DNA of 64,000 nucleotides, from the NCBI RefSeq assembly GCF_000517625.1, contig NZ_CP007055.1, forward strand, positions 930,001-994,000, read 5' to 3'. The notes below the pieces were generated by a model. The model was not told the origin of the DNA. It saw only the letters and a list, made by a program, of their open reading frames with translations, and ran no database searches. Below are positions 1-64,000 of this stretch, piece after piece. The DNA comes from Halostagnicola larsenii XH-48 (GTDB taxonomy: Archaea > Halobacteriota > Halobacteria > Halobacteriales > Natrialbaceae). A program made the translations under genes and the position numbers. How positions within the stretch are numbered: position 1 is the stretch's first letter; every line of letters starts with the position of its first letter.

Positions 1-10
1 GAGGAAAACT

Positions 11-1018
11 ATGAGCAACGATCTCGAGCCACTCTCGCCCCAGGAGGCCGTCGACCTCTACGTAGCCCACCGCGAACTTGAGGTGAGCGCAAAGACGCTC
101 CAGAACCACGAGTATCGACTCAACGCGTTTGTGGAATGGTGCAACGAGGTCGGGATCGACAACCTCAACGACCTCTCCGGGCGCGATCTCCACCGATACC
201 GCGTCTGGCGACAGAAGGACGTCAACGTCGTCACCCTTCGCGGCCAGCTCGCAACACTACGCGTGTTCCTCGAGTTTTGCGCGTCGATCGACGCCGTCGA
301 ACCGGGAATGCGCGAACGTGTGAAGCTTCCCGATGTCGATCGCGCCGACGAAGCTCGAGACGTGATGCTCGACGAAGATCGTTCCCGGATGCTACTGAGC
401 TACCTCGAGCGGTACAGCCGCGCGAGCCGGAGTCACGTTATCGTCGCGATTCTCTGGCACACGGGAATCCGTCTCGGCGGTCTTCGAGCGATCGATCTCG
501 ATGACTACGAACCGGACGAACAGTGCGTTTGGCTACGCCATCGTCCTGAATCCGAGACGCCGCTGAAGAATCAAGGGCCTGCTGAGCGCCCCCTCGCGTT
601 GGACGACTACTATACCGACGTGATCGACGAGTACATTCGATTTCACCGGCACGATGTCGTCGACGAGTACGGACGCGAACCACTCGTAACGAGTGACCGA
701 GGACGGCTTAGTTCCGGTCAAATCCGATCGGAAGTGTATCGGCTGACACAGCCTTGTCTGTACAAGGACTGTCCGCACGATCGCGACCCGGACGACTGTG
801 AGGCTCGAGTCTACGGTCACTATTCAGAGTGTCCGAGTAGCCTCTCACCGCACACGATTCGGCGAGGTTCGATTACCTACCAGCTTCGCGAGGACATCCC
901 CGAGGAGATCGTCAGTGATCGCTGTGACGTTTCCTCAGATATCCTCGAGCGACACTACGATCGACGAACAGACCGCGAAAAGATGGAACAGCGACGCGAC
1001 TTCATCACCGATCTTTAA
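11..1018 (+). CDS. Tyrosine recombinase / phage-type integrase
   Basis: Site-specific DNA recombinase of the tyrosine family, 335 residues. An N-terminal core-binding domain (about residues 10-100) precedes the catalytic domain. The expected catalytic residues can be placed: R154 in HTGIRLGG, K186, H281 and R284 in SPHTIRRG, H315 and Y316 in ERHYDRR. Four cysteines (249, 254, 263, 274) lie just before the HxxR box and could form a zinc-knuckle insertion. A GAGGAAA ribosome-binding site at 1-7 supports the start. The gene points towards the 3' end of a tRNA-Ala gene 115 bp away, the usual place for an archaeal integrative element or provirus. A chromosomal XerA-like role cannot be excluded. 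Confidence 0.9.
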   Translation: MSNDLEPLSPQEAVDLYVAHRELEVSAKTLQNHEYRLNAFVEWCNEVGIDNLNDLSGRDLHRYRVWRQKDVNVVTLRGQLATLRVFLEFCASIDAVEPGMRERVKLPDVDRADEARDVMLDEDRSRMLLSYLERYSRASRSHVIVAILWHTGIRLGGLRAIDLDDYEPDEQCVWLRHRPESETPLKNQGPAERPLALDDYYTDVIDEYIRFHRHDVVDEYGREPLVTSDRGRLSSGQIRSEVYRLTQPCLYKDCPHDRDPDDCEARVYGHYSECPSSLSPHTIRRGSITYQLREDIPEEIVSDRCDVSSDILERHYDRRTDREKMEQRRDFITDL

Positions 1019-1132
1019 AAGGAAAATGACCCACACGAAGCGCGGAGTTAGCACTCCTACGAAGAGATGCATCGAAAAAGTCCGAGGGAACGGAATTCAG
1101 GCGGTAGAGGGCCTGAAACACTTAATTACGTA

Positions 1133-1204
1133 TGGACTCGCCGGGATTTGAACCCGGGGCCTCTCCCATGCCAAGGGAGTGATCTACCACTGATCTACGA
1201 GCCC
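1133..1204 (-). tRNA. tRNA-Ala (anticodon GGC)
   Basis: On the minus strand a full cloverleaf folds. The acceptor GGGCTCG pairs with CGAGTCC (one G-T pair). The anticodon stem CTCCC/GGGAG encloses the loop TTGGCAT, giving anticodon GGC. The T arm carries GGTTCAAATCC. The discriminator is A at 1133 and CCA is not encoded. A TTTATC box (minus strand, about 1236-1241) sits roughly 26 bp before the expected transcription start. Its 3' end faces the integrase gene. Confidence 0.95.
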
Positions 1205-1494
1205 TCGTCGTACATACGGATTTCCTGTGGGCATAGATAAACCCCTCGAATTAGACGGAACCGCGCTACGGTCCCACACTCTCCTTCTCGAGACCACCTC
1301 TCTACCGAGACCCATCATTGCAGAGGCGGAGGTAGAAACCCTTTAGTCGCTCACCGAATAGATACCAGTGGGAACCGCACGGCCGCAAATCTGACCCCGT
1401 CGCCCGCTCTCTTTGGGCGACTCGAGATTGCGGAAGTGCAACCCGGCGAGAGCCGGACATATGCGGCGGTCAGTGCGTTTCCTATCCTCAACAA
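1205..1494. other. Intergenic region between tRNA-Ala and rps15
   Basis: About 290 bp with no convincing gene. It holds the tRNA-Ala promoter at its left end and must contain the promoter of the ribosomal-protein operon at its right. A CTTTAG-like box near 1341-1347 is a candidate for the latter but would imply a leader of about 120 nt. Small reading frames here are antisense or out of frame with rps15. Confidence 0.5.
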
Positions 1495-1962
1495 ATGGCA
1501 CGAATGCATACACGCCGTCGAGGCTCGTCCGGATCGGACAAGCCCGCGGCAGACGAACCACCGGAGTGGAGCGACGTCGACTCGGACCAGATCGAAGAGC
1601 GAGTCGTCGAACTGGCAGAACAGGGCTACGACCCGAGCCAGATCGGCATCAAGCTGCGTGACGAGGGCGTCACCGGCACGCCGATTCCGGACGTCAAACT
1701 GGCGACCGGCAAGAAACTCACCGAGATCCTCGAGGAAAACGACGCGAAGTCCGAACTTCCCGAGGACCTCCGAAGCCTGATGCAACGCGCGATCCGCCTG
1801 CGCGAGCACGTACAGGAGAACCCACAGGACTACCAGAACAAGCGCGCCCTGCAGAACACCGAATCGAAGGTGCGCCGACTGGTCGATTACTACCGTGGGA
1901 AGGAAGTCGAGCCCGAGTTCACATACTCCTACGACGTCGCGAAGTCGCTACTCGAGGAGTAA
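1495..1962 (+). CDS. rps15: 30S ribosomal protein uS15
   Basis: Small-subunit ribosomal protein S15 in its archaeal/eukaryotic form, 155 residues. It opens with the characteristic MARMHTRRRG sequence, which fixes the start. The S13/S15 N-terminal extension is followed by the S15 helical core (about residues 75-155), including the LMQRAIRLREH and KRALQNTESKVRRL segments that contact 16S rRNA. It is the first gene of a compact operon with a RecJ-like protein, Pcc1 and eS1, an order typical of haloarchaea. The next start follows after 6 nt. Confidence 0.97.
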   Translation: MARMHTRRRGSSGSDKPAADEPPEWSDVDSDQIEERVVELAEQGYDPSQIGIKLRDEGVTGTPIPDVKLATGKKLTEILEENDAKSELPEDLRSLMQRAIRLREHVQENPQDYQNKRALQNTESKVRRLVDYYRGKEVEPEFTYSYDVAKSLLEE

Positions 1963-1968
1963 TCTGCG

Positions 1969-3210
1969 ATGTCCACCGAGGGTCGTTCGACCGACGCCGC
2001 AACCGCCACCGCCGACCTCGAGAGCGCGAGCTTCGTCCGGCTGGTCACGCGACCGGCCGGCGATGCGTTCGCCGCCTGCGGGGTCGTCGTGGACGCGCTC
2101 GCCGAGCGGGGGATTCCCTATCAGGTGAGTGCCGTCCGGACGGTCGGCGAGCGGACGACCCTCGCCGAGGAGAGTCAGGACCGCGGCCCGGCCGATCGAA
2201 CGCTCGTCATCGGCGCTGTCGACGGCGACGCGACGCGGCTCGATTCCGCGGACCGGCCGGCCACACTCGAGGCCTGCGATCTCGTGCGAGAGCTGGGTTC
2301 GACGCCGAGTCCGATTCTCGCGCTCGCGGGCATTGCCGCTGCCGGCGTCGATCCCGGTGCCGGCGAGACCGAGTGGCTCCTCACGGAAGCCCTCGAGCAA
2401 AAGCTACTCGAGCAGCGACCGGGCGTGGCGGTGCCAACGGCGGATCCGATCGACGGGCTCGCCCATTCGACCCGCGTTCGGGTCCCGTGGTCCGGCGACC
2501 TCGAGGCGACTCGAGACGCGGTTTCGGATCTCGTCCCCGCCGAGGGGATCGACGCCGAAACGGCGGCGCTTGAGACGGAGATCCACCGAAAAATCGGCTC
2601 GCTCGTCGCGATCGATGCCGTCAGCGCGCCGAATGCCGTCGATAGCGCATCCCACGCGGTCACGCGAGTGTTGCGTCCGTATGCACGAACCGACTGCTCG
2701 GCCGACTCACCCGAAACGCCTCGACAGACTCGCACCGACCCCGCCTTCGAAACGATCGGCGGCTACGCCGACGTTCTCGAGGCGACCGCACGCGTCGAGC
2801 CGGGGACCGGTATCGCGCTGGCGATCGGCCACGACGCGCGGGAACCGGCGCTCGATGCGTGGCGGGATCACGGTCGCGCCGCCCACGACGCGCTGGAATC
2901 CGGATCGACGGGCCGCTACGACGGAGCGTTCGTCGTCGACGTCGACGATGGCCCCGTCGAAACCGTCGCCCGACTCGCAGTAGCCTACCGGTCGCCGGAA
3001 CCGGTCGTCCTCGCCATCGCTGACGGCGAGGCCGGGATTGCGACGCGCGACGACCGAGCTCTCGGGTCGACGCTCGAGGCGATCGCCCGGGACTTAGACG
3101 ACGAGGAAATCGGGTGTGGCTACGACGTGGGCCGCCGGCGCGGTTACCTGACCTACGACTCGGACGTGGACGACTCGACGATCATCACGGCAGTACGAGG
3201 GCAGCTATGA
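1969..3210 (+). CDS. DHH/RecJ-like protein, probably catalytically inactive
   Basis: The 413-residue protein occupies the slot between rps15 and pcc1 where haloarchaeal genomes carry a gene annotated as exonuclease RecJ. The predicted fold fits a DHH phosphoesterase with a C-terminal DHHA1-like domain (about residues 290-413, including GRRRGYLTYDSD). The metal-binding signatures are missing: the HxDxDG position reads TRPAGDA (about residues 27-33), and the DHH position after LVIGA reads VDGDA. It may therefore act as a structural or regulatory partner, as proposed for inactive archaeal RecJ/Cdc45 relatives, rather than a nuclease. The family call rests on context and overall pattern; inactivity is inferred. 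Confidence 0.7.
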   Translation: MSTEGRSTDAATATADLESASFVRLVTRPAGDAFAACGVVVDALAERGIPYQVSAVRTVGERTTLAEESQDRGPADRTLVIGAVDGDATRLDSADRPATLEACDLVRELGSTPSPILALAGIAAAGVDPGAGETEWLLTEALEQKLLEQRPGVAVPTADPIDGLAHSTRVRVPWSGDLEATRDAVSDLVPAEGIDAETAALETEIHRKIGSLVAIDAVSAPNAVDSASHAVTRVLRPYARTDCSADSPETPRQTRTDPAFETIGGYADVLEATARVEPGTGIALAIGHDAREPALDAWRDHGRAAHDALESGSTGRYDGAFVVDVDDGPVETVARLAVAYRSPEPVVLAIADGEAGIATRDDRALGSTLEAIARDLDDEEIGCGYDVGRRRGYLTYDSDVDDSTIITAVRGQL

Positions 3211-3229
3211 CGATAGCAGGAGGTAGATT

Positions 3230-3538
3230 ATGACGCGGAAAGCGACGATTCGGACGACACACGACGATCCGGAGCTCCTCGCCCGGGCGCTCGAGCCCGA
3301 TAACACCGAGGAGATGGAGACGACCGTCGGGGACGCTCGAGAGCTCGTCACGCGGATCGAACGCGAGACGACTGGTGGGTTACAATCGACGGTCGACGAT
3401 TACGTCGTCAACCTCGACGTCGCCTGCAGTATCGACCGACAGACACCCAACCCGTCGGATGCAGACTCGAGCGCGGGCGGACGCGGCGTCCCGACCGCGG
3501 CGAGATCCGACACGAATCACGAACCTAACACACAATGA
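3230..3538 (+). CDS. pcc1: KEOPS complex subunit Pcc1
   Basis: Small dimeric subunit of the KEOPS complex, which makes the t6A modification at A37 of tRNAs decoding ANN codons. The protein is 102 residues. The Pcc1 core spans about residues 1-70, with the ARALEPDN segment, a central strand region and the SVDDYVVNL-type second helix. A serine/asparagine-rich tail of about 30 residues follows. The gene starts 19 nt after the RecJ-like gene, and its stop overlaps the eS1 start by 4 nt (ATGA), so translation is probably coupled. Confidence 0.92.
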   Translation: MTRKATIRTTHDDPELLARALEPDNTEEMETTVGDARELVTRIERETTGGLQSTVDDYVVNLDVACSIDRQTPNPSDADSSAGGRGVPTAARSDTNHEPNTQ

Positions 3539-4176
3539 GTGAACGATCAGTTTCACGCGCAAAACAGGAAAAGCGGTGGTACACCGTCCACGCCCCGGCG
3601 CAGTTCGACCGGGAAGTGCTCGGTGAGACACCTGCAGATGAACCGGACAAGGTCTACGGACGGACCATCGAAACGACGCTTGGCGACCTGACCAACAGCG
3701 CCAGCGAAAACAACACGAAGCTCACGTTCAAGATCACCGACGTCGGGAGCGACAGTGCGTACACGGACTTCGTCGAGCACTCGCTGACGCGGGATTACCT
3801 GCGCTCGCTGGTTCGACGCGGTGCCTCGAAAATCGAGGCCTATGTCACCGTCCTGACGACGGACGACTATCGCGTTCAGATCCAGCCGGTCGCGTTCACG
3901 ACGAAGAAAGCCGACGCGAGCCAGGAGAAGGCCATCCGCGAGAAGATGGTCGAGATGGTCGAGGAAGCGGCTCAGGAGCGAACCTTCGAGGACCTCATCG
4001 ACGGCGTCGTCGAAGGTCGTCTCTCCTCTGCGATCTACGGCGAAGCGAAGCCGATCTACCCGCTTCGCCGAGTCGAGATCCAGAAGACGACCCTCGAGGC
4101 GCATCCGGAAGAAGTCGCAGAAGAGCAGGCGACGGCCGTCGACGTCGACGAAGAAGACGTCGCAACGGACGACTAG
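3535..4176 (+). CDS. rps3ae: 30S ribosomal protein eS1 (S3Ae)
   Basis: Archaeal/eukaryotic small-subunit protein S3Ae, 213 residues, the usual length. Recognisable parts are the KRWYTVHAP N-terminus, GRTIETTLGDLT, and YLRSLVRRGASKIEAYV in the middle. The acidic C-terminal tail is typical of halophiles. It is the last gene of the rps15 operon. A run of six T at 4236-4241 downstream may end transcription. Confidence 0.97.
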   Translation: MSERSVSRAKQEKRWYTVHAPAQFDREVLGETPADEPDKVYGRTIETTLGDLTNSASENNTKLTFKITDVGSDSAYTDFVEHSLTRDYLRSLVRRGASKIEAYVTVLTTDDYRVQIQPVAFTTKKADASQEKAIREKMVEMVEEAAQERTFEDLIDGVVEGRLSSAIYGEAKPIYPLRRVEIQKTTLEAHPEEVAEEQATAVDVDEEDVATDD

Positions 4177-4235
4177 ATCTCGAACCGACGGTGTTCGACT
4201 CGAGTTTCGAACAGCCAGTTTCTGTAATCAGTTCG

Positions 4236-4241
4236 TTTTTT
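4236..4241 (+). terminator. Oligo-T, possible terminator of the rps15 operon
   Basis: Six consecutive T about 60 bp after the eS1 stop and before the convergent halocyanin-like gene. Archaeal RNA polymerase terminates at T-runs, so this is a reasonable site, but the run is short and no other evidence supports it. Confidence 0.3.
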
Positions 4242-4275
4242 CGACCGCAGAGCAAACCTCGACCCCAGGTCAACC

Positions 4276-4719
4276 TCACTCAGTGACTTCGATAACGCCG
4301 ACCATTCCGCCCTCTTCGTGGGGGAGACAGGCGTAGCTGTAGGTTCCCGCCACCTCGAACGTGTGTTCGAACGTTTCTCGAGTGTTGAGCACGCCGTTGT
4401 TCTCGTTCCAGAACTCCTCGTGTGCCGTCTCGAAGTCGTCGTAGCCGCCCGTGGCGAAGTACTCCGCTCCCTCATCCTCGAAGAGGGACGACTCGTAGGC
4501 CGTGACCGTGTGAATCGCTTCGCTCGTGTTCTTCCAGGTGACGGTTTCGCCGACGGAGATCTCGTACGTTTCGGGCACGAACTCGGTTCGAGTCATTCCG
4601 ATGTCGCAGGTATCGCCACTGCAGGGCTCGCTGCTGAGCATTCCAGAGACCGTTGAACAACCCGCTACCCCTACTGTGGATACCGTTCCCAGGGAAGCGA
4701 GATAGGCACGGCGGTTCAT
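4276..4719 (-). CDS. Halocyanin-like blue copper lipoprotein
   Basis: Small membrane-anchored cupredoxin for electron transfer on the outer face of the membrane. From the start at 4719 it has 147 residues. A twin-arginine signal (MNRRAYLASLG) and lipobox GVAGC put the anchoring cysteine at 21. Copper ligands can be assigned as H70 (IHTV), C131, H134 (YACLPHEE) and M139. The longer reading frame to 4809 is rejected because an ATATAAG box at 4741-4748 (minus strand) lies about 26 bp from 4719, giving a leaderless transcript. It is convergent with the ribosomal operon and divergent from the phosphatidyltransferase gene. Confidence 0.92.
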   Translation of the reverse strand: MNRRAYLASLGTVSTVGVAGCSTVSGMLSSEPCSGDTCDIGMTRTEFVPETYEISVGETVTWKNTSEAIHTVTAYESSLFEDEGAEYFATGGYDDFETAHEEFWNENNGVLNTRETFEHTFEVAGTYSYACLPHEEGGMVGVIEVTE

Positions 4720-4839
4720 AGACTGGGGTTGGGAGAGACCGAATATAAGCCCCCGGTTCGATTCCCACTCGAGGTCGCGCCGGCACGCCCGTCGGCGAAA
4801 CGAAAACACGTAAGGTAACTGCCCATCGAATGCCGGAGT

Positions 4840-5595
4840 ATGCTTCCCCGGTTCGTCGGTCGGCTCGGTGCCGCCGACGCAGTGACGATCGCGAACGGAG
4901 CGCTGGGCTTTCTCGCGGTCGTCATCGCGTTCGTCGATATCGACCTCGCCGCTCGACTCATCCTCTTTGCTGCGATCGCTGACGGACTCGACGGTATCCT
5001 CGCTCGTCGGTACGGCGGAACCGACGCGGGACCGTACCTTGATTCGTTGGCCGACGTCGCCTCCTTCGGCGTCGCCCCCGCGGTCCTCGCGTTCGTCGTC
5101 GTTACAGACGGCTTCGATATCGGTTTCGAAACGGTCTCGCTCGAGTTACTGGTAGTGACCGGCGTCTGTGCGTTGTTCGTCGCGATGGCCATCGCGAGAC
5201 TCGGGATGTACACCGCCTACGATACGGCGGCGAGCCACACCGAGGGGATTCAGACGACGCTCGCCGCGACGATCATCGGGTCGGCGATCCTGGCTCACAA
5301 ACCGGCCGCAGAGCCGTGGCTCGTACTGACGATCACCGGCGTGTTCTGTTATCTCATGGTCTCGCGGATCCAGTACCCGGACCTGCTGGTTCGGGATACG
5401 CTCATCATGGGCGTCGTCCACGCGCTCGCGATCCTCGTTCCGGGGTTCGCCGGACGAACGTTTCCGTACGCGCTGCTCACGCTCGGAATCGCGTATATGA
5501 CGCTCAGTCCGTGGTTTTACTGGCGCGAGGACACTCGCTCCGAGTCGTCCGACGCCGAGGATCCCGAGAGCGCGGAGATGCACGGAAACGTCTAA
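4840..5595 (+). CDS. CDP-alcohol phosphatidyltransferase, archaetidylserine synthase type
   Basis: Integral membrane enzyme of 251 residues that transfers a CDP-activated lipid to an alcohol, forming a polar head group. The family signature DGx2ARx8Gx3Dx3D is present as DGLDGILARRYGG followed by YLDSLADVASF (about residues 48-74), with all four aspartates intact. About six to seven membrane segments follow. Haloarchaeal members of this type are archaetidylserine synthases (PssA) used with the archaeosortase protein-anchoring pathway; that substrate is inferred from family resemblance, since no archaeosortase gene is visible here. Confidence 0.85.
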   Translation: MLPRFVGRLGAADAVTIANGALGFLAVVIAFVDIDLAARLILFAAIADGLDGILARRYGGTDAGPYLDSLADVASFGVAPAVLAFVVVTDGFDIGFETVSLELLVVTGVCALFVAMAIARLGMYTAYDTAASHTEGIQTTLAATIIGSAILAHKPAAEPWLVLTITGVFCYLMVSRIQYPDLLVRDTLIMGVVHALAILVPGFAGRTFPYALLTLGIAYMTLSPWFYWREDTRSESSDAEDPESAEMHGNV

Positions 5596-5756
5596 CCGGA
5601 TCCTCGAGCGGACTCGAGACAAGAGACAGTTCCACACCACCTGCGAGCAGTTCAGCAGATCCTTCGCTGCATGGAAACGCTTAGGAGCGTCCTGACACGA
5701 TACCTTCGTATGAACGTAGTCAGGAGACAGACGGCGACCTCTCGCCGGGTGGTGGG

Positions 5757-7229
5757 ATGAGCGACGAGGACGCTCCCGACTCCGAGCCAACGCAGGAAAC
5801 TCTCGAGGAGCGAATCGACGCGATCCGCGGCGAGTTCACGTCGATCGAAGCCGACCTCGAGCCCATTCGCGCCGACCTGGATCCGATTCGAGACGAGATC
5901 GAACCGGTCCACGACACCGTCGAGGCCGCCGAAACCGAAGACGACCTCGACGAGGTCGAAGCGGAACTCGAGCCGGTCAGGTCGGATGTCGAAGCCGTTC
6001 GCGAGGAGTTCGATGCCGTCCGTGAGGAGTTCGACGAGATCGAACTGCCCGAACCCGAAACGGACGAGGACGACGAGGAAGAAAGCGACGGAGAAGAAGA
6101 CGACGACGCCCCCGATGGACCAATCGCGGAGCTCGAGACCGAACAGGAAGCACTCGAGGAGATACTCGACGATCTCGAAGCCGAAATCGACGACCTCGAA
6201 GACGAGGTCGACGACATCCAGTCCGACGTCGACGACCAGCGAGGGCCGTACGCAACGGATGTCATCGACGAGGTCGACGACGCCAACGGGGATATCGAGA
6301 GCACCCGCTGGACCGAAGAGGGAGAGCAAGAACTTCGAGCGGCGGTCGAGGCCGCACTCGAGGATAGCAACGCCGTGTTGGGGACGTCGACTTCGATTCC
6401 AGCGGACGAACCGCTGCTCGACGCGCTGGTCGAGGCACTCGAGACGCTCGAGGCCGAAATCGAGGCCGCGGACCTCGACCCCGACGACGACGCAGACCAG
6501 ATCGCCTCGCTGCTCGAGATCACCGACGAGCTACAGTCCGGCGTCGACGACGCGACGGCCTGGGACGATCTGCAGGTGCGCGAACAGCTTCGCCGCGAAG
6601 GCTACTACGACGTTCTCGATCACGTCAAGGACTTCCCGCCGGAGTGGCACGCGCTGAAGGTCCACGAAAAACGCGGCAACGTCGACATGGTCTTGCTCGC
6701 GCTCGAGTCGCTGGGCTCTGACTTCATGGAAGAACACTGTCTCGAGGCCTTAGAACGGATGGGTCCCGAGGAGGCGATCGAACCGATGCTCCAGCGGGCG
6801 AACCGCAGAGACACGACGGCGATGTCGATCCTCGGCAAGATCGGCAAAGACGACGAGGAAGTCGTCGAGACGCTGCTCGAGTACGTCGATTCGAACCCAC
6901 AGCTCCAGCGCCCGGCGATGCGGGCGCTCGGCGAAATCGGCAGCGAGGACGCGGTACAACCGATCGCGAACCAGTTGGTCGCCGAGGAAACAGTCGTTCG
7001 AAGCTCCGCCGCCCGTGCGCTCGGACTGATCGGCGACACCCGCGCGATCGAACCGCTCGCCGAACGACTCGAGGAGGACGACGAAGACACGGCCCGCGCG
7101 AGCGCCGCCTGGGCGCTCAACCAGATCGGCACCGAACGCGCCCTCGAGGCCGCTGCTGGTGCTTCCGACGACCGTGCGTACCTCGTGCAGGCCGAAGCCG
7201 AAAAGGCGGATCTCGAGCCTACCGCCTAA
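5757..7229 (+). CDS. Coiled-coil and HEAT-repeat protein
   Basis: The 490-residue soluble protein has two halves. Residues 1-180 form a very acidic coiled coil with repeated IRADLDPIRDEIEPV-like heptads, including a run of D and E near 100-115. Residues about 285-480 carry HEAT/PBS-lyase-type repeats such as MRALGEIGSEDAV, ARALGLIGDTRAI and AAWALNQIGTERAL. HEAT repeats scaffold protein-protein contacts; no catalytic domain is visible. The start ATG follows a GGTGGTGGG stretch that could serve as ribosome-binding site. The partner is unknown. Confidence 0.85.
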   Translation: MSDEDAPDSEPTQETLEERIDAIRGEFTSIEADLEPIRADLDPIRDEIEPVHDTVEAAETEDDLDEVEAELEPVRSDVEAVREEFDAVREEFDEIELPEPETDEDDEEESDGEEDDDAPDGPIAELETEQEALEEILDDLEAEIDDLEDEVDDIQSDVDDQRGPYATDVIDEVDDANGDIESTRWTEEGEQELRAAVEAALEDSNAVLGTSTSIPADEPLLDALVEALETLEAEIEAADLDPDDDADQIASLLEITDELQSGVDDATAWDDLQVREQLRREGYYDVLDHVKDFPPEWHALKVHEKRGNVDMVLLALESLGSDFMEEHCLEALERMGPEEAIEPMLQRANRRDTTAMSILGKIGKDDEEVVETLLEYVDSNPQLQRPAMRALGEIGSEDAVQPIANQLVAEETVVRSSAARALGLIGDTRAIEPLAERLEEDDEDTARASAAWALNQIGTERALEAAAGASDDRAYLVQAEAEKADLEPTA

Positions 7230-7469
7230 TCCGCCAACGACCTGATTTTGGGGGATACGGAGCTAGCTGTCGCCGATCACACCGATCCACTAGGGGTCGA
7301 CTCGTTTCGCCCTCGAGCAACGCAGCAGTCCCGACTTCCACGGAGAGCGGTATCACCCACCGCTGAGAGCAGTATCAACCAGTTCAGTGTACTTACACAG
7401 CGTTTTATCGACTAGCGAGGGCTGACTTCGGCGTCCGAGAGTTTACATACCGAACCGCGGCCAGACCGA
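7230..7469. other. Intergenic region before the PLD gene
   Basis: About 240 bp without a gene. The sequence GTTTACATACC at 7441-7451 resembles a haloarchaeal TATA box and would start a nearly leaderless transcript at about 7470. A short direct repeat (GAGAGCGGTATCA and GAGAGCAGTATCA, near 7344 and 7366) is also present. Confidence 0.4.
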
Positions 7470-9461
7470 GTGATGCGTGTCCGGGTCCTCCTCGTCGCGG
7501 TCCTCGTCTGCGGACTCTTCGCCAGCGGATCGGCCGCCGTTCTCGTGGATACACCCCTGACGGCCGGTGAGCACCGCTCGAGCATCGACGCTGCCGTCGA
7601 GCGCTCGAACGGGCTAGCGAGCCCGCCAACATCGACACAACCTTCGCTACGAAGTGATCCTACAGCTTCCGCGCTCGCGTGTCCGGTCGCTGCTCAGTCC
7701 GACGGGGTACCTCACGATGTGGCCGAATCCCGCATCGTCGAACTGTACCCGAATCCGACCACACCCGAGAACGCGGGGGAGTTTTTCGTCCTCGAGACGC
7801 CGCCGGAGACATCCCTCGAGACCTGGACGGTCACGGACGGCCACACGACCGCGTCGTTCCCGAACGAAACCGTCTCCGGGCGGGCCGCGGTCACGATCGA
7901 CGCAGACGAGACCGCGGCGCTCACCGACGACGATCCGCTCGAACTCGAGGGCCACCTCAGGCTCGCGACCGACGGGGACAGCCTCGAGATACGAAACGGA
8001 TCTGAACGGATCGATACAGTTTCATACGACGATGCGCCGGAAGCTGAGCGGTGGTATCGGAGCGATGTGGACGGAGAGTCCGGCAACTCGAGTACGGGAG
8101 TGGGGTCGGGACAGTGGTGGCCGCGGGGTGCGACCTGTCTGCCGTCCACGGACGTCACCGCCGAGGACGCCACGGCGTTCGTGCTCCCCGATAGCCCGGA
8201 GATTCCCCGAGAGACGATTCGGGACGCTGACGAGCAGCTTTCCCTGGCGGGCTATACGTTCACGTCGGACGCGATCACGTCAGAACTCGTCGCCGCGAGC
8301 GAACGCGGCGTCGACGTCGAGGTGCTCATCGAATCCGGACCCGTCGGGGGAGCGCCGGCAGCGACCGAACCGACTCTCGAGGCCCTCGAAGACGGTGGCG
8401 TCGACGTTCGAGTGACCGGCGGCGAACACGCGCGGTATCGGTACCACCATCCCAAGTACGCAGTCGCTGACGAGACAGTGTTAGTCACAAGCGAAAACTG
8501 GAAGCCCTCGGGTGTCGGGGGCGCTAGTAGCCGAGGATGGGGTATCACTATCGAGAACGCTGCGCTCGCATCCGATCTCGGGACCGTTTTCGACGCCGAT
8601 TTCGAGGGTCGAGATACCGAGTCAGGAACGAGTTACCTCGAGGACGGCTCGTTCGCCGAGCCGGAGGACCAAGAACGGTCCCCGTCCGAGTTTCCGTCAA
8701 ATCATCCACCCGAGTCCGTCGAGATCGACAGCGTCGAACTCCTCTTTGCACCCGATAATGCGGAACCGAGGCTCCGCGAACTGCTTGAGGGTGCCGAGGA
8801 CGAAATCCTCGTCAAGCAGGCGAGCATCGGCGGGCCGGACGTTTCGCTCGTCGAAGAAACGATCGATGCCGCCCGTCGCGGGGTCGACGTCCGCATCCTG
8901 CTGGATTCATCGTGGTACGTCGAAGCGGACAACGCCGAACTGAAAGCCGCGCTCGAGCAAACGGCAGCGGACGAGAACCTGCCGCTCGAGGTCGCCCTCG
9001 TCGAACCGGAGAACCGGTTCGAGAAGATACACGCAAAGGGCGTGATCATCGACGGCGAGACGACCGTCGTGGGGAGTCTCAACTGGAACGATAATTCGCT
9101 GCAGAACAACCGCGAGGTCGTCCTCGCCGTTCACGGCGACGAAGCTGCCGCGTATTACAAAGCCGTCTTCGATGCCGACTGGGAAGGCGGGACGTGGTCG
9201 CTTCCGATCGGGCTCGCTCTCGGCGTTGTCCTTGCGCTACTCGTCGCCGCTCTCATCGGTCGACGATACATCTCGTTCGGTGACTCGAGGAGATCCGTGG
9301 CCGACAAGGTCAGCGACAGTCAGATCGACTATGACAGCGGTTCGAACGTGATCGATCCAGTCACGCCTGAGAAACGGCCCGACGAGGCGGATCCTCCTGA
9401 CGCGACTCGATCGGGGCCTCGCGACGGCAATCGGTCACGACGGGGTGAGCGGGATCGATGA
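7470..9461 (+). CDS. Secreted lamin-tail / phospholipase D-type membrane protein
   Basis: A 663-residue exported protein. An N-terminal hydrophobic signal (residues 3-25) is followed by a lamin-tail-like beta domain (RIVELYPNP to about residue 210), then two PLD domains. Both carry the HxKx4D motif: HHPKYAVAD at about 327 and HAKGVIIDG at about 520, each followed by a SxNW motif. The two half-sites together would form one phosphodiesterase active site. A transmembrane helix (about 580-600, IGLALGVVLALLVAALIG) and a charged cytoplasmic tail end the protein, so the catalytic part should face outside. The substrate (DNA or lipid) is unknown. A second ATG one codon later is an equal start candidate. 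Confidence 0.88.
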   Translation: MMRVRVLLVAVLVCGLFASGSAAVLVDTPLTAGEHRSSIDAAVERSNGLASPPTSTQPSLRSDPTASALACPVAAQSDGVPHDVAESRIVELYPNPTTPENAGEFFVLETPPETSLETWTVTDGHTTASFPNETVSGRAAVTIDADETAALTDDDPLELEGHLRLATDGDSLEIRNGSERIDTVSYDDAPEAERWYRSDVDGESGNSSTGVGSGQWWPRGATCLPSTDVTAEDATAFVLPDSPEIPRETIRDADEQLSLAGYTFTSDAITSELVAASERGVDVEVLIESGPVGGAPAATEPTLEALEDGGVDVRVTGGEHARYRYHHPKYAVADETVLVTSENWKPSGVGGASSRGWGITIENAALASDLGTVFDADFEGRDTESGTSYLEDGSFAEPEDQERSPSEFPSNHPPESVEIDSVELLFAPDNAEPRLRELLEGAEDEILVKQASIGGPDVSLVEETIDAARRGVDVRILLDSSWYVEADNAELKAALEQTAADENLPLEVALVEPENRFEKIHAKGVIIDGETTVVGSLNWNDNSLQNNREVVLAVHGDEAAAYYKAVFDADWEGGTWSLPIGLALGVVLALLVAALIGRRYISFGDSRRSVADKVSDSQIDYDSGSNVIDPVTPEKRPDEADPPDATRSGPRDGNRSRRGERDR

Positions 9462-9643
9462 AATTCAGCGCGTTCCTCAGGGCGCTCTGGAAACGCCTTG
9501 CTCACCGTGATAGGCAATTAGCACGCGAACGGACCTACCAGTGTGGAAACTGCGGTCGTCAGTTCAGACTGGATAGACAGTACTGTCCGGACTGTGGATC
9601 GTATCGCATCGAACGGGTTCGGTACGACGAGTTGCTCGAGTAA
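9458..9643 (+). CDS. Small zinc-ribbon protein
   Basis: A 61-residue protein with a basic N-terminal helix (about 1-27) and a rubredoxin-like zinc ribbon formed by two CxxC knuckles, CGNC (29-32) and CPDC (43-46). Its ATG overlaps the stop of the PLD gene by 4 nt (ATGA), indicating translational coupling. A role with the upstream membrane protein is possible, but the zinc ribbon alone does not reveal the function. Confidence 0.8.
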   Translation: MKFSAFLRALWKRLAHRDRQLARERTYQCGNCGRQFRLDRQYCPDCGSYRIERVRYDELLE

Positions 9644-9671
9644 TACCGCGCAAGCACCAACGTGAATATCG

Positions 9672-10100
9672 TCAGTTCGCCGGCCCGCAAACCTCGAGTA
9701 AGCGACAGCAGTCGGCTTCCGGATCGAAGCAGTCGGGACACTGTTCCGGGCGGTCGATAATCGTATCAAGCCTGTCGGCGACCGTGTCGTCGATGACGCT
9801 CTCGAGTGCGCGGGCCTCGTCGCGGAACTCGTCGACTTCGAGGACGTTCGCGAGGAACCGCTCGATGATACAGTAGGTCTGGAGTGCCTCGTGGGCCCGG
9901 TCGAGGCCCTCGTCCGTGAGGCTCGCACCTTTGTATTTCTCGTGGTCGACGAGGTCCTGGTCTTGAAGTTTCCCAATCATTTCGTTGACGCTCGCCGGGC
10001 TTACGCCGAGGAGATCCGCGAGCGTCCCTGTCGAAGCCGGCCCGTCTTCCATCCGCTGCGCGAGATAGATCGCCTTGAGATATTGATCTGCTGTATTCAT
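9672..10100 (-). CDS. DtxR-family metal-dependent transcriptional regulator
   Basis: From the start at 10100 the protein has 142 residues and begins MNTADQYLKAIYLAQ, the standard opening of this family; the longer frame to 10274 adds a basic stretch with no family match that overlaps the ferritin-like gene. Residues 1-65 form a winged helix (LADLLGVSPASVNEMIGKLQ), followed by the metal-binding and dimerisation domain (about 66-125). A cysteine-rich end, CPDCFDPEADCC, is typical of haloarchaeal SirR/TroR-like proteins. It lies at the end of the suf cluster, so iron- or manganese-dependent control of that cluster is plausible but inferred. Confidence 0.9.
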   Translation of the reverse strand: MNTADQYLKAIYLAQRMEDGPASTGTLADLLGVSPASVNEMIGKLQDQDLVDHEKYKGASLTDEGLDRAHEALQTYCIIERFLANVLEVDEFRDEARALESVIDDTVADRLDTIIDRPEQCPDCFDPEADCCRLLEVCGPAN

Positions 10101-10176
10101 CGCCAACCCTTCCAGTGGTATCTTGGTCGTCGATCGGTCCGACTCGGCGGCCGTTCGTGACTGGTTCGTACCCCGA

Positions 10177-10671
10177 TCATGCTCGTCGCTCCATAATTTC
10201 TGTGACTTCTTCGACGCCCGCTTTTTCCTCCTCGCGGATCTCTCGTAGTGTCTCGAGTACCCGATCCCGATCAACTGCGAACGTCGAATCGGAGGCCTCG
10301 ATGGCCTCGATGAGGTCGTCGTAGAACTTGTAGGCCGTTTCCTCGTTGCAGAGTTGATCGTACAACACGCCGTCGGTATCCTCGGGTGGACCGTACTGCG
10401 CGTCGACTAGCTGATTGATCTCCTCGTATCCGACCGTTTCGGCCTCGAGATCGCCGATCAGTGTTTCGAGCCGATCGCGGTGATCGGCCGACTCGTCTGC
10501 TGCTTCTGTAAGTAGCTCCCTGACCTCTTTATCGACCTCCGCGCGCGCTTCTGCGGGGAGTGATTCGAGGTGATGGGCAGCACGCGACTCGACGACCTCC
10601 TCTAGGACCACGCCGATCTGGAGGAGGCGGGTCAGTTGGTGGTCGGTCGAGACACGCTGTCCCAGACTCAT
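10177..10671 (-). CDS. Ferritin-like four-helix protein of the suf cluster
   Basis: The 164-residue, almost wholly helical protein has glutamate and histidine pairs in the pattern of ferritin-like di-iron domains (EEVVESRAAHHLE near 24-36, ADESADHRDRLE near 58-69). Its position between sufD and the DtxR gene matches other haloarchaeal genomes. It may store or deliver iron for Fe-S assembly; that role is inferred. A CTTAA box at about 10696-10700 on the minus strand lies about 26 bp from the start, suggesting its own leaderless promoter. Confidence 0.75.
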   Translation of the reverse strand: MSLGQRVSTDHQLTRLLQIGVVLEEVVESRAAHHLESLPAEARAEVDKEVRELLTEAADESADHRDRLETLIGDLEAETVGYEEINQLVDAQYGPPEDTDGVLYDQLCNEETAYKFYDDLIEAIEASDSTFAVDRDRVLETLREIREEEKAGVEEVTEIMERRA

Positions 10672-10827
10672 ACACCTCTCTGGGTGGTCGTGTTACTTAA
10701 CTTCCCGTTTTTCCGGCGATGATGGGTGGCTAATACAGTAGTGTCTCCGACCCGTATCGGTAGAGCATTAAAACAACACCATGGTACGGCGAGCGCGTGA
10801 CCGAACGCAGAGAAATTGCCGCTCGAG

Positions 10828-12039
10828 TTAGTTTCGAAGGCGAGTTTTGACGAGTGACTCGAAGTCCTCGCGGAGTTCGTCGACGGCGACTTCCTCGAGA
10901 ACGGGGACGAAGAAGCCTTCGACGAGCATGTTGCGAGCCGCCTCGGGCGTGATCCCTCGGGATGTCATATACAGGAGGTCTTCCTGATCGACCTGCCCGA
11001 CGGTCGCGCTGTGGGAGGCTTCGGTGTCGTGGTTGTTGATGATAAGCTTCGGAGAGGCGTCGGCTTCGCTCTCGTCGGAAAGCATGAGCGTGTTCTCTCG
11101 CTGGTAGGAACTCGTATCCCAGGCGATGTCGCCGACGTCCTGAACTCCCTCGTAGACCGATCGTGCGACGTCGTCGGTGACTCCGCGGGTGACGAGATCC
11201 GCCGTCGTGTGTTCGGCGCGGTGCCAGACCTTGAAGTCCAGATCGAAGTGCTGGTCGTTGTGGCCGTAGAACGCGCCGACGATCTGGGTTTCCGCGCTGT
11301 CGCCGTTGAGCTCGGTCGAAACCCCCGTCTTGGTCAGCTTCGATCCGACGTTGCCCTCAATCCAGTTGATCGTGGCGTAGGTGTCGGCGTCGCCGCGTTT
11401 GGTGGTGAAGTTGTACGTCTCCTCGGAGAGGTTTTGGAGCGAACCGTACTGCACGTAGCTGTTTTCGGCTGCGGCAACTTCGACGATGCCGCTGTAGTAC
11501 TGTTCGTCCTCGAGATCAGTACCGGTTGACTGGCGCTCGAGAATCGTCACCGAGGACGATTCTTCGGCGATGACGAGCGTGTAGTTAAACAGCGACCGGG
11601 AGTTCATCTCGGTTCGGATCGTCACGTCCTCGGCGTCAACGCCTTCGGGGACGTAGATGACCGTTCCCGTGGAGAAAAGCGCCGTCGAGAGCGCCGTGAG
11701 ATAGTTCTCCTGGGGATCGACCATGGAACCGAAGTGCTCCTCGAGCAGCGACTCGTGTTCGTCGACGGCCTCGGACCACGAGAGGACTTCAACGTTGTCG
11801 GGGCCGACCTGCTCTTTGTCCTCTGCTGTGTTCAGCGGGTCGACGAGCGACTCGAAATCGAGTTCGTAGAGGTTGGTCCAGTTCTGTCCCGGCGTTCGGA
11901 TCACGTCGGGCATCTCTAGCTCCTCGAGAGCCTCGAGCGCCTCGAGACGGGTCTCTAAGAGCCAGTCGGGCTCGTCTACGTTGGCGCTGATCTCGCGTAC
12001 CTGTTCTTCGGTCAGATTGGCGTGTACCTGCGTACTCAT
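10828..12039 (-). CDS. sufD: Fe-S cluster assembly protein SufD
   Basis: Component of the SufBCD scaffold, which builds Fe-S clusters with energy from the SufC ATPase. The protein is 403 residues with the right-handed beta-helix core typical of the SufB/SufD family and the C-terminal segment TSRGITPEAARNMLVEGFF shared by both. It follows sufB after 14 bp on the same strand. Compared with SufB it is shorter and lacks the longer N-terminal part, which distinguishes the paralogues. Confidence 0.93.
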   Translation of the reverse strand: MSTQVHANLTEEQVREISANVDEPDWLLETRLEALEALEELEMPDVIRTPGQNWTNLYELDFESLVDPLNTAEDKEQVGPDNVEVLSWSEAVDEHESLLEEHFGSMVDPQENYLTALSTALFSTGTVIYVPEGVDAEDVTIRTEMNSRSLFNYTLVIAEESSSVTILERQSTGTDLEDEQYYSGIVEVAAAENSYVQYGSLQNLSEETYNFTTKRGDADTYATINWIEGNVGSKLTKTGVSTELNGDSAETQIVGAFYGHNDQHFDLDFKVWHRAEHTTADLVTRGVTDDVARSVYEGVQDVGDIAWDTSSYQRENTLMLSDESEADASPKLIINNHDTEASHSATVGQVDQEDLLYMTSRGITPEAARNMLVEGFFVPVLEEVAVDELREDFESLVKTRLRN

Positions 12040-12053
12040 GTCTGATCTCGGAG

Positions 12054-13484
12054 TTATCCGAGGCTTCCCTCCATCTCGAGTTCGATCAGGCGGTTCAGTT
12101 CGACTGCGTATTCGATCGGGAGCTCTTCGGTGATCGGCTCGATGAAGCCGGCGACGATCATCTTCTTTGCGTCGTCGTCGTCCAACCCGCGGGACTGGAG
12201 GTAGAAGATGTCCTCGTCGCCGATCTTCCCGACCGTCGCCTCGTGAGCGACGTCGACCTTCGACTCCTCGATCTCCATGTACGGCATGGTATCGGAGGTG
12301 GACTCGTTGTCGAACATCAGGGCGTCACACTCGACTGCCGTACTCGAGTTCTCCGCGCCGTCGGCGATGTGGACGAGTCCGCGGTAGTTGGTGCGGCCGC
12401 CGTCCTTGGAGATCGATTTCGATTCGATGGTCGAACTCGTGTTCGGCGCGTTGTGATAGACCTTCGCGCCGGTGTCGATGTTCTGACCCTCGCCGGCGAA
12501 GGCGATGGTGATGTGGGTGTCCGTCGCGCCGCGACCCTTGAGGATCGTACACGGGTAGAGCATGGTCGCTTTCGATCCCATGCTGCCCGAAACCCACTCC
12601 ATCGTGCCGTTTTCCTCGACGATGGCGCGTTTGGTGTTGAGGTTGAACGTGTTCTTCGACCAGTTTTGCACCGTCGAGTACTGCACGTGAGCGTCGTCTT
12701 CGACGAAGACTTCGACGCAGCCCGAGTGCAGGTTGTGCGAGCCGTATTTCGGCGCTGAACAGCCCTCGATGTAGTGGACTTCCGAGCCTTCTTCGGCGAC
12801 GATGAGCGTGTGCTCGAACTGGCCCATTCCTTCCGAGTTCATGCGGAAGTACGCCTGTACAGGCATTTCGACCGTAACGTCCTCGGGGACGTAGACGAAC
12901 GAGCCGCCGGACCAGACTGCGCCGTGAAGCGCCGCGAATTTGTTGTCGCTCGGAGGCACACAGGTCGTCATGAAGTACTCTTTGACGAGCTCTGGGTGCT
13001 CTTTGACGGCGCGGTCCATGTTCATGAAGATCACGCCTTTCTCCTCCCACTGATCTTGCATGTTCTGGTAGACGACCTCGGACTCGTACTGCGCGCCGAC
13101 GCCCGAGAGCGCGTTCTTCTCGGCCTCCGGAATGCCGAGCTTGTCGAACGTGTCTTTGATCTCGTCGGGAAGCTCCGTCCAGTCGTCGACGCCTTCGCGT
13201 TTGTCGACGTCCGGGCGAATGTACGGTACGATCTCTTCGATGTCGAGTTGGGTCAGGTCGGGCTGGCCGGGCCAGTCCGTCGGCATCGGCATCGCGTGAT
13301 ACTGCTTTAGCGCGCGGAGCCGTCGCTCGAGCATCCAGTCCGGTTCGTCTTTGTCATCACTGATCAGTCGAACGACTTCTTCGGTGAGACCTGCGTCGGA
13401 CTTGACGGCCGAGCGCTCTTCTTTTTTGAACTCGAAGCGCGCTTCGGTGTCGGTTTCTTTGAGGTGATCTTGTTCGGAACTCAT
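12054..13484 (-). CDS. sufB: Fe-S cluster assembly protein SufB
   Basis: The 476-residue SufB scaffold protein. Diagnostic segments include DEPDWMLERRLRAL near the N-terminus, VYVPEDVTVEMPVQAYFRMN, HYIEGCSAPKY with a conserved cysteine, and FYLQSRGLDDDDAKKMIVAGF near the end. It forms the SufBC2D complex with the flanking genes. The suf genes run sufC-sufB-sufD, with short gaps of 61 and 14 bp, and are probably one transcript. Confidence 0.96.
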   Translation of the reverse strand: MSSEQDHLKETDTEARFEFKKEERSAVKSDAGLTEEVVRLISDDKDEPDWMLERRLRALKQYHAMPMPTDWPGQPDLTQLDIEEIVPYIRPDVDKREGVDDWTELPDEIKDTFDKLGIPEAEKNALSGVGAQYESEVVYQNMQDQWEEKGVIFMNMDRAVKEHPELVKEYFMTTCVPPSDNKFAALHGAVWSGGSFVYVPEDVTVEMPVQAYFRMNSEGMGQFEHTLIVAEEGSEVHYIEGCSAPKYGSHNLHSGCVEVFVEDDAHVQYSTVQNWSKNTFNLNTKRAIVEENGTMEWVSGSMGSKATMLYPCTILKGRGATDTHITIAFAGEGQNIDTGAKVYHNAPNTSSTIESKSISKDGGRTNYRGLVHIADGAENSSTAVECDALMFDNESTSDTMPYMEIEESKVDVAHEATVGKIGDEDIFYLQSRGLDDDDAKKMIVAGFIEPITEELPIEYAVELNRLIELEMEGSLG

Positions 13485-13545
13485 GATTTGTATGTATTCG
13501 TGTTTACGGCTGTAGCGTTATTACCGTTGTTCTAGCTGGATTCGG

Positions 13546-14457
13546 TTACGCCGTCTCGTAGACTTCTTCGCGGACCCAGTCGTACCCCTTGTCCTCGAGT
13601 TCTGCTGCCAGCGAGGCGTCGCCGCTCTTGACGACTTTGCCGTCGAGCATGATGTGAACCGTGTCGGGTTCGACGTAGTCGAGGATGCGCTGGTAGTGAG
13701 TGATCTGGAGGATTCCCGTTCCCTGCTCGTCGCGAAGCGCGTTGATACCTTTGGAGACGTCCTGAAGCCGGTCGATGTCGAGACCGGAGTCGATCTCGTC
13801 GAGTACGGCGACCGACGGCTCGAGGATCGCCGCCTGCAGGACCTCGTTTTGTTTCTTCTCGCCGCCGGAGAAGCCGGCGTTGAGATAGCGCTGGGCGAAC
13901 TGCTCGTCCATGTCCAGTTCCGCCATCTTCTCCGCGAGGATCTCCTGGAACTCGGCGACGCCGATCTCGCCGTCGTCGGCGGGGCCTTCCATCGGCGAGG
14001 ATTCGAATCCGGCGTCTTCGTCCTCGGCCTCGTCTTCGTCCTCTCCTTCCTCGAAGAGTTCTTCGCGCTCCTCGAGTTTCGCGTTGAGCGCCGTCCGGAG
14101 GAAGTTCGTCATCGTGACGCCTTCGATCTCGGCCGGGTACTGGAACGCGAGGAAGATACCGAGCGCCGCGCGCTCGTTGGGCTCGAGATCGAGGATGTTC
14201 CACGTGCGTTTGTCCTCGGGAATCTCGAGTTCGTCACCGAACTCGCCTTCGTCGAGGTGGACGAGGACCTCGCCCTCCGTGACCTCGTAGGCGGGGTGTC
14301 CGGCGATGACCTTCGCGGTCGTCGATTTCCCCGAGCCGTTCGGTCCCATCAGTGCGTGGATCTCGCCCGACTCGACCTCGAGGTCGACGCCGCGCAGGAT
14401 CTGTTCGTCGCCTTCTGCCACTTCTGCATGCAGATTTCGGAGCTCTAAGCGTGCCAT
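13546..14457 (-). CDS. sufC: Suf system ATPase SufC
   Basis: ABC-type ATPase of the Suf system, 303 residues from the start at 14457 (MARLELRNLHAEV). Walker A is GPNGSGKST (about 37-45), the ABC signature is FSGGEKKQNE, Walker B is SVAVLDEIDSGLD, and the H-loop is in LQITHYQR. An acidic insertion (about residues 138-165, rich in E and D) is larger than in bacterial SufC and probably a halophilic adaptation. The frame extending to 14628 has a low-complexity start and would precede the promoter, so it is rejected. Confidence 0.95.
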   Translation of the reverse strand: MARLELRNLHAEVAEGDEQILRGVDLEVESGEIHALMGPNGSGKSTTAKVIAGHPAYEVTEGEVLVHLDEGEFGDELEIPEDKRTWNILDLEPNERAALGIFLAFQYPAEIEGVTMTNFLRTALNAKLEEREELFEEGEDEDEAEDEDAGFESSPMEGPADDGEIGVAEFQEILAEKMAELDMDEQFAQRYLNAGFSGGEKKQNEVLQAAILEPSVAVLDEIDSGLDIDRLQDVSKGINALRDEQGTGILQITHYQRILDYVEPDTVHIMLDGKVVKSGDASLAAELEDKGYDWVREEVYETA

Positions 14458-14498
14458 AGTACGAATACCTCTGTCGTTCGAACGATGGGTCGTGTGAG

Positions 14499-14507
14499 TG
14501 ATAAGGG
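14499..14507 (-). promoter_or_regulatory. Probable TATA box of the sufCBD operon
   Basis: On the minus strand the sequence CCCTTATCA lies about 26 bp before position 14477, which would give a leader of about 20 nt before the sufC start at 14457. It sits directly next to the palindrome at 14512-14527. Assignment is by spacing and similarity to haloarchaeal TATA boxes only. Confidence 0.4.
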
Positions 14508-14511
14508 TTTG

Positions 14512-14527
14512 GTATCTAATTGGATAC
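14512..14527. promoter_or_regulatory. 16-bp palindrome upstream of sufC, candidate operator
   Basis: GTATCTAATTGGATAC is self-complementary except for one pair (7 of 8 pairs match). It lies immediately upstream of the likely sufC TATA box. A DtxR-type regulator is encoded at the other end of the same gene cluster, and this family binds short palindromes, so the site may be its operator. No second copy was seen in the window. Confidence 0.4.
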
Positions 14528-14652
14528 GGTTCCGATTTCGGAAGATAATTTTTTGAAAGAGAAAGCAGTTGGTGCGGTGACGAGCGTTCGGAGCGGTCAC
14601 CGAACGGAGACAGACGACGCCGTCGCACGGACCACAGAACGACCGATGAAAA

Positions 14653-17373
14653 TCACATGAAGCTGTCGAGGCCGGTTTGCTCCTGCCCGGATTTGACCTC
14701 CTCCCACGAGACGTCAAGCGCCTCGAGAATCCGTTCGATCGGGCCTTTGAGAGTCTTCTCGAGCATCGTATCGTAGTCGACCTCGAACTCGGGCGGGATC
14801 TGGTCGTCGTACTCGAAGCAGATGACGTCCGGGTCGCGCTTGAACGCGCCGTAGAGGGGATCGCGCCGGGCGTCGAACTCGTCTGCCTCCTCGAGTCGAC
14901 GGAAGAACGACGGATCGACCCGGTCGAGGTACAGCCGTTTGGGCTTGCTTCCGCGGTCGAAGTTGGTTCCCAGCAGGAGGTTCGCGTACTTCGCGCCGCG
15001 GACCTGTGCGGTGTCGGTGTCGTAGTTGTCGAGTCGCTTTCCGATCCCGCCCGGAATGGCGATCTCTTCGTAGCTAACGTTCCCGGACTCGAAGTCCTCG
15101 ATGATCCCGTTGACGTACTCTTTGACGCCCTCGATATCGCCTTCTCGGACGATCATTTCGATAACCTGATGTTGGACCTCCTTCGTGATCGGCGCGATAT
15201 CGGAGCGCTTGTACTCGAAGCCGGTGATGTCGATGTCGTCGACGTCCTTTCCTTCCTTCCAGATGATATGACCCGCGTAGCGTTTCTTCGTTCCCGCCTG
15301 AAAGAAGCGCCGGTAGAGCTTCTCGAACTCGATCTGGAAGCGGTGGGATTCCGCGCTTAGTTCTTCGCGCGCGAAGTCGTCGTACCGATCGTTGACGTAG
15401 TCTTCGATGTCGAACGACTGCTCGAGCGCTTCTTCTTTCGAAACGTCGGGGCCGAGTTCCAACATGACGGAATCCGTGTCTCCGTAGGCGACAGAGTGAT
15501 CCAGTTCGCTCGCTGCGGTTTCGGTGAACTCGATAACCTCCCGCCCTGTCGCGGTTATCGCGGATGCTGCGTCCTTATCGTAGAGGCGGAACCGCTCCCA
15601 CCCCGACACGCCGTAGAGGCTGTTCATGATGACCTTCACAGCTCCTTGCTGGCGGTCGTACTGTTCGTATTCTCGGCTGCCGGGTTCGTACTCGTTTCGG
15701 AGCGACTTCTTTTCCTCTCGCTCTGCGAGTAGTTCGTTGATCATCTCCCGCATGACGCCGTCGGGTTTCTTCCGGAAATGTGTCCCCGAGGGTGCGACGT
15801 GGGTCTCGCCGTCGTAGGTTTCGGGGTCGACTTTCGTCTCCGGCGAGGCGTTGATCGTCACCATACACATCGGATACAGGCTCTTTAAGTCGAGGACGGT
15901 GACGTTCTCTCGAACGCCTGTGATCGGCTCGAAGACGGCTCCGCCCTCGTATTCCTCGTCGGCTTCCTGCTGGCCCTTCGATGGAAGCGCGAACTGGCCG
16001 TGGGCCTGGTGGAGGACGTACATGTCGACCGTGTCGCCGGGCGTCGGGGCGTCCTCGAGTTTGCAGCCGACGAACGAGCGCACTTCGTCCCAGAAGGCGA
16101 TGATCTCCTGCTGGCGATCGAGTTCGACGCAGAGTTCGACATCCCGGAGGTTGTACTCGAGCAGGCGCGTCGGATCGTCCTCCCAGAGGTCGCCGATCGA
16201 TCCGGCGTAGCGTTCCTTGCCGACGCCGAGTTCGGCCTCGCCGACGGCGTCGAGTCTGTACGAATCGAGCTCCGAGAAGACCATTCGCTGATAGGCATAG
16301 AGCAGGTCGAAGACGACACGACCTTTCACGTCGGGGCCGCCCCAGCCGCTTCGCCAGACCTCGTCGACGCGCGAGAGGCGATCCGGGTTCAGGTCGTAAT
16401 CATGATGTGGCCCCTCGAGTACCTCGAGGCGGTCCAGAAAGTACGGACAGTCGAAGTCCTCGAAGTTCCAGCCCGTGAGGATGTCCGGGTCGGTGTCGTC
16501 GATGTACGTGAGAAACGCCTCGAGCATCGCCTCCTCGTCCGAAAACGCGCGGACCTCGTGTTCGATACCGCCTTCGATCGGCTCGTACTCATCGATTTCG
16601 GCCGGGATCGAACCGTCTCCCTCGGGGGCCTCGTAGAGCCACATGACGTACTCGTCGCGGTAGGAATCGTGGCTCGTGAGACAGACGATCGGTTCTTCGC
16701 CGTCCTCGGGGAACCCGGCCCGGTCGTTGACCTCGATGTCGAACGTACAGACGCGCGGATCGGCGTCGACGTCGGCCGCGGCCACTTCGTCGTGGGGGAC
16801 GACGAGCGTATCGTCGTCGCCACGGCGCTCGGTTACGGTGATTCCGCTGCGAATGTCCTTATCGATGAGAAATCGGTTCGGGAACAGGACGTCGGCCTCG
16901 AAGTGCTCGAACTCGTCTCTGACTTTCCCGACGTCTCGAGGCGTCTGGCCGAAAATCTTCGTCAGTTTCTCGCCGCGAATGCTTTCGTAGGGCTCGCCGT
17001 CTTCGTCGGTCTCTTCGTGGCCCGTCAGTCGGTCGTACTCGTCTTCAGGTGGTTGATCGAGCGAGTCCGTGGGCGCGTAGAAGTACGGCCGAAACCCGAG
17101 CACGCGGACGTGCTCGAGCGTTCCTTCGGGTGTGCGACCGAAGACGTTCATAATCACCCGCTCGTCGTCGCCGTAGCCGTCGATGGTGTAATCGACCTGC
17201 ATCACGGCGAGTTCGAGTTCGCCCGTGGCCTCCGGTAGCGTCTCCTCGACGACGTCGACGACCTCTGTGCGCTCAGTCCCACCGTTTCCGGCGACGGCGA
17301 TCGCCTCCTCGTCCGGCCGCCCGTCGGACCCGGAGGAAAACGAGTCGAGTCCGGTCTGTCCCGCGTCGGTCAT
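14653..17373 (-). CDS. polB: DNA polymerase family B (replicative PolB)
   Basis: Family B DNA polymerase, 906 residues from the start at 17373. The 3'-5' exonuclease domain holds the Exo I residues D212 and E214 (TFDIEVN). The polymerase domain has motif A DLKSLYP (495-501), motif B NSLYG (584-588) and motif C GDTDS (631-635). No intein is inserted in these motifs, although haloarchaeal polB genes often carry one. The C-terminus QTGLDSFM is a PCNA-binding (PIP-like) motif, and almost the same sequence, QTGLDSF, occurs at residues 6-12. A TTTTTATCC box at 17396-17403 predicts transcription from about 17374, so the longer frame to 17517 is rejected. Confidence 0.97.
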   Translation of the reverse strand: MTDAGQTGLDSFSSGSDGRPDEEAIAVAGNGGTERTEVVDVVEETLPEATGELELAVMQVDYTIDGYGDDERVIMNVFGRTPEGTLEHVRVLGFRPYFYAPTDSLDQPPEDEYDRLTGHEETDEDGEPYESIRGEKLTKIFGQTPRDVGKVRDEFEHFEADVLFPNRFLIDKDIRSGITVTERRGDDDTLVVPHDEVAAADVDADPRVCTFDIEVNDRAGFPEDGEEPIVCLTSHDSYRDEYVMWLYEAPEGDGSIPAEIDEYEPIEGGIEHEVRAFSDEEAMLEAFLTYIDDTDPDILTGWNFEDFDCPYFLDRLEVLEGPHHDYDLNPDRLSRVDEVWRSGWGGPDVKGRVVFDLLYAYQRMVFSELDSYRLDAVGEAELGVGKERYAGSIGDLWEDDPTRLLEYNLRDVELCVELDRQQEIIAFWDEVRSFVGCKLEDAPTPGDTVDMYVLHQAHGQFALPSKGQQEADEEYEGGAVFEPITGVRENVTVLDLKSLYPMCMVTINASPETKVDPETYDGETHVAPSGTHFRKKPDGVMREMINELLAEREEKKSLRNEYEPGSREYEQYDRQQGAVKVIMNSLYGVSGWERFRLYDKDAASAITATGREVIEFTETAASELDHSVAYGDTDSVMLELGPDVSKEEALEQSFDIEDYVNDRYDDFAREELSAESHRFQIEFEKLYRRFFQAGTKKRYAGHIIWKEGKDVDDIDITGFEYKRSDIAPITKEVQHQVIEMIVREGDIEGVKEYVNGIIEDFESGNVSYEEIAIPGGIGKRLDNYDTDTAQVRGAKYANLLLGTNFDRGSKPKRLYLDRVDPSFFRRLEEADEFDARRDPLYGAFKRDPDVICFEYDDQIPPEFEVDYDTMLEKTLKGPIERILEALDVSWEEVKSGQEQTGLDSFM

Positions 17374-17525
17374 TGCCGCTGATTTTGGAGGCGTCGGATA
17401 AAAACCCCCGCATACCGTCCGTCGACCGGTTCGAATTGTCTTCTTCTCCTCGCGCGTGTGTCGTCGAACGTGATATTGCTGAGGCAATAAGACATATAAC
17501 TTGGTAACACATAGCACAGGCTACG

Positions 17526-17708
17526 GTGATCGAAGTGTCCACTCGAGCGACCGACGATACGACGGCCGACGAACCGCGTAGTGAACTGGCGGGCACCGAA
17601 ACGATCGAATCGTACGAAATCGACGACGGCGTCGTCTTCTATGACGCCGAGAACCCCCTCGCCTGGGTCGAAACGTCCCAGACGCTCCCGCTCAAAGAGT
17701 TCGTTTGA
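17526..17708 (+). CDS. Small acidic haloarchaeal protein (DUF7331-like)
   Basis: A 60-residue protein starting with GTG; a second GTG at 17535 would give 57 residues and an MSTRATDD start. The C-terminal segment ESYEIDDGVVFYDAENPLAWV is a pattern I recall from a widespread haloarchaeal family named DUF7331; the name is from memory. The function is unknown. A CATATAAC box near 17493-17500 predicts a start near 17521. It is divergent from polB and followed by two more small genes on the same strand. Confidence 0.65.
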   Translation: MIEVSTRATDDTTADEPRSELAGTETIESYEIDDGVVFYDAENPLAWVETSQTLPLKEFV

Positions 17709-17808
17709 CCGGACGAAAAGAGCATTCATTCCCCACCAACAGATACGTGACTACGAGTGGGACGGACGAACGCGAATCCTTTTGCCCCTCCTGTCCGTCC
17801 CAACTCGT

Positions 17809-18240
17809 GTGGTAAAGCGATCCGAGCCAGAGCCGGACGAATACGATCTAAACACGGACTACGGTCCGGACGCAGAATACGATCCGGAAGCGGAGTTCGA
17901 AGACCCCGAGAGCGACTCGATCACGATTCCGGACGTCATACCAGAAGAGCCGGAGGTATCGACGACCGCGCCGCCGGAGATTTCGATTCCGGAAATCACG
18001 GTCGAGGAAACCGACGTCCCGGAACCAATTCTCCAGCACTTCTGGTTGATCGTAATCGCTCTCAACGCCGCGCTCCTCGCGCTTTCGCTCGGATCGATGA
18101 TGATTCTCTTTCGAGGGATGCTATCGACTGGTGGCGCGCTCGCCGTCGGTGGCGTCGTCCTCTCCGGACTCGCGTTCCGTCGATACAGAACCCTCCAGTC
18201 GCTGGAAATCGATGATTCGACGCCGACTTCCGACTCCTAA
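17809..18240 (+). CDS. Small membrane protein with acidic N-terminus (DUF7322-like)
   Basis: From a GTG at 17809 the protein has 143 residues. Residues 1-70 are acidic (EPEPDEYDLN, EYDPEAEFEDPESDSITIP). Two transmembrane helices follow (about 75-105 and 108-130), with a short basic junction and tail. The reading frame is open further upstream to 17581, but that part is arginine/serine-rich and overlaps the preceding gene in another frame, so it is excluded. The pattern resembles what I remember as DUF7322. The function is unknown; it is probably co-transcribed with its neighbours. Confidence 0.65.
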   Translation: MVKRSEPEPDEYDLNTDYGPDAEYDPEAEFEDPESDSITIPDVIPEEPEVSTTAPPEISIPEITVEETDVPEPILQHFWLIVIALNAALLALSLGSMMILFRGMLSTGGALAVGGVVLSGLAFRRYRTLQSLEIDDSTPTSDS

Positions 18241-18250
18241 TCACTACACC

Positions 18251-18688
18251 ATGAAAACCGTACGTGCCGACGACGGAACGGACTACGTTCTCTTGAAACG
18301 ATCGGACGACGCGAGCCTCGTCCGCGATCCGACGACCGGTAACGAGTGTTACGTTCGAAACGACCGACTCGAGACCGTCGACCGATCACCGCTCGAGACG
18401 GCCGCGGGCGCCGTCTCCGAACCCGTTCGGACGCTCGTGACGAACGTCCACGACGAGAAGACGCTCGGTTTGCTCTTCGAACTGGTCGAACGCGGCCCGA
18501 CCGACGTTCGGACGCTCCTCGACGTCACCGATCTCTGTGAGAGCGACCTGCACGGAACGCTCACCGTGCTCACGGCGGCCGGCTTGCTCGAAGAAACGAC
18601 CGTCGCTGACGAACGAGGGTACCGCGTTACCGAAGACGGAACGGTCGCACTCGAGTGGATCAGCGTCGAGAATCAGCCGGATTCCTGA
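18251..18688 (+). CDS. Winged-helix protein (DUF7346-like)
   Basis: A 145-residue protein beginning MKTVRADDGTDYVLLKRS, a small N-terminal beta domain of about 40 residues that may bind a ligand. A winged-helix region (about 65-135) follows: LLFELVERGPTDVRTLLD, a recognition-helix segment and wing RGYRVTEDGTVALEW. The ATG comes 10 bp after the preceding stop, preceded by CACC. It may regulate its own operon or the divergent polB, but there is no direct evidence. The DUF number is from memory. Confidence 0.7.
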   Translation: MKTVRADDGTDYVLLKRSDDASLVRDPTTGNECYVRNDRLETVDRSPLETAAGAVSEPVRTLVTNVHDEKTLGLLFELVERGPTDVRTLLDVTDLCESDLHGTLTVLTAAGLLEETTVADERGYRVTEDGTVALEWISVENQPDS

Positions 18689-18733
18689 TGGACGGTTCTC
18701 ACACCCGTCAAACCGCTCGAGGTGTGCTGCCTG

Positions 18734-19159
18734 CTAGTTGACCGTCGGGTCGACGGGCTCCGTTTCCCGTTTGTCCGCTCGATCTATGATCTGACTCGTC
18801 ACGCGGTCGATCTTTTCGATGAGTTGTGCTTTCGAGATTGGCTTGACGAGATAGTCGTCGAAGTGCGCCTCGACGGGTTCGCTCGAGGGATCGATCGCGG
18901 AGACGATAATCACCGCACAGTCGTAGCCACTGGCTCTGAGTAATGAAAGTACTTCGTCGCCGGAGAGACCCGGCATGCGACGATCGAGGAGGATCACATC
19001 GATAGCGTCGCTGACGACCTCGAGAGCCTGCTCGCCGCCGTAGGCGGTCGTTACCGCCCAGCCCGGTTCCAGCCAGGCTGCGAACAAATCTGCGAGTCGA
19101 GGATCGTCATCTACGACGAGCACGTCAACGTTCGGTTCTTCCGTATTCCCCTGTCCCAT
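18734..19159 (-). CDS. Stand-alone response regulator receiver protein
   Basis: CheY-like receiver domain of about 140 residues with the acidic pair in VVDDDP, the phosphoacceptor aspartate in VILLDRRMPG and the conserved lysine in YLVKPIS. The output (HalX) domain usual in similar haloarchaeal proteins is missing; only about 25 residues follow the receiver fold. The signal must therefore pass by protein contact or to a partner kinase. No histidine kinase lies nearby. ATG codons at 19162 and 19171 are alternative starts. Confidence 0.88.
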   Translation of the reverse strand: MGQGNTEEPNVDVLVVDDDPRLADLFAAWLEPGWAVTTAYGGEQALEVVSDAIDVILLDRRMPGLSGDEVLSLLRASGYDCAVIIVSAIDPSSEPVEAHFDDYLVKPISKAQLIEKIDRVTSQIIDRADKRETEPVDPTVN

Positions 19160-19311
19160 CATCGAGCACACCCACGGATCACCAATGGTGCTTCCCTGTC
19201 ATAAAGCTCGTGACCACATATAAGATATTCTTCATTTTCGCTGTCGAACTGCGGAGAACTGCCACGCGGGAAAAACGGATGCGCCGGTTCGACACTGACG
19301 GTGAACGCCGA

Positions 19312-21285
19312 CTACTGTCCTTCGAACTCGGCGTCGCCGTCGCCCATGAACGCCGTAATTCCTTCCATCAGGTCGTCCGTGCCCATGAGTTGTCCGAACG
19401 CGGCGGCTTCGTACTCGAGGCCGGCGTTGGTGTCGTTTCGCCCGGCGAGCATCGCGCGTTTGGTGTACTTGGCTGCGATCGGCGGACCGCCGGCGAGACT
19501 CGCCGCGAGTTCGAACGCGCGGTCCTCGAGGTCGTCGCTCTCGCACACTTCGTTGACGAAGCCGTACGATTCCATCGTTTCAGCGTCGTATCGATCCGCG
19601 GTGAGGATGATCTCCTTGGCCCGTCCCTCGCCGACGATGTTCGGCAATCGCTGGGTCCCGCCCCAGCCGGGGATGAGTCCGAGGTCGAGTTCGGGTTGCC
19701 CGAACTCCGAGCGCTCGCTGGCGACGCGCAGATCCGCACAGGTCGCAAGTTCCATGCCGCCGCCGAGACAGTAGCCATCGATGCCGGCGACGACGGGAAG
19801 GTCGCTCGACTCGAGGGCTCCGAACGTGGACTGGCCTTTCTTCGAGAGTTCGGTCCCGTGGAGCGGGTCCGCGCCGCCGGCGGCCATGCTCTGGATGTCC
19901 GCCCCCGCGGAGAACGCCTTTTCGCCCTCGCCGGTGACGAGAATCGCACGGATATCATCGTCGTCCTCGAGCAGTTCGACCGCGTCGACAACCTCCTCGA
20001 GCAGTTGTTCGCTGACGGTGTTCATCCGGTGGGGCCGGTCGAGGACGATGTGGCCGACCATCTCGCCGGGGTATTCGACCCGGATCGCCTCGAAGTCGAC
20101 GCCGTCGTCGCCGTCGGCCGGGTCGTAGAAGGTGCCAACCTCGGCTCGTTCTCGCAGGTACGGCGCTGGCTCGTAGCGAGCGTGACCCGTTTCCTCGGCG
20201 GCCGCCTCGAGCGTCTCGAGGGCCGCCTCGAGGCCGAACCCGTCGACGACAGTGACGGGGCCGTCCGGGAAGCCGGCTCCGAGCATGACCGCCTCGTCGA
20301 TCGATTCGGGCGGTGCCACGTCGTCCCCGATCAGCTTCGCGATTTCGTTGGCCATCGAGGCGATCAGTCGCCGCTTGACCAAGTCGGACTGTTCGTCGGT
20401 CGGGATATCGACGCCGTCGCCGTCCTCGTAGTCGTAGAATCCCTTGCCGGTCTTCTTGCCTAACTCCTCGTTCTCGACTTTCTCCTCGAGCAGCGGTGCC
20501 GGCTCGTAGGCGTCGCCCAGTACCTCGTGCATGTACTTGAGGACGTGGTAACTGACGTCGTTTCCGACCTGATCGCCGAGTTCGAAACTCCCCATCGGCA
20601 GCCCCATGTCGAATTTCGTCGTCGAGTCGACTTCGGCGATGGTCGCCTCGCCGTTGCTGACGAGCCACGACGCTTCGTTCATCAGCGGGACGAGAATCCG
20701 GTTGACGATGAAGCCCGGCGCGTCTTTGTGTACGCGCACGGGCGACTTCCCGAAGTCCTCGGCCAGCGCTTCGGTGACCTCGAGCACCGATTCGTCGGTG
20801 TGTTCGCCGGTAATGACCTCGACCAGCGGCATGCGGACCGGCGGATTGAAAAAGTGCATTCCACAGAAACGCTCCGGTCGGTCGGTGACTTCCGAGAGTT
20901 CGGTGATCGAGAGACTCGAGGTGTTCGTCGCGAAGATCGCTTCGTCCGGAGCGACCGCCTCGAGATCCCCGTAGACGTCCTTTTTGATCTCCATCTTCTC
21001 GGGAACCGCTTCAATGACGATATCGGCGTCACCGACTGCTTCGCCCATATCGACAAGCGGTGTTACTCGTTCGAGGGCCGCGTCCGCTTCGTCCTGCGTG
21101 AGTTGGTCGTTCTCCGCGAGTTTGTTCAGCGACCACTCGATCTGCTCGTAACCGTTCTGGACGAACTCCTCGTTGATGTCGCGCATGGTGACATCGTAGC
21201 CAGCCATCGCGGCAACTTCCGCGATTCCGTGGCCCATGTTACCCGCACCAAGAACTGCGACGGTGTTGATATCTTCGATATCCAT
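19312..21285 (-). CDS. Fused 3-hydroxyacyl-CoA dehydrogenase / enoyl-CoA hydratase
   Basis: Two-step enzyme of fatty-acid beta-oxidation, 657 residues. An NAD-binding Rossmann domain opens with VAVLGAGNMGHGIAEV (residues 9-24). The dehydrogenase C-terminal domains extend to about residue 385. A crotonase (enoyl-CoA hydratase) domain fills the rest, with AFSAGADIQSMA forming part of the oxyanion hole and GYCLGGGMELA nearby. The order dehydrogenase-hydratase is opposite to E. coli FadB and usual for archaea. It is divergent from an acyl-CoA dehydrogenase, so both probably act in the same pathway. Confidence 0.95.
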   Translation of the reverse strand: MDIEDINTVAVLGAGNMGHGIAEVAAMAGYDVTMRDINEEFVQNGYEQIEWSLNKLAENDQLTQDEADAALERVTPLVDMGEAVGDADIVIEAVPEKMEIKKDVYGDLEAVAPDEAIFATNTSSLSITELSEVTDRPERFCGMHFFNPPVRMPLVEVITGEHTDESVLEVTEALAEDFGKSPVRVHKDAPGFIVNRILVPLMNEASWLVSNGEATIAEVDSTTKFDMGLPMGSFELGDQVGNDVSYHVLKYMHEVLGDAYEPAPLLEEKVENEELGKKTGKGFYDYEDGDGVDIPTDEQSDLVKRRLIASMANEIAKLIGDDVAPPESIDEAVMLGAGFPDGPVTVVDGFGLEAALETLEAAAEETGHARYEPAPYLRERAEVGTFYDPADGDDGVDFEAIRVEYPGEMVGHIVLDRPHRMNTVSEQLLEEVVDAVELLEDDDDIRAILVTGEGEKAFSAGADIQSMAAGGADPLHGTELSKKGQSTFGALESSDLPVVAGIDGYCLGGGMELATCADLRVASERSEFGQPELDLGLIPGWGGTQRLPNIVGEGRAKEIILTADRYDAETMESYGFVNEVCESDDLEDRAFELAASLAGGPPIAAKYTKRAMLAGRNDTNAGLEYEAAAFGQLMGTDDLMEGITAFMGDGDAEFEGQ

Positions 21286-21369
21286 AGTGGATTGTCAATC
21301 CGTACCGGTTTCAACGTTTCCCTCTCAGAGAAAAGAAACACCATTTGAGTTTACAGGCGGTTACAAAGT

Positions 21370-21377
21370 TCTTTATC
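21370..21377 (+). promoter_or_regulatory. TATA box of the acyl-CoA dehydrogenase gene
   Basis: TCTTTATC lies with its centre about 26 bp before the ATG at 21400, so the transcript should be leaderless. It is within the 114-bp divergent region shared with the beta-oxidation fusion gene. Confidence 0.5.
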
Positions 21378-21399
21378 GTTCACGTAGAAAGGGGATAAT

Positions 21400-22551
21400 A
21401 TGGAGTTTGGGTTATCAGACGAACAACAGCAAATCCGCGAAGAGGTCACCCGGTTCGCAGAGAACGAGATCGTTCCGGTCGCCGAGGAGTACGACGTCGA
21501 AGAGAAATACCCGCACGACGTCGTCGACAAGGCCGCCGAAATGGGATTGACGGGCTCGTACATCCCGATGGAGTACGGCGGGGCGGGCTACTCGATTCTC
21601 GACACCGCGATCATCACCGAGGAACTGTTCTCCTACGACCCCGGTATCGCTCTCTCGATCGTTTCAACATCGTTCGGCTGTGAGGCCATCATGAACTTCG
21701 GGACCGAAGACCAGAAAGAACGCTTCTTAGAGCCCGTCGCGCTGGGCGAGAAGATTTCGGGCGCTGCGATCTCCGAGCCCGACACCGGTTCCGACGTTTC
21801 CTCCGTTTCGACGCGAGCCGAGAAGGACGGCGACGAGTGGGTCATCAACGGCAACAAGATGTGGATCACCAACGGGACCGTCGGCGACTTCTTCGTCGTG
21901 CTCTGTAAGACGAACCCCGATGCCGAAGGTCGGTACAACGGCTTCAGCCAGATCATCGTCGAGTCCGACCGAGACGGCTTTCAGGCCGACAAGATCACCG
22001 GCAAACTGGGGATCCGCGCGTCGGATACCGCCGAACTCGTCTTCGACGACGTCCGCGTCCCCGAGGAGAACCTGGTCGGGACCAAAGACGCCGCGTTCAT
22101 GCAACAGATGCAGTTCTTCGACGAAACCCGAACCGCGGTCGCCGCACAGGGCGTCGGGATCGCGAAAGGTGCGACTCGAGCGGCCCTCGAGTACGCTCAG
22201 GACCGCGAACAGTTCGGTAAATCGATCTCGGAATTCCAGGCGATCCAGCACAAACTGGCGGAGATGGCGACGAACACCGAAGCCGCTCGGAACCTGACCT
22301 ACAAGTCCGCCTGGAACGTCGATCAGGGCGGCGACGTCACGAAACTCGCGTCGATGGCAAAGGAGTACGCCTCCCGCGTCGCCGTCGAGGTCGCAGACGA
22401 AGCCGTCCAGATCCACGGCGGTGCCGGCTACGTCAACGACTTCCCGGTCGAACGGTTCTACCGGGACGCGAAGATCACCCAGATCTACGAGGGAACCTCC
22501 GAAATTCAGAAGAACGTCATCGCCCGCGAACTGCTCGGAAAAGGATTCTAA
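21400..22551 (+). CDS. Acyl-CoA dehydrogenase
   Basis: FAD-dependent enzyme that makes the 2,3-double bond in acyl-CoA, the first step of beta-oxidation. The protein has 383 residues, normal for the family. Seen are the flavin/substrate segment [13 protein letters not shown], the KMWITNGTV region, the [10 protein letters not shown] signature and the C-terminal [11 protein letters not shown] motif with the catalytic-site glutamate. It is divergent from the hydratase/dehydrogenase gene. The acyl chain length preference cannot be read from the sequence. Confidence 0.95.
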
Positions 22552-22642
22552 TCTAACCCGAACCACTACGTCTTCGATTTTCCTCGAGTCTCGAGGCGCG
22601 GCGTTCTCACACCGCTGTTTTCTCCCCTACTATTCGGTCGGA

Positions 22643-23557
22643 TTACTCGGCCGGTTCGACGATCTGTTTCTCGTTTCCAAGTTCGAGGCCGCCCTCGAGC
22701 GTGCGGACCGGGTACGGAATGTCGACTCCCTCCTCGTCGAAACGTTGTTTGACGCTGGTCACGTACTCACCGCGAATACGGACGAAATCGGCCCGTCCGG
22801 GATCTGCGATCCAGATCCGAGACTGGAGACCGACGTCGGAACTCCCGAGTTCGGTGAGACGAACCGACGGAGCCGGATCGTCCAGAATGTCGGGGTGGTT
22901 TCTCGCTTCGTCGACGATGATTTCGCTCGCCTGCTCGATATCGTCGTCGTAGCCGATGCCGAAGACGAACTTCAAGCGGAGTTTGTCGCTCTCGACCGGA
23001 TTCTTCAAAACGCCGTTCGTGAGCTCGGAGTTCGGCACCGTCAGCAACTCGTTGTCGAAGGTTCGAACGCGAGTGACTCGCAGGCTAATGTCCTCGACGG
23101 TTCCGGCGTAGTCGTCCCACTCGATCCAGTCGCCGATTTTGAACGGTTTGTCCGTGTAAATGAAGACTCCGGAGACGAAGTTCGAGATGACGTTCTGGGC
23201 CGCAAGACCGATCGCGAGCGTACCGGCGGCGGCGATACCGGCCATTGAGACGAGGAAGTTTCCGTACCCGCCAAAGCCGAATGCGATCGCAATAGCCACG
23301 AAGATGATGCCGAACTGTGTGATCAACGTCAGTGGTTTTCGTGCGTGGGCGTCGAGGTCCCGCCGAGTCATCGCCCGGTTGACGAGCGGCACGACGACGG
23401 CCCGGCCAACGAAGTAGACGGCCAGAAACGCGATGACAAACCGAATCACGCCAGCCGCACTGTTTGCGATTTCCGTCGAAATGCCCGCGTCTTCCAATCT
23501 CGCGCCGATCGGGCTGGCTGCGGGCACTGTCTGCATGGCTGTCGACGCCCAGGTCAT
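22643..23557 (-). CDS. MscS-family mechanosensitive channel
   Basis: Small-conductance mechanosensitive channel, 304 residues. Three membrane helices (about 25-50, 70-95, and the pore helix near 100-125 with GFGGYGNFLVSMAGIAAAGTLAIGLAAQNVISNF) are followed by the MscS beta domain (FKIGDWIEWDDYAGTVEDISLRVT) and the mixed C-terminal vestibule. The alanine/glycine pattern of the pore helix is typical. Its start overlaps the stop of the YhbY-type gene by 4 nt. It likely releases solutes on osmotic downshift. Confidence 0.93.
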   Translation of the reverse strand: MTWASTAMQTVPAASPIGARLEDAGISTEIANSAAGVIRFVIAFLAVYFVGRAVVVPLVNRAMTRRDLDAHARKPLTLITQFGIIFVAIAIAFGFGGYGNFLVSMAGIAAAGTLAIGLAAQNVISNFVSGVFIYTDKPFKIGDWIEWDDYAGTVEDISLRVTRVRTFDNELLTVPNSELTNGVLKNPVESDKLRLKFVFGIGYDDDIEQASEIIVDEARNHPDILDDPAPSVRLTELGSSDVGLQSRIWIADPGRADFVRIRGEYVTSVKQRFDEEGVDIPYPVRTLEGGLELGNEKQIVEPAE

Positions 23558-23802
23558 CGGTACATTACTGCCGTGTGACCACGCGTATCGAAGACCGTTG
23601 CGTTCACCCGGTCGGCTAGATCCGCTGCCTGTTCTTCCGTCGTACTTCCCGCTCGAGCGGCACGGAGAAATTTGACTTTTACGAGCTCACGATCTGCGAG
23701 TTGATCGTTGAGTTCGTCGACGACCGCGTCGACGCCGCTCTTTCCGACCCACACGGTGACGTCGAGGTCGTGTGCTTTTCGTTTCCGCTCCTTTTTGTCC
23801 AT
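23554..23802 (-). CDS. YhbY/CRS1-type RNA-binding protein
   Basis: An 82-residue CRM-domain protein from the start at 23802 (MDKKERKRKAHDL). The domain includes VWVGKSGVDAVVDELNDQL and the GxxG-like turn within RAARAGSTT; the LVKVKFL strand and the RGHTAVMYR end are typical. CRM proteins bind structured RNA, and the bacterial relative associates with pre-ribosomes. It lies between the RNase P subunit gene and mscS, with 4-nt overlap to the latter. The upstream frame extension overlaps rnp4 and is rejected. Confidence 0.88.
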   Translation of the reverse strand: MDKKERKRKAHDLDVTVWVGKSGVDAVVDELNDQLADRELVKVKFLRAARAGSTTEEQAADLADRVNATVFDTRGHTAVMYR

Positions 23803-23866
23803 AACACCGCTAACCGTCCGATCGGTTTCAATCTTCGTGAACGGAATCGTCCGTCTCGAACCGGTT

Positions 23867-24217
23867 TCATGAACGCGATCGGTCTGCAGTTTCGGACTCG
23901 TTCTCGTCGGCACTGCCTTCGTCCTCCGTATCGCCGGCACCGTTATCGTACGGATAACGGGCGTGGGAACCACAGTCACACGTTATCACGACGTGCCCGT
24001 CTTGCAATCGGACGCGGGCGTTCGTTCCTGGGCGCAAGTACCGATCACAGCGGTCGCACGTGAACCGTCGAAACGTCCGTGGGAGTCGTAACCGATTTCG
24101 CTCGGCGACTCTCCGGGCGAGCCTGACGTACTCACGAGCACGTTCGTCATCTGAGTCCGAGGCGGCCGCTCGAGCGAGCTCGTGCAACCGCTCGATGCGC
24201 TCGGCGGCGACACTCAT
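23867..24217 (-). CDS. rnp4: RNase P protein component 4 (Rpp21/Rpr2)
   Basis: Zinc-ribbon subunit of archaeal RNase P, which removes 5' leaders from pre-tRNAs. From the start at 24217 (MSVAAERIERL) it has 116 residues. The N-terminal helices contain the ARRVAERNRLRLPR basic patch, followed by the zinc ligands CDRC and CDCG. An acidic tail of about 25 residues follows and appears specific to the halophile. It is 64 bp upstream of the YhbY-type gene on the same strand, an RNA-processing pairing also seen in other haloarchaea. Confidence 0.93.
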   Translation of the reverse strand: MSVAAERIERLHELARAAASDSDDERAREYVRLARRVAERNRLRLPRTFRRFTCDRCDRYLRPGTNARVRLQDGHVVITCDCGSHARYPYDNGAGDTEDEGSADENESETADRSRS

Positions 24218-24657
24218 CACCCACATTTTCGTCGGCCACCCTATTGATGTTGCGCTCTCGCTCGGTTTGCTCGAGCGATCGCCCGCGAATGCGCTATGTT
24301 TCCAGTTGTCACGTTCCGTCGTATCACTCTCTCAGGAATTTCGACGAGTTTTAGACGGGTCACATCGTTTCGGTGAACTGTGTCTTCAATGGTCTCCTCC
24401 AGACCCCCTTCCACAGCCCCAAACACGCCGGTCCCCTCCTCGTCGGGGACACGTGCTGGGCAACAACGTGTTTTGACTTCACCGCCCGAGTATTCGTTCT
24501 TGGCTTCGCGTACTGGACCGAACCAGGGCGGACAACTGGAACAGCCACTTCGATGCGAGAGCGTTGCCTCGTTTTGTCCTACTACGGATATCTGTATGCT
24601 CGAACGGAGGGCACAATATTGTTATATATCGAACGCATATCGGAGTAATAGAACGCA
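24218..24657. other. Intergenic region upstream of the solute-binding protein gene
   Basis: About 440 bp without a supported gene. Frames of 60-90 codons occur on both strands (for example 24373-24648 and, on the minus strand, 24360-24548 and 24241-24426), but none shows a family pattern or promoter placement that I can defend. At the right end GTTATATATC (24621-24630) is a strong TATA box for the lipoprotein gene at 24658. Confidence 0.4.
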
Positions 24658-26589
24658 ATGACAGGAAGTTCGGCTGGTCCCCCCGAACGGTTTAGTCGTC
24701 GGTCGGTTCTCGCCGCCGGAACGGCAGGTCTCGTTGCAAGTACGGCTGGATGTGTAAATCAGTTCCAGAGCATGGTCAACAGTACCACCAACACCAACGA
24801 GGACGATTCCTCCCTTCGAATCACTACCGTCCCCTCCGACAACGATCGACAGGCGATTCAGATCGTTCGCAAACTCGAGGCGAATCTCGAGGCGTTGGAC
24901 TTCGACGTCTCGTTGGATATGCGCTCGACGACCGAGTTTCAACAGACAGTCCTCGTCGAACAGGATTTCGATATGTACGTCGGTACGTACCCGACGGGCC
25001 CCGATCCGGATTTCCTCTATGAGATGTTGCACTCGTCGTTCGCAACTGAGGAGGGCTGGCAAAACCCGTTCGGGCTCACGGATTTCGATATCGATCCGCT
25101 GCTCGTAAGCCAACGACAAGCGACTCCCTCCGAGCGCGACGAGGAAGTCAAGAAACTCCTCGTCGAGATTGCAAAGAAAATGCCGTTCGTGCCGATCTGT
25201 GCCCCCAACGGTAGCCGCGCTGTCGGAGAAGAGATGCGCGATCTCTGGAGTCGGTATCACCCACACTCACGACTGGCGTACTTCGGTGACGAGGAAACGC
25301 CCGAAACGCTCACGTCGATCATCATGAGTTCGCAGCCGACTCGGAACCTCAACCCGTTTTCGACGGAACACCGGAATCACGGCACGTACATCGATCTCCT
25401 CTATGATTCGCTGGCGACCGACGCCGCGCTGGTCGACGACGATGGCGACTTAGAGCGGCTAGGGAACGACCTCGAGAACGACCTCATCCCCTGGCTCGCA
25501 ACGTCGGTGGACGTCGGAGAGAACGAAATGACGGTGACACTTCGAGAGGACGTGCAGTTTCACGACGGGGTTGAACTCACGGCCGACGACGTTCAATTCA
25601 CCTACGAGTTCATCGCCGACACGTCGATGGGAATGGCCGGATCGGGGGGCGAGGATGTTACCCTCCCGGCAACGAACTACCGTCGGCACGCCTCGACTGT
25701 CGAGTCCGTTACGGTAATAGACGACTATGAACTCACTATCGCGTTCGAGACGAATCAGGCGGTTGCCGAGCAAGCACTGCTTGTCCCGATTCTCCCCAGA
25801 CACGTCTGGGGACGCGGCCGAGAGAACCGTGACGAAGGGACGAATCAGCAGGGTGCTCTCGAGGAACTGGACGAAAGCGATATTCCGTCCCAGCAGGGTC
25901 GATGGAGCCTGCTCGGAGCGGACGACGAGGATCTCATCGTCGGTAGCGGTCCCTACGAGTACGCCAGTAGCATTGAACGTGATTCGTTCACATTCGAGCG
26001 GTTCGACGATCACTTCACGGCCGACAACGGCGATATCGATTTGCCTGAAGTGGCCCCCGAAACACTCGAGTTCTTGAACGATACGAGTAGTGCGTCAGCG
26101 GTCCAGCAGGTCGAAGGCGGTGTGGTGGACATGACGACCTCGCGAATCGAACCCCACGTCATCGAGGAACTCACCGCAGATGATAGCGACGACATCCTCA
26201 GCGATCACCAATCGTGGTCGTTCTATCACATCGGGTTTAACGACGGGGTATACCCGTGTTCGGAACCGGCCTTCCGACACGCGGTTGCACGGGTGATTGA
26301 CCGAGAGTGGATCGTCGACACGATATTCTCGGGACACGCCGATCCCATCTGGACGCCCGTGACCGATCACCCACTGAGCGACGAGGAACTCGAGCGAGAA
26401 GCGAGCGAGTGGATGTCACAGCGAGGAATCGAACTCGACGGTAACGGGCCGGACGAGATCCAGCCTTTCGCGCCCTTCTGTCAGTTAGACCCGACTCAAC
26501 CGGGCAGAGTCGACCTCGATGAGGCGCGTCGAGCGTTCGAGTCGGCTGGATTCCAGTACGACGAAGACGGGAATCTCGTAGAGTACTAA
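24658..26589 (+). CDS. Solute-binding lipoprotein (SBP_bac_5 type) with permuted domain order
   Basis: Exported binding protein of 643 residues; twin-arginine signal (RFSRRSVLAAG) and lipobox STAGC put the lipid-anchored cysteine at 32. The family is the peptide/nickel-type ABC substrate-binding proteins. The order is unusual: residues about 51-205 (LRITTVPSDNDRQAIQIV, FDMYVGTYPTGPDPDFLYEML, MPFVPICAPNG) resemble the normal C-terminal third, whereas the normal N-terminal start (ETLTSIIMSSQPTRNLNPF) begins only at about 216 and continues with VQFHDGVELTADDV. The protein ends with VDLDEARRAFESAGF, which normally precedes the segment now at the front. No permease or ATPase genes are adjacent. 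The ligand is unknown. Confidence 0.85.
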   Translation: MTGSSAGPPERFSRRSVLAAGTAGLVASTAGCVNQFQSMVNSTTNTNEDDSSLRITTVPSDNDRQAIQIVRKLEANLEALDFDVSLDMRSTTEFQQTVLVEQDFDMYVGTYPTGPDPDFLYEMLHSSFATEEGWQNPFGLTDFDIDPLLVSQRQATPSERDEEVKKLLVEIAKKMPFVPICAPNGSRAVGEEMRDLWSRYHPHSRLAYFGDEETPETLTSIIMSSQPTRNLNPFSTEHRNHGTYIDLLYDSLATDAALVDDDGDLERLGNDLENDLIPWLATSVDVGENEMTVTLREDVQFHDGVELTADDVQFTYEFIADTSMGMAGSGGEDVTLPATNYRRHASTVESVTVIDDYELTIAFETNQAVAEQALLVPILPRHVWGRGRENRDEGTNQQGALEELDESDIPSQQGRWSLLGADDEDLIVGSGPYEYASSIERDSFTFERFDDHFTADNGDIDLPEVAPETLEFLNDTSSASAVQQVEGGVVDMTTSRIEPHVIEELTADDSDDILSDHQSWSFYHIGFNDGVYPCSEPAFRHAVARVIDREWIVDTIFSGHADPIWTPVTDHPLSDEELEREASEWMSQRGIELDGNGPDEIQPFAPFCQLDPTQPGRVDLDEARRAFESAGFQYDEDGNLVEY

Positions 26590-27473
26590 TGTTACAGGAG
26601 GTCCTGACCGAAGTCGCAATCGTCGTGACCGTTATGCTCGCGATCGCGATTCCCCTGTTCATCGGGTTCGGTCGCATTCAACAGACGTGGACGGAGTTGC
26701 GCTCTCGAATTCGAACGTCCCTGCCTGTCATCGGTCTGGTGGTCGTCGTCCTGTTGCTCAACCGGTATGGTCGCCAGACGTTGACGTCGCTGTCAAGAGA
26801 CTACGGATGGGACATGACCTCGACGTTCTACGAAATCGAGGGGGAACTCATCATCTGGTTCCAGTCGTACGACTACACGCCGTTGATCCGATTTTTCTCG
26901 TTTATTTACATCTACGCCTACGTTTTCCTCCTGGTGTTTCCGGTGCTCGCGTACTTTGCACTCTCTGATAACCGCCCGTTCCGGCAGTTGCTCACGGCCT
27001 ACGCGCTCAATTATAGCATCGGCATCGTTATTTACTTCCTCGTCATCGCGTTCGGGCCGCGAAACGTGATGCCGGAAATGTTCGACACCGTCCTCTATGA
27101 CTTCCAACCCCGATATCAACACCTCACGCGGGAGGTCAACGATTACCGAAACGTCTTCCCGTCGCTGCACACCTCCATGGCGGTAACCGTCGGCCTGTTC
27201 GCCGTGCGGACTCGAGACGAGTACCCAAAATGGGTACCGGTCGCCCTCTTTCTCGCAATCTGCGTTCCCGTGTCGACGATGTATCTCGGTATACACTGGG
27301 CGATCGACGTCGTGGCGGGGACCATCCTCGCGATCTTCTGTGTCAGCACGGCGGTGCTCGTGGTCAACCGCTGGGAACTCTGGAAACGGTGTTCGGAGCA
27401 CTTGCCGACGCTCGAGGAGCTCCACGGATGGCTCGCTGAGGCGTGGTCGACGATCAGAAGGGCCGTCCGATAA
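26589..27473 (+). CDS. PAP2-family membrane phosphatase
   Basis: Integral membrane phosphatase of 294 residues with about six helices. Phosphatase motifs are visible: PSLHTSM (C2, near 195) and the C3 motif with GIHWAIDVVAG (near 237); the first motif is less clear. Such enzymes release phosphate from lipid phosphates or similar substrates at the outer membrane face. Its ATG shares one base with the TAA of the solute-binding gene (TAATG), so the two are translationally coupled. The substrate may relate to the binding protein but is unknown. Confidence 0.85.
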   Translation: MLQEVLTEVAIVVTVMLAIAIPLFIGFGRIQQTWTELRSRIRTSLPVIGLVVVVLLLNRYGRQTLTSLSRDYGWDMTSTFYEIEGELIIWFQSYDYTPLIRFFSFIYIYAYVFLLVFPVLAYFALSDNRPFRQLLTAYALNYSIGIVIYFLVIAFGPRNVMPEMFDTVLYDFQPRYQHLTREVNDYRNVFPSLHTSMAVTVGLFAVRTRDEYPKWVPVALFLAICVPVSTMYLGIHWAIDVVAGTILAIFCVSTAVLVVNRWELWKRCSEHLPTLEELHGWLAEAWSTIRRAVR

Positions 27474-27665
27474 CGACCGAGCGAATCGTTCTCAACTGGA
27501 CAGGTACGGCCGCTGCTGGTCGTGAGTGCTGTGAACGCTCGAATTTCACGGACGATAGCGGCGGCTTTCGGTAGCCAGCAGGAGAGCCACCTTCACGAGA
27601 CGAACGTATCAAAAAACCGCTGTCGTACGGCCCGATCCGTCCGATATCCGTACCGAGTGCGGATC

Positions 27666-28049
27666 TTACTCGTCCTCGAGCGCGTCGGCGATCCGCTTGA
27701 GCGCTCGCGTCTGATCGCGCATTTCGTCACGCATCTGGCGGACTTCCTGGACGAGTTCCTCGTTACCGACCTCGTCACCGCGCCCACCGGGACCGCCGGG
27801 TGCGCCGCCCGGACCGCCGGGACCGCCGCCCATCATGCCGCCCATCATCTGGGCGAACGGGTTGCCGCCGCCGCCCATTCCGCCGGGACCGCCCGGACCG
27901 CCACCGCCGCCACCGAACGGACTTTCCGGCGGCTCTCCCTCGCCTTCGCCCTCTTCGGCGCGCTTTTCGCGAATCTCCTCGACGCGCTCGCGGAACGACT
28001 TCTCCTCGCTGTCGTCTGCGGTTTCGTCGGGTTCGTTTTCGTCGGACAT
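27666..28049 (-). CDS. Glycine/methionine-rich protein with coiled-coil ends
   Basis: From the start at 28049 (MSDENEPDET) the protein has 127 residues. An acidic helical N-terminus (1-43) leads to a Gly/Pro/Met-rich centre (about 44-90, with GGGGGPGGPGG and QMMGGMMGGG) and a C-terminal coiled coil (about 91-127, LVQEVRQMRDEMRDQTRAL). No known domain was recognised. The low-complexity middle resembles self-associating or flexible linkers. The last helix could drive oligomerisation. The longer frame to 28088 adds 13 residues without promoter support. Confidence 0.75.
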   Translation of the reverse strand: MSDENEPDETADDSEEKSFRERVEEIREKRAEEGEGEGEPPESPFGGGGGGPGGPGGMGGGGNPFAQMMGGMMGGGPGGPGGAPGGPGGRGDEVGNEELVQEVRQMRDEMRDQTRALKRIADALEDE

Positions 28050-28248
28050 ACCCTCGGATTCTGTACGGCCGCGGAAAAGGATTGCCATGTCTCGAACGAC
28101 GCGATAGTCTCCCAGCGGTGGAGGTATCCCTCGGCGATTGGCCCGTGTAAGAACAGACTGAGCTTACTGTATTACGTGTATAGACGAAATTGAGATCATG
28201 ATCTCGCGCGCTCGACGTGCGACCCAGTCCTCGATGCTCAGTCCGTCG

Positions 28249-29646
28249 TCACTCGGTGCGGTGGTTCTGCAAGTAATCCAGACAAATCAGCCCTGCGCGA
28301 GCCTGAATCGCGACGAGTTTCCAGATCGGAATCGTCTCGTAATCGAGGCTGTCTCGTATCTCATTGAGCCGTTCGTGGAAGACGGCCTCGAGTGACGATT
28401 TCGTCTCTACGAGCGTCTTGCGAGCCGTTTCGTCGGCGCTCATCGCGGCCCGGTCTATCGACCGCAACAACATCCCGAGATACGTGAGCAGGTGATACTG
28501 TCTGAGATAGCGCTCGTCGATATGTGTCGCGACGGTTGCCGGTTCGTTGGTCTCTGGGGCAGATTCCGCCCACTCGAGTTTCGACTCGAGTTCGTCCTCG
28601 AAGTGGTAGATAGCCTCCTCCGCTTCTCGAGCCATCGGCGTGTCTGGCAGGTACTTGGCGACGGACTCGACCCCGTCTCGCATCTCGTTGAGGAGCGTCT
28701 GTCTGTTTTGTGCACCTGCACGGATAACGTCCGCTCGGGTGCGACCCAGTTCTGTCTGGTCTTGAATCTGCGGGTCGTGAAAGTGCGGAAGTTCGACCAC
28801 GAGTTCGATAACGTCTTCATCGAATCGACTGGCGTAATCGTAGGAGTTGCCGCCGAGGAGTACTTCTTCGGGATCGATATCGTCGTGGTTTCGTACGTCA
28901 TCGAACTGGTCCTCGAAGGTCAGGAGTCGGTAGATGGCTTCGTCAAATTCCGTTGCGGTGAACCACTCGGGTTCGCCTCGGTGAAGCGGAACGTCGTACT
29001 CTCGTGGGAGCGACGAGAGTGGGTCGTAGAGCGCCTCGAGGCGTTCGCTGAGGTAGTAGTAACAGCCGCCGAACGCGGCGTTATGAAAGCTGTAAATAAA
29101 CTCCGGACGGCGAGTCTCGATCAGGTCCATTAGTACCCGTGTCTCGGGTGTCGGCTCGTCGAAGGAGTATTCCTCGCGTTCGACTGGGAACGTGGCCTCT
29201 ACCTGCTCGTCTGGGGGCGTTCGACAGAAGTTCTGCGCGTAGTTCGAAAGCGTAAATGGGCCGTCGAACCAGCCCTCGTTCAGCCTGACGCCGTCCGGAT
29301 CGGCGACCGGCATGCAGACGAACTCGTAGTCGAGCGACGAGCGCAACTCGTCGTTCGTCGCGAGTTCGTGTAGCAGAAAATCGATCGTCATCGAGCCGAT
29401 CGGTTCGTTCGGGTGGGGCGCGCCGAACAGGAGCGCACACCGGTTGCCGTCGCCGACGGTCACCGTCCATAGCGTCTCGCCACCTGCGCTCTCGCCGTGT
29501 GATTCGCACTCGACGTGGCCGTAGTTGGCATCGAGCGTCCGGTCGCGCTCGCGGTGTTCGTCGACCGTAACAAACGATTCGTAGCGCGGAATCGCGTCGT
29601 CGAACCACTCGAACGAGCACACCGATTCTGATGGATCGTTTGTCAT
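28249..29646 (-). CDS. M14-family zinc carboxypeptidase-like protein
   Basis: A 465-residue cytoplasmic protein of the M14 (succinylglutamate desuccinylase/carboxypeptidase) fold. Zinc ligands are H and E in GAPHPNEPIG (about 76-85) and the histidine in YSFHNAAFGG (about 190). The likely catalytic glutamate is in VIELVVELPHF. No signal peptide is seen, so the substrate is probably internal. A helical C-terminal region of about 150 residues exceeds the catalytic domain. An ATATAAG-type box at about 29671-29678 predicts a leaderless start at 29646. Confidence 0.87.
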   Translation of the reverse strand: MTNDPSESVCSFEWFDDAIPRYESFVTVDEHRERDRTLDANYGHVECESHGESAGGETLWTVTVGDGNRCALLFGAPHPNEPIGSMTIDFLLHELATNDELRSSLDYEFVCMPVADPDGVRLNEGWFDGPFTLSNYAQNFCRTPPDEQVEATFPVEREEYSFDEPTPETRVLMDLIETRRPEFIYSFHNAAFGGCYYYLSERLEALYDPLSSLPREYDVPLHRGEPEWFTATEFDEAIYRLLTFEDQFDDVRNHDDIDPEEVLLGGNSYDYASRFDEDVIELVVELPHFHDPQIQDQTELGRTRADVIRAGAQNRQTLLNEMRDGVESVAKYLPDTPMAREAEEAIYHFEDELESKLEWAESAPETNEPATVATHIDERYLRQYHLLTYLGMLLRSIDRAAMSADETARKTLVETKSSLEAVFHERLNEIRDSLDYETIPIWKLVAIQARAGLICLDYLQNHRTE

Positions 29647-29778
29647 GTCCCTTAACCATCACACTGAGAAATATAAGTATTGTCGGATGACAAGTGCAAG
29701 AAAGTCGTGCTGGACGGCCAAGCGACCCGACAAAGATCGGAGCGCACCGCTGCTTTGCATTCGATTATTGGAACCGAT

Positions 29779-30534
29779 CTACCCGAACGAACCTAACGAC
29801 GACTGTAAATTCCGACTCGTCGACTCGCCCTGGAGGAGGTCGTAGCCGACGAGGTCGCGCATGTCGACCGCGTAGGTCGTCCCCCCGTTCTCGAGCACCA
29901 GCAGGCGCCCCTTCACGCCGACGACGGTGCCCGAAGCGATGGTCTCGCGAACCGGCTGTGTCTCGAGGCCGAGTCCGTAGTCGAACTCGAATCGCTCGAG
30001 AACGTCGAATTCCTCGAGGACGTCCTCCCACGCCGCCTCGTCGACGGACGCCGCGAGCGACTCGACTTTCGTCGGCGTGCGGACGCGGTCGACCAGCCAC
30101 TCGGCGATTTCGGCCTCGAGTTCGCGGGCGATCCGGCCGTTCGAGACGGTGTGTATGTGGGCCGCTCGGTCGGCGCCCTGCTCTCTGAGCCGGGTCTCGA
30201 GTCGCCGGCGTTTCGTGACGCCGACCTTGAACGTGTCCGGTCCGAACGCGGCGATGTAGACGGCGTGGTCCTCGTAGCAATCCATCTCGTCTTTGAGGCA
30301 GGTGCCGGTACAGCGCGCACAGACCCAGGTGCTCGTATGGAACTCGCAGTAGGGGGCCTTCGGTCGGTCGCACGGGACGTGGCCCTCGTCGTCGACGACG
30401 CCGGCACAGTGGCGCGAACCGAGCGTGTAGGACAACTCAGTTCCGGGCTCGAGCGACCTGCGGGTCACGTCGCTGCCGTCGCTACAAACCAGCGAGGACC
30501 CGTTTCCCGACCGTTCGTACCCGACCAGTTGCAC
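29779..30534 (-). CDS. DUF2797 family protein
   Basis: A 251-residue protein of the DUF2797 family. The N-terminal part has four or more paired cysteines and histidines (GSRHCAGV, CDRP, YCEFH, CARCTGTC), suggesting zinc binding. A central GIY-YIG-like segment reads YIAAFGPDTFKVGVTKRRRLETRLREQGAD (about 92-122 in outline). The C-terminal part is a small beta domain. GIY-YIG folds occur in nucleases, but activity is unproven here. It is divergent from the CbiX gene. Confidence 0.85.
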   Translation of the reverse strand: MQLVGYERSGNGSSLVCSDGSDVTRRSLEPGTELSYTLGSRHCAGVVDDEGHVPCDRPKAPYCEFHTSTWVCARCTGTCLKDEMDCYEDHAVYIAAFGPDTFKVGVTKRRRLETRLREQGADRAAHIHTVSNGRIARELEAEIAEWLVDRVRTPTKVESLAASVDEAAWEDVLEEFDVLERFEFDYGLGLETQPVRETIASGTVVGVKGRLLVLENGGTTYAVDMRDLVGYDLLQGESTSRNLQSSLGSFG

Positions 30535-30671
30535 GGGGTTTAGTTCGAACCGAATTCGTATAGGCGTAGCGTTCTCAGCAGCGGGGACTCGAGCGGGAAC
30601 GCGCGTCGCGGCCCGCGGCGACCGTCGCCGACAGCGAAGTGGCTAAACCGTTCGACTCCTAACCCGCGACC

Positions 30672-31553
30672 ATGCAAGCGCTGGTCATCGCGGCACACGG
30701 GTCACACCTCAACCCGAACGCGTCGAACCCGACGTACGCCCACGCGGACGCGATCCGCGAGACGGGCGCGTTCGACGTCGTTCGCGAAACCTTCTGGAAG
30801 GAAGAGCCACACTTTCGAGAGGTCGTCCGAACCATCGAGGCCGACGAGATCTTCGTCGTCCCGCTTTTCATCAGCGAGGGCTACTTCACCGAGCAGGTCA
30901 TCCCTCGAGAGCTTCGACTCGAGGGGTGGGATCCGGAGCTGTGGGATTCCGACGGCATCGACGCCTCTCAGGCGACGTTGACGGCGACAGACACCGAGAA
31001 GACGATCCACTACTGCGGGCCGGTCGGCACGCACGACGCGATGACGGACGTGATCGTGGGTCGAGCCGAGAGCGTGACGGGCGATTCCGATGTCGGCGAG
31101 GGATTCGGACTGGCGGTCGTCGGCCACGGCACCGACCGGAACGAAAACTCGGCGAAAGCCGTCCGGTATCACACCGAGCGGATCCGCGAGATGGACCGGT
31201 TCGACGAGACCAAAGCGCTGTTCATGGACGAGGAGCCGGAGGTCGACGACGTCACCGATCACTTCGAGTGTGATGACATCGTCGTCGTCCCGCTTTTCAT
31301 CGCCGACGGCTTCCACACGCAGGAGGACATTCCCGAAGATATGGGGCTCACGGACGACTATCGAAACGGCTGGGACGTTCCCGGCGCCGTCGACGGCCAT
31401 CGCATCTGGTACACGGGCGCGGTCGGCACCGAGGACCTCATGGCGGACGTCGTCCTCGAGCGGGCGGCGGACGCCGGGGCCGACATCGGCAGGTCGATCG
31501 ACCACGACGCAGAAAGAACCCGGCCAACGGACGCCGACGTCGCGGGTGACTGA
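30672..31553 (+). CDS. CbiX-type sirohydrochlorin cobaltochelatase
   Basis: Chelatase inserting Co2+ (or Fe2+) into sirohydrochlorin, 293 residues, made of two fused CbiX domains. The first begins LVIAAHGSHLNPNA with the metal-site histidine; the second begins LAVVGHGTDRNENS (about 147). Both end with FVVPLFIS/VVVPLFIA and a following histidine-rich loop (YFTEQ, GFHTQED). It is followed after 2 nt by a DR2241-type gene, a pairing repeated in haloarchaea. A GCTAAACC box near 30640-30647 suggests a leaderless transcript. Confidence 0.9.
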   Translation: MQALVIAAHGSHLNPNASNPTYAHADAIRETGAFDVVRETFWKEEPHFREVVRTIEADEIFVVPLFISEGYFTEQVIPRELRLEGWDPELWDSDGIDASQATLTATDTEKTIHYCGPVGTHDAMTDVIVGRAESVTGDSDVGEGFGLAVVGHGTDRNENSAKAVRYHTERIREMDRFDETKALFMDEEPEVDDVTDHFECDDIVVVPLFIADGFHTQEDIPEDMGLTDDYRNGWDVPGAVDGHRIWYTGAVGTEDLMADVVLERAADAGADIGRSIDHDAERTRPTDADVAGD

Positions 31554-31555
31554 CT

Positions 31556-32689
31556 GTGGAGCTCCAAGACGAGGAGTTCGATCGGCTTCGTGCGACGTGT
31601 GACACCGGTCTCGAGTTCGACGGACTCCGCCTCGACCGGGACGACGATGGCTACGTCCTCGAGACCCCGCTCGAAACTCGAACGGGACTCGCTACGGGCG
31701 GGTTACGGACTGCTCTCGAGGCCGTCGACGAGTACGTCACGAACTGGCGATACTGGCAGGAAACCATCGGCGGTGAGGGGAAAGCCAGCCGAGCCTTTCT
31801 CCGCTGGTGCGAACGAGCGTCCGTGGAGGAAAGTGGCGCTACCGAGAGCCAACAAACCGAACCGCTCTCGATCCCCGAACGGTACGAGGCCCTTCGCGAC
31901 GGCATCGATCGAACATGGGGCCAACTCCGGATCACCGCGCGATTCCTCGACGTGGACGATCCGAACGGCGTGCGCGTTTACGACCTCTGGCACGTCGACG
32001 ACGCCGAAACCCCCCTCTCGGAACTCGAGGTCTACGACGAACCCCGCCAGGCTCGAGAGATCGCAACGACGGATGATGAGGGGCGGTATCGACCGCTCAA
32101 GACCGCACCGACGCTGGCATCGGGCTGGGCGTTTACCGGGCTCTCGGGATCGGAACTCGTCGACGCGGTCGATTTCTTCTATCCGGCGACGGTCGCAAAC
32201 TGGCACCGAGAGCGCGAGGGAGACCTCGACGTTGATCACTGGATCGACACCGCAGACCGGCAAAGCGGGATCTACGACGTCGTCGACGAGTTGCCACGGG
32301 AGGCCCTCGAGTGGCTGACCGAAGCCTGTTGTGTCGATTCGCAGTGTCTTCGCCGACGCGAGTGGGAGTATTCGGCGGACGACGACATCGACGTCGACGG
32401 CGGAGACGGAATATTCCCCTGTCGAGAACCCTGCTCGCTCGTGATCGCGGCGGCACGCAAGTGGGCGATCCTCGAATCGGAATCGGAGAAAACCTACGAA
32501 CTCGAACTGACGACCAGTGAACTAAACCAGCTCGAGGACCTGATCGATGCGGTCGCGGACGGCCGCGTCGACGGAATCCGCGAGGCGGACGTCAACGAAG
32601 GAGCGAACCGCTACCGGGCCAGATACCTTCGTGCGAAACGGTTCGAGGACGGTTCGCTGAACGCCACCTCGTCCGAGGGAGACGACTAA
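31556..32689 (+). CDS. DR2241-family putative Fe-S protein
   Basis: A 377-residue protein that starts with GTG two bases after the CbiX stop, so it is likely co-translated. The C-terminal part carries a cysteine cluster, EACCVDSQC, and a second, FPCREPCS (about 260-300), fitting a 4Fe-4S site described for DR2241-type proteins. The N-terminal two thirds are alpha/beta without recognised catalytic motif. Close coupling with a cobaltochelatase suggests a role in tetrapyrrole metal insertion or its redox support; this is inferred from context. Confidence 0.85.
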   Translation: MELQDEEFDRLRATCDTGLEFDGLRLDRDDDGYVLETPLETRTGLATGGLRTALEAVDEYVTNWRYWQETIGGEGKASRAFLRWCERASVEESGATESQQTEPLSIPERYEALRDGIDRTWGQLRITARFLDVDDPNGVRVYDLWHVDDAETPLSELEVYDEPRQAREIATTDDEGRYRPLKTAPTLASGWAFTGLSGSELVDAVDFFYPATVANWHREREGDLDVDHWIDTADRQSGIYDVVDELPREALEWLTEACCVDSQCLRRREWEYSADDDIDVDGGDGIFPCREPCSLVIAAARKWAILESESEKTYELELTTSELNQLEDLIDAVADGRVDGIREADVNEGANRYRARYLRAKRFEDGSLNATSSEGDD

Positions 32690-33258
32690 TAAAGTAAGAG
32701 TCCTGCGGCAACCACGATTCCGATCGCGACGATGAGAAACCCGACGAGTGCGATCGGGCCGCCGATCGAACCGGCGGTCAGCGCCGCGACGGCGAGTGCG
32801 ACCCCGGCGAGTGCGACGACACCGAGCGTGGCCGGGTCGACTCCGGTCGCATCGGTGAAGGCCTCGGTCAGAGACGGTTCGGGTTCAGGACGATGTGGTT
32901 CGCTCAGCGATTCGTCGACGTCGACTTCGGGCGGGCCGGGAACGACTTCGACGTCGATCTGGACGGCTTCCGCGCCGTACCCGATCGAAACCTCGAGCGT
33001 GCCCGAAACCGGCTCGTCGATATCGGGAACCGAGATCGGGACCACTATCTCCTCGTTCGGTTCGACGTAGTAATTGGGTTGCTCGAGAGAGCCCAGACGA
33101 GAGAGGTCGCCCTCGAGCCGACAGTGGGCGTGTGCGGGGACGTTGTGGCCTCGGAGACGAACCGCGAAAGAGCCCTCGGCTTCGATAGTCGTCGAATTCG
33201 CCTCAAGTGACTCCCCCGTATCGCGGTTTATTTCGAAGGTAAGTTCGGTCCCGGACAC
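32686..33258 (-). CDS. Membrane-anchored beta-domain protein (DUF7524-like)
   Basis: A 190-residue protein with an N-terminal beta-rich domain (about 1-110; FEINRDTGESLE, EGSFAVRLRGHNVPAH, VVPISVPD) and two C-terminal membrane helices (about 143-163 and 166-190). No cleavable signal is seen, so the beta domain is probably cytoplasmic or inserted through its C-terminus. The pattern resembles a haloarchaeal family I remember as DUF7524. It lies 13 bp after trm112 on the same strand. The function is unknown. It overlaps the DR2241 gene end by 4 nt on the opposite strand. Confidence 0.72.
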   Translation of the reverse strand: MSGTELTFEINRDTGESLEANSTTIEAEGSFAVRLRGHNVPAHAHCRLEGDLSRLGSLEQPNYYVEPNEEIVVPISVPDIDEPVSGTLEVSIGYGAEAVQIDVEVVPGPPEVDVDESLSEPHRPEPEPSLTEAFTDATGVDPATLGVVALAGVALAVAALTAGSIGGPIALVGFLIVAIGIVVAAGLLLY

Positions 33259-33271
33259 GATCTAACTCACC

Positions 33272-33466
33272 TTATGCTGGCGTCTCTTCGCGCATGTCCG
33301 GCGGCAGAAGGTTCGGAATCCCGTCCTCGATCGGATAGGTTTCGCCGCAGTCCGAGCAGGCGAGGTCTCCGGACACGACTTCGTCGCCGTCGTATTCGGC
33401 GTCCTCGAGCTCCAGTTCGTGTTTATCGAGCGGACAGCAGAGGATCTCAAGCAGCGACTCCTTCAT
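33272..33466 (-). CDS. trm112: Trm112-like methyltransferase activator
   Basis: A 64-residue zinc-ribbon protein with CCPLDKHELEL at the N-terminus, CSDCGETYPIEDGIPNLLPPD in the second half, and four zinc-ligand cysteines. It matches Trm112 proteins, which bind and stabilise S-adenosylmethionine-dependent methyltransferases acting on tRNA, rRNA and translation factors; haloarchaeal Trm112 is known to serve several enzymes. A Trm9-like methyltransferase lies about 6.4 kb away in this window and is a possible partner. Confidence 0.9.
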   Translation of the reverse strand: MKESLLEILCCPLDKHELELEDAEYDGDEVVSGDLACSDCGETYPIEDGIPNLLPPDMREETPA

Positions 33467-33604
33467 GGTTGAAGGCTGTCGGCCGAGAGCAAAAGGTTTC
33501 GGGAAACCAATCGATCCCCAGAGTTCGCGGGGCGACCTCGCGAGGGGGCGAACCGACGACAGTTTCGACGGACACTTCTTTCACGTCGACGCAGATACGC
33601 CTCG

Positions 33605-34030
33605 ATGTCAGTACTGCGCACACACCACGTCGGGCTCACCGTCCGAGATCTCGAGACGGTCCGTTCGTTCTATCAAAACGTCTTGGGCCTGTCCGTCGTC
33701 GACGCCTTCAGCGTCTCCGGAGCCGCCTTCGAGGAGGCCGTCGACGTACCAGAGGCCTCCGGCTCGTTCGTCCACCTCGAGTCCGACAGCGGAGATGTCA
33801 GACTCGAACTCGTCGAGTACGAACCGAACGCACCGGAAAGCCGAGCGGAATCGATCAATCAGCCGGGAGCGACCCACGTCAGCTTCACGGTCGCGGACCT
33901 CGAGGCGTTCGCGGAGACGGTTCCCGACGATGTCGAGACGCTGAGTGGGCCCCGAACGACGGCAAGTGGCACGACGATCATGTTCCTGCGCGATCCGGAG
34001 GGGAACCTGATCGAGATTCTCGAGGCCTGA
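33605..34030 (+). CDS. VOC (glyoxalase/bleomycin-resistance fold) protein
   Basis: A 141-residue vicinal-oxygen-chelate protein with two beta-alpha-beta-beta-beta modules. Metal-ligand candidates are H8 (THHVGLTV), E in LELVEYE, H near 96 (ATHVSFTV) and E in NLIEILE. The pattern is that of methylmalonyl-CoA epimerase/lactoylglutathione-lyase relatives, but the reaction cannot be assigned from sequence alone. Start ATG at 33605 fits the first beta strand exactly. Confidence 0.88.
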   Translation: MSVLRTHHVGLTVRDLETVRSFYQNVLGLSVVDAFSVSGAAFEEAVDVPEASGSFVHLESDSGDVRLELVEYEPNAPESRAESINQPGATHVSFTVADLEAFAETVPDDVETLSGPRTTASGTTIMFLRDPEGNLIEILEA

Positions 34031-34054
34031 CTGGCAAAAAAGCGCGCAGCCGGC

Positions 34055-35419
34055 TTACTCGTACGGATCTTCGACGATGACGGTCTCTTCTCTACCCGGT
34101 CCGACGCCGACCGCGTAGATGGGCGTCTCGAGTTCGTCGGCGATGTACTCGAGGTAGGTGCGAGCGGCTTCTGGAATCGAATCGTAGCCCTCGGCCGCGA
34201 CCGCCTCCCAATCGACGTCCGACCAGCCGTCGAACGTCTTCAGCGTCGCCTCACAGCGTCCCCACGCTTCGGTCGTCGGGGGCATCGTGAGCGTTTCCTC
34301 GCCGTCGAGGCGGTAACTGTGGCCGACCTTGACTTCCTCGAGTCCGGCAAGCACGTCGATGTGGTTGATTGCGAGACCGGTAAACCCGTTCGCTCGCGTG
34401 GCGTGGCGCAGCATCGGCATGTCGAGCCAGCCGACGCGGCGCGGGCGGCCGGTGACGGTACCGTACTCCCCACCCTCGTCGCGGATGTAGGTCGCGAGTT
34501 CCTCCTCGTCCGTCCCGCCGCCCACCTCGTCGTCGTAGTCGGGCGTCTGATCCTCGACGCCGCCGAGTTCGGTCGGAAGCGGACCGGTACCGACTCGCGA
34601 GAGGTAGGCCTTGACGATACCGATGACCTCGCCGCCGCCGACGACGGTCGGGCCGAGTCCGGTGCCGACGGTTGCGCCGCCGGCGGTCGGATTCGAGGAG
34701 GTGACGTAGGGGTAGACCCCGTGGTCGATGTCGAGCGATGTCCCCTGTGCGCCCTCGAGCATCACGTTATCGCCCGCGTCGATTCGGTTCTGGAGATAGG
34801 TTCCGCAGTCGACAGTCATTCCCTCTTCGGCGAGTCGTTCGCCGTACTCGCGGTAGGTCTCGAAGAGGTGCTCGATATCGAACGCCTCGCCGGTCTCCTT
34901 GCCGAAGACCTCCTCCGCGAGGGCTTTCTTCTGGGGAACGACGTACTCGAGACGTTCCCGGAGCACATCCGGCTCGAGGAGGTCGCCGACGCGGACCCCG
35001 CGTCGGCCTGCCTTGTCTTCGTAGGTCGGGCCGATCCCACGCTTTGTCGTCCCGGCGGCGAGGTCGTCTTTTTCGTCCTCTTCGATCCCGTCGAGTGCGC
35101 GGTGATACGGGAGGATAACGTGTGCTCGCTCGCTCACGCGAACGTCAGGATCGAGCCCGCGCTCTCGGAGCGTGTCGATCTCCTCGAACAGCGTTTCGGG
35201 GTTGACCACGCAGCCGTTGCCCAGAACGCCGACTTTCCCCCGAACTGCGCCGGAGGGGACGAGCGAGAGTTTGTACTTCGTTCCGTCGTGAACGACGGTG
35301 TGTCCAGCGTTGTCGCCGCCCTGATAGCGAGCGACCACGTCGACGGCGTCGCCGTAGATATCGACGACGCCGCCCTTGCCTTCGTCGCCGAGTTGCGACC
35401 CGACGATTGTGACGGTCAT
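34055..35419 (-). CDS. purA: Adenylosuccinate synthetase
   Basis: Converts IMP and aspartate to adenylosuccinate using GTP, the first committed step to AMP. The 454-residue protein has the P-loop-like GSQLGDEGKGG at residues 7-17, the DNAGHT motif, TTKRGIGPTYEDKAG, and VTGRPRRVGWLD. An acidic stretch in the middle (EVGGGTDEEE) is a halophile feature. A TTTATCGG box (minus strand, 35443-35450) predicts a leaderless start at 35419. Palindromes further upstream (35522-35615) are candidate control sites. Confidence 0.97.
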   Translation of the reverse strand: MTVTIVGSQLGDEGKGGVVDIYGDAVDVVARYQGGDNAGHTVVHDGTKYKLSLVPSGAVRGKVGVLGNGCVVNPETLFEEIDTLRERGLDPDVRVSERAHVILPYHRALDGIEEDEKDDLAAGTTKRGIGPTYEDKAGRRGVRVGDLLEPDVLRERLEYVVPQKKALAEEVFGKETGEAFDIEHLFETYREYGERLAEEGMTVDCGTYLQNRIDAGDNVMLEGAQGTSLDIDHGVYPYVTSSNPTAGGATVGTGLGPTVVGGGEVIGIVKAYLSRVGTGPLPTELGGVEDQTPDYDDEVGGGTDEEELATYIRDEGGEYGTVTGRPRRVGWLDMPMLRHATRANGFTGLAINHIDVLAGLEEVKVGHSYRLDGEETLTMPPTTEAWGRCEATLKTFDGWSDVDWEAVAAEGYDSIPEAARTYLEYIADELETPIYAVGVGPGREETVIVEDPYE

Positions 35420-35442
35420 AACAGCGGCGGATTCTTGCCGGG

Positions 35443-35450
35443 CCGATAAA
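35443..35450 (-). promoter_or_regulatory. TATA box of purA
   Basis: Minus-strand TTTATCGG, centred about 27 bp before the ATG at 35419, typical of a haloarchaeal leaderless promoter. Confidence 0.5.
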
Positions 35451-35521
35451 CAGATTACGGTATTGCCGGGTGAGATCGGCGAGGATGAACAGGAACGTGA
35501 ATATTGTGCAGCAACGTGAGT

Positions 35522-35559
35522 ATATTTCTCCCCTCACTGGTGAGAATCGGGGAAATATT
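35522..35559. repeat. Imperfect nested inverted repeat upstream of purA
   Basis: A nested palindrome: outer arms ATATTT / AAATAT, next TCCCC / GGGG, and inner CTCAC-TG-GTGAG (35533-35544 in outline), separated by small bulges. It lies between the divergent purA and the small winged-helix gene. GTGAG/CTCAC half-sites recur three more times in the following 80 bp, so this may be an operator array rather than a terminator. Confidence 0.5.
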
Positions 35560-35590
35560 ACCGTGAGGATCGCTATCGATTCTCCTTGAT

Positions 35591-35615
35591 TAGCCGCTCA
35601 CGGCGTGAGCGGCTA
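35591..35615. repeat. Perfect 12-bp inverted repeat upstream of purA
   Basis: Arms TAGCCGCTCACG and CGTGAGCGGCTA match perfectly around a single G. It is too far from either gene start to be a simple TATA-blocking site (about 170 bp from purA, 160 bp from the winged-helix gene) but contains the same CTCAC/GTGAG core as the neighbouring repeat. No T-run follows, so a terminator is unlikely. Confidence 0.6.
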
Positions 35616-35739
35616 CTATCTGGTAAACACACTCGAATCGTCGTCAACGTATCGGAGACGAATACCGAAACACGAACTGTTAACTACTCGCAAGACCCAT
35701 CGGCGATTGAACACGTTCTGTCCGGTTTCGGAGAGTAAC

Positions 35740-35747
35740 TTTTAAAA
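35740..35747 (+). promoter_or_regulatory. TATA box of the small winged-helix gene
   Basis: TTTTAAAA, centred about 27 bp before 35770, four bases ahead of the ATG at 35774; predicts an almost leaderless transcript. Confidence 0.55.
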
Positions 35748-35773
35748 GGCGGAAAGACAAGTTAACAAATGCC

Positions 35774-36079
35774 ATGATAGACCGACTGGAGAAGGAAGTC
35801 GATATGCTGGAACGACATCTGCAGGTCCTGAAGATGGTTATCGAGAACGAACCGATCGGGATCGTCAAGATGTCGAACGAAACCGGGTATCCACACCACA
35901 AAGTGCGCTACTCGCTGCGCGTCTTGGAGGAGGAGAACCTCATCGAGCCCTCGAGTCAGGGCGCGATCAAGACCGAGCGGACGGTCGAATTCGTCGACGA
36001 ACTCGACGGCAAGATGGACGAGATCGTCGAGAAGCTCGAAGGCATGAAGATCGAAGACGCGACAGAAATCGAAGGATAG
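35774..36079 (+). CDS. Small winged-helix DNA-binding protein
   Basis: A 101-residue predicted transcription factor. An N-terminal helix (MIDRLEKEVDMLERHLQVL) probably mediates dimerisation; residues about 25-65 form a winged helix (IGIVKMSNETGYPHHKVRYSLRVLEEENLI), followed by a short wing and a C-terminal helix. Unlike most nearby proteins its N-terminus is not strongly acidic. It shares a 350-bp divergent region with purA that contains several palindromes, so it could bind there. The family is conserved in archaea by pattern, but the ligand and targets are unknown. Confidence 0.8.
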   Translation: MIDRLEKEVDMLERHLQVLKMVIENEPIGIVKMSNETGYPHHKVRYSLRVLEEENLIEPSSQGAIKTERTVEFVDELDGKMDEIVEKLEGMKIEDATEIEG

Positions 36080-36097
36080 CGGCGTTTTACACTGAAC

Positions 36098-38671
36098 TTA
36101 GAGTTCTGGGACGTTCATGTGGAAGCCGCTCGAGCGCGACTCGACGAGCGCGAGGTGGTAGCCCTGTTTTCGCGAGAGGTTGACGTAGCTGAGCTTCGAG
36201 CCGCGGCTGAGAAAGCCGCTACTTGTCGCCTGTTCGGTCACCTCGAGCGCGCCGGGTTCGAAATAACTCGCGGTGACGACCATGGCCGCCCCGAGATCCG
36301 GGTAATTCGCCGTGACGGCTGAAGCCGCCTCCTCTAGGGCTGCAAGCATTTCTTCGCTCGCCGGATCGCGCGAGTCGTTGCAATTCGCGACGACCAGCGG
36401 GTTCCCCATTTTGTCGAACGCGACGACGTCGAAGGTTACCTCCTCGGGGACATCGTCGGTCTCGTCGTCCTCGAGTGAGATCGACGCCTGAAGCTCCGCC
36501 CGGTCGATCCGCGGAATCGCGTCGTAGAGATCGGCGAGTGCGTCGCCGTGTCCCGTATCTCGAATCTCGAAAAGCAGCGTCTGAACGAGCCAATCGACGA
36601 ACTGGTACTCCATCGTATCTGCGAGAAAGTCCTCGTATGACCGACCCGCGACAGCCACGTTCGACGAATCGAATGTCGTGTGCTGTTCGATCTGGAGATT
36701 CGAGGCGACCGCATCTCGCTCGTCGGCACCGTCGTGGGCCGTCTGGAGCGTTGGATCGCTCTTCGAAGCGTATCGGACGAACAGGTTCGTCCCCGAAAGT
36801 GCTTCGCGTGGTGACAGTTGCTGGTCCGCTTTTGTGTCGCCGAACCCTGCCGTGCCGGCCTCGGCGTCGATCGCATCCGCGTTGCGAAGCCGCTCACACG
36901 CTGTCTCGAGTTCGGTTATCCTCGCGTTGAGTTGCTCGACCGTCGCAGAAAGCTCCTGATTCTCGGCTCGCAACCGGTCGCGTTCGGATTCGAGTTCCGC
37001 GTTCTCGGCCTCGAGGGTCTCCCGTCTCGACTCGAGTTCTCGGGCGTGCTGGGTGAGCGTCTCGATTCGCTGTTCGTACTCATCGACCGTCGTTTCGGGC
37101 GAGGTACCGTCGGGTCGACTCCGCACGGATTCTGCCGCGTTCGAGGGGGAATCGCCCGTGGATTCCTGCTCGGTACCGTCGGCGTTCGACGCAGCCGCTG
37201 TGTCCGTCCTCGAGTGATCCTGCCTCGGATCGCCGCCCGTCGTCTCGTCCGCGCGCGCAGTTTCCGACGATTGGGCCCGTCGCTCCCGGCGTTCGTCTGT
37301 ACCACTGTCGGTCGATTGGCGCTGGACCGCGCCGACGTGCTCTGACTTTTCCGGATCGATCGATGGAATGCTCCGCGTCTCGCGCCAGCGCTCTTCTTGT
37401 TTCAAGCGTGCGTCGAGTTCTCCTTCCTCCTCGGAATCTGTCGACTCGTCGTCGGATTCGGCCGGTTCCTCGTGCGGTGGGGCTTCGGGCGACTGTGCGG
37501 TCTGGTCGGACTGATCTGCCCCCGCGTCTTCTTGTACATCGCCCTCGTCCTCGAGCGACGGACCGGCTGAATTGGCGGTCGATTCGGATGGGGTTTCAGC
37601 GGCATCTGCTGGCTCTTCTTGCGACGGCGTTTCCGCCGATTCGATCCGTGTCGGTTGCTGATCATCTTGCTCGGCGCTCGATTCCGGACGTTCAGCAACC
37701 GTTTCCGTCACGCTCGAGTCACCCGTTCCGTCGTCGTCGGCCGCTTCATCAGTGGATTCGTCCGTATACGACACCGTAGCGGAGCCGGTCTCGTCCGACG
37801 ACGGCTCGCCGTCGCTTGACTGGGAGGACGAACTGGCGGTGGAATCGGACTCGTCGTCGATATCGGTCAGATCCGACACTTCGCGAAGTTCCGACGCGGA
37901 CGCCGGTCGAGCGGTCTCCTGGGATTGCGCGGTCGAACTCGAGCCGGCCGGTGGTTCCGTCCCTGTGTTGGACGAGGGTTCGTCGGCCGATGTCGTCTCG
38001 TCCGTGTTCTCTGCTGTGGACGTTGAGTCCATCGTTACGGCGTTCGATTCCTCGTCAGTGGAACTGGGAGAATCAGCCGATGCTGGCGCGGTTTCCTCGC
38101 TCGAACTGGACGGTGACGCCGACTGGCCGCTACTCTCCGGTACGTCTGTCACGTCGATTTCGACGTCGACGACTTCGTAGATGCCAACCTCGTCTGCGGC
38201 GCGTTCGAACGCTTCCTCGCCGGTGAGCAGTCGTTGTGCGTTGCCGATGTACGCCGCAGCCATCCGTCGACCGCCGTAGTAGACGGCGTAGTAATCGCCG
38301 CTTAGAACCTGTTCGCTCAGTTCGATATAGCCGGTAAACGAGCCGTCTTTGAGCGTCTGGTCGACTTCCGAAAGGGGCGTTTCGTTCGTGTAGTAGCTTG
38401 CCCTGGTTTCTCCTCCCTGTGCTTGCATCGAACAAAGCAGCGGTAACGAATCGTGTGGTGCGGCGTAAATCGTTCCGGATGCACGTTCGAAGGCCATTAT
38501 CTCGCCGTCGACGACGCCGACGACGCGACCGTTTAGCATAAACAACCACGTTCCACTCGCGGTCACGACGCCCGAAAAGTCGGTATCAGCGAGCGTGGAA
38601 AGTTCGTTGTAACCGCCAGTAAAGGGACGAGAATCCCATCGTTCGACGCGCTCTTGCGTGCGCGAGTCCAT
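36098..38671 (-). CDS. Large modular protein with disordered acidic linker (DUF7527-like)
   Basis: An 857-residue protein in four parts: an N-terminal folded domain (about 1-180; YNELSTLADTDFSGVVTASG, VVGVVDGEIMAFERASGT), a very long Ser/Thr/Glu/Asp-rich disordered linker (about 180-530), a coiled coil (about 535-605, ETLTQHARELESRRETLEAE in part), and a C-terminal folded domain (about 650-857) with FDVVAFDKMGNPLVVANCND that resembles nuclease-like or restriction-endonuclease-like beta strands. The last is only a weak impression. I remember similar haloarchaeal proteins as DUF7527. It probably acts as a cytoplasmic scaffold or signal protein. A box at 38693-38700 fits a leaderless start at 38671. 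Confidence 0.75.
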   Translation of the reverse strand: MDSRTQERVERWDSRPFTGGYNELSTLADTDFSGVVTASGTWLFMLNGRVVGVVDGEIMAFERASGTIYAAPHDSLPLLCSMQAQGGETRASYYTNETPLSEVDQTLKDGSFTGYIELSEQVLSGDYYAVYYGGRRMAAAYIGNAQRLLTGEEAFERAADEVGIYEVVDVEIDVTDVPESSGQSASPSSSSEETAPASADSPSSTDEESNAVTMDSTSTAENTDETTSADEPSSNTGTEPPAGSSSTAQSQETARPASASELREVSDLTDIDDESDSTASSSSQSSDGEPSSDETGSATVSYTDESTDEAADDDGTGDSSVTETVAERPESSAEQDDQQPTRIESAETPSQEEPADAAETPSESTANSAGPSLEDEGDVQEDAGADQSDQTAQSPEAPPHEEPAESDDESTDSEEEGELDARLKQEERWRETRSIPSIDPEKSEHVGAVQRQSTDSGTDERRERRAQSSETARADETTGGDPRQDHSRTDTAAASNADGTEQESTGDSPSNAAESVRSRPDGTSPETTVDEYEQRIETLTQHARELESRRETLEAENAELESERDRLRAENQELSATVEQLNARITELETACERLRNADAIDAEAGTAGFGDTKADQQLSPREALSGTNLFVRYASKSDPTLQTAHDGADERDAVASNLQIEQHTTFDSSNVAVAGRSYEDFLADTMEYQFVDWLVQTLLFEIRDTGHGDALADLYDAIPRIDRAELQASISLEDDETDDVPEEVTFDVVAFDKMGNPLVVANCNDSRDPASEEMLAALEEAASAVTANYPDLGAAMVVTASYFEPGALEVTEQATSSGFLSRGSKLSYVNLSRKQGYHLALVESRSSGFHMNVPEL

Positions 38672-38708
38672 AGTCCAACATGCCGTAACCGGAACAAATA
38701 CGTTTCGC

Positions 38709-38987
38709 CTATATTTTCGATTCCGCGTCGTCGGCGAGTTCTGCCATCCGCTTGCCGATTCGGCCGGCGCTCGAGAACTCGTCTTCGCTCATCGCACTTG
38801 CCAGCGCGTTGCCGAGGACGAACACCGCGTGTTTGTGTTCGCTCTTCGATTTGTGTACGTGGGACGGATCCACATCCAGCTGGCGATACGGATCGAACAG
38901 CTCCTCGTCGACGTTCTCGCGTTGGGAAAAATACTCCATGATGACGACAAGTTCTTCGTGGAGCTCGAGGAGTTCGTCTTTGTGCAT
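38709..38987 (-). CDS. UPF0058 family protein
   Basis: A 92-residue helical protein from the start at 38987 (MHKDELLELHEELVVIMEYF). The family is archaeal and uncharacterised; the conserved block HKSKSEHKHAVFVLGNALA is present. Its mostly helical content suggests a small bundle, likely dimeric. A CTTAAATC box (minus strand, about 39011-39018) places transcription start near the ATG; the longer frame to 39032 is therefore not used. It is the gene upstream of the DUF7527-like gene on the same strand. Confidence 0.9.
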   Translation of the reverse strand: MHKDELLELHEELVVIMEYFSQRENVDEELFDPYRQLDVDPSHVHKSKSEHKHAVFVLGNALASAMSEDEFSSAGRIGKRMAELADDAESKI

Positions 38988-39192
38988 GCGCGACCATACG
39001 AACGGTTTCGATTTAAGAGTTTTGTGCAACACCGTCCCAAAACCGCCGTGACCGGCACATTCGGTCAGCGCCGACCGGCGAGTTTTGTCACCGACGGACG
39101 GACGAGCGTATCGACCACCGTACGTCTCGCGACTCGACGAGGCGTATCGGAAGTTCGTTCCGGCGACGGAACGCGATTCGAATCGGCGGCGC

Positions 39193-39669
39193 TTACAGTT
39201 CGACGCCGCTCGGGATCAAACTGTGTTGGCGCAGGAGGCTTCCCTCGTCGTCGTAGACGAGGAACGTGCGTTTGTCGTAGCTGACGAACGGGTCACCGTC
39301 GATGCTGATCTCGACTTCGTAGCGACCGTCGTCCTGTGCGGTGTGTTCCCCGTATCCTCGAGCGGCCTGAATGAACTGGAGGACGTCGCTCGCGTTTTCG
39401 TTTAGCTCGAGGATGAACTCTCCGGTGACCCTGTTCGTGACGCTGACGACTCCCGCTACCTCCCCTTCCCCGCCGAGCGGCGATTGCAATCGAAGCGACG
39501 CGTCGGTCTCGTCGGCCTCGAGCAGGCCGCCGTCCGGTCCTGTCAGGCGCTTGCGAAGTTCCGTCGTCGGGCCGGTAAATTCGATGGATACCTCCGGTTT
39601 CCGAGGGGTGCTATCGGTATTGACCCAGTCGACATTGCTGACATCTAGCGTGAAGTGCTCGCGCCTCAT
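39193..39669 (-). CDS. DUF5793-like haloarchaeal protein
   Basis: A 158-residue protein opening MRREHFTLDVSNVDWV. It is mostly beta-strand in prediction by eye (GEVAGVVSVTNRVTGEFILELN, YEVEISIDGDPFVSYDKRTFLVYDDEG in outline). No signal peptide or membrane segment. The opening matches what I recall for the DUF5793 family of haloarchaea; the function is unknown. It is convergent with nothing and divergent from the Trm9-like methyltransferase gene. Confidence 0.75.
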   Translation of the reverse strand: MRREHFTLDVSNVDWVNTDSTPRKPEVSIEFTGPTTELRKRLTGPDGGLLEADETDASLRLQSPLGGEGEVAGVVSVTNRVTGEFILELNENASDVLQFIQAARGYGEHTAQDDGRYEVEISIDGDPFVSYDKRTFLVYDDEGSLLRQHSLIPSGVEL

Positions 39670-39860
39670 TCCGTGCCTATCGTTTGGACCTCACACGGTA
39701 TGAACGTAACGCACGCAACATCTGACAGCGGTGGTGTGTGCTTGGCCGACTCGACTCGATTTTCCGGGTAATCGGACTGGCCACGCCCCAAGCCGGCGCA
39801 TCGAGAACCCCACGCCGGGTCCGAACGGCTTTTGCCCGTTCTGCACTGATCCTCCACCGA

Positions 39861-40496
39861 ATGAGCAATCGCGCCGACGTTCGTCGCACGTACGATCGGA
39901 TCGCCGATCACTTCGCCTCGACGCGCGAGTACGCCTGGCCCGAGGTCGAGGCCTTCGTCGCGGACGCGCCAGCCTCGAGCGTCGGACTCGACCTCGGCTG
40001 TGGCAACTGCCGGCACGCCGAACTCCTCGCGGACCGAACCGATCACGTCCTCGGCCTCGACGCCAGCCGCGGATTGCTCGAGACGGCCCGCTCGAGGGCT
40101 TTGGAACGGGGTTTCGAGGTCGACCTGCTTCAGGGAGACGCCGCTCGTATCCCCCTCGAGGATGGAACAATCGATCTCGCAGTCTACGTCGCCACGATTC
40201 AGCACCTCCCCACCGAGGCGAGCAGACGGACGAGTCTGAACGAATTGGCTCGAGTGCTCACGCCCACCGGTCGGGCGCTGGTTAGTACGTGGTCGACGGC
40301 CCACGACACGTTCGACGAAACCGAGTCGTTCGATACGACCGTCGAGTGGACGCTTCCGGACGGCGAAACGGTCGACCGGTTCTACCACATCTACTCACCG
40401 GAAGCGTTCGAAGCCGCGATAGAGGACAGCGACCTCGAACTGCTGGCGTTCGAACTCTCGAGCGGTAACTGCTACGCGACCGTGGGTGGCTCGTAG
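39861..40496 (+). CDS. Trm9-like class I SAM-dependent methyltransferase
   Basis: A 211-residue methyltransferase from the ATG at 39861. The N-terminus MSNRADVRRTYDRIADHFASTREYAW in outline closely follows the eukaryotic Trm9/ALKBH8 pattern (YDxIAxHFxxTRxxxWP). SAM-binding motif I is LDLGCGNCRH (about 43-52), followed by VLGLDASRG and DLAVYVATIQHLP. Yeast Trm9 methylates a modified wobble uridine in tRNA with Trm112; a Trm112-like gene is at 33272. The tRNA substrate in this organism is inferred. The frame upstream of 39861 is rejected as it lacks the family pattern. Confidence 0.88.
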   Translation: MSNRADVRRTYDRIADHFASTREYAWPEVEAFVADAPASSVGLDLGCGNCRHAELLADRTDHVLGLDASRGLLETARSRALERGFEVDLLQGDAARIPLEDGTIDLAVYVATIQHLPTEASRRTSLNELARVLTPTGRALVSTWSTAHDTFDETESFDTTVEWTLPDGETVDRFYHIYSPEAFEAAIEDSDLELLAFELSSGNCYATVGGS

Positions 40497-40531
40497 GCTC
40501 GCTCGAGGTCAACAATCGAAAAAGGAAGTCA

Positions 40532-40537
40532 CTTAAG
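40532..40537 (+). promoter_or_regulatory. TATA-like box of tRNA-Gly
   Basis: CTTAAG, centred about 28 bp before the tRNA 5' end. The same hexamer is at matching distance from the SRP RNA gene. Confidence 0.5.
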
Positions 40538-40562
40538 GGAGAGTCACTAATCGGCTGATGGA

Positions 40563-40633
40563 GCGCGGATGGTCTAGTGGTAGGACCTGAGCCTTCCAAG
40601 CTCATGGCCCGGGTTCAAATCCCGGTCCGCGCA
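40563..40633 (+). tRNA. tRNA-Gly (anticodon UCC)
   Basis: Full cloverleaf of 71 nt: acceptor GCGCGGA pairs with TCCGCGC, the anticodon stem TGAGC/GCTCA encloses CTTCCAA (anticodon TCC), and the T arm is CCGGG/CCCGG around TTCAAAT. The discriminator is A at 40633. The T-arm/acceptor half is duplicated 122 bp downstream (see next entry). Confidence 0.96.
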
Positions 40634-40755
40634 TTCCTTCGGCGAACAATATCGTGAGCCGAAGGCATCGCAGAGGATTTGAATTACGGAAGACGCACGC
40701 TCACGAGCGAAGCGAGTGAGACCGTCTTCAGATGGTTCAAATCCCGATCCACACA
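40634..40755 (+). repeat. tRNA-linked structured element, copy 1 (after tRNA-Gly)
   Basis: Directly after the tRNA is hairpin A: stem CCTTCGGC/GCCGAAGG (40636-40643 and 40658-40665) with loop GAACAATATCGTGA. Then GGATTTGAA (40675-40683) is complementary to TTCAAATCC (40736-40744), forming an outer stem. Inside is hairpin B: GAAGACG/CGTCTTC (40689-40695, 40723-40729) and CTCAC/GTGAG around loop GAGCGAAGCGA (40705-40715). The TTCAAATCC arm belongs to a degenerate copy of the tRNA 3' half (40734-40755, 3 mismatches in 22). A second element with the same plan follows tRNA-Arg at 54888. Confidence 0.8.
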
Positions 40756-40869
40756 CTTTTCGACGAACGGACGGAGAAGAAAATATCGTATCCGTAGACA
40801 GAGGTATTTCTTCACCCCGAATTTGACGGTGAGTACATTCACTAGGTTTGAGGTACAATCACTGGTAGA

Positions 40870-41592
40870 ATGGTTGGGACGCTAACTCAAGCGCTTTCGT
40901 ACACTATGTTGGCGGTCGTCGCCGCGCTCGTCGGGGGAATTATAGCAGTCTACCGCACGCCAGGACCACAAATGGAGAGCAATGTCCAGCACTTCGCGGC
41001 TGGCGTCGTGTTCGCCGCCGTCGCCGCCGAACTTCTCCCAGATGTCCATACACGCGCTCCAATCGTGGTTGTCATTGGATTTGCGATCGGTGTCGCCACC
41101 ATGCTTGGCATCCATCGACTCAGTAAGTACGTCGAAAAGCGGGATATCGGCGGAAAGATGGCGGATGCCGCTGGCCTGCTGATCACCGTGGGTATCGACA
41201 TGCTGATCGATGGCGTCCTGATCGGCGTGACGTTTCTGGCGGAGGCGGCCACGGGTGTTCTCATTGCAGTGGCACTCGCAATCGAGGTCCTATTTCTCGG
41301 CGCAACCGGCGTCATAGCACTACCGGAAGAGACGAGTACAGTGAAGAAACTCGCCGTCCCTGCCGGGTTCGGGATTCTACTGCTGACCGGAGTGATCACT
41401 GGCGTACTCGTGTTCGACGGCGTTACGGGCACTCCGATCGCGCTCGTACTCGCGTTCGGATCTGCTGCCCTTCTTTACTTGGTGACCGAGGAACTCCTCG
41501 TCAAAGCCCAGGAGGTACCGGAAACACCGACATCCACGACGCTGTTCTTTGTCGGATTTCTTCTTATCTTTCTCATTGATATGTTGCACTGA
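40870..41592 (+). CDS. ZIP-like membrane protein, possible metal transporter
   Basis: A 240-residue integral membrane protein with about seven to eight helices. The pattern HFAAGVVFAAVAAELLPD near residue 42 and DMLIDGVLIGVTFLAEA near 111 match ZIP-family transporters of divalent metals. The metal-binding helices are altered: the usual HNxxDG reads DMLIDG and the usual HExP reads EVLF. Transport of zinc or another ion is therefore uncertain. The gene starts 114 bp after the tRNA-linked element. Confidence 0.72.
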   Translation: MVGTLTQALSYTMLAVVAALVGGIIAVYRTPGPQMESNVQHFAAGVVFAAVAAELLPDVHTRAPIVVVIGFAIGVATMLGIHRLSKYVEKRDIGGKMADAAGLLITVGIDMLIDGVLIGVTFLAEAATGVLIAVALAIEVLFLGATGVIALPEETSTVKKLAVPAGFGILLLTGVITGVLVFDGVTGTPIALVLAFGSAALLYLVTEELLVKAQEVPETPTSTTLFFVGFLLIFLIDMLH

Positions 41593-42008
41593 GCTTCGAG
41601 AATGTACGTACCGCTGACCCAGCTCCAGTGTCGCCCGAGATGTTTGGAATAGTCGTCGCTTTCTATGCCTCTTCCGAGTAGTCGTTCGAATCGAGTACAG
41701 ACACTTCCCATGTCCCTGTATTGGTCGGTGTCACTCGCACCGACTGATCCGTTACGCTGCTGTCCTCGTCTCCCAACCTGGGCACCCGAAGCACGCTCTT
41801 CCGAGGTATCATCGACACTGGCGGAGACTTCGTCGACGGCGCGATCGATATCTTGTACCACCGACCGGCGGTCGATTGTATGCGAGCTGATGCCTTGGAC
41901 TATACAATGTATCACATGGAATAACCCCCTCGAGCAACTGCGCCCCATCAGCGACCAATCCCTGAGAAGCCCGCAACCTCCGTTTCGGACGAACATCCCT
42001 TCGAACGC
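41593..42008. other. Intergenic region, possibly a decayed gene
   Basis: About 415 bp with no defensible gene. A minus-strand frame (41475-41996) contains a short acidic helix-like stretch (about VVQDIDRAVDEVSASVDD) but its ends read into the ZIP-like gene in antisense and no start signal was found; a plus-strand frame at 41665 has the arginine/serine composition of a shadow. It may be remnant coding sequence. Confidence 0.35.
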
Positions 42009-42722
42009 TCAGCCGTACGTCTCGAGCAGGTACGCGTCGAGGTCGGCGACCAGTTCCGGGTCAGAACTCCAGAAGCCGGTGTAGGTTCCGTCGTCCTCCT
42101 CTCGAGCGAGCAACGCGTAGGGTCCGAGCGGATCGTCGCCGCCGTCGTAGACGAGAAACCAGAACGTACCGATTTCGGCGGCCGTTTCGCGATGGATCGT
42201 CGGCGACAGTCCGACCGGTGCGTTCCAGTCGGCCCCGCCGTAGACGTGGATCTCGAGGTCCGTTTCTCGCGCGAGTCGGTCGTAGACGGGGAGTTGGTCC
42301 TCGTATGCGGACAGATTCTGGAACCCGACTCGAAGCGTTCCGTGACCGACGTGCCAGGCGCGGTGTTCGATATCTCGCGCGGTCGCCAGGAGTTGGCGTC
42401 GACTGAGCGGGGACGTAAGCGTATTCTCGAGGACCTCTAGCAGGCGGAGGTACGCGGCACCGACGAAGTGTTCGGCCCAGGGCTCGCTGATCGGCGGGTC
42501 GAGGAACTCCTGTGCAGCGGTGAGCCCGATCGACGCCCGAAAGCGCCCGTTCTCGAAGACGATGAGAAACCCGTCATCGGTGGCCGCTGGAAGCGATCGG
42601 TACTCCGTCGTACTGTTCCGGCGCTCGAACTGCTCGGTCAGTTCCGGCAGCGGCTCCGGCGCGTAGAGTTCGATCGTTCGGGTGGTCTCCCCGACGCGCT
42701 CGAGAAACGCAGAAAGCGTCAT
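42009..42722 (-). CDS. DICT sensory domain protein
   Basis: A 237-residue protein matching the DICT domain, found next to or within signalling proteins in haloarchaea and cyanobacteria. The N-terminus MTLSAFLERVGETTRTIELYA in outline and the central EHRAWHVGHGTLRVGFQNLSAYEDQLPVY pattern are typical. No kinase or output domain is attached, so it works with separate partners. A DUF7344-type winged-helix gene lies 58 bp upstream on the same strand. Confidence 0.87.
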   Translation of the reverse strand: MTLSAFLERVGETTRTIELYAPEPLPELTEQFERRNSTTEYRSLPAATDDGFLIVFENGRFRASIGLTAAQEFLDPPISEPWAEHFVGAAYLRLLEVLENTLTSPLSRRQLLATARDIEHRAWHVGHGTLRVGFQNLSAYEDQLPVYDRLARETDLEIHVYGGADWNAPVGLSPTIHRETAAEIGTFWFLVYDGGDDPLGPYALLAREEDDGTYTGFWSSDPELVADLDAYLLETYG

Positions 42723-42780
42723 CGGACTCGGGTGCCGTGTCGTCGGAGTTCCGGTGAGTGCAGTAGTTCAGAGCGCATAG

Positions 42781-43128
42781 TCACGCCCCGGTCTCTTCGG
42801 CGCAGGCTCGTTCGATGAGCGATCGAGCGTCGTCGGAACACGGCGACAGCGAGAGCGATTCGGTCGCCTCGTCGTAGTCGACGAGGCTCGATTCGATCAG
42901 CAGGGGAACGTGACGGTGTCGGAAAGCGGTCACCATGGTATCTCGGTCGTCTTTGTGACCGATCTCGGAGGAGTCGGCTTTCACCCAGCCGGTAACGACG
43001 TTCCCGAGATCTTGTATGGAGACGCGGTCGTGCTCGAGCAGAAAGTAGAGGGCATACCGGCGATCACGCTTACAAAGAACGTCGAATACGGCATCGATCA
43101 CCTTCGGATCGACAGCGTCGTTGCTCAT
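42781..43128 (-). CDS. DUF7344 winged-helix regulator
   Basis: A 115-residue haloarchaeal regulator. The block VLCKRDRRYALYFLLEHDRVSIQDL and the following HKDDRDTMVTAFRHRHVPLLIESSLVDYDEA (in outline) are the standard winged-helix pattern of this family, in which the HxHxPxL segment is the recognition-helix end. It is followed by a DICT gene on the same strand, a frequent pairing that suggests a light- or redox-type signalling set. The signal and targets are unknown. Confidence 0.87.
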   Translation of the reverse strand: MSNDAVDPKVIDAVFDVLCKRDRRYALYFLLEHDRVSIQDLGNVVTGWVKADSSEIGHKDDRDTMVTAFRHRHVPLLIESSLVDYDEATESLSLSPCSDDARSLIERACAEETGA

Positions 43129-43241
43129 AGCTCGCCACTGTGGGTGATAGATCTCTCGCGTAGATCACTCTTCGGCTTGCAGAAGGTCGTCTCTCTTGCC
43201 AAATTGGCCGCCGATCGACGATGGCTTGTCGCCGCCATCAG

Positions 43242-43793
43242 TTACTCCTCGAATGGCGAATCGGCGGGTTGATGATGCACGTCGATCGTGATGGCGAAGA
43301 CGGCTCCGAGAACGAGACCGTACAGGGCGTGACCCGAGAGGCTTTCGACGGCCGTCCCCGGAAACTCGGTAGCAGCCTCGCCGCCGACCGGGCCGGCGAG
43401 TGTGGGTAATACGATCAGCGGGATGATCGCCCAGATCGCCAGGCCGAAGGCGAGCCCTGCCCCGACGAGTCGGACCGTGACTCCAGTTTCCGAGAGCGCT
43501 TCCGTTTCGGGATTCGTCCGGATGATCCCGAGCATAATCTCGCGAGTAACGATAAACCCGAAGATCACGCCCAGAACCGCGCCGTGAGCGATGTGGATCG
43601 CCCAGCCGGCGATACCTCCCGCCTCGAGGCCGTAAAAGGCTGGGATCGTTACTTGAACGATTTCCGGGTCAAATAGCCACATGACGAGCCCGAACGCTGC
43701 GGCACCGACCGCCCCCGCGATGATGCCGCCGATCGGCCAGCCAAACCGGCTCTCGATGCCGTGCGCGGATTCTTCGTTAGATTCGGCGCTCAT
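43242..43793 (-). CDS. Four-helix membrane protein of unknown function
   Basis: A 183-residue protein with four predicted membrane helices: about 20-42, 62-83, 104-128 and 150-172. Glycine- and alanine-rich helices contain several histidines (AIHIAHG, SGHALYG), which could bind a metal or haem; that is speculation. No domain was recognised. Some haloarchaeal relatives are labelled as histidine-kinase-like in databases, but no kinase domain is present here. A SerAsn-rich N-terminus is not a signal peptide. Confidence 0.75.
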   Translation of the reverse strand: MSAESNEESAHGIESRFGWPIGGIIAGAVGAAAFGLVMWLFDPEIVQVTIPAFYGLEAGGIAGWAIHIAHGAVLGVIFGFIVTREIMLGIIRTNPETEALSETGVTVRLVGAGLAFGLAIWAIIPLIVLPTLAGPVGGEAATEFPGTAVESLSGHALYGLVLGAVFAITIDVHHQPADSPFEE

Positions 43794-43935
43794 AGTACCA
43801 GCCCTACCACGAACTGACCCAAAAGCGTTCGTCCGGAACGCACAGCCGCGGAGCCAGTTTCGGCCGCGACCAGTTTCGATAACAGCCTGTGCGAAACGAG
43901 GGTCTTAGTAGCTCGACGCCCGAAACGGGACTATC

Positions 43936-44523
43936 GTGGAACTCGAGGTTCTGGGTTGGCCGCCGGACGGGCCGAAACTTCGGCTGGATTACGAGCGGTT
44001 TAGCTACGCCGGGAAGTTCGTGATGACGAATACGGGTAAGGCGGTCGCTCGAGCGAACGGCGACGGAACCGACGAGCAAGGTGAAGGATCCACCGACGAG
44101 GTGCTCGCGGCGGCATCGTTCAACGAGGATCGAACGGACGCCGACACCTGCTGGATCCGGTACGTCACCGTGGAACGGTCGCGACGCGGCGAGGGAATCG
44201 GTCCGCGTCTGCTCGCGTTCGTCCGCGACCGGGCGATCGAACGCGGATACGCTCGCGTCCGAATCGCCGTCAACAACCCCTTCGCGTACGAAGCGCTCTA
44301 CCGGGCCGGCTTTTCCTATACTGGCGAGACGACCGGCATCGCCGAACTCGTCCTGGAGTATCCGGGCCCGAACTCGGATCCGGACCCGGACGCCGACGCG
44401 GACTGGGACGAACGCGAGCGCTATCAGGCCGGTCTCGAGGAGTTCCGCGAACGCGACCTCTCCGACGAGGAGGCGGCGTTTCTCGAGTCGCGAGATGGCA
44501 GCGGGCCGCCAGATCGGCTGTGA
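43936..44523 (+). CDS. GNAT-family N-acetyltransferase
   Basis: A 195-residue protein starting with GTG at 43936. The acetyl-CoA-binding motif reads VERSRRGEGIGPRLLAFV (Q/RxxGxG type, about 78-95), followed by NNPFAYEALYRAGFSYTGE. A preceding insertion of about 20 residues (ANGDGTDEQGEGS) is acidic. The C-terminal 50 residues are an acidic extension. The acceptor amine is unknown. Confidence 0.88.
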   Translation: MELEVLGWPPDGPKLRLDYERFSYAGKFVMTNTGKAVARANGDGTDEQGEGSTDEVLAAASFNEDRTDADTCWIRYVTVERSRRGEGIGPRLLAFVRDRAIERGYARVRIAVNNPFAYEALYRAGFSYTGETTGIAELVLEYPGPNSDPDPDADADWDERERYQAGLEEFRERDLSDEEAAFLESRDGSGPPDRL

Positions 44524-44540
44524 GTGAGTGTATAGCGTAA

Positions 44541-45401
44541 CTACTGCGAGCCGACCCGATACAGCGCGGCGACCGCGACGGCGTGGACCGTCCCCGCGAC
44601 GGTCGCGCTGACGACGGTCGCCAGCGCGGCCCCGACGGTCGGCGATGACGCGAGTTGCGAGACGCCGGTCAGCGCGTAGCCGACGTAGCCGAGGCCGACC
44701 AGCATCACGAGAATGGAGCCGGGATTCGCAACCGCATACTCGAGGCTCTCGATCGCGGCCGCGATCGGTCGTCTCCCGCCTACGACGATGATCGCGGGAG
44801 CGACGAACAGCCAGACGAGGATCGGAGCGAGCACGAGCAGCGCCACGAGCGCGAGTCCGACGCCGGCACCGGCCCACAGACCCGACAGGAACAGTACGCC
44901 GAACTGGGCGCTATCGATGACGACGACGTACGCGACGAGCCAGGCGACCCGGTCGAGCGGCGGCGTGATCCCGTCCGTGTCGGCGGCCGCCAGCCACAGG
45001 CAGCCGGCGAACGCGACCGCCGTCGCGGCGCTTATCGCGACCTGCCAGCCGACGAAGGCGACGAGAAACCGGGGTTTCATTCCGGTGAGAATCGCGGAAC
45101 CCATCTCGACCGTCGGCTCGAGCCGCGGGACGAACGGCAGCGAGAGCCGAACCAGACCGCCCTCGGGAAACGGAGCGAGGCCGACGGGATAGGGCGACGC
45201 GAGCCTGGCGGCCGTGCTCGCAGCGCCGAGCGCACCGGCGACGACGAACGGGACGAAAAGTAGCGGCCGCCCGCGGATTAGAGCGAGCGCGGTCGCGATG
45301 ATCGACGCGAGACCGGGACCGCTACTAGGACTCGAGGCTCCCGACTCCGATGTCGTCTCGCTCCCGTTCGCCGAGTCCGAATCGGAGTCGTCAGTCGCCA
45401 T
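44541..45401 (-). CDS. Polytopic membrane protein
   Basis: A 286-residue protein with a serine/acid-rich N-terminal tail (1-28) and about six membrane helices from residue 35 on. The helices are rich in Ala, Gly and Val; several prolines lie in the connecting loops. No known transporter motif was recognised; a Yip1/DUF-type permease-like fold is possible. Only 1 bp separates it from the stop of the upstream propeller gene, so the two are probably co-transcribed and may form a membrane complex. Confidence 0.75.
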   Translation of the reverse strand: MATDDSDSDSANGSETTSESGASSPSSGPGLASIIATALALIRGRPLLFVPFVVAGALGAASTAARLASPYPVGLAPFPEGGLVRLSLPFVPRLEPTVEMGSAILTGMKPRFLVAFVGWQVAISAATAVAFAGCLWLAAADTDGITPPLDRVAWLVAYVVVIDSAQFGVLFLSGLWAGAGVGLALVALLVLAPILVWLFVAPAIIVVGGRRPIAAAIESLEYAVANPGSILVMLVGLGYVGYALTGVSQLASSPTVGAALATVVSATVAGTVHAVAVAALYRVGSQ

Positions 45402-45402
45402 T

Positions 45403-46776
45403 TTATCCGAGCCCGTAGAGCATCAGCGTCGTTCCGATAACGATTCGATCGCCGGCGACGACCGCCGGCGTCAGGGCTGCGCGTTCGGTTTCGCCGCCGC
45501 CGGCCGTCCCGACGGTTTCGGTGAACGTCCACAGCCGTCCGCCGTCCGCCGTCGCGAGGGCGTGAAGTCCCAAACTACCGGGGACCAACAGGAGGTCGCC
45601 GGCGACCGTCGGTGGCGGCCCCTCTTCCGTCAGGACGCTGCCGGGCGTATCGTCGACGGTCTTCGTCCACCGAACGCCGCCGTCCTCGCGGTCGATGGCC
45701 GCAACGGCGATCGGATCTGCCCCATCCTCGGCTTCGATCACGCCGACGTGGTAGACGTTCGTCTCGTCGACGGCGAGTCCGACGTGAGAGCCGCGCTCGA
45801 GCAGCCGAGTCCAGCCGTGATCGCCCGTCGCGGCGTCGAGTTCGCGGATCCGAACCGCCCGTCTCGAGTCCGATTCCGCCCATCCGACGGTGTAGACCGC
45901 CCCGTCGCGTGCCGCCATGCTGTCTCCGGCCTCGACTCGCCACTCGGGGGTCCGCCCCTCGCCGACGGTCCACTCGCGAGTGCCGTCCGCGAGGTCGAGC
46001 CCGACGAACACCGGCCCGCCGAGGACGCGCCCTTTCACGACGACGGTTCCGGTCGCGGTGTCGACAACGTGACCGACGGGAACGAGCGAGTACTCGTCGT
46101 CGGGGTTGGCGGCCGCGAGCCCATATCGCCAGTGCTCGCCGCCGTCGTCGGCCGCGACGGCCGAAACGGTTCCCCACGGATGGAGGCTGACTATTCCCTC
46201 GTCCGTGACGACCGGTGCGCCGAGCCATGCCGCGTCCGAACCGAGCCCGCCCGGTGGCGACGTGCTAACGCCCTCGTCGTCGATCCACCAGCGTACCCGG
46301 CCCTCGCCGAGCCCCGAGACGCTCTCGGGCCAGCCGTCGGGCTCGGCGGCGTAGCCGGCGATCACGTTGCCGTAGGGGACGAGCAACACGCCGTCCCGGT
46401 AAACCGTCGTCGAGGCGAACGCCATCGGGCCGGCGCCCCGGCCGAAGCCACCGTAGGTATTGGAGACGTCACCGTCGCCGGTCTCCGCGTCGACGACGAA
46501 TAGGCCGTTGGCGTACTGGCAGTAGACGGTCCCGTTCGCGACCACCGGCGGGAACCACTCGGACGCACCGACCGAGCGCGACCAGGCGATCTCGACGCCA
46601 TCACGGGGAATATCGGCGTCCGGAACGAACCGCGTCCGACCCGGATCGCGGCCGTACATTTGCCAGTCGGCCTCGGTTGCGGCCGGCGTCCGGTCGGCGC
46701 CGAGACAGCCCGCGCCGAGAAGCGTTCCCACTCCGGCGAGCACCGTCCGGCGACGCGATCTCGGAACGCGATCCAT
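45403..46776 (-). CDS. PQQ-like beta-propeller lipoprotein
   Basis: A 457-residue exported protein. A twin-arginine signal (RSRRRTVLAGVG) and lipobox GAGC place the lipidated cysteine near 19. About seven to eight blades follow, each with the GxxxW-type strand ends of PQQ/BamB-like repeats (YGRDPGRTRF, DAETGDGDV, DLADGTREWTVG, DAATGDHGW, DREDGGVRW, ADGGRLWTF). It may be a quinoprotein-like enzyme or an adhesion/structural protein; PQQ ligands were not identified. It precedes the polytopic membrane protein gene by one base. Confidence 0.87.
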   Translation of the reverse strand: MDRVPRSRRRTVLAGVGTLLGAGCLGADRTPAATEADWQMYGRDPGRTRFVPDADIPRDGVEIAWSRSVGASEWFPPVVANGTVYCQYANGLFVVDAETGDGDVSNTYGGFGRGAGPMAFASTTVYRDGVLLVPYGNVIAGYAAEPDGWPESVSGLGEGRVRWWIDDEGVSTSPPGGLGSDAAWLGAPVVTDEGIVSLHPWGTVSAVAADDGGEHWRYGLAAANPDDEYSLVPVGHVVDTATGTVVVKGRVLGGPVFVGLDLADGTREWTVGEGRTPEWRVEAGDSMAARDGAVYTVGWAESDSRRAVRIRELDAATGDHGWTRLLERGSHVGLAVDETNVYHVGVIEAEDGADPIAVAAIDREDGGVRWTKTVDDTPGSVLTEEGPPPTVAGDLLLVPGSLGLHALATADGGRLWTFTETVGTAGGGETERAALTPAVVAGDRIVIGTTLMLYGLG

Positions 46777-46899
46777 CGAATCAGTTAGTAGACGTTCATT
46801 TCAGCGTCGGAATAAATGCTTCGTGTCGCCGTCGAACGACTCGGGGCGGTGGGCGGGCCAAAGCCAACGATTCAAATCCCGGACCACCCAACTACCCCC

Positions 46900-47877
46900 A
46901 TGGGAAACGCTGCACTTCGGGACATCGCCGTCATCGAGGAGATTCCCTTCGACGATATCGAAGGCGTCGTCGCCGTGGACGCGCACAACTGGCTGTATCG
47001 GTATCTGACGACGACGGTCAAGTGGACGAACAGCGACGCGTACACGACCGGCGACGGAACCGAGGTCGCCAACCTGATCGGCATCGTCCAGGGACTCCCC
47101 AAGTTCTTCGAAAACGATGTGACGCCGGTGATGGTCTTCGACGGCGGCCCCTCCGAACTCAAAGACGACGAGATCGAATCCCGCCGCGAACAGCGACGGA
47201 GCTACGAGGACCAACTCGAGACCGCCCGCGAGGAGGGTGATGCAGTCGCCATCGCACAACTCGAGTCGCGCACGCAGCGGCTGACGCCAACGATTCAAGA
47301 AACCAGCCGGGAACTACTGGGACTCCTCGACGTACCGGTCGTCGAAGCGCCCGCCGAGGGGGAAGCCCAGGCGGCGCACATGGTCAAACGGGGTGACGCC
47401 GATTACGTCGGCTCGGAGGACTACGACGCCCTCCTCTTTGGCTCTCCGCTGACCCTCCGTCAGCTGACGAGCAAGGGCGACCCCGAACTGATGGATCTCG
47501 AGGCCACCCTCGACCACCACGAACTAACCCTCGAGCAACTCATCGACGCCGCGATTCTCATCGGGACGGATTTCAACGAGGGCGTCAGGGGGATCGGTCC
47601 GAAGACGGCCCTCGACGCGATTACCGAACACGGCGACATGTGGAGCGTCCTCGAAGCACGCGGTGAGAGCATCGAGTACGGCGACCGGGTCCGACAGCTG
47701 TTTCGCGAGCCAAACGTCACCGACGACTACGAGTTCGAAACGACCCTCGAGCCGGATGTCGAAGCCGCGCAATCGTACGTGGTCGATGAATGGGGCGTCG
47801 GTGCGAACGAAGTCGAGCGGGGCTTCGAGCGAATCGAAGAAAGCGCGGTTCAGTCGGGACTGGATCGCTGGACGTAA
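46900..47877 (+). CDS. fen: Flap endonuclease 1
   Basis: Structure-specific nuclease that removes 5' flaps in Okazaki-fragment processing and repair, 325 residues from the ATG at 46900. Catalytic acids appear in [39 protein letters not shown] and LIGTDFNEG. The helix-hairpin-helix [11 protein letters not shown] follows. The C-terminus QSGLDRWT is a PCNA-binding motif similar to that of PolB. The upstream frame to 46816 lacks family resemblance and is excluded. Confidence 0.96.
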
Positions 47878-48419
47878 TGGATACGCGAAAGCTGTGGGCG
47901 GATTGATTGGCGTGCGAGAGAATCGATTTTATCGGAACGCGTATCGAGTTTACGAGAACGAGTCAGTCATCCGTGCGTTCAGCGACGTCATCTCTAATAC
48001 AGCGCCAAATTAGATTTTACTAACGAACATCGACGAAACACTATGAGCTGCGTTCGGCTTATGTAATTTTCTTGCCACAGTCGAACCGGACGGGGGAGAA
48101 AACTCCTTTCGACTCGACACTGCCCCCGTGTTTGACGCCCGTTTCACATGGAGTTGCGGACTAGAACCGCTGTACAGCGACGCGGTAACGAAATATTATG
48201 GCGTGATCGGACAATCACGATAATAAATAAAACCTCTCGAGCTACGGACTTGATCCATTCGAAATGTCGGTTCGTATCGGGAGACTGCAACTGGTTCAGC
48301 TGAGTGTCGGCCATGATCAATTTTCAGTCATTAGCATCCAGTTTCATCATGGTGAAGACATTTATACGAAATCCGTTCTTACTCGTTGATCTCTGACCAT
48401 TCCATCAACGGATCGAAAC
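47878..48419. other. AT-rich intergenic region
   Basis: About 540 bp, noticeably AT-richer than its surroundings (for example AATAAATAAAACC near 48222). No gene or clear RNA was recognised. TTTATA at 48361-48366 is a good TATA box for the small zinc protein downstream. The composition suggests acquired or decayed DNA. Confidence 0.4.
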
Positions 48420-48761
48420 ATGAACTGTATACGATGCGGAAATGATGCTGGATACAATCGACTGGTGGCCGAGCTATACAGTGGGGCCGATATCGGGGGA
48501 TTGTGTATGAACTGCGAGAAAGAACACTACGGGGAGTGTCTCTCCTACGTCTCCCGAAACGGGCCGCGACAATGTGCCTTTTGCGAGCGAGACGGTCACT
48601 TCGCGCTTCCGCGGTGGGTTCCGTCACTCGAGCATACGGACGACAAACTCGTGTCGTCGGTTTCGCTCGAGGAGACGGACACTGCGGTCAAGTTGTGTGA
48701 CGAACACGTCCAACCAGTGGTGAACGAACCGACGACCGACAAGCAACTCGTTACACGATGA
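48420..48761 (+). CDS. Small cysteine-rich (zinc-binding) protein
   Basis: A 113-residue protein with paired cysteines: CIRC (3-6), CMNC (29-32), C40, CAFC (52-55) and C92. The pattern suits two zinc knuckles. No enzyme domain was recognised. I have seen similar small proteins in haloarchaea but cannot name the family with certainty. TATA at 48361 gives a 30-nt leader. The stop overlaps the next start by 4 nt (ATGA), so it is translated together with a winged-helix regulator. Confidence 0.7.
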   Translation: MNCIRCGNDAGYNRLVAELYSGADIGGLCMNCEKEHYGECLSYVSRNGPRQCAFCERDGHFALPRWVPSLEHTDDKLVSSVSLEETDTAVKLCDEHVQPVVNEPTTDKQLVTR

Positions 48762-49051
48762 CGATCCCGCTGCGAACGCACGCCTCCTGGATGTCGAAAA
48801 ACGACGACCGGGTACTCGAGCACCTCGCTCGTCACGGGCCACACCGGGCGCTCGAACTCCGTTCGGCGTTGGCCGACCGAAGCGCGACGCTCGAATTCCG
48901 GCCGATGTATCTGCAGAAGCGCCTCGAAATACTCGCCGACGCGGGCCTGGTTTCGTACGACGGGCTCAGGTACGAACTCTCCTCGCAGGGGATGGCCTAC
49001 CTCGAGGGAGATCTCGATGCGAGTACCTTGTATCGGGAGGTCCCCGAGTAA
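48758..49051 (+). CDS. Winged-helix regulator, phiH1-repressor-like
   Basis: A 97-residue DNA-binding protein. The segment VLEHLARHGPHRALELRSALA and PMYLQKRLEILADAGLVSYDGLRYELSSQGMAYLEG (in outline) is a winged helix like that of the repressor of haloarchaeal virus phiH and many haloarchaeal relatives. It is translationally coupled to the small zinc protein, following an AT-rich region. Such regulators occur both in viruses and as host genes; nothing else viral is seen here. Confidence 0.8.
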   Translation: MTIPLRTHASWMSKNDDRVLEHLARHGPHRALELRSALADRSATLEFRPMYLQKRLEILADAGLVSYDGLRYELSSQGMAYLEGDLDASTLYREVPE

Positions 49052-49147
49052 GTGGACCTGGATGTCGTCGAGGGCGTCATCGAGTCGCCAGAGGTGTTGC
49101 CTCGAGTCGACTCGTCGTGGGGCAATCGGGTCGTCGGGCAGGTGGTG

Positions 49148-49462
49148 TCACTCCAGTCTGCGGATGATGACGAAGCCGTTTCCGTAGATAGTGATCCCGA
49201 ATCCCTCGTAGGCAAACCAGATGTGGTTGGTTTCGCGCCGGGATCGTTCCGAACGGGGCTCGAATATCGACTCGAGACTATCCGAGTCAACGACGTTGTG
49301 TATCGACTCGAGCGATTCTGTCGACGTGCCGGACAGCTCTGCGACGGTCGTGACGATTTCTACGGCGAGCGAGTCGTGGTCGTTCCAGTCGTACTGGAAG
49401 AACGTCATTCTCGCTCCTGGCGGTGATGCGTCTACCGGAGTGTGCTCTCTTGATGCGGTCAT
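49148..49462 (-). CDS. HalOD1 output domain protein
   Basis: A 104-residue protein made of a HalOD1 domain, an output module found in haloarchaeal signalling proteins, here stand-alone. Recognisable blocks are SLAVEIVTTVAELSG, LESIHNVVDSDSLESIF and IWFAYEGFGITIYGNGFVII. The start at 49462 (MTASREHT) is chosen because the TATA box at 49529-49535 predicts transcription from about 49506, which excludes the ATG at 49510. The interaction partner is unknown. Confidence 0.87.
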   Translation of the reverse strand: MTASREHTPVDASPPGARMTFFQYDWNDHDSLAVEIVTTVAELSGTSTESLESIHNVVDSDSLESIFEPRSERSRRETNHIWFAYEGFGITIYGNGFVIIRRLE

Positions 49463-49510
49463 GTGATCAGTTCCCCTCAGTTGAACGTCTTGGACACTGA
49501 TAGGGATCAC

Positions 49511-49945
49511 AGTCTATACCGGGCGGTAGTATAAATCCCTGTCAGACAAATTACTCTGCGTTGTACGACGAAATTAATTTGGCAGGTATCACCGTCGTGT
49601 GAATCGTGTCTCCCACCGTTGTCTTACGCGACGCCGTCCGTCGGTTCGGATCCAGACTGCCGTTCAACCGGCGTTTCACGCGGCCGCTGTCGCGGATCTG
49701 TGCCATTGATCGACGAGAGAAATCGGTACCCTGCCCCGCCTTTGGGGCCAACTGACCATCTAGTGGGGGTGTCATACTCGCGCGTCTGCTATCGCACCTG
49801 TACCGTTCGGGTCTTCGGCTCGAGCGGAGCCGTTGCACCAGGTCACCCAACGTGGTCAGAATCTCGTCTCGTCAGGGTATCGAACCGATCGGATCACGAG
49901 TCAACGCAGTCGCTCGAGCGTGTGTAGAACGAATGGAGTATGAAT
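49511..49945. other. Intergenic region between the HalOD1 gene and SRP RNA
   Basis: About 435 bp. It holds the HalOD1 promoter (TTTATAC on the minus strand at 49529-49535). The 100-codon frames on both strands (49551-49850 minus, 49619-49927 plus) are arginine/serine-rich and match nothing I know, so no gene is called. The right end borders the 3' end of the SRP RNA. Confidence 0.4.
49529..49535 (-). promoter_or_regulatory. TATA box of the HalOD1 gene
   Basis: Minus-strand TTTATAC, giving a predicted start near 49506 and a leader of about 40 nt to the ATG at 49462. Confidence 0.5.
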
Positions 49946-50253
49946 GTGGACACCCGAGATTGCCCGGCGTTCCGACCGGGGGAATCCCAGTTGCCTCCTC
50001 CACCCCGCGACCCGTCGAGCGACAGGTGTCCGGCGGTCCACTGCTCGCTTCCGCGCCTGATGGGCTGTCGCCGATTAGCCGCAATGGGACGTCCCTGCGG
50101 ACGGCCATCGCGGCCCGCTGTCCCCGACGGACGAGGCTTCTCTGTTGGCTCCCGGGGCCCCGGTCGGTCTGACCGGACGCCCTCGAGGATCGGCCCCCGC
50201 TAAAGACCATAGTGCGGGTAACGAGCAGGGCCTAACTGCCCGACCTAGTCCAC
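49946..50253 (-). ncRNA. Signal recognition particle (7S) RNA
   Basis: On the minus strand about 308 nt show archaeal SRP RNA features. The S-domain helix 8 core is present as CAGG-CGC-GGAA-GCG-AGCAG, with the GGAA tetraloop and the asymmetric loop bound by SRP54. The Alu-domain side has CTAGGTCGGGCAG and GTTACCCGC near the 5' end. Helix 5 arms include CCGACCGGGG pairing with CCCCCGGTCGG. The ends pair through GTGGAC/GTCCAC (helix 1), which sets the boundaries. A CCTTAAGC box (minus strand, 50272-50279) is about 26 bp upstream of the 5' end. The RNA guides membrane and secretory protein targeting with SRP19 and SRP54. Confidence 0.88.
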
Positions 50254-50271
50254 TTCCATCTAGCTGCCGTT

Positions 50272-50279
50272 AGCTTAAG
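50272..50279 (-). promoter_or_regulatory. TATA-like box of the SRP RNA gene
   Basis: Minus-strand CCTTAAGC, centred about 26 bp before the 5' end of the SRP RNA; the CTTAAG core is the same as in front of tRNA-Gly. Confidence 0.5.
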
Positions 50280-50422
50280 GACCTTTCGTTCCCCGGACTC
50301 CGATGAGCCCGTTCTCCAGATTCGGGTGCGCCGCCGGTCGACACCCCGAAGTACGCATCGAACGAGCAATCCCGTTCCCGGCTGGACACCCAGTTTCTAG
50401 CTCCGCTTTTCGAGCCCTCAAG

Positions 50423-52087
50423 CTACGCCGACGTGTATCGCTCGAGAAACGTCTCGACGTCCGTTTGCGAGCCAGCGATAACGAGTGCGTCACTCCCCGT
50501 GAGTGATCGAGCCTGAACATCCGTAGTGAGGTGGCCGTCGTACTCGAGTCCCACAACCGAACAACCGGTTCGATCGCGGATCGTTTCGCGCTCGTCGTGC
50601 TCGAATTCCTCGGTTGCGAGGTCCGCCGTTTCGACGCGGGCGATAGATACTCGCTCACCGAGAACCATCGTCTCGCGGTCGAACACTCTGAGCGAAATCA
50701 TTCGAGCGGCGACGTTCGGGAGGCTGAGCACGTCGTTGGCACCGGCCGTTCGGAGACGGCTCACGCTGGCTTCCCGATCGCTCGCGACGACGATTTCCAG
50801 TTCGTCGACGAGCGACCGTGCGACGAGCGTCGTCAGTATCGCGTCGTCGTCGTCATCGAGCGCGATCAGCATCGTATTCGCATCGCGAAGATTGGCCTCG
50901 GTCAGCGTGTCGACGGTGGTGGCGTCTCCGACGACGTCGACGAACCGCCCCTCCTCGCGGTCGACGAGCGTCGTCTCGATACCAGCCCGCTCGAGCGTTC
51001 CCATCGCGGTTTTTCCGACGATACCCGCACCGACAATTACGACCGGGCCTCGACCGGTTTCGTAGCGATACCTGTCCGAACCGACGATTTCTTCGACGGT
51101 TTCGAGATCGTCTTCGTTTCCGACGACGAGCAGCGTCGTGTTCTCGTCGGCGTGAACCGTCGGCGGGAGCGACGTGAGAAAATCCCCCCGAACCCACACG
51201 CCGAGCACCGTCACACCGTGGCGCTCGAGGCGACGGGCGGCGTCGAGCGTCTCGCCGTGAAGCTGGCCGTCGGGATCGATGGGCAGTTCGACGACCTCGA
51301 GTTCGCCCTCGGGGTAGGCGGTCCTCTCCTCGCCCGCGGCGATGTCTTCGGACAGGTCGATCACGTTTCGAACTTTGTCGCCGAGTGATTTTCCCAGCCG
51401 GTGTTTCGGGGAGAGAACCTCGTCAGCGCCCGCGTATCGAAGGTACTGCGCTCGAGTCGGATCGGTGACCAGCGCGAGAATCGTCGCATCCACGTCGCGT
51501 TCGTTACTCGAGAGAACGACGCGGATGTACTGGTGTTCCGAGGCGTCGACGAGGATCGTACTCGCCGTGTCGATCTGTGCGGCATCGAGGGTTTCCTCCG
51601 ATGACGGATCGCCGTAGAGTACCACGTACCCCCGTTCGTCGAGCGCCAGCGCGCGATTCGAAGACGGTTCGACGATCACGTATGGCGTTCGACTCGAGTT
51701 GAGTTCTTCGACCAGCGTCCGCGACAGTTCGGTGAAACCCACGATAATGACGTGGTCTCGCATGTCGGCGATTCGCTCCGGCGGAGTGGGTTCGGCTATC
51801 TCTGTGATCCACGGGACGACGAACACGGGGAAGGCGACGAAGATGTACGCGATACCGGTCAGCTGTATCAGGACCACGATCGCCGTCATCTGGAGCGATT
51901 CCCATGGTGCGTCCTGCCCGTATCCGGTGGTCGTCATCGACTGGACGACGATTTCGAACGCCCGGTACCAGCTCCGGGGTTCGCCCTCGAACGCGGCCAT
52001 TCCCCACCTGTAGATGCCAGTGTACAGGACGACGAAGAGGAGAAGTGATCCGACGTACATTCCGAGACGCCGTCTCAAACTGAGCAC
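50423..52087 (-). CDS. Potassium channel fused to two TrkA (RCK) units
   Basis: A 554-residue membrane protein. Two helices flank a pore loop with the selectivity filter TTTGYGQ (about 51-57). Two TrkA-N NAD-binding domains follow, each with a TrkA-C domain: the first begins HVIIVGFTELSRTLVEEL (about 112), the second PVVIVGAGIVGKTAMGTLE (about 345). The GxGxxG is complete only in the second. K+ conduction gated by nucleotide is expected. It is the only clear K+ transport gene in the window, relevant for a salt-in halophile. Confidence 0.92.
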   Translation of the reverse strand: MLSLRRRLGMYVGSLLLFVVLYTGIYRWGMAAFEGEPRSWYRAFEIVVQSMTTTGYGQDAPWESLQMTAIVVLIQLTGIAYIFVAFPVFVVPWITEIAEPTPPERIADMRDHVIIVGFTELSRTLVEELNSSRTPYVIVEPSSNRALALDERGYVVLYGDPSSEETLDAAQIDTASTILVDASEHQYIRVVLSSNERDVDATILALVTDPTRAQYLRYAGADEVLSPKHRLGKSLGDKVRNVIDLSEDIAAGEERTAYPEGELEVVELPIDPDGQLHGETLDAARRLERHGVTVLGVWVRGDFLTSLPPTVHADENTTLLVVGNEDDLETVEEIVGSDRYRYETGRGPVVIVGAGIVGKTAMGTLERAGIETTLVDREEGRFVDVVGDATTVDTLTEANLRDANTMLIALDDDDDAILTTLVARSLVDELEIVVASDREASVSRLRTAGANDVLSLPNVAARMISLRVFDRETMVLGERVSIARVETADLATEEFEHDERETIRDRTGCSVVGLEYDGHLTTDVQARSLTGSDALVIAGSQTDVETFLERYTSA

Positions 52088-52290
52088 GATCGACCACCTG
52101 ACAGCAGTTTGCGGTCGTCGCGGCGTCGTAGCGAGTCCATCGGACTAGCCCTCGTCTCCACCGCGAACGATAATCGTTCTTGCCCGTGAACTCGCGCGGG
52201 CGTACTCCCCGGCACCCGCCAGCGAAGTGTTTCGTCGCGGCGAGACGAGGGAGGAAAAGACATACTAGGTGGACGCCCCAAAGTGTGGGT

Positions 52291-52620
52291 ATGGGACTTG
52301 GAAGCACGGCGAAGAAGATTCAGATAATCTCGGACAAGGCCGAACAGATGTACAAGCAAGTCCAGCAACTCCAGCAGCGAATCATCAACCTCGAGGAGGA
52401 AGTCGACGACACCCACGACACCGTCGACAGTCTCGATCACCAGCTCACCGAACAGCGGGAGTTGTTGCTTGCAATCGCTGACGAACACGGAATCGACGGC
52501 GACGCGATACTGGCCGACGCCGCAATTGACAGCGCCGAGCAACCGGACGATTCCGGCGACGAAGCCGAACCGACCGCTTCCGAACCGAGCGAGGGGTCTG
52601 CGACGGCCACTGAACAGTAA
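52291..52620 (+). CDS. DUF5798-like coiled-coil protein
   Basis: A 109-residue protein opening MGLGSTAKKIQIISDKAEQMY, which matches the haloarchaeal DUF5798 family as I remember it. Residues about 8-70 form a coiled coil with heptads (VQQLQQRIINLEEEVDD). The C-terminal 40 residues are acidic and disordered. The ATG at 52291 is preceded by an ACATACTAGG box at 52261, giving a leaderless transcript; the frame upstream to 52180 is rejected. The function is unknown. Confidence 0.8.
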   Translation: MGLGSTAKKIQIISDKAEQMYKQVQQLQQRIINLEEEVDDTHDTVDSLDHQLTEQRELLLAIADEHGIDGDAILADAAIDSAEQPDDSGDEAEPTASEPSEGSATATEQ

Positions 52621-52781
52621 CGGGCTGTTTCCTGCGAAATCCACTTTCGAGCGACCACACGGTACCGATAGGCTCGAGTCAGGAGATGGGAGCCTTATCA
52701 ACGGGCGGACTGACACCGCGCAAGTGTCGGCTGGCCACTTATTCGTTCTCGCGATGTCTCGGAGCTATGGGTACCGAACGG

Positions 52782-52988
52782 ATGTCGACGCGACGGACCG
52801 TGCTTCGGATCATCGGCGGGTCGGCAGCGATGGCGCTCGTCGCCGGCTGTGGCGACGACGAAACCGAGTCCGAAGAGGGCACTGGAAACGGGCAAGATAT
52901 CGAAGGGGACGACGGCGACGAGGATGACGGCGACAACGGTAGCGGCGACGAGAATAACAGTGACGACGCTGAGAGCGGGGGTGACTAA
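52782..52988 (+). CDS. Small acidic lipoprotein
   Basis: From MSTRRTVLRIIGG at 52782 the protein has 68 residues: a twin-arginine lipoprotein signal with lipobox VAGC (Cys near 23), then a tail of almost only D, E, G, N and S. An ATG at 52767 (MGTERM) is an alternative start. It may be a surface-charge protein or a remnant. No fold is expected for the tail. Confidence 0.6.
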   Translation: MSTRRTVLRIIGGSAAMALVAGCGDDETESEEGTGNGQDIEGDDGDEDDGDNGSGDENNSDDAESGGD

Positions 52989-53078
52989 CGGAACGAACGA
53001 CGAATCAGGAGAATCTGAAATATCCAACTGCGCTGACTGCCCTCGAGTTTGTGTGTGCGGACGAATCGACGTTCGAGA

Positions 53079-53489
53079 TCAGTTGACGAGTCGGCGATGC
53101 TCGACTTTCATACACCGGTCTTGAACGACTTGACGGCCGGAATCTTCGACGCGGGCCGCGGCGTCGTCGTCGCTGATCCCCAACTGCGTCCAGACCACGT
53201 CGACGTCCTCGCGCTCGAGCACGTCGTCGACGATCCCGTCAACCTCGTCGCTCGGTCGGAACACGCAGACGACGTCGATCGGTTCCTCGAGTTCGTCCAG
53301 CGAATCCGCGACGGGACGGTCGAATATCTCCTCCGCGAACGGATTGACCGGGTGGATGTCGTATCCGTGCTCGAGCAAGTACGCCGGCACGTCGTGGGCC
53401 GCTTTGCCCGGCGAACTCGAGCAGCCGACCACGGCGATCGAGTCGTTCTCGAGAATCGTTCGGAGTTCCTCGTCGGTCTCGACTGGCAT
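53079..53489 (-). CDS. CoA-binding (YccU-type) protein
   Basis: A 136-residue Rossmann-fold protein of the CoA-binding family. The nucleotide-binding turn is AVVGCSSSPGKAAHDVPAYLLEHGY (in outline), followed by IHPVNPFAEEI and DVVCVFRPSDEV; it ends with DRCMKVEHRRL. The domain resembles the CoA-binding part of succinyl-CoA synthetase alpha but stands alone. Its role may be CoA or acyl-CoA sensing; unproven. Confidence 0.9.
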   Translation of the reverse strand: MPVETDEELRTILENDSIAVVGCSSSPGKAAHDVPAYLLEHGYDIHPVNPFAEEIFDRPVADSLDELEEPIDVVCVFRPSDEVDGIVDDVLEREDVDVVWTQLGISDDDAAARVEDSGRQVVQDRCMKVEHRRLVN

Positions 53490-53554
53490 ACCGTCTCGTA
53501 GGACCTGTGCCTGTAAACGTCTGTGGGATGTTCAGGTTGCTCGAGCCGTCTCCG

Positions 53555-54406
53555 TCAGAGGATCCCCAGCAACTCGTCGACGCGGCCCACGATAAACGCC
53601 AGCGCGGCGAGAAACGTGCCGTATTTGAGCAGCGACTGCCCGCTCGTCGGATCGTCGAAACTCCGCAGCCCCGCGTACAGCATCACCAGATCCGCCGGAA
53701 TAACGACAACGAGGTATGCGAGACCGAAGTACTCGAGCAGATACGGGAGCGGGCTCGCGAGGACGCCGACCACGAGCAAGCCGAGCGCGACCAGTAACGC
53801 CCGGCGCTCGCCGATCGCGATCGGGAGCGTGTTGAGCCCTTCCGCTCGATCGCCATCGACGTCCTCCACGTCTTTGATGATCTCCCGCGTCAGCGTCGCG
53901 ATGGCGGCGAGCAAAAAGAGCACGCCCGCCGTTTGGATTTCCCCAACCGCCGCGCTTCCGAAGAGGAACGTGCTCCCGACCAGATAGGCGACGAGGGCGT
54001 TGCCGATCCCCGGGAGTCCCTTGAACACCTCGGTGTACGCGATCAAGGCGAGCAAGTTTATCCCGGCGATGGCGATGGCGAGCGTCGGTAGCGTAAGCGA
54101 CAACCCAACCGCCGCGACGAAGAGGACGACGCTGAATCCCAGCGCACCGTTCGGGCTCACCGCACCGCGCGGAATCGCTCGCTCGGGCTGATTGATCCGA
54201 TCGATTTCCCTGTCGAAGTAATCGTTGATCGCGTTCCCGGCCCCGACGGCGAGTCCCGTCGCCAAGACGGCGGCACCGACCGAAAACGGCGCATTCTCAA
54301 CCCCACCTGCGACGAACGCGCCGATACCCGTGAGGACGCTCGCAGCGATCACGTTCACGGGACGCGTCAACTCGAGCAACCCACGCGCCGTCTCCGCCGC
54401 TGTCAT
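53555..54406 (-). CDS. Digeranylgeranylglyceryl phosphate synthase (UbiA family)
   Basis: Membrane prenyltransferase of 283 residues that attaches the second geranylgeranyl chain in archaeal ether-lipid synthesis. Two aspartate-rich motifs are intact: NAINDYFDREIDRINQPERAIP (NDxxDxxxD, about 62-75) and IKDVEDVDGDR (about 180-190). About eight membrane helices. Similarity to other UbiA enzymes (menaquinone synthesis) leaves some uncertainty, but the TRPVNVIAASVLTGIGAFV N-terminus and length favour DGGGP synthase. The start at 54406 follows a short gap from a DUF7511-like gene. Confidence 0.88.
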   Translation of the reverse strand: MTAAETARGLLELTRPVNVIAASVLTGIGAFVAGGVENAPFSVGAAVLATGLAVGAGNAINDYFDREIDRINQPERAIPRGAVSPNGALGFSVVLFVAAVGLSLTLPTLAIAIAGINLLALIAYTEVFKGLPGIGNALVAYLVGSTFLFGSAAVGEIQTAGVLFLLAAIATLTREIIKDVEDVDGDRAEGLNTLPIAIGERRALLVALGLLVVGVLASPLPYLLEYFGLAYLVVVIPADLVMLYAGLRSFDDPTSGQSLLKYGTFLAALAFIVGRVDELLGIL

Positions 54407-54483
54407 ATGCCGGAGTGGTTAGCCCCGAGAGATAAACAAACCGATACCGGCTCGCTCCGATCCGTTCGCCGACCGCCGGTCTC

Positions 54484-54666
54484 CTATCGCCACTCCTCGA
54501 GCTCGCAGAGCGAATCGGGAGCGACGGTGATCCACTGACCCTGATTCTCGTCGTCGCTCGAGCGCCCCGGAACCGCGGTCCACGTTTCGTCGTCGCTGCT
54601 CAGTAGCTCGAGAACGGCACCCGCTGGCTCATCGGCGTCCGGAATGGAGGATTCGTTCGTCATCAT
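54484..54666 (-). CDS. DUF7511-like small protein
   Basis: A 60-residue acidic protein (59 if the second methionine is used). The C-terminal block QGQWITVAPDSLCELEEWR fits the end of a small haloarchaeal family I recall as DUF7511 (pattern TxWITAxxxxxVxLxxxR). The N-terminal part is variable. It is 78 bp upstream of the DGGGP synthase gene on the same strand. The function is unknown. Confidence 0.65.
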   Translation of the reverse strand: MMTNESSIPDADEPAGAVLELLSSDDETWTAVPGRSSDDENQGQWITVAPDSLCELEEWR

Positions 54667-54780
54667 GACTCATCTTCGTCTTGGAACGCCGGTCTAATGA
54701 CCCGTGTGAATATTTTCATCGACTGAGAACTACCGATGGTCGAACTCGGGGGGCGCTCGAGGCGGGCCCAAATCGAGTAA

Positions 54781-54788
54781 CTTATACG
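54781..54788 (+). promoter_or_regulatory. TATA box of tRNA-Arg
   Basis: CTTATACG, centred about 28 bp before the tRNA 5' end at 54813. Confidence 0.5.
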
Positions 54789-54812
54789 GAGCCATCGGGA
54801 ACGAACTGGTAC

Positions 54813-54887
54813 GGGCGCTTAGCTCAGTCTGGACAGAGTGCTTGGCTTCGGACCAAACCGTCGCGGGTTCAAATCCTGCAGCGCCCA
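54813..54887 (+). tRNA. tRNA-Arg (anticodon UCG)
   Basis: 75-nt cloverleaf: acceptor GGGCGCT/AGCGCCC, D stem GCTC/GAGT, anticodon loop CTTCGGA giving TCG, T arm GCGGG/CCTGC around TTCAAAT, discriminator A. One pair at the base of the anticodon stem (C27-A43) is mismatched. The T-arm/acceptor half is duplicated 113 bp downstream. Confidence 0.94.
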
Positions 54888-55000
54888 TGTTTCTGTCGCG
54901 AACAACACCGTGAGCGACAGATACTGAACCGCGAAGGATTTGAAAGAGAGAACACCGAGCAAAGCGAGGTGTTCACGTGGTTCAAATCCTGCAGCGCCTC
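54888..55000 (+). repeat. tRNA-linked structured element, copy 2 (after tRNA-Arg)
   Basis: Same architecture as the element after tRNA-Gly. Hairpin A: TCTGTCGC/GCGACAGA (54892-54899, 54914-54921) with loop GAACAACACCGTGA. Outer stem: AGGATTTGAA (54935-54944) pairs with TTCAAATCCT (54981-54990), 10 of 10. Hairpin B: GAACACC/GGTGTTC (54950-54956, 54968-54974) with loop GAGCAAAGCGA. The outer 3' arm lies in a copy of the tRNA-Arg 3' half (54979-54998, 20 identical bases). Compared with copy 1 the stems differ in sequence but stay paired, while both loops are conserved. Confidence 0.82.
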
Positions 55001-55092
55001 CAGACGGATCGATTTTCGACGACGCTATCCGAAATCTCGAGCCGAGAAAGTGATCGCGCCCCGTTCTGGTGTGATCGGGGCTTCGAGCGTTC

Positions 55093-55755
55093 TCAAGAAG
55101 TCGCTGACGTAGCGTCCCGCTCGATTTGCTCGTACAGGTAATACGAATACGCTATTGTCACGACCGCGGTCAGAAGGACTGGAACGAGCAGGAAGTAGAC
55201 GGCGAGCTCGCCGAACAGGAGGCCACCGAGCGCGAGAACCGCGCTGAGTTTGAACAGCTTCCCGCCGAGTTCGTGCGTTCGGTCCCACACTTCGTCGTTA
55301 CTGAGCGTCCACGGCGTTCTGATCCCGACGAACCAGTTTTGCTTTGCCTTCGTGAGAACGATTCCGGTGTAGTAGAAAAGTAGCGCCAGCCCAACGACCA
55401 GCAAGTGCATGAAGGGAAACTCGAGACCGAGGTTGAACGCGAGAACGCCGGCGTGCACGAGAAACACGAAGGCGGTCACCACGACGACGAACCAGTCGTA
55501 GTACTGGCGAAAGCCGGCGATGTTCTCCCGGCGCGGGTCGATCCGCGGAAGGACGGCGAACAACGCGATGAGACCGCCCATGAGCACAGGCGGGAGCCAT
55601 ATCGCCTGGGCCTTCGGCATCGTCCCGGTTGGCTCGCCGGCAGCGTTCCAGTTCGTCACGAGTTGGTCGGGGACCGAGGGCTTGAGGGCGTAGCTCAAAA
55701 GCGCCGCGAGTATCGCAATACTACCCGCGATTGCGAATCTATGTACCGTTTTCAT
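55093..55755 (-). CDS. SdpI/DUF1648-type membrane protein
   Basis: A 220-residue membrane protein with about six helices. The N-terminal DUF1648 signature VTNWNAAGEPTGTMPK (about 34-49) and the later NWFVGIRTPWTLSNDEVWDRTH (about 141-162) are the two hallmarks of SdpI-type immunity/signal-transduction membrane proteins. In Bacillus SdpI gives immunity to a toxin; here no toxin gene is adjacent, and archaeal members are usually of unknown role. Its stop lies 93 bp after the tRNA-linked element copy. Confidence 0.87.
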   Translation of the reverse strand: MKTVHRFAIAGSIAILAALLSYALKPSVPDQLVTNWNAAGEPTGTMPKAQAIWLPPVLMGGLIALFAVLPRIDPRRENIAGFRQYYDWFVVVVTAFVFLVHAGVLAFNLGLEFPFMHLLVVGLALLFYYTGIVLTKAKQNWFVGIRTPWTLSNDEVWDRTHELGGKLFKLSAVLALGGLLFGELAVYFLLVPVLLTAVVTIAYSYYLYEQIERDATSATS

Positions 55756-55925
55756 ACGACGTCTTTATCGGCACAGTGTTTCAAGGTTCGCGACTGTTCA
55801 GGCCGCTCCTCGAACAGGGTAGTGTTCCTTCGAAATTCGGCTACTCGAGTCCTAATCCGCTCTCGAGTGTCGCCGCTTACACAAGATGCAGGAAAAAGTT
55901 CGCGACTTTAGTCGTGTAGAGGTTG

Positions 55926-56117
55926 TCACTCTGCAGTGCCACCGAGCGATGTTTCGTCGTCTAACTCGTCAACGAGAACGAAGCTAGTCGACCCACAACT
56001 GCAGCTATCGGTCCCGATCGGCTGAATATTCCCGGTCGGCCACTGTCGGGCAGCGTATGCCGACCCGCATTCGACGCATTCGGCTAATTCTCTCGTAATC
56101 TCGTCTCTATTTGCCAT
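55926..56117 (-). CDS. Small zinc-ribbon-like protein
   Basis: A 63-residue protein with CVEC (14-17) and CSC (39-41), enough for one zinc site. A TATATT box (56145-56150) lies about 28 bp before the ATG at 56117, giving a leaderless transcript and supporting a real gene. The C-terminus is acidic. No family was recognised. The small size and regular cysteine spacing suggest a regulatory or RNA-related zinc ribbon. Confidence 0.6.
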   Translation of the reverse strand: MANRDEITRELAECVECGSAYAARQWPTGNIQPIGTDSCSCGSTSFVLVDELDDETSLGGTAE

Positions 56118-56569
56118 TCCTCAGCACGTCTACGCTCGCACCGGTATATTATTGTTTCTGCCCGGAGGGTTCAACTTTGATGATATATTCGCCGAATTTT
56201 TTAAAATATGACGACTAGTCTTCCGTATGAACACTCGATGGCAGCAGCCGTTTGAACGACGCTTCGTGGATTTTTCGTCGGTACTGCAGTCGCGCTCGTA
56301 ACAGGCGTTGTCGCGTTTAGAGATCCGTGGCAAGAATAGTTCTTCACCGCCGTTGGAACTTGAATCGGAATTGCGATCGGATTCTCTCGAGACCGACTAG
56401 CGATCCCGGTCCGAAAGATGTCCCGGTGAGAATATCCGTTGGAACGGTTCTGTCCGTCTCATCCCCGCGATCATATGTGCGCCGTGAGGGGCCTCGAGCG
56501 ATGACGGCCTTCGAACGCTAACGCGAGTGCAGCGGCGACCGAACCGCGGTGAAAACCGACTACACCGAC
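56118..56569. other. AT-rich intergenic region
   Basis: About 450 bp without a supported gene, AT-rich around 56195-56215 (TTTTTTAAAATATG). The AT block might be a promoter, but the frame after it (56227 onwards) is short and broken. It may contain decayed sequence. The SDR gene ends at its right border. Confidence 0.35.
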
Positions 56570-57328
56570 TTATTGTGCGAGATAGCCGCCTTCGACGGGC
56601 AGCGTGACGCCGGTGACTCGAGAGGAGAGATTCGATCCGAGGAACAACACGGCGTTCGCGATTTCTTCGGGATCGGCGAGTCCGGGCATCGGTTCGGTGT
56701 TCTGGAACTGTTCTTCCATCTCGGGGTGCTCGTCGATGGTCCGTTCGATCATTTCAGTCCGGACGATGCCGGGGGCGACCGCGTTCGCACGGATACCGTC
56801 CTCCGCGTACTCGATGGCCGCGTACTTCGTCAGTTGCCCCACAGCGGCTTTCGCCGCGCCGTAGCCGCTGTACTGGGGAACTGCCACCTCGCCGCCGATC
56901 GAGGACGCGCTGATGATCGACCCGCCGTCGTCCGCGAGCATCGCCTCGATGCCGTATTTCATCCCGTACCAGACGCCTTTGAGGTTCACGTCGATCACCT
57001 GCTCGAAGGCGTCGTCGTCGTACTCCTCGAGTCGGGCGACCGGACCTTCGATCGCCGCGTTGTTGAACAGCACGTCGAGGCCGCCGTACTCGTCGACGGC
57101 GGTTTCGATCGTCTCCTGGACCGATGTCGGATCGGAGACGTCGGTCCTGACGAACGTCGCGTCGCCGCCGTTTTCCGTGATGGCAGCGACCGTGTCCGCG
57201 CCGCCGTCTTCGTCGACGTCGGCGACGACGACTGACGCGCCGTGGTTTGCGAACGTTTTCGCCGTCGTTCGGCCGATTCCGGATGCTGCTCCGGTAATGA
57301 TCGCAGTGTCGTTTTCGACTAATTCCAT
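56570..57328 (-). CDS. Short-chain dehydrogenase/reductase
   Basis: NAD(P)-dependent SDR oxidoreductase of 252 residues from the start at 57328 (MELVENDTAIITG). The cofactor turn is TGAASGIGRT; the catalytic serine is in IISASSIGG and the YxxxK pair in YGAAKAAV (about 147-152). An aspartate after the second beta strand (VVADVDEDGG) favours NAD over NADP. The substrate is not predictable. The four extra residues to 57340 are not needed. Confidence 0.92.
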   Translation of the reverse strand: MELVENDTAIITGAASGIGRTTAKTFANHGASVVVADVDEDGGADTVAAITENGGDATFVRTDVSDPTSVQETIETAVDEYGGLDVLFNNAAIEGPVARLEEYDDDAFEQVIDVNLKGVWYGMKYGIEAMLADDGGSIISASSIGGEVAVPQYSGYGAAKAAVGQLTKYAAIEYAEDGIRANAVAPGIVRTEMIERTIDEHPEMEEQFQNTEPMPGLADPEEIANAVLFLGSNLSSRVTGVTLPVEGGYLAQ

Positions 57329-57581
57329 CGCTCGAAACAACGTCCTGTCGACGGATATCCGTTCTGGCTACCGCCCGATCGCCCCAATATCGATGGCTGA
57401 TACCACGAACCATTGCCTTGTCTATCCCATCCAACCATCACAAAAAATATAATTATCCGTGTATTACGAGAGTGGCATGCAAACGTATGGCATGTATAGA
57501 AAACTCAATTTCAGACGCTCATGACCACAGTATTCAGCCCCTCTCGGCCCGAACGTGACACCCCGTTGAATTGGCAAGAAC

Positions 57582-57589
57582 GCTTATAT
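57582..57589 (+). promoter_or_regulatory. TATA box of the SpoIIAA-like gene
   Basis: CTTATATG, centred about 27 bp before 57612, so the transcript would begin at the ATG at 57614 and the longer frame from 57521 is not used. Confidence 0.55.
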
Positions 57590-57613
57590 GAGCGACAACG
57601 AAACAATTTGGAT

Positions 57614-58006
57614 ATGGCATATTACGAATCCGACGAGTTGACGATCGAATGGGATCCGACGATCGAAACCGTAGTCATGAACTGGCATGCGTTCGCGAAG
57701 GGAGACGCCTACCGGAACGGGCTCGATAAAGGCCTGGAGTTAGTCGAGGACAAAGGAGCCACCAACTGGCTCGCAGACCTGCGAGACCTCGGGACCGTTA
57801 CGCAGGAAGATCAGGAGTGGACACAAAACGAGTGGCACCCGCGAGCGTTCGATACGACGCTCTCGAACATCGCGGTCCTCCAGCCAGAAAGCGTCGTCGC
57901 GAACATGTCCGTCGGTGACCTCGTCGAGGAGTTCGGCTCGAACGATAACAAATCGCGAATCTTTAGCGACCGGGACGAAGCCGAATCGTGGCTCGAGGCG
58001 CAGTAA
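57614..58006 (+). CDS. SpoIIAA-like / STAS-SEC14-type small protein
   Basis: A 130-residue protein with the fold pattern of SpoIIAA-like (STAS-related) domains: strand TIEWDPTIETVVMNWHAF, then helix YRNGLDKGLELVEDKGATNWLADLRDLGTV (in outline), a WTQNEWHPRAF segment and IFSDRDEAESWLEAQ at the end. No phospho-serine consensus is evident. Such domains are often stand-alone in haloarchaea; their function is unknown. A leaderless start fits the CTTATATG box. Confidence 0.78.
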   Translation: MAYYESDELTIEWDPTIETVVMNWHAFAKGDAYRNGLDKGLELVEDKGATNWLADLRDLGTVTQEDQEWTQNEWHPRAFDTTLSNIAVLQPESVVANMSVGDLVEEFGSNDNKSRIFSDRDEAESWLEAQ

Positions 58007-58151
58007 CGGTATCGAACGCGGTTGCGGACCGAGACGCGAATCGTTTTTCACGGACGGAGATTTCGACGCAGTGACGGAATCTCGATAGCGGACGACGAGC
58101 ACCTCGCGACGGCGCTCGAGGAGCAGCCGTCTCCCCTTTTGTTCGCGTTGT

Positions 58152-59006
58152 TCAGTTCCGATCCGGCATCGTCGACGGTCGAGCGACGGCGTTCATGTCC
58201 GCTCGGTTCGACGACGGCATCGTCGAGTACATCGTCGACCGATCCCGCGGGGAATCATCCCCATCGCCGCCCAGGCTCCCGCTGTCCAGCGCCCCTCCAT
58301 CAAGGCCGCCGCCGAGCATGCCCTCCTCCTCCTCGTCCGCCTGGTCTGTGTCCGTCGGTTCGGACTCGTGATCGTCCTCGCTCTCGCGGTCGTCTTCCGC
58401 AGCCTGCTCGTCTCCACGAAGCCCCTCGAGTCGATCCTGGAGCGACTGCAATTCCTCTCCGAACCCCTCGACGCTCGTTCCGGTGACGGAGTGAATCGCC
58501 GACTCGAGCGTCGACGATTCGGCGTCGGCACCCGACTCGGCGTCCGATTCGTCGGCCGACTCCGTCTGCGCGCCGCCCTCGTCCGTTTCGAGGGATTCAC
58601 GAAGGTCGGTTAGCGTTTCCTCGAGTTGCGCGCTCGCCTTCTCGGTCTCCTCGTCAGCGGCGTCCTCCGTGAGCTCTCCGATACGTGCGAGCGCGATTAG
58701 CGCGCGTAGCTCCCGAAGTTGGGCCTCCTCAGCACGCGCGAGCGCCTCGGGAATCGAGGCTGGTTCGCTGCCGTCGGGTAGCTCGTCGAGTCCCGCCGCT
58801 TCCAGCACCGTTTGCGGATCGTTCGTCTCGACGAACTCGCGCGCCGCGCTGGCGTGTTCGAAAAGCGGACTCGAGTCGGATTCCGCTTGCTCGTCGGGAT
58901 TCGCGAGCGACACGGCTCCGTCACCCTCGTTCAAATCGCCCCCCTCGAGTTCCGCTCGTGCCGCAGAGAGCAGTTCCGAGAGGCGGCCGCTCGATTCGTC
59001 TGTCAT
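58152..59006 (-). CDS. Acidic helical protein, last gene of the glycine-zipper cluster
   Basis: A 284-residue acidic protein from the start at 59006 (MTDESSGRLSELLSAARAELEGGDL in outline). The N-terminal half is helical (about 45-145, with AREFVETNDPQTVLEAAGLDEL and ALARAEEAQLRELRALIALARIGEL). A Glu/Asp/Ser-rich linker, a short helix (ESAIHSVTGTSVEGFGEELQSLQDRLEGL) and a glycine-rich segment (MLGGGLDGGALDSGSLGG) follow. It ends STMYSTMPSSNRADMNAVARPSTMPDRN in outline, an unusual methionine-rich tail. No domain was recognised. Confidence 0.75.
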   Translation of the reverse strand: MTDESSGRLSELLSAARAELEGGDLNEGDGAVSLANPDEQAESDSSPLFEHASAAREFVETNDPQTVLEAAGLDELPDGSEPASIPEALARAEEAQLRELRALIALARIGELTEDAADEETEKASAQLEETLTDLRESLETDEGGAQTESADESDAESGADAESSTLESAIHSVTGTSVEGFGEELQSLQDRLEGLRGDEQAAEDDRESEDDHESEPTDTDQADEEEEGMLGGGLDGGALDSGSLGGDGDDSPRDRSTMYSTMPSSNRADMNAVARPSTMPDRN

Positions 59007-59090
59007 GGTTCTCTCACCGTTCGTATTGCTCGCTTCGACGACCATGCACCGGTTGTGCTAGTCGTGTTCGATGCCCGGTTTCGTTCATCG

Positions 59091-59813
59091 TTACTCCTCG
59101 TTCGATGCCGTCGTGAACTCCCCGTCGTCCGATTCCGAGACGGTCTCGATTATCCGGTCGGTCATCTCCTCGCGGCTGAGATTCGCCTTCACGTCGACGT
59201 CTTTGGCGATCGACTGGAGGTCCGAGTAGGAGACGATCTCGAGGAACTGCGCTAAGGTCTCCGTCCGGAGCCCCTCGAGGTCGGTCGCATCGGGTTCGGT
59301 CGCCTCCTCAGCCGATGGCTCGTCGCTCGAGGACTCTTCTCCGTCACTGGCCGACCGCTCGGCTTCGTCCGTTCCGTCCGCTTCGTCGGCTTCATCCGCC
59401 GTCTCGGCGTCACTGTCATCCGCTCCTGTCTCGTCCGATTCCTCCTCGAGAATACCATCGAGACCGCTCCCTTCGGTAATTCCCTTCGCCATCGAGGTCA
59501 CCGAGTCGCCGGCTTCGAACTCCTCTAGGGTATCGGTAACGGCGTCACGGATCGCCGTCACGAGATCGGAACGCAGCTCCGACCAGTTCGTTCCATCCTC
59601 GCTCGCCTCCTCGATCGTTTCGTGGATCTCGCGACCGACGGCTGCACCGAGTTCGCGCCCCATCCGCTCGCCGAACTCGCGACCGACGGCCGCGCCGATC
59701 TCGTCGCCGTCGATACTGTCCTCGAGCGTTCCCTCGCCGATCACGTCGGCGACGCTCACCTGCTCGCCGATTTCGTCGGCGACCAGTTGTCGCAGATCCG
59801 TTCCGTCGCTCAT
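59091..59813 (-). CDS. Glycine-zipper protein with Rho_N/SAP-like C-terminus
   Basis: A 240-residue acidic protein. Residues 40-60 form a perfect glycine zipper: G at 40, 44, 48, 52, 56 and 60 (GAAVGREFGERMGRELGAAVG in outline). A helix and an acidic linker (about 120-178) follow. The last 60 residues (LRTETLAQFLEIVSYSDLQSIAKDVDVKANLSREEM in outline) resemble a Rho_N/SAP-type helix-extended-helix fold, which binds nucleic acid in some proteins. The zipper suggests tight helix packing or membrane association. The function is unknown. Confidence 0.75.
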   Translation of the reverse strand: MSDGTDLRQLVADEIGEQVSVADVIGEGTLEDSIDGDEIGAAVGREFGERMGRELGAAVGREIHETIEEASEDGTNWSELRSDLVTAIRDAVTDTLEEFEAGDSVTSMAKGITEGSGLDGILEEESDETGADDSDAETADEADEADGTDEAERSASDGEESSSDEPSAEEATEPDATDLEGLRTETLAQFLEIVSYSDLQSIAKDVDVKANLSREEMTDRIIETVSESDDGEFTTASNEE

Positions 59814-59861
59814 CCGATCTCACCTCGAGACGGATCGAGTGGACGGTTCGGTACCATGTGG

Positions 59862-60377
59862 TTACTCCTCCTCGTCGTCCTCGTCGTCGCTCTCGTCGTT
59901 CTGTTCACTGGCCTCGTCCGCATCGTCATCGCCTTCGTCACCGTCCGATCCGTCGCCTTCGTCCTCGTCATCGTCCGATCCGTCGTCTTCGCCCTCGCCG
60001 GTCTCGTCACTCTCTGCCTGTTCGTCCTCATCATCTTCGCTCGGTTCGCCGCTTTCGTCGTCCTCCGTCTCTTCGTCTGCCACTTGCTCGTCCGCTTCGT
60101 CTTCGCTCGCCTCGCCGTTTTCGTCGTCACCACCTTCCTCGTCGCCGTCGTCGGAACTCAGCAGTTCCTCGACGACGAGTTCGCCGATCGTTCGACCGAC
60201 CGATTCGCCGATTTTTCGCCCGACGAACGCACCGATCTGCCGCCCGAGGGCCTCGCCGAGTGGTTCGTCTTCGTCGATTTCCCCTTCCCACTGGGTCCCC
60301 TCGAGCAGTTCTTGGAGGTCGATGTTTTCCGTGATCTTCTCGTAATCGATTCGATCGGTCATAGATTGGTCACTCAT
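59862..60377 (-). CDS. Glycine-zipper protein with acidic tail
   Basis: A 171-residue protein. Residues 41-65 carry seven glycines at exact four-residue spacing (41, 45, 49, 53, 57, 61, 65; LGEALGRQIGAFVGRKIGES in part), in an otherwise amphipathic helix. The C-terminal 100 residues are nearly all D, E, S and G. Its start overlaps the stop of the preceding 380-residue gene by 4 nt (ATGA), so the two are translated together. It looks like a companion of the second zipper protein 48 bp downstream. Confidence 0.75.
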   Translation of the reverse strand: MSDQSMTDRIDYEKITENIDLQELLEGTQWEGEIDEDEPLGEALGRQIGAFVGRKIGESVGRTIGELVVEELLSSDDGDEEGGDDENGEASEDEADEQVADEETEDDESGEPSEDDEDEQAESDETGEGEDDGSDDDEDEGDGSDGDEGDDDADEASEQNDESDDEDDEEE

Positions 60378-61516
60378 GATTGGCCCTCCGCTTGCGCTGG
60401 TGATTCGGACTGCGTCTGTTCGTTCGAGTCGTCCTGCCCGTTCCGTGGCTCGGTCTGTTCGGCCAACTGTCGGATGATTTCACTGACGATAGCGGCGACC
60501 AACTCCTCGATCGGAAGGCTGGGAACGAGACCGAGCAGTTTCTCCTTCAACCATTGGCCCGCGGCCGAGATCCGACCGCCGGACGCCTCCTCGTCCGCCT
60601 CCGTCTCATCTCCCTCTTCGCCGTCTTCGTCGTCGTCCGATTCGTCGCCGGTATCCGAACTCCCGAACAGGCTCCCGAGTAGCTTCTTCGGCATCCCGAG
60701 GAGGCTTTTGAGCCGGTCGATCGCCGCCCCGTACAAACCGGCGAGATACTGCTTTGGTTTCTCGAGTGCCTTACTGAGCAGTTCCTTCGGTTTACCGAGC
60801 AGCGATTTCGCTTTGTCGAGAAGTCCGCTCAGCATCGCCTTCGGGCCGTCGAGAAGCCCCGTTACGGCCGACAACAGATTCCCGAGCAGGTTGTTCGATC
60901 CCGGCCGAGCAGACACGTCGAGCGTAACCGGATTCAGGTTCACCTCGAGGCCGAGTAGGTCCAGAAACAGGCCGTCGAGATCGAGGTGCAAGACGCCGCT
61001 GGCATCGTCGCCTTCGTACACGTCGTCGGCGTCTTCGACGTGGTAGTCGTCTTCGGACTCGTCGTCGGCGTCTTCGACGTGGTAGTCGTCTTCGGACTCG
61101 TCGTCGGCGTCTTCGACGTGGTAGTCGTCTTCGGACTCGTCGTCGGTTGATTCGGCCTCTTCGCTCTCTTCCGATTCATCCTCGTCGGCCGATTCACCCT
61201 CCTCGTCCGGTTCGGTTTCTCCGTCGTCACCCGATTCACCCTCGCGGTCTTCCGGTTCGCTTTCCTCGTCACTACTGTCCGTGTCACCGCTGTTTTCTTC
61301 ACCATCCGTGTCACTACCGTCTTCTCCGTCGTCCGTGTCACCATCCTCTTCAACACCGACAGCGTCATCACCGCCTTGGCCATCGTCCGCGCCACCACCG
61401 TCAGTCATCACTCTCCGCTTAGCGTGCCGTTCTCCGTGACGATGGCCCGAGGTGGCACCGATGGATACGGGTGCCGGACCGTCCTCGGAGCCGTCGCCGC
61501 CTGACTCGTCTGTCAT
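60374..61516 (-). CDS. Acidic protein with repeat region and hydrophobic LLG domain
   Basis: A 380-residue protein; an ATG at 61408 would give 344. Residues 40-170 are acidic and include three identical 13-residue repeats (DDESEDDYHVEDA at 126-138, 139-151, 152-164). A hydrophobic domain follows at 173-224 (GVLHLDLDGLFLDLLGLEVNL and LLGNLLSAVTGLLDG in outline), then amphipathic helices with regular LLGKP/LLGMP turns (224-285), an acidic spacer and a C-terminal amphipathic helix. Similar LDLLGLxVxL...LLGNLLxAVxxLLD domains occur in other archaea and in actinobacteria, from memory, with no known role. No signal peptide. First gene of the four-gene cluster. Confidence 0.75.
   Translation of the reverse strand: MTDESGGDGSEDGPAPVSIGATSGHRHGERHAKRRVMTDGGGADDGQGGDDAVGVEEDGDTDDGEDGSDTDGEENSGDTDSSDEESEPEDREGESGDDGETEPDEEGESADEDESEESEEAESTDDESEDDYHVEDADDESEDDYHVEDADDESEDDYHVEDADDVYEGDDASGVLHLDLDGLFLDLLGLEVNLNPVTLDVSARPGSNNLLGNLLSAVTGLLDGPKAMLSGLLDKAKSLLGKPKELLSKALEKPKQYLAGLYGAAIDRLKSLLGMPKKLLGSLFGSSDTGDESDDDEDGEEGDETEADEEASGGRISAAGQWLKEKLLGLVPSLPIEELVAAIVSEIIRQLAEQTEPRNGQDDSNEQTQSESPAQAEGQS
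61022..61146 (-). repeat. Tandem 39-bp repeat inside the LLG-domain gene
   Basis: Three 39-bp units, essentially identical at DNA level, encode three copies of DDESEDDYHVEDA. Near-perfect DNA identity shows recent expansion by slippage or recombination. Confidence 0.85.
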
Positions 61517-61690
61517 TATGCGAGAACATACACGAGAACGACCGTTGTGGTGGTTTCCCTTGCGTGTGCGACCGACCGGCCTACCCAGCTGTTTTACGTA
61601 CCCGAGCGGGAGGAACGCGTACCCGAAACGATGCCACTAGTGGCAGGTTTCACGAAGAATCCGTCGCCCGACCGCAACCGAGACGCGCCG

Positions 61691-62971
61691 TTACTCGAGT
61701 GAGCCGACGCGAAGGGCGTACTCCCCTCGCGTGGTGCCCTCGTCGTGGTACTCGACGGGTTCTTCGATCACGCCGACCGTCTCGTCGCGGACGGTTGCAG
61801 CGGTCGCGATTCCCGCGAGGGGCTCGAGCGTGCGCTCGCCGTCCGCGAGCGAGAAGCATCGCAGGCCGTGCGTATCCGGGTCCCGAACCCGAAAGTTCTG
61901 CGCGCAGGGAGCGACGATCGTGTCGCCGTCTGCGGCGAGCCCGTGGACGAACCCGCCGACGCCGTGCTCCCAGATCGCCTCGCCGTCGGCGTCGAAGGCG
62001 GCGATTCGGTGTTCGTTCGGGTGGCGACCGTCGGTCTCGCGACTGTCGATCGCGTAGGTGTTCCCGGTCACGAACGCGACGCGGCCGTCGTTCGCGTAGG
62101 CGTGATTCGGATAGGCATAGAGCGTTTCGCCGTCGATTTCGACCTCGGTCGCGAGGTCGACGCGCCACAGTTCGGCCCCGCCCGGACCGAGCAGGTAGCC
62201 GCGCTTGTCGCCGTGACTCGAGACGGCGATCCGGTCGCCGTCGAACGAAACGTCGCCGACGCGTCGGTCACCTTCGGTGCCGGGGTCCCAGGACCACTCG
62301 GGCGTTCCCGTCTCGGTCTCGAGGACGACCAGTCCGTTGTCGTGCTCGCCCATACACCGGTTGTAGCCGACCGCGAGGCACTCACCTGTTTCGTCGAGGT
62401 CGATCGAAATCGGCGACGCGTCGGTCTCGTAGCGCCAGCGAACCGTGCCGTCGGCCTCGAACGCGTAGACGGTGCTGTGCCACTCGCGGCGCTCCCCGTC
62501 GCGTTCGTAGCGTCGAGCCGCGGCGTACAGCTCGGGGCCTGATCCGCTTTCAGGTGCGTTCTCGCTGTTCCGGTCGCCGCCAGCCTCGAGGGCGACGACG
62601 TAGGGCAGGTAGAAGATGCTCTCCCTTGAGGCCGCACCGACATCTTCGGCCGTGTCGGCGGACCAGCGCTTCGCACCCGACTCGAGGTCGTACGCTGCGA
62701 TCGTTCCGGACTCGCCGCGACCCGCGACGACGAGCGAATCACCGACTGTCTCGAGGCCGACCGCGTGCTCCGGATGGTCGACTGACCACCGGGTCTCGAG
62801 CGTGTCTCGATCGAACGCGGTGACGGTTCCGTCCCACTCGCCGGCCACGACGAGCGAATCGGTTGCGTGGACGCTCGAGCGCGTCCACATGTGCCGGCTC
62901 CGAGCATTCTCGATGTCTCCCAGCGGTCGCGTCTCGAAGGGTTCCGACGGCGCGTGTTCGTTCGCCGCCAT
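61691..62971 (-). CDS. PQQ-like beta-propeller protein of the cobalamin cluster
   Basis: A 426-residue propeller protein without signal peptide, so probably cytoplasmic. Blade-ending motifs recur: SLVVAGEWDGTVTAFDRDTLETRW (in outline), DLESGAKRWS, EADGTVRWRY, ETETGTPEWSW, DADGEAIWEHG. Six to seven blades fit the length. Haloarchaeal cobalamin regions carry such a gene next to DUF3209 and CbiX genes. Its task there is unknown. It is followed upstream (minus strand) by DUF3209 after 2 bp, indicating one operon. Confidence 0.86.
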   Translation of the reverse strand: MAANEHAPSEPFETRPLGDIENARSRHMWTRSSVHATDSLVVAGEWDGTVTAFDRDTLETRWSVDHPEHAVGLETVGDSLVVAGRGESGTIAAYDLESGAKRWSADTAEDVGAASRESIFYLPYVVALEAGGDRNSENAPESGSGPELYAAARRYERDGERREWHSTVYAFEADGTVRWRYETDASPISIDLDETGECLAVGYNRCMGEHDNGLVVLETETGTPEWSWDPGTEGDRRVGDVSFDGDRIAVSSHGDKRGYLLGPGGAELWRVDLATEVEIDGETLYAYPNHAYANDGRVAFVTGNTYAIDSRETDGRHPNEHRIAAFDADGEAIWEHGVGGFVHGLAADGDTIVAPCAQNFRVRDPDTHGLRCFSLADGERTLEPLAGIATAATVRDETVGVIEEPVEYHDEGTTRGEYALRVGSLE

Positions 62972-62973
62972 GC

Positions 62974-63342
62974 TTACTCCTCCGGAAACGTCTCGTGGAG
63001 CAGGTCGTGGGCGTCCTTGAGTCCCTCGAAGATACTCTCGCCCTGCGCGGTCAGCCGGTGGACGGCGCGTTCGGCGTCGCGGACGGCGAGCAGTCGCCCC
63101 CGCGTGTAGTCGTATTCGGGGTCATCCTCGTCCATCGTCGCGACCGTCTCCTCTAAGTCTACGAGTGCCGCGTCGAGGTGGCGTTCGATTTCGGCGAGGC
63201 TTTCGGCCGCCGCTAGGGCTTCGATCGGTCCCTCGAGGTGGCCTTCGAGGTCTTTCTCCGCGTGCTCGCGGGCGTGTCGGTCCCCGACGCCGAGGACGTT
63301 CATCAGTCCGAGTCTGAGCGCTTCGATTTCGTAACAGCTCAT
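62974..63342 (-). CDS. DUF3209 family protein
   Basis: A 122-residue mostly helical protein of the DUF3209 family, opening MSCYEIEALRLGLMNVLGV. It is usually found in haloarchaeal cobalamin clusters beside CbiX. Cys3, His and Glu residues along the helices (ERHAREHAEKDLE-like) could bind metal. It lies between the propeller gene and the CbiX-ferredoxin gene on the same strand. The function is unproven; a role in cobalt delivery is possible. Confidence 0.87.
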   Translation of the reverse strand: MSCYEIEALRLGLMNVLGVGDRHAREHAEKDLEGHLEGPIEALAAAESLAEIERHLDAALVDLEETVATMDEDDPEYDYTRGRLLAVRDAERAVHRLTAQGESIFEGLKDAHDLLHETFPEE

Positions 63343-63376
63343 GTGTATGTGTCGTATGTCGTCTTCTTTTCCGTTC

Positions 63377-64000
63377 TCAGAGCGTCTGATCGACGAGATC
63401 GCTCACGATGCGATCTCGATCGAGGTGATCAGAGACGATTCGATCCGCGTCGGTTTCGTCGACATCGCCGTACCAGATGCCGTCCGGGTAGACGGCGACC
63501 ATCGGCCCGTCGCCACAGCGGCCGAGACAGGACGATCTGGTGATCCGGGCGTCGCAGTGTTCGGAGTCGCGGGCTGCCTGTCGCAGGCGCTCGAGCACGG
63601 CCGACGACCCCATCCCCGAGCAGGTTCGATTCGTGCAGACGGCGACGTGTTTCCCCGGCGCGTCGTGGCTGTGTGGCTCGTCGTCGACGTCCTCGCGGTC
63701 GGCGTGACTCTCCTGGTGGGCGAGCGCTCGCAGCATCGCTCGAGCGCCGCCCCGATCCTCCTCGTAGCCCTCGAGGTCGACTTTGTACTTGCAGGTGTCA
63801 CAGGACATCTCGACGCTGTTCGATCGGGCCTCCTGCCAGCGGTCGGCGAAAACGTCGAGTAGTCTCGAGTCCGTTCCCAGCGGGTCGCCCGCGACCGCCT
63901 CGACGTAGGGGTAGTCCGCGTCGAACTCGTCGGTCCAGTCGCGGACGCGCTGGGTTAACACGCCGTCGCCGAGCATGTACGGCAGGACCACGACGGCGTC
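63377..64000 (-). CDS. CbiX cobaltochelatase domain fused to 2Fe-2S ferredoxin (5' truncated)
   Basis: The gene runs off the window; the visible part is the C-terminal 204 residues or more. The first stretch (YMLGDGVLTQRVRDWTDEFDADYP in outline) is the end of a CbiX chelatase domain, followed by CDTCKYKVDL with two cysteines. The last 90 residues form a thioredoxin-like 2Fe-2S ferredoxin with ligands in CTNRTCSGMG and CLGRCGDGP. Fusion of chelatase to ferredoxin is known for some cobalamin pathways. It probably inserts cobalt into sirohydrochlorin. A second CbiX gene (30672) lies in the same window. Confidence 0.88.
   Translation of the reverse strand, partial: DAVVVLPYMLGDGVLTQRVRDWTDEFDADYPYVEAVAGDPLGTDSRLLDVFADRWQEARSNSVEMSCDTCKYKVDLEGYEEDRGGARAMLRALAHQESHADREDVDDEPHSHDAPGKHVAVCTNRTCSGMGSSAVLERLRQAARDSEHCDARITRSSCLGRCGDGPMVAVYPDGIWYGDVDETDADRIVSDHLDRDRIVSDLVDQTL

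Follow-up and report, generated by a model that had tools for sequence, protein, structure and literature searches.

The DNA behind the tRNA-Gly(TCC) gene of Halostagnicola larsenii XH-48 carries a second copy of the tRNA 3' end together with two hairpins, and the question it raises is what kind of element this is and how it is related to the tRNA gene beside it. The window, that is, the whole stretch of 64,000 nucleotides that was analysed, contains three tRNA genes according to the tRNA gene scan. The host gene of the first array, tRNA-Gly(TCC), is located at 40563..40633 (+) (ARAGORN; Rfam RF00005, 70.8 bits). As the original prediction had stated for its T-arm/acceptor half, the last 22 nt of this gene (40612-40633) recur at 40734-40755 with 86% identity and a spacing of 122 bp; the copied 21-nt segment comprises bases 53-73 of tRNA-Gly (40613..40633, +; repeat D2), and the copy that closes unit 1 lies at 40735..40755 (+; repeat search). 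Hairpin A (40636..40665, +; reading, fold and covariation) begins 2 nt past the tRNA, where it had been expected, and consists of a stem, CCTTCGGC/GCCGAAGG, enclosing GAAC-AATATC-GTGA, with tandem G.A pairs, an R-Y pair, C-G and an AANNYC loop. The antisense T-arm, GGATTTGAA (40675..40683, +; reading, fold and covariation), pairs with TTCAAATCC of the copy and closes over hairpin B (40689..40729, +), so that the predicted pairing was recovered; the hairpin B tip is GAGC-GAA-GCGAG, with tandem G.A and a GNA triloop. Folded as RNA, positions 40634-40755 reach -51.3 kcal/mol (z = -6.1), a value equalled by none of 200 dinucleotide shuffles.

The matching layout claimed for tRNA-Arg was also found. 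The host gene of this second array, tRNA-Arg(TCG), is located at 54813..54887 (+) (ARAGORN; Rfam RF00005) and is followed by hairpin A (54892..54921, +), with stem TCTGTCGC/GCGACAGA enclosing GAAC-AACACC-GTGA, the same antisense T-arm GGATTTGAA (54936..54944, +), hairpin B with a GAGC-AAA-GCGAG tip (54950..54974, +) and a perfect 20-nt copy of the tRNA 3' end (54979..54998, +, 100%; repeat search) at a spacing of 113. Both loop motifs are common to the Gly and Arg loci. The third tRNA gene of the window, tRNA-Ala(GGC) (1133-1204), is without a unit.

The unit is thus hairpin A, antisense T-arm, hairpin B and a 21-bp copy of bases 53-73 of the host tRNA. These cassettes of roughly 100 bases, each ending in the last 21 bases of its own tRNA, occur one or more per tRNA, and the original view of the two copies as an isolated pair was too narrow: the genome has about 30 units, of which they are two. 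A census of the home genome (4.13 Mb) covered all 43 RF00005 tRNAs and the DNA downstream of each. A copy of the gene's own 3' end was present within about 260 nt at 27 of the 43, often in tandem, and about a third of the tRNA genes were without a unit. The copy starts at tRNA base 52/53 and, in most home arrays, ends at the discriminator base. Multi-unit arrays include those of Lys-CTT, Leu-TAG and Arg-CCT, and the intron-bearing tRNA-Trp, missed by RF00005, has a unit too. At G000:C1:88462-89018 of the same genome, two tRNA-Asp(GTC) genes form a tandem pair, each with its own unit and copy behind it.

A covariance model, R1, was built from 60 aligned units, mainly of other haloarchaea. The Gly unit 1 and the Arg unit were matched whole, at 90.2 and 83.3 bits, respectively. 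Of the 35 home matches to R1, 30 lay downstream of a tRNA on the same strand, at a distance of up to 300 nt (chance, 0.16% per match); the remaining five were four antisense shadows of units and one displaced unit. Home-genome units were not found away from tRNA genes, which counts against a mobile cassette.

The units are class-wide and were present in nearly all genomes sampled. An exact three-part pattern that made no use of tRNA position retrieved 76 stretches from about 85,000 species genomes, all of them Halobacteria by record title. A start within 260 nt behind a tRNA was seen for 71 of 77 pattern matches, and for 60 of them it was at 7-13 nt; 15 amino-acid identities were represented. 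Run with R1 over 391 Halobacteria genomes, the covariance-model search proposed in the original prediction matched 383 of them, representing 85 of 86 genera, and the matches were tied to tRNA 3' ends. In a sample of the phylum, 51 Halobacteria matched R1, and other classes were absent among the matches listed. Twenty of 20 loci from further families showed a tRNA, a unit and a copy of its own 3' end; the second proposed check, on agreement between the terminal copy and the tRNA next to it, was likewise affirmative. The figure of 191/247 arrays in the copy survey is not an occupancy rate, since the loci were mostly picked for holding a unit.

The eight positive genomes that were counted had 9-45 units each, and six genomes of that count were unit-free; in two of these six, none of the 30 tRNAs examined bore a copy. 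Three unit-free genomes (G317, G018 and G314) belong to one genus, with about 47% GC where sampled. Low GC as the sole cause of unit loss was rejected: unit-free G130 and G317 have 47-48% GC, and G022, with 69%, is also without units.

In the 60-unit alignment, eight pairs of hairpin A were changed on both sides and 91.5% of cells were paired, compared with 25-44% in slid controls for the whole structure. Since the loop columns of this alignment were fixed by the search pattern, a new count of the motif was made on 150 distinct hairpins, of which many had been recruited by R1 or BLAST. On these, the hairpin A loop comprises six bases, AANNYC, and its inner pair is A-T in 98 cases, G-C in 51 and G-T in one. 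Stem mismatches were G.T in 46 cases vs A.C in 14, which identifies the tRNA-sense strand as the folding strand. Hairpin B has a GARC-NNN-GYGA tip in 110 of 220 cores vs 1.4 in shuffles, with a GNA triloop in 98 of the 110. Loops and hairpin tips are conserved class-wide and stems vary freely. Beyond the conserved T loop, the antisense T-arm pairs better with its own copy (3.53) than with other copies (2.26), the maximum of 300 permutations being 2.77.

Extraordinary stability is known for DNA minihairpins that have a GNA loop and two G-C pairs (PMC4686876). As the hairpin tips (GC-GNA-GC) match these known DNA structures, we would suggest, less firmly than the points above, that the units probably act as single-stranded DNA, through the folded sense strand. 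Energies calculated for RNA likewise point to the sense strand, which was the more stable in 190 of 219 units; the sense-strand advantage of hairpin A, absent under the DNA parameters of ViennaRNA and present under the RNA parameters, counts against a DNA form.

Comparisons between loci indicated how the units are gained and lost. Two loci that share a downstream gene differ by one additional 115-nt unit plus copy after the tRNA, present in L273 and not in L281, and in L280 the unit held in common with L271 is preceded, towards the tRNA, by an extra one. Arrays hold up to six copies. In 59 multi-copy arrays, the proximal copy was less diverged than the last one in 36, more diverged in 3 and tied in 20. 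Behind tRNA-Lys(TTT) at G041:C1:2656853-2657300 (L288), four identical 111-bp tandem units are a very recent amplification; tandem duplication therefore does occur as well, and the earlier statement that no simple tandem duplication is involved has to be restricted in this respect. Loss was observed at tRNA-Ile, where comparison of the home genome with G001 revealed a hairpin B removed by microhomology deletion. In sister species, hairpin A of the Gly(TCC) unit was kept in three of four and the core was different in each. The flanks of L261 and L262 are 91% identical and their hairpins A different, hairpin A having been swapped between these loci. For Leu(TAA), 30 loci from one genus (52 species) were compared, with units in 26 of 27 parsed arrays and many A/B combinations. 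Such near-fixed occupancy at some tRNAs also fits a host function and counts against a mobile cassette.

Cores are also shared between different tRNA genes. A search for exact cores across isotypes gave just three identical ones. BLAST was more informative and revealed a core of about 87 nt with 95% likeness between tRNA-Lys(CTT) in one species and tRNA-Ser(GGA) in a second, where the antisense and copy flanks are those of the respective tRNA. Haloarchaea readily carry out ectopic gene conversion. This process could be the route by which cores spread, and as such it also counts against a mobile cassette.

Copies of the local tRNA, whole-unit differences between species beside the tRNA, and diverged distal copies make insertion with a 21-bp target duplication the simplest account. 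With the balance about even, we interpret the units as a family of non-coding, tRNA-anchored cassettes of the Halobacteria that insert by tRNA genes with duplication of a 21-bp target and act via sense-strand hairpins. As a description, the tiny non-autonomous element of tRNA 3' ends that was suggested originally has good support; its attachment-site part has less, since the copy is taken from the local tRNA in the manner of a target duplication and does not look like a fixed att site carried by the element. From the comparisons, a new cassette would go in directly after the discriminator base of the tRNA, duplicating the 21-bp target; arrays would lengthen at the tRNA-proximal end, comparable to CRISPR growth at the leader, and would then shorten and be reshuffled by recombination between copies. 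The copies of the own tRNA, the 36:3 polarity and the pair of occupied and empty sites would fit one-end growth of a casposon/CRISPR-like kind.

We hold with somewhat under even confidence that this is a new kind of mobile or self-propagating cassette, using the tRNA 3' end as anchor and 21-bp target, copying part of the target with each unit, forming DNA hairpins on the sense strand and depending on an enzyme other than Y1, Cas1 or reverse transcriptase. These three were ruled out as mobilisers by phylogenetic profile. The IS200/605 Y1 transposase (PF01797) gave no match in G044, G036, G137 and G027, which hold 9-45 units, and 10-12 matches in each of the unit-free G317, G018 and G314, many of them broken by stops; G000 (the home genome), G041, G137, G027 and G024 hold units without Cas1 (PF01867); and none of 15 genomes has an RVT_1 reverse transcriptase (PF00078). 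Neither an autonomous partner nor terminal repeats, a circle or an intermediate turned up for the units, a further point against a mobile cassette. The most likely candidate mobiliser would be a host or ubiquitous recombinase or the cells' own recombination machinery.

The main rival of the mobile cassette is a structured RNA co-transcribed with the tRNA, an explanation that we consider rather unlikely. In this view, a protein binds hairpins A and B in the trailer of the pre-tRNA, to the benefit of 3' processing, stability or regulation; the antisense T-arm is trapped by the copy, leaving the tRNA free to fold, an L7Ae-like protein would be a suitable partner for the tandem G.A pairs, and turnover is mere sequence evolution. 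Conservation of the structure on the tRNA-sense strand, with wobble tolerated, leaves room for an RNA role, such as the competition with the T arm for folding that the original prediction had offered as its alternative, and the RNA stabilities given above and the start of hairpin A 0-4 nt past the tRNA are in its favour. A trailer RNA is harder to reconcile with the absence of units from about a third of the home tRNA genes and from whole genomes, with a variable number of units that reaches six copies and includes four identical tandem units at one tRNA, and with sister species that have different cores at the same tRNA. The same four 111-bp units of G041 and the microhomology loss of hairpin B at the home tRNA-Ile would be expected if the arrays had arisen passively at tRNA 3' ends, through tandem duplication, gene conversion and template switching driven by the hairpins, with neither element nor function. 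This explanation is improbable, given loops and tips conserved across the class despite freely varying stems, the complete lack of copies at tRNAs of unit-free genomes, and the presence or absence of whole units at an otherwise syntenic site.

Equally improbable are remnants of, or decoys for, mobile elements that integrate into tRNA genes by tyrosine integrases, the copies being their att sites. Integrated elements do use the same tRNAs. A 14.3-kb element occupies tRNA-Ala(CGC) of the home genome (G000:C1:2361400-2376500, L344; attR ATCCCAGCGAGTCCA), with the old unit pushed 14.3 kb away; among its genes are one for a phage-type integrase and one with an archaeal flagellin domain. An element of about 3 kb is integrated at the tRNA of L108. 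In Natronolimnohabitans innermongolicus (L134 580-3500), a 2.4-kb element lies between two tRNA-Gly(TCC) units, beside a 45-nt partial tRNA, and may have integrated into a copy and not into the tRNA itself, which would be expected of a decoy. Where read, however, these elements have no hairpin A or B at the tRNA-side end and merely displaced older units. Deleted proviruses do not fit the conserved hairpins or the spacers between copies, which measure 73-127 nt (5th-95th percentile) and are far too short for an integrase gene inside the unit. Viral carriage of the units was rejected, as the viral collections gave 0, 1 and 0 matching contigs, the single match being itself tRNA-linked: it is a tRNA-Glu with a unit on an IMG/VR contig (L336 13744-14020), probably host DNA beside a provirus.

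Known families were also compared. At gathering score, the Rfam scan of the window gave only tRNA, SRP RNA and the S15 leader; the S15-Halobacteria leader (1368-1439) and the archaeal SRP RNA (49944-50255) are ordinary. The best sub-threshold match on the unit reached 15.2 bits vs a cut-off of 40 (E 1.5), and a known RNA family was rejected, as the original prediction had anticipated. It had also excluded a terminator, correctly: in place of a hairpin followed by a T run, the T-rich stretch precedes hairpin A, and T4 runs occur in only 3% of unit interiors. REP/BIME with RAYT and the IS200/IS605 derivatives (PATEs) are likewise small and non-coding, with one-strand hairpins, conserved tips and many copies per genome; in contrast, the units are strictly tRNA-bound, each includes 21 nt copied from its own target, and unit-bearing genomes without Y1 exist. 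CRISPR arrays and casposon target sites share an anchor at one end, a duplicated repeat (in the units, the tRNA 3' end) and less diverged repeats near the anchor, but the 'spacers' of the units are conserved structured cassettes, and Cas1 is missing from the home genome and from four further genomes with units. Integrative elements of the SSV, SNJ2 and pNOB8 integrase types also have tRNA 3' ends as targets, where a partial copy of the tRNA is left behind, whereas the units are gene-free, of about 100 bp and with conserved hairpins, and the larger elements, one with an integrase, sit alongside as separate entities. Integron attC cassettes resemble them in single-strand hairpins and modular arrays; the copy, read directly, has the core GTTCRAATC from the tRNA and not attC GTTRRRY, and there are no cassette genes, which speaks against an integron cassette array. 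We know of no copy of a neighbouring tRNA in the hairpin-forming repeats of sponge mitochondria, an unrelated lineage. Those repeats are alike in being short hairpin repeats in intergenic spacers, according to their description (PMC2800124).

Searches of open-access papers on tRNA-linked repeats, hairpins or the motif yielded no description of the units, and an earlier description elsewhere is possible. No described element or RNA family in Rfam or this literature was found to match them. They are testable at once in genetically tractable haloarchaea. If the findings are true, most tRNA genes of an archaeal class would bear a structured, fast-evolving accessory overlooked by annotation, which would represent either a new route by which tiny DNA elements spread through target copying, analogous to CRISPR growth, or a new class of tRNA-trailer RNA, and which would have a bearing on the preference of mobile elements for tRNA genes.
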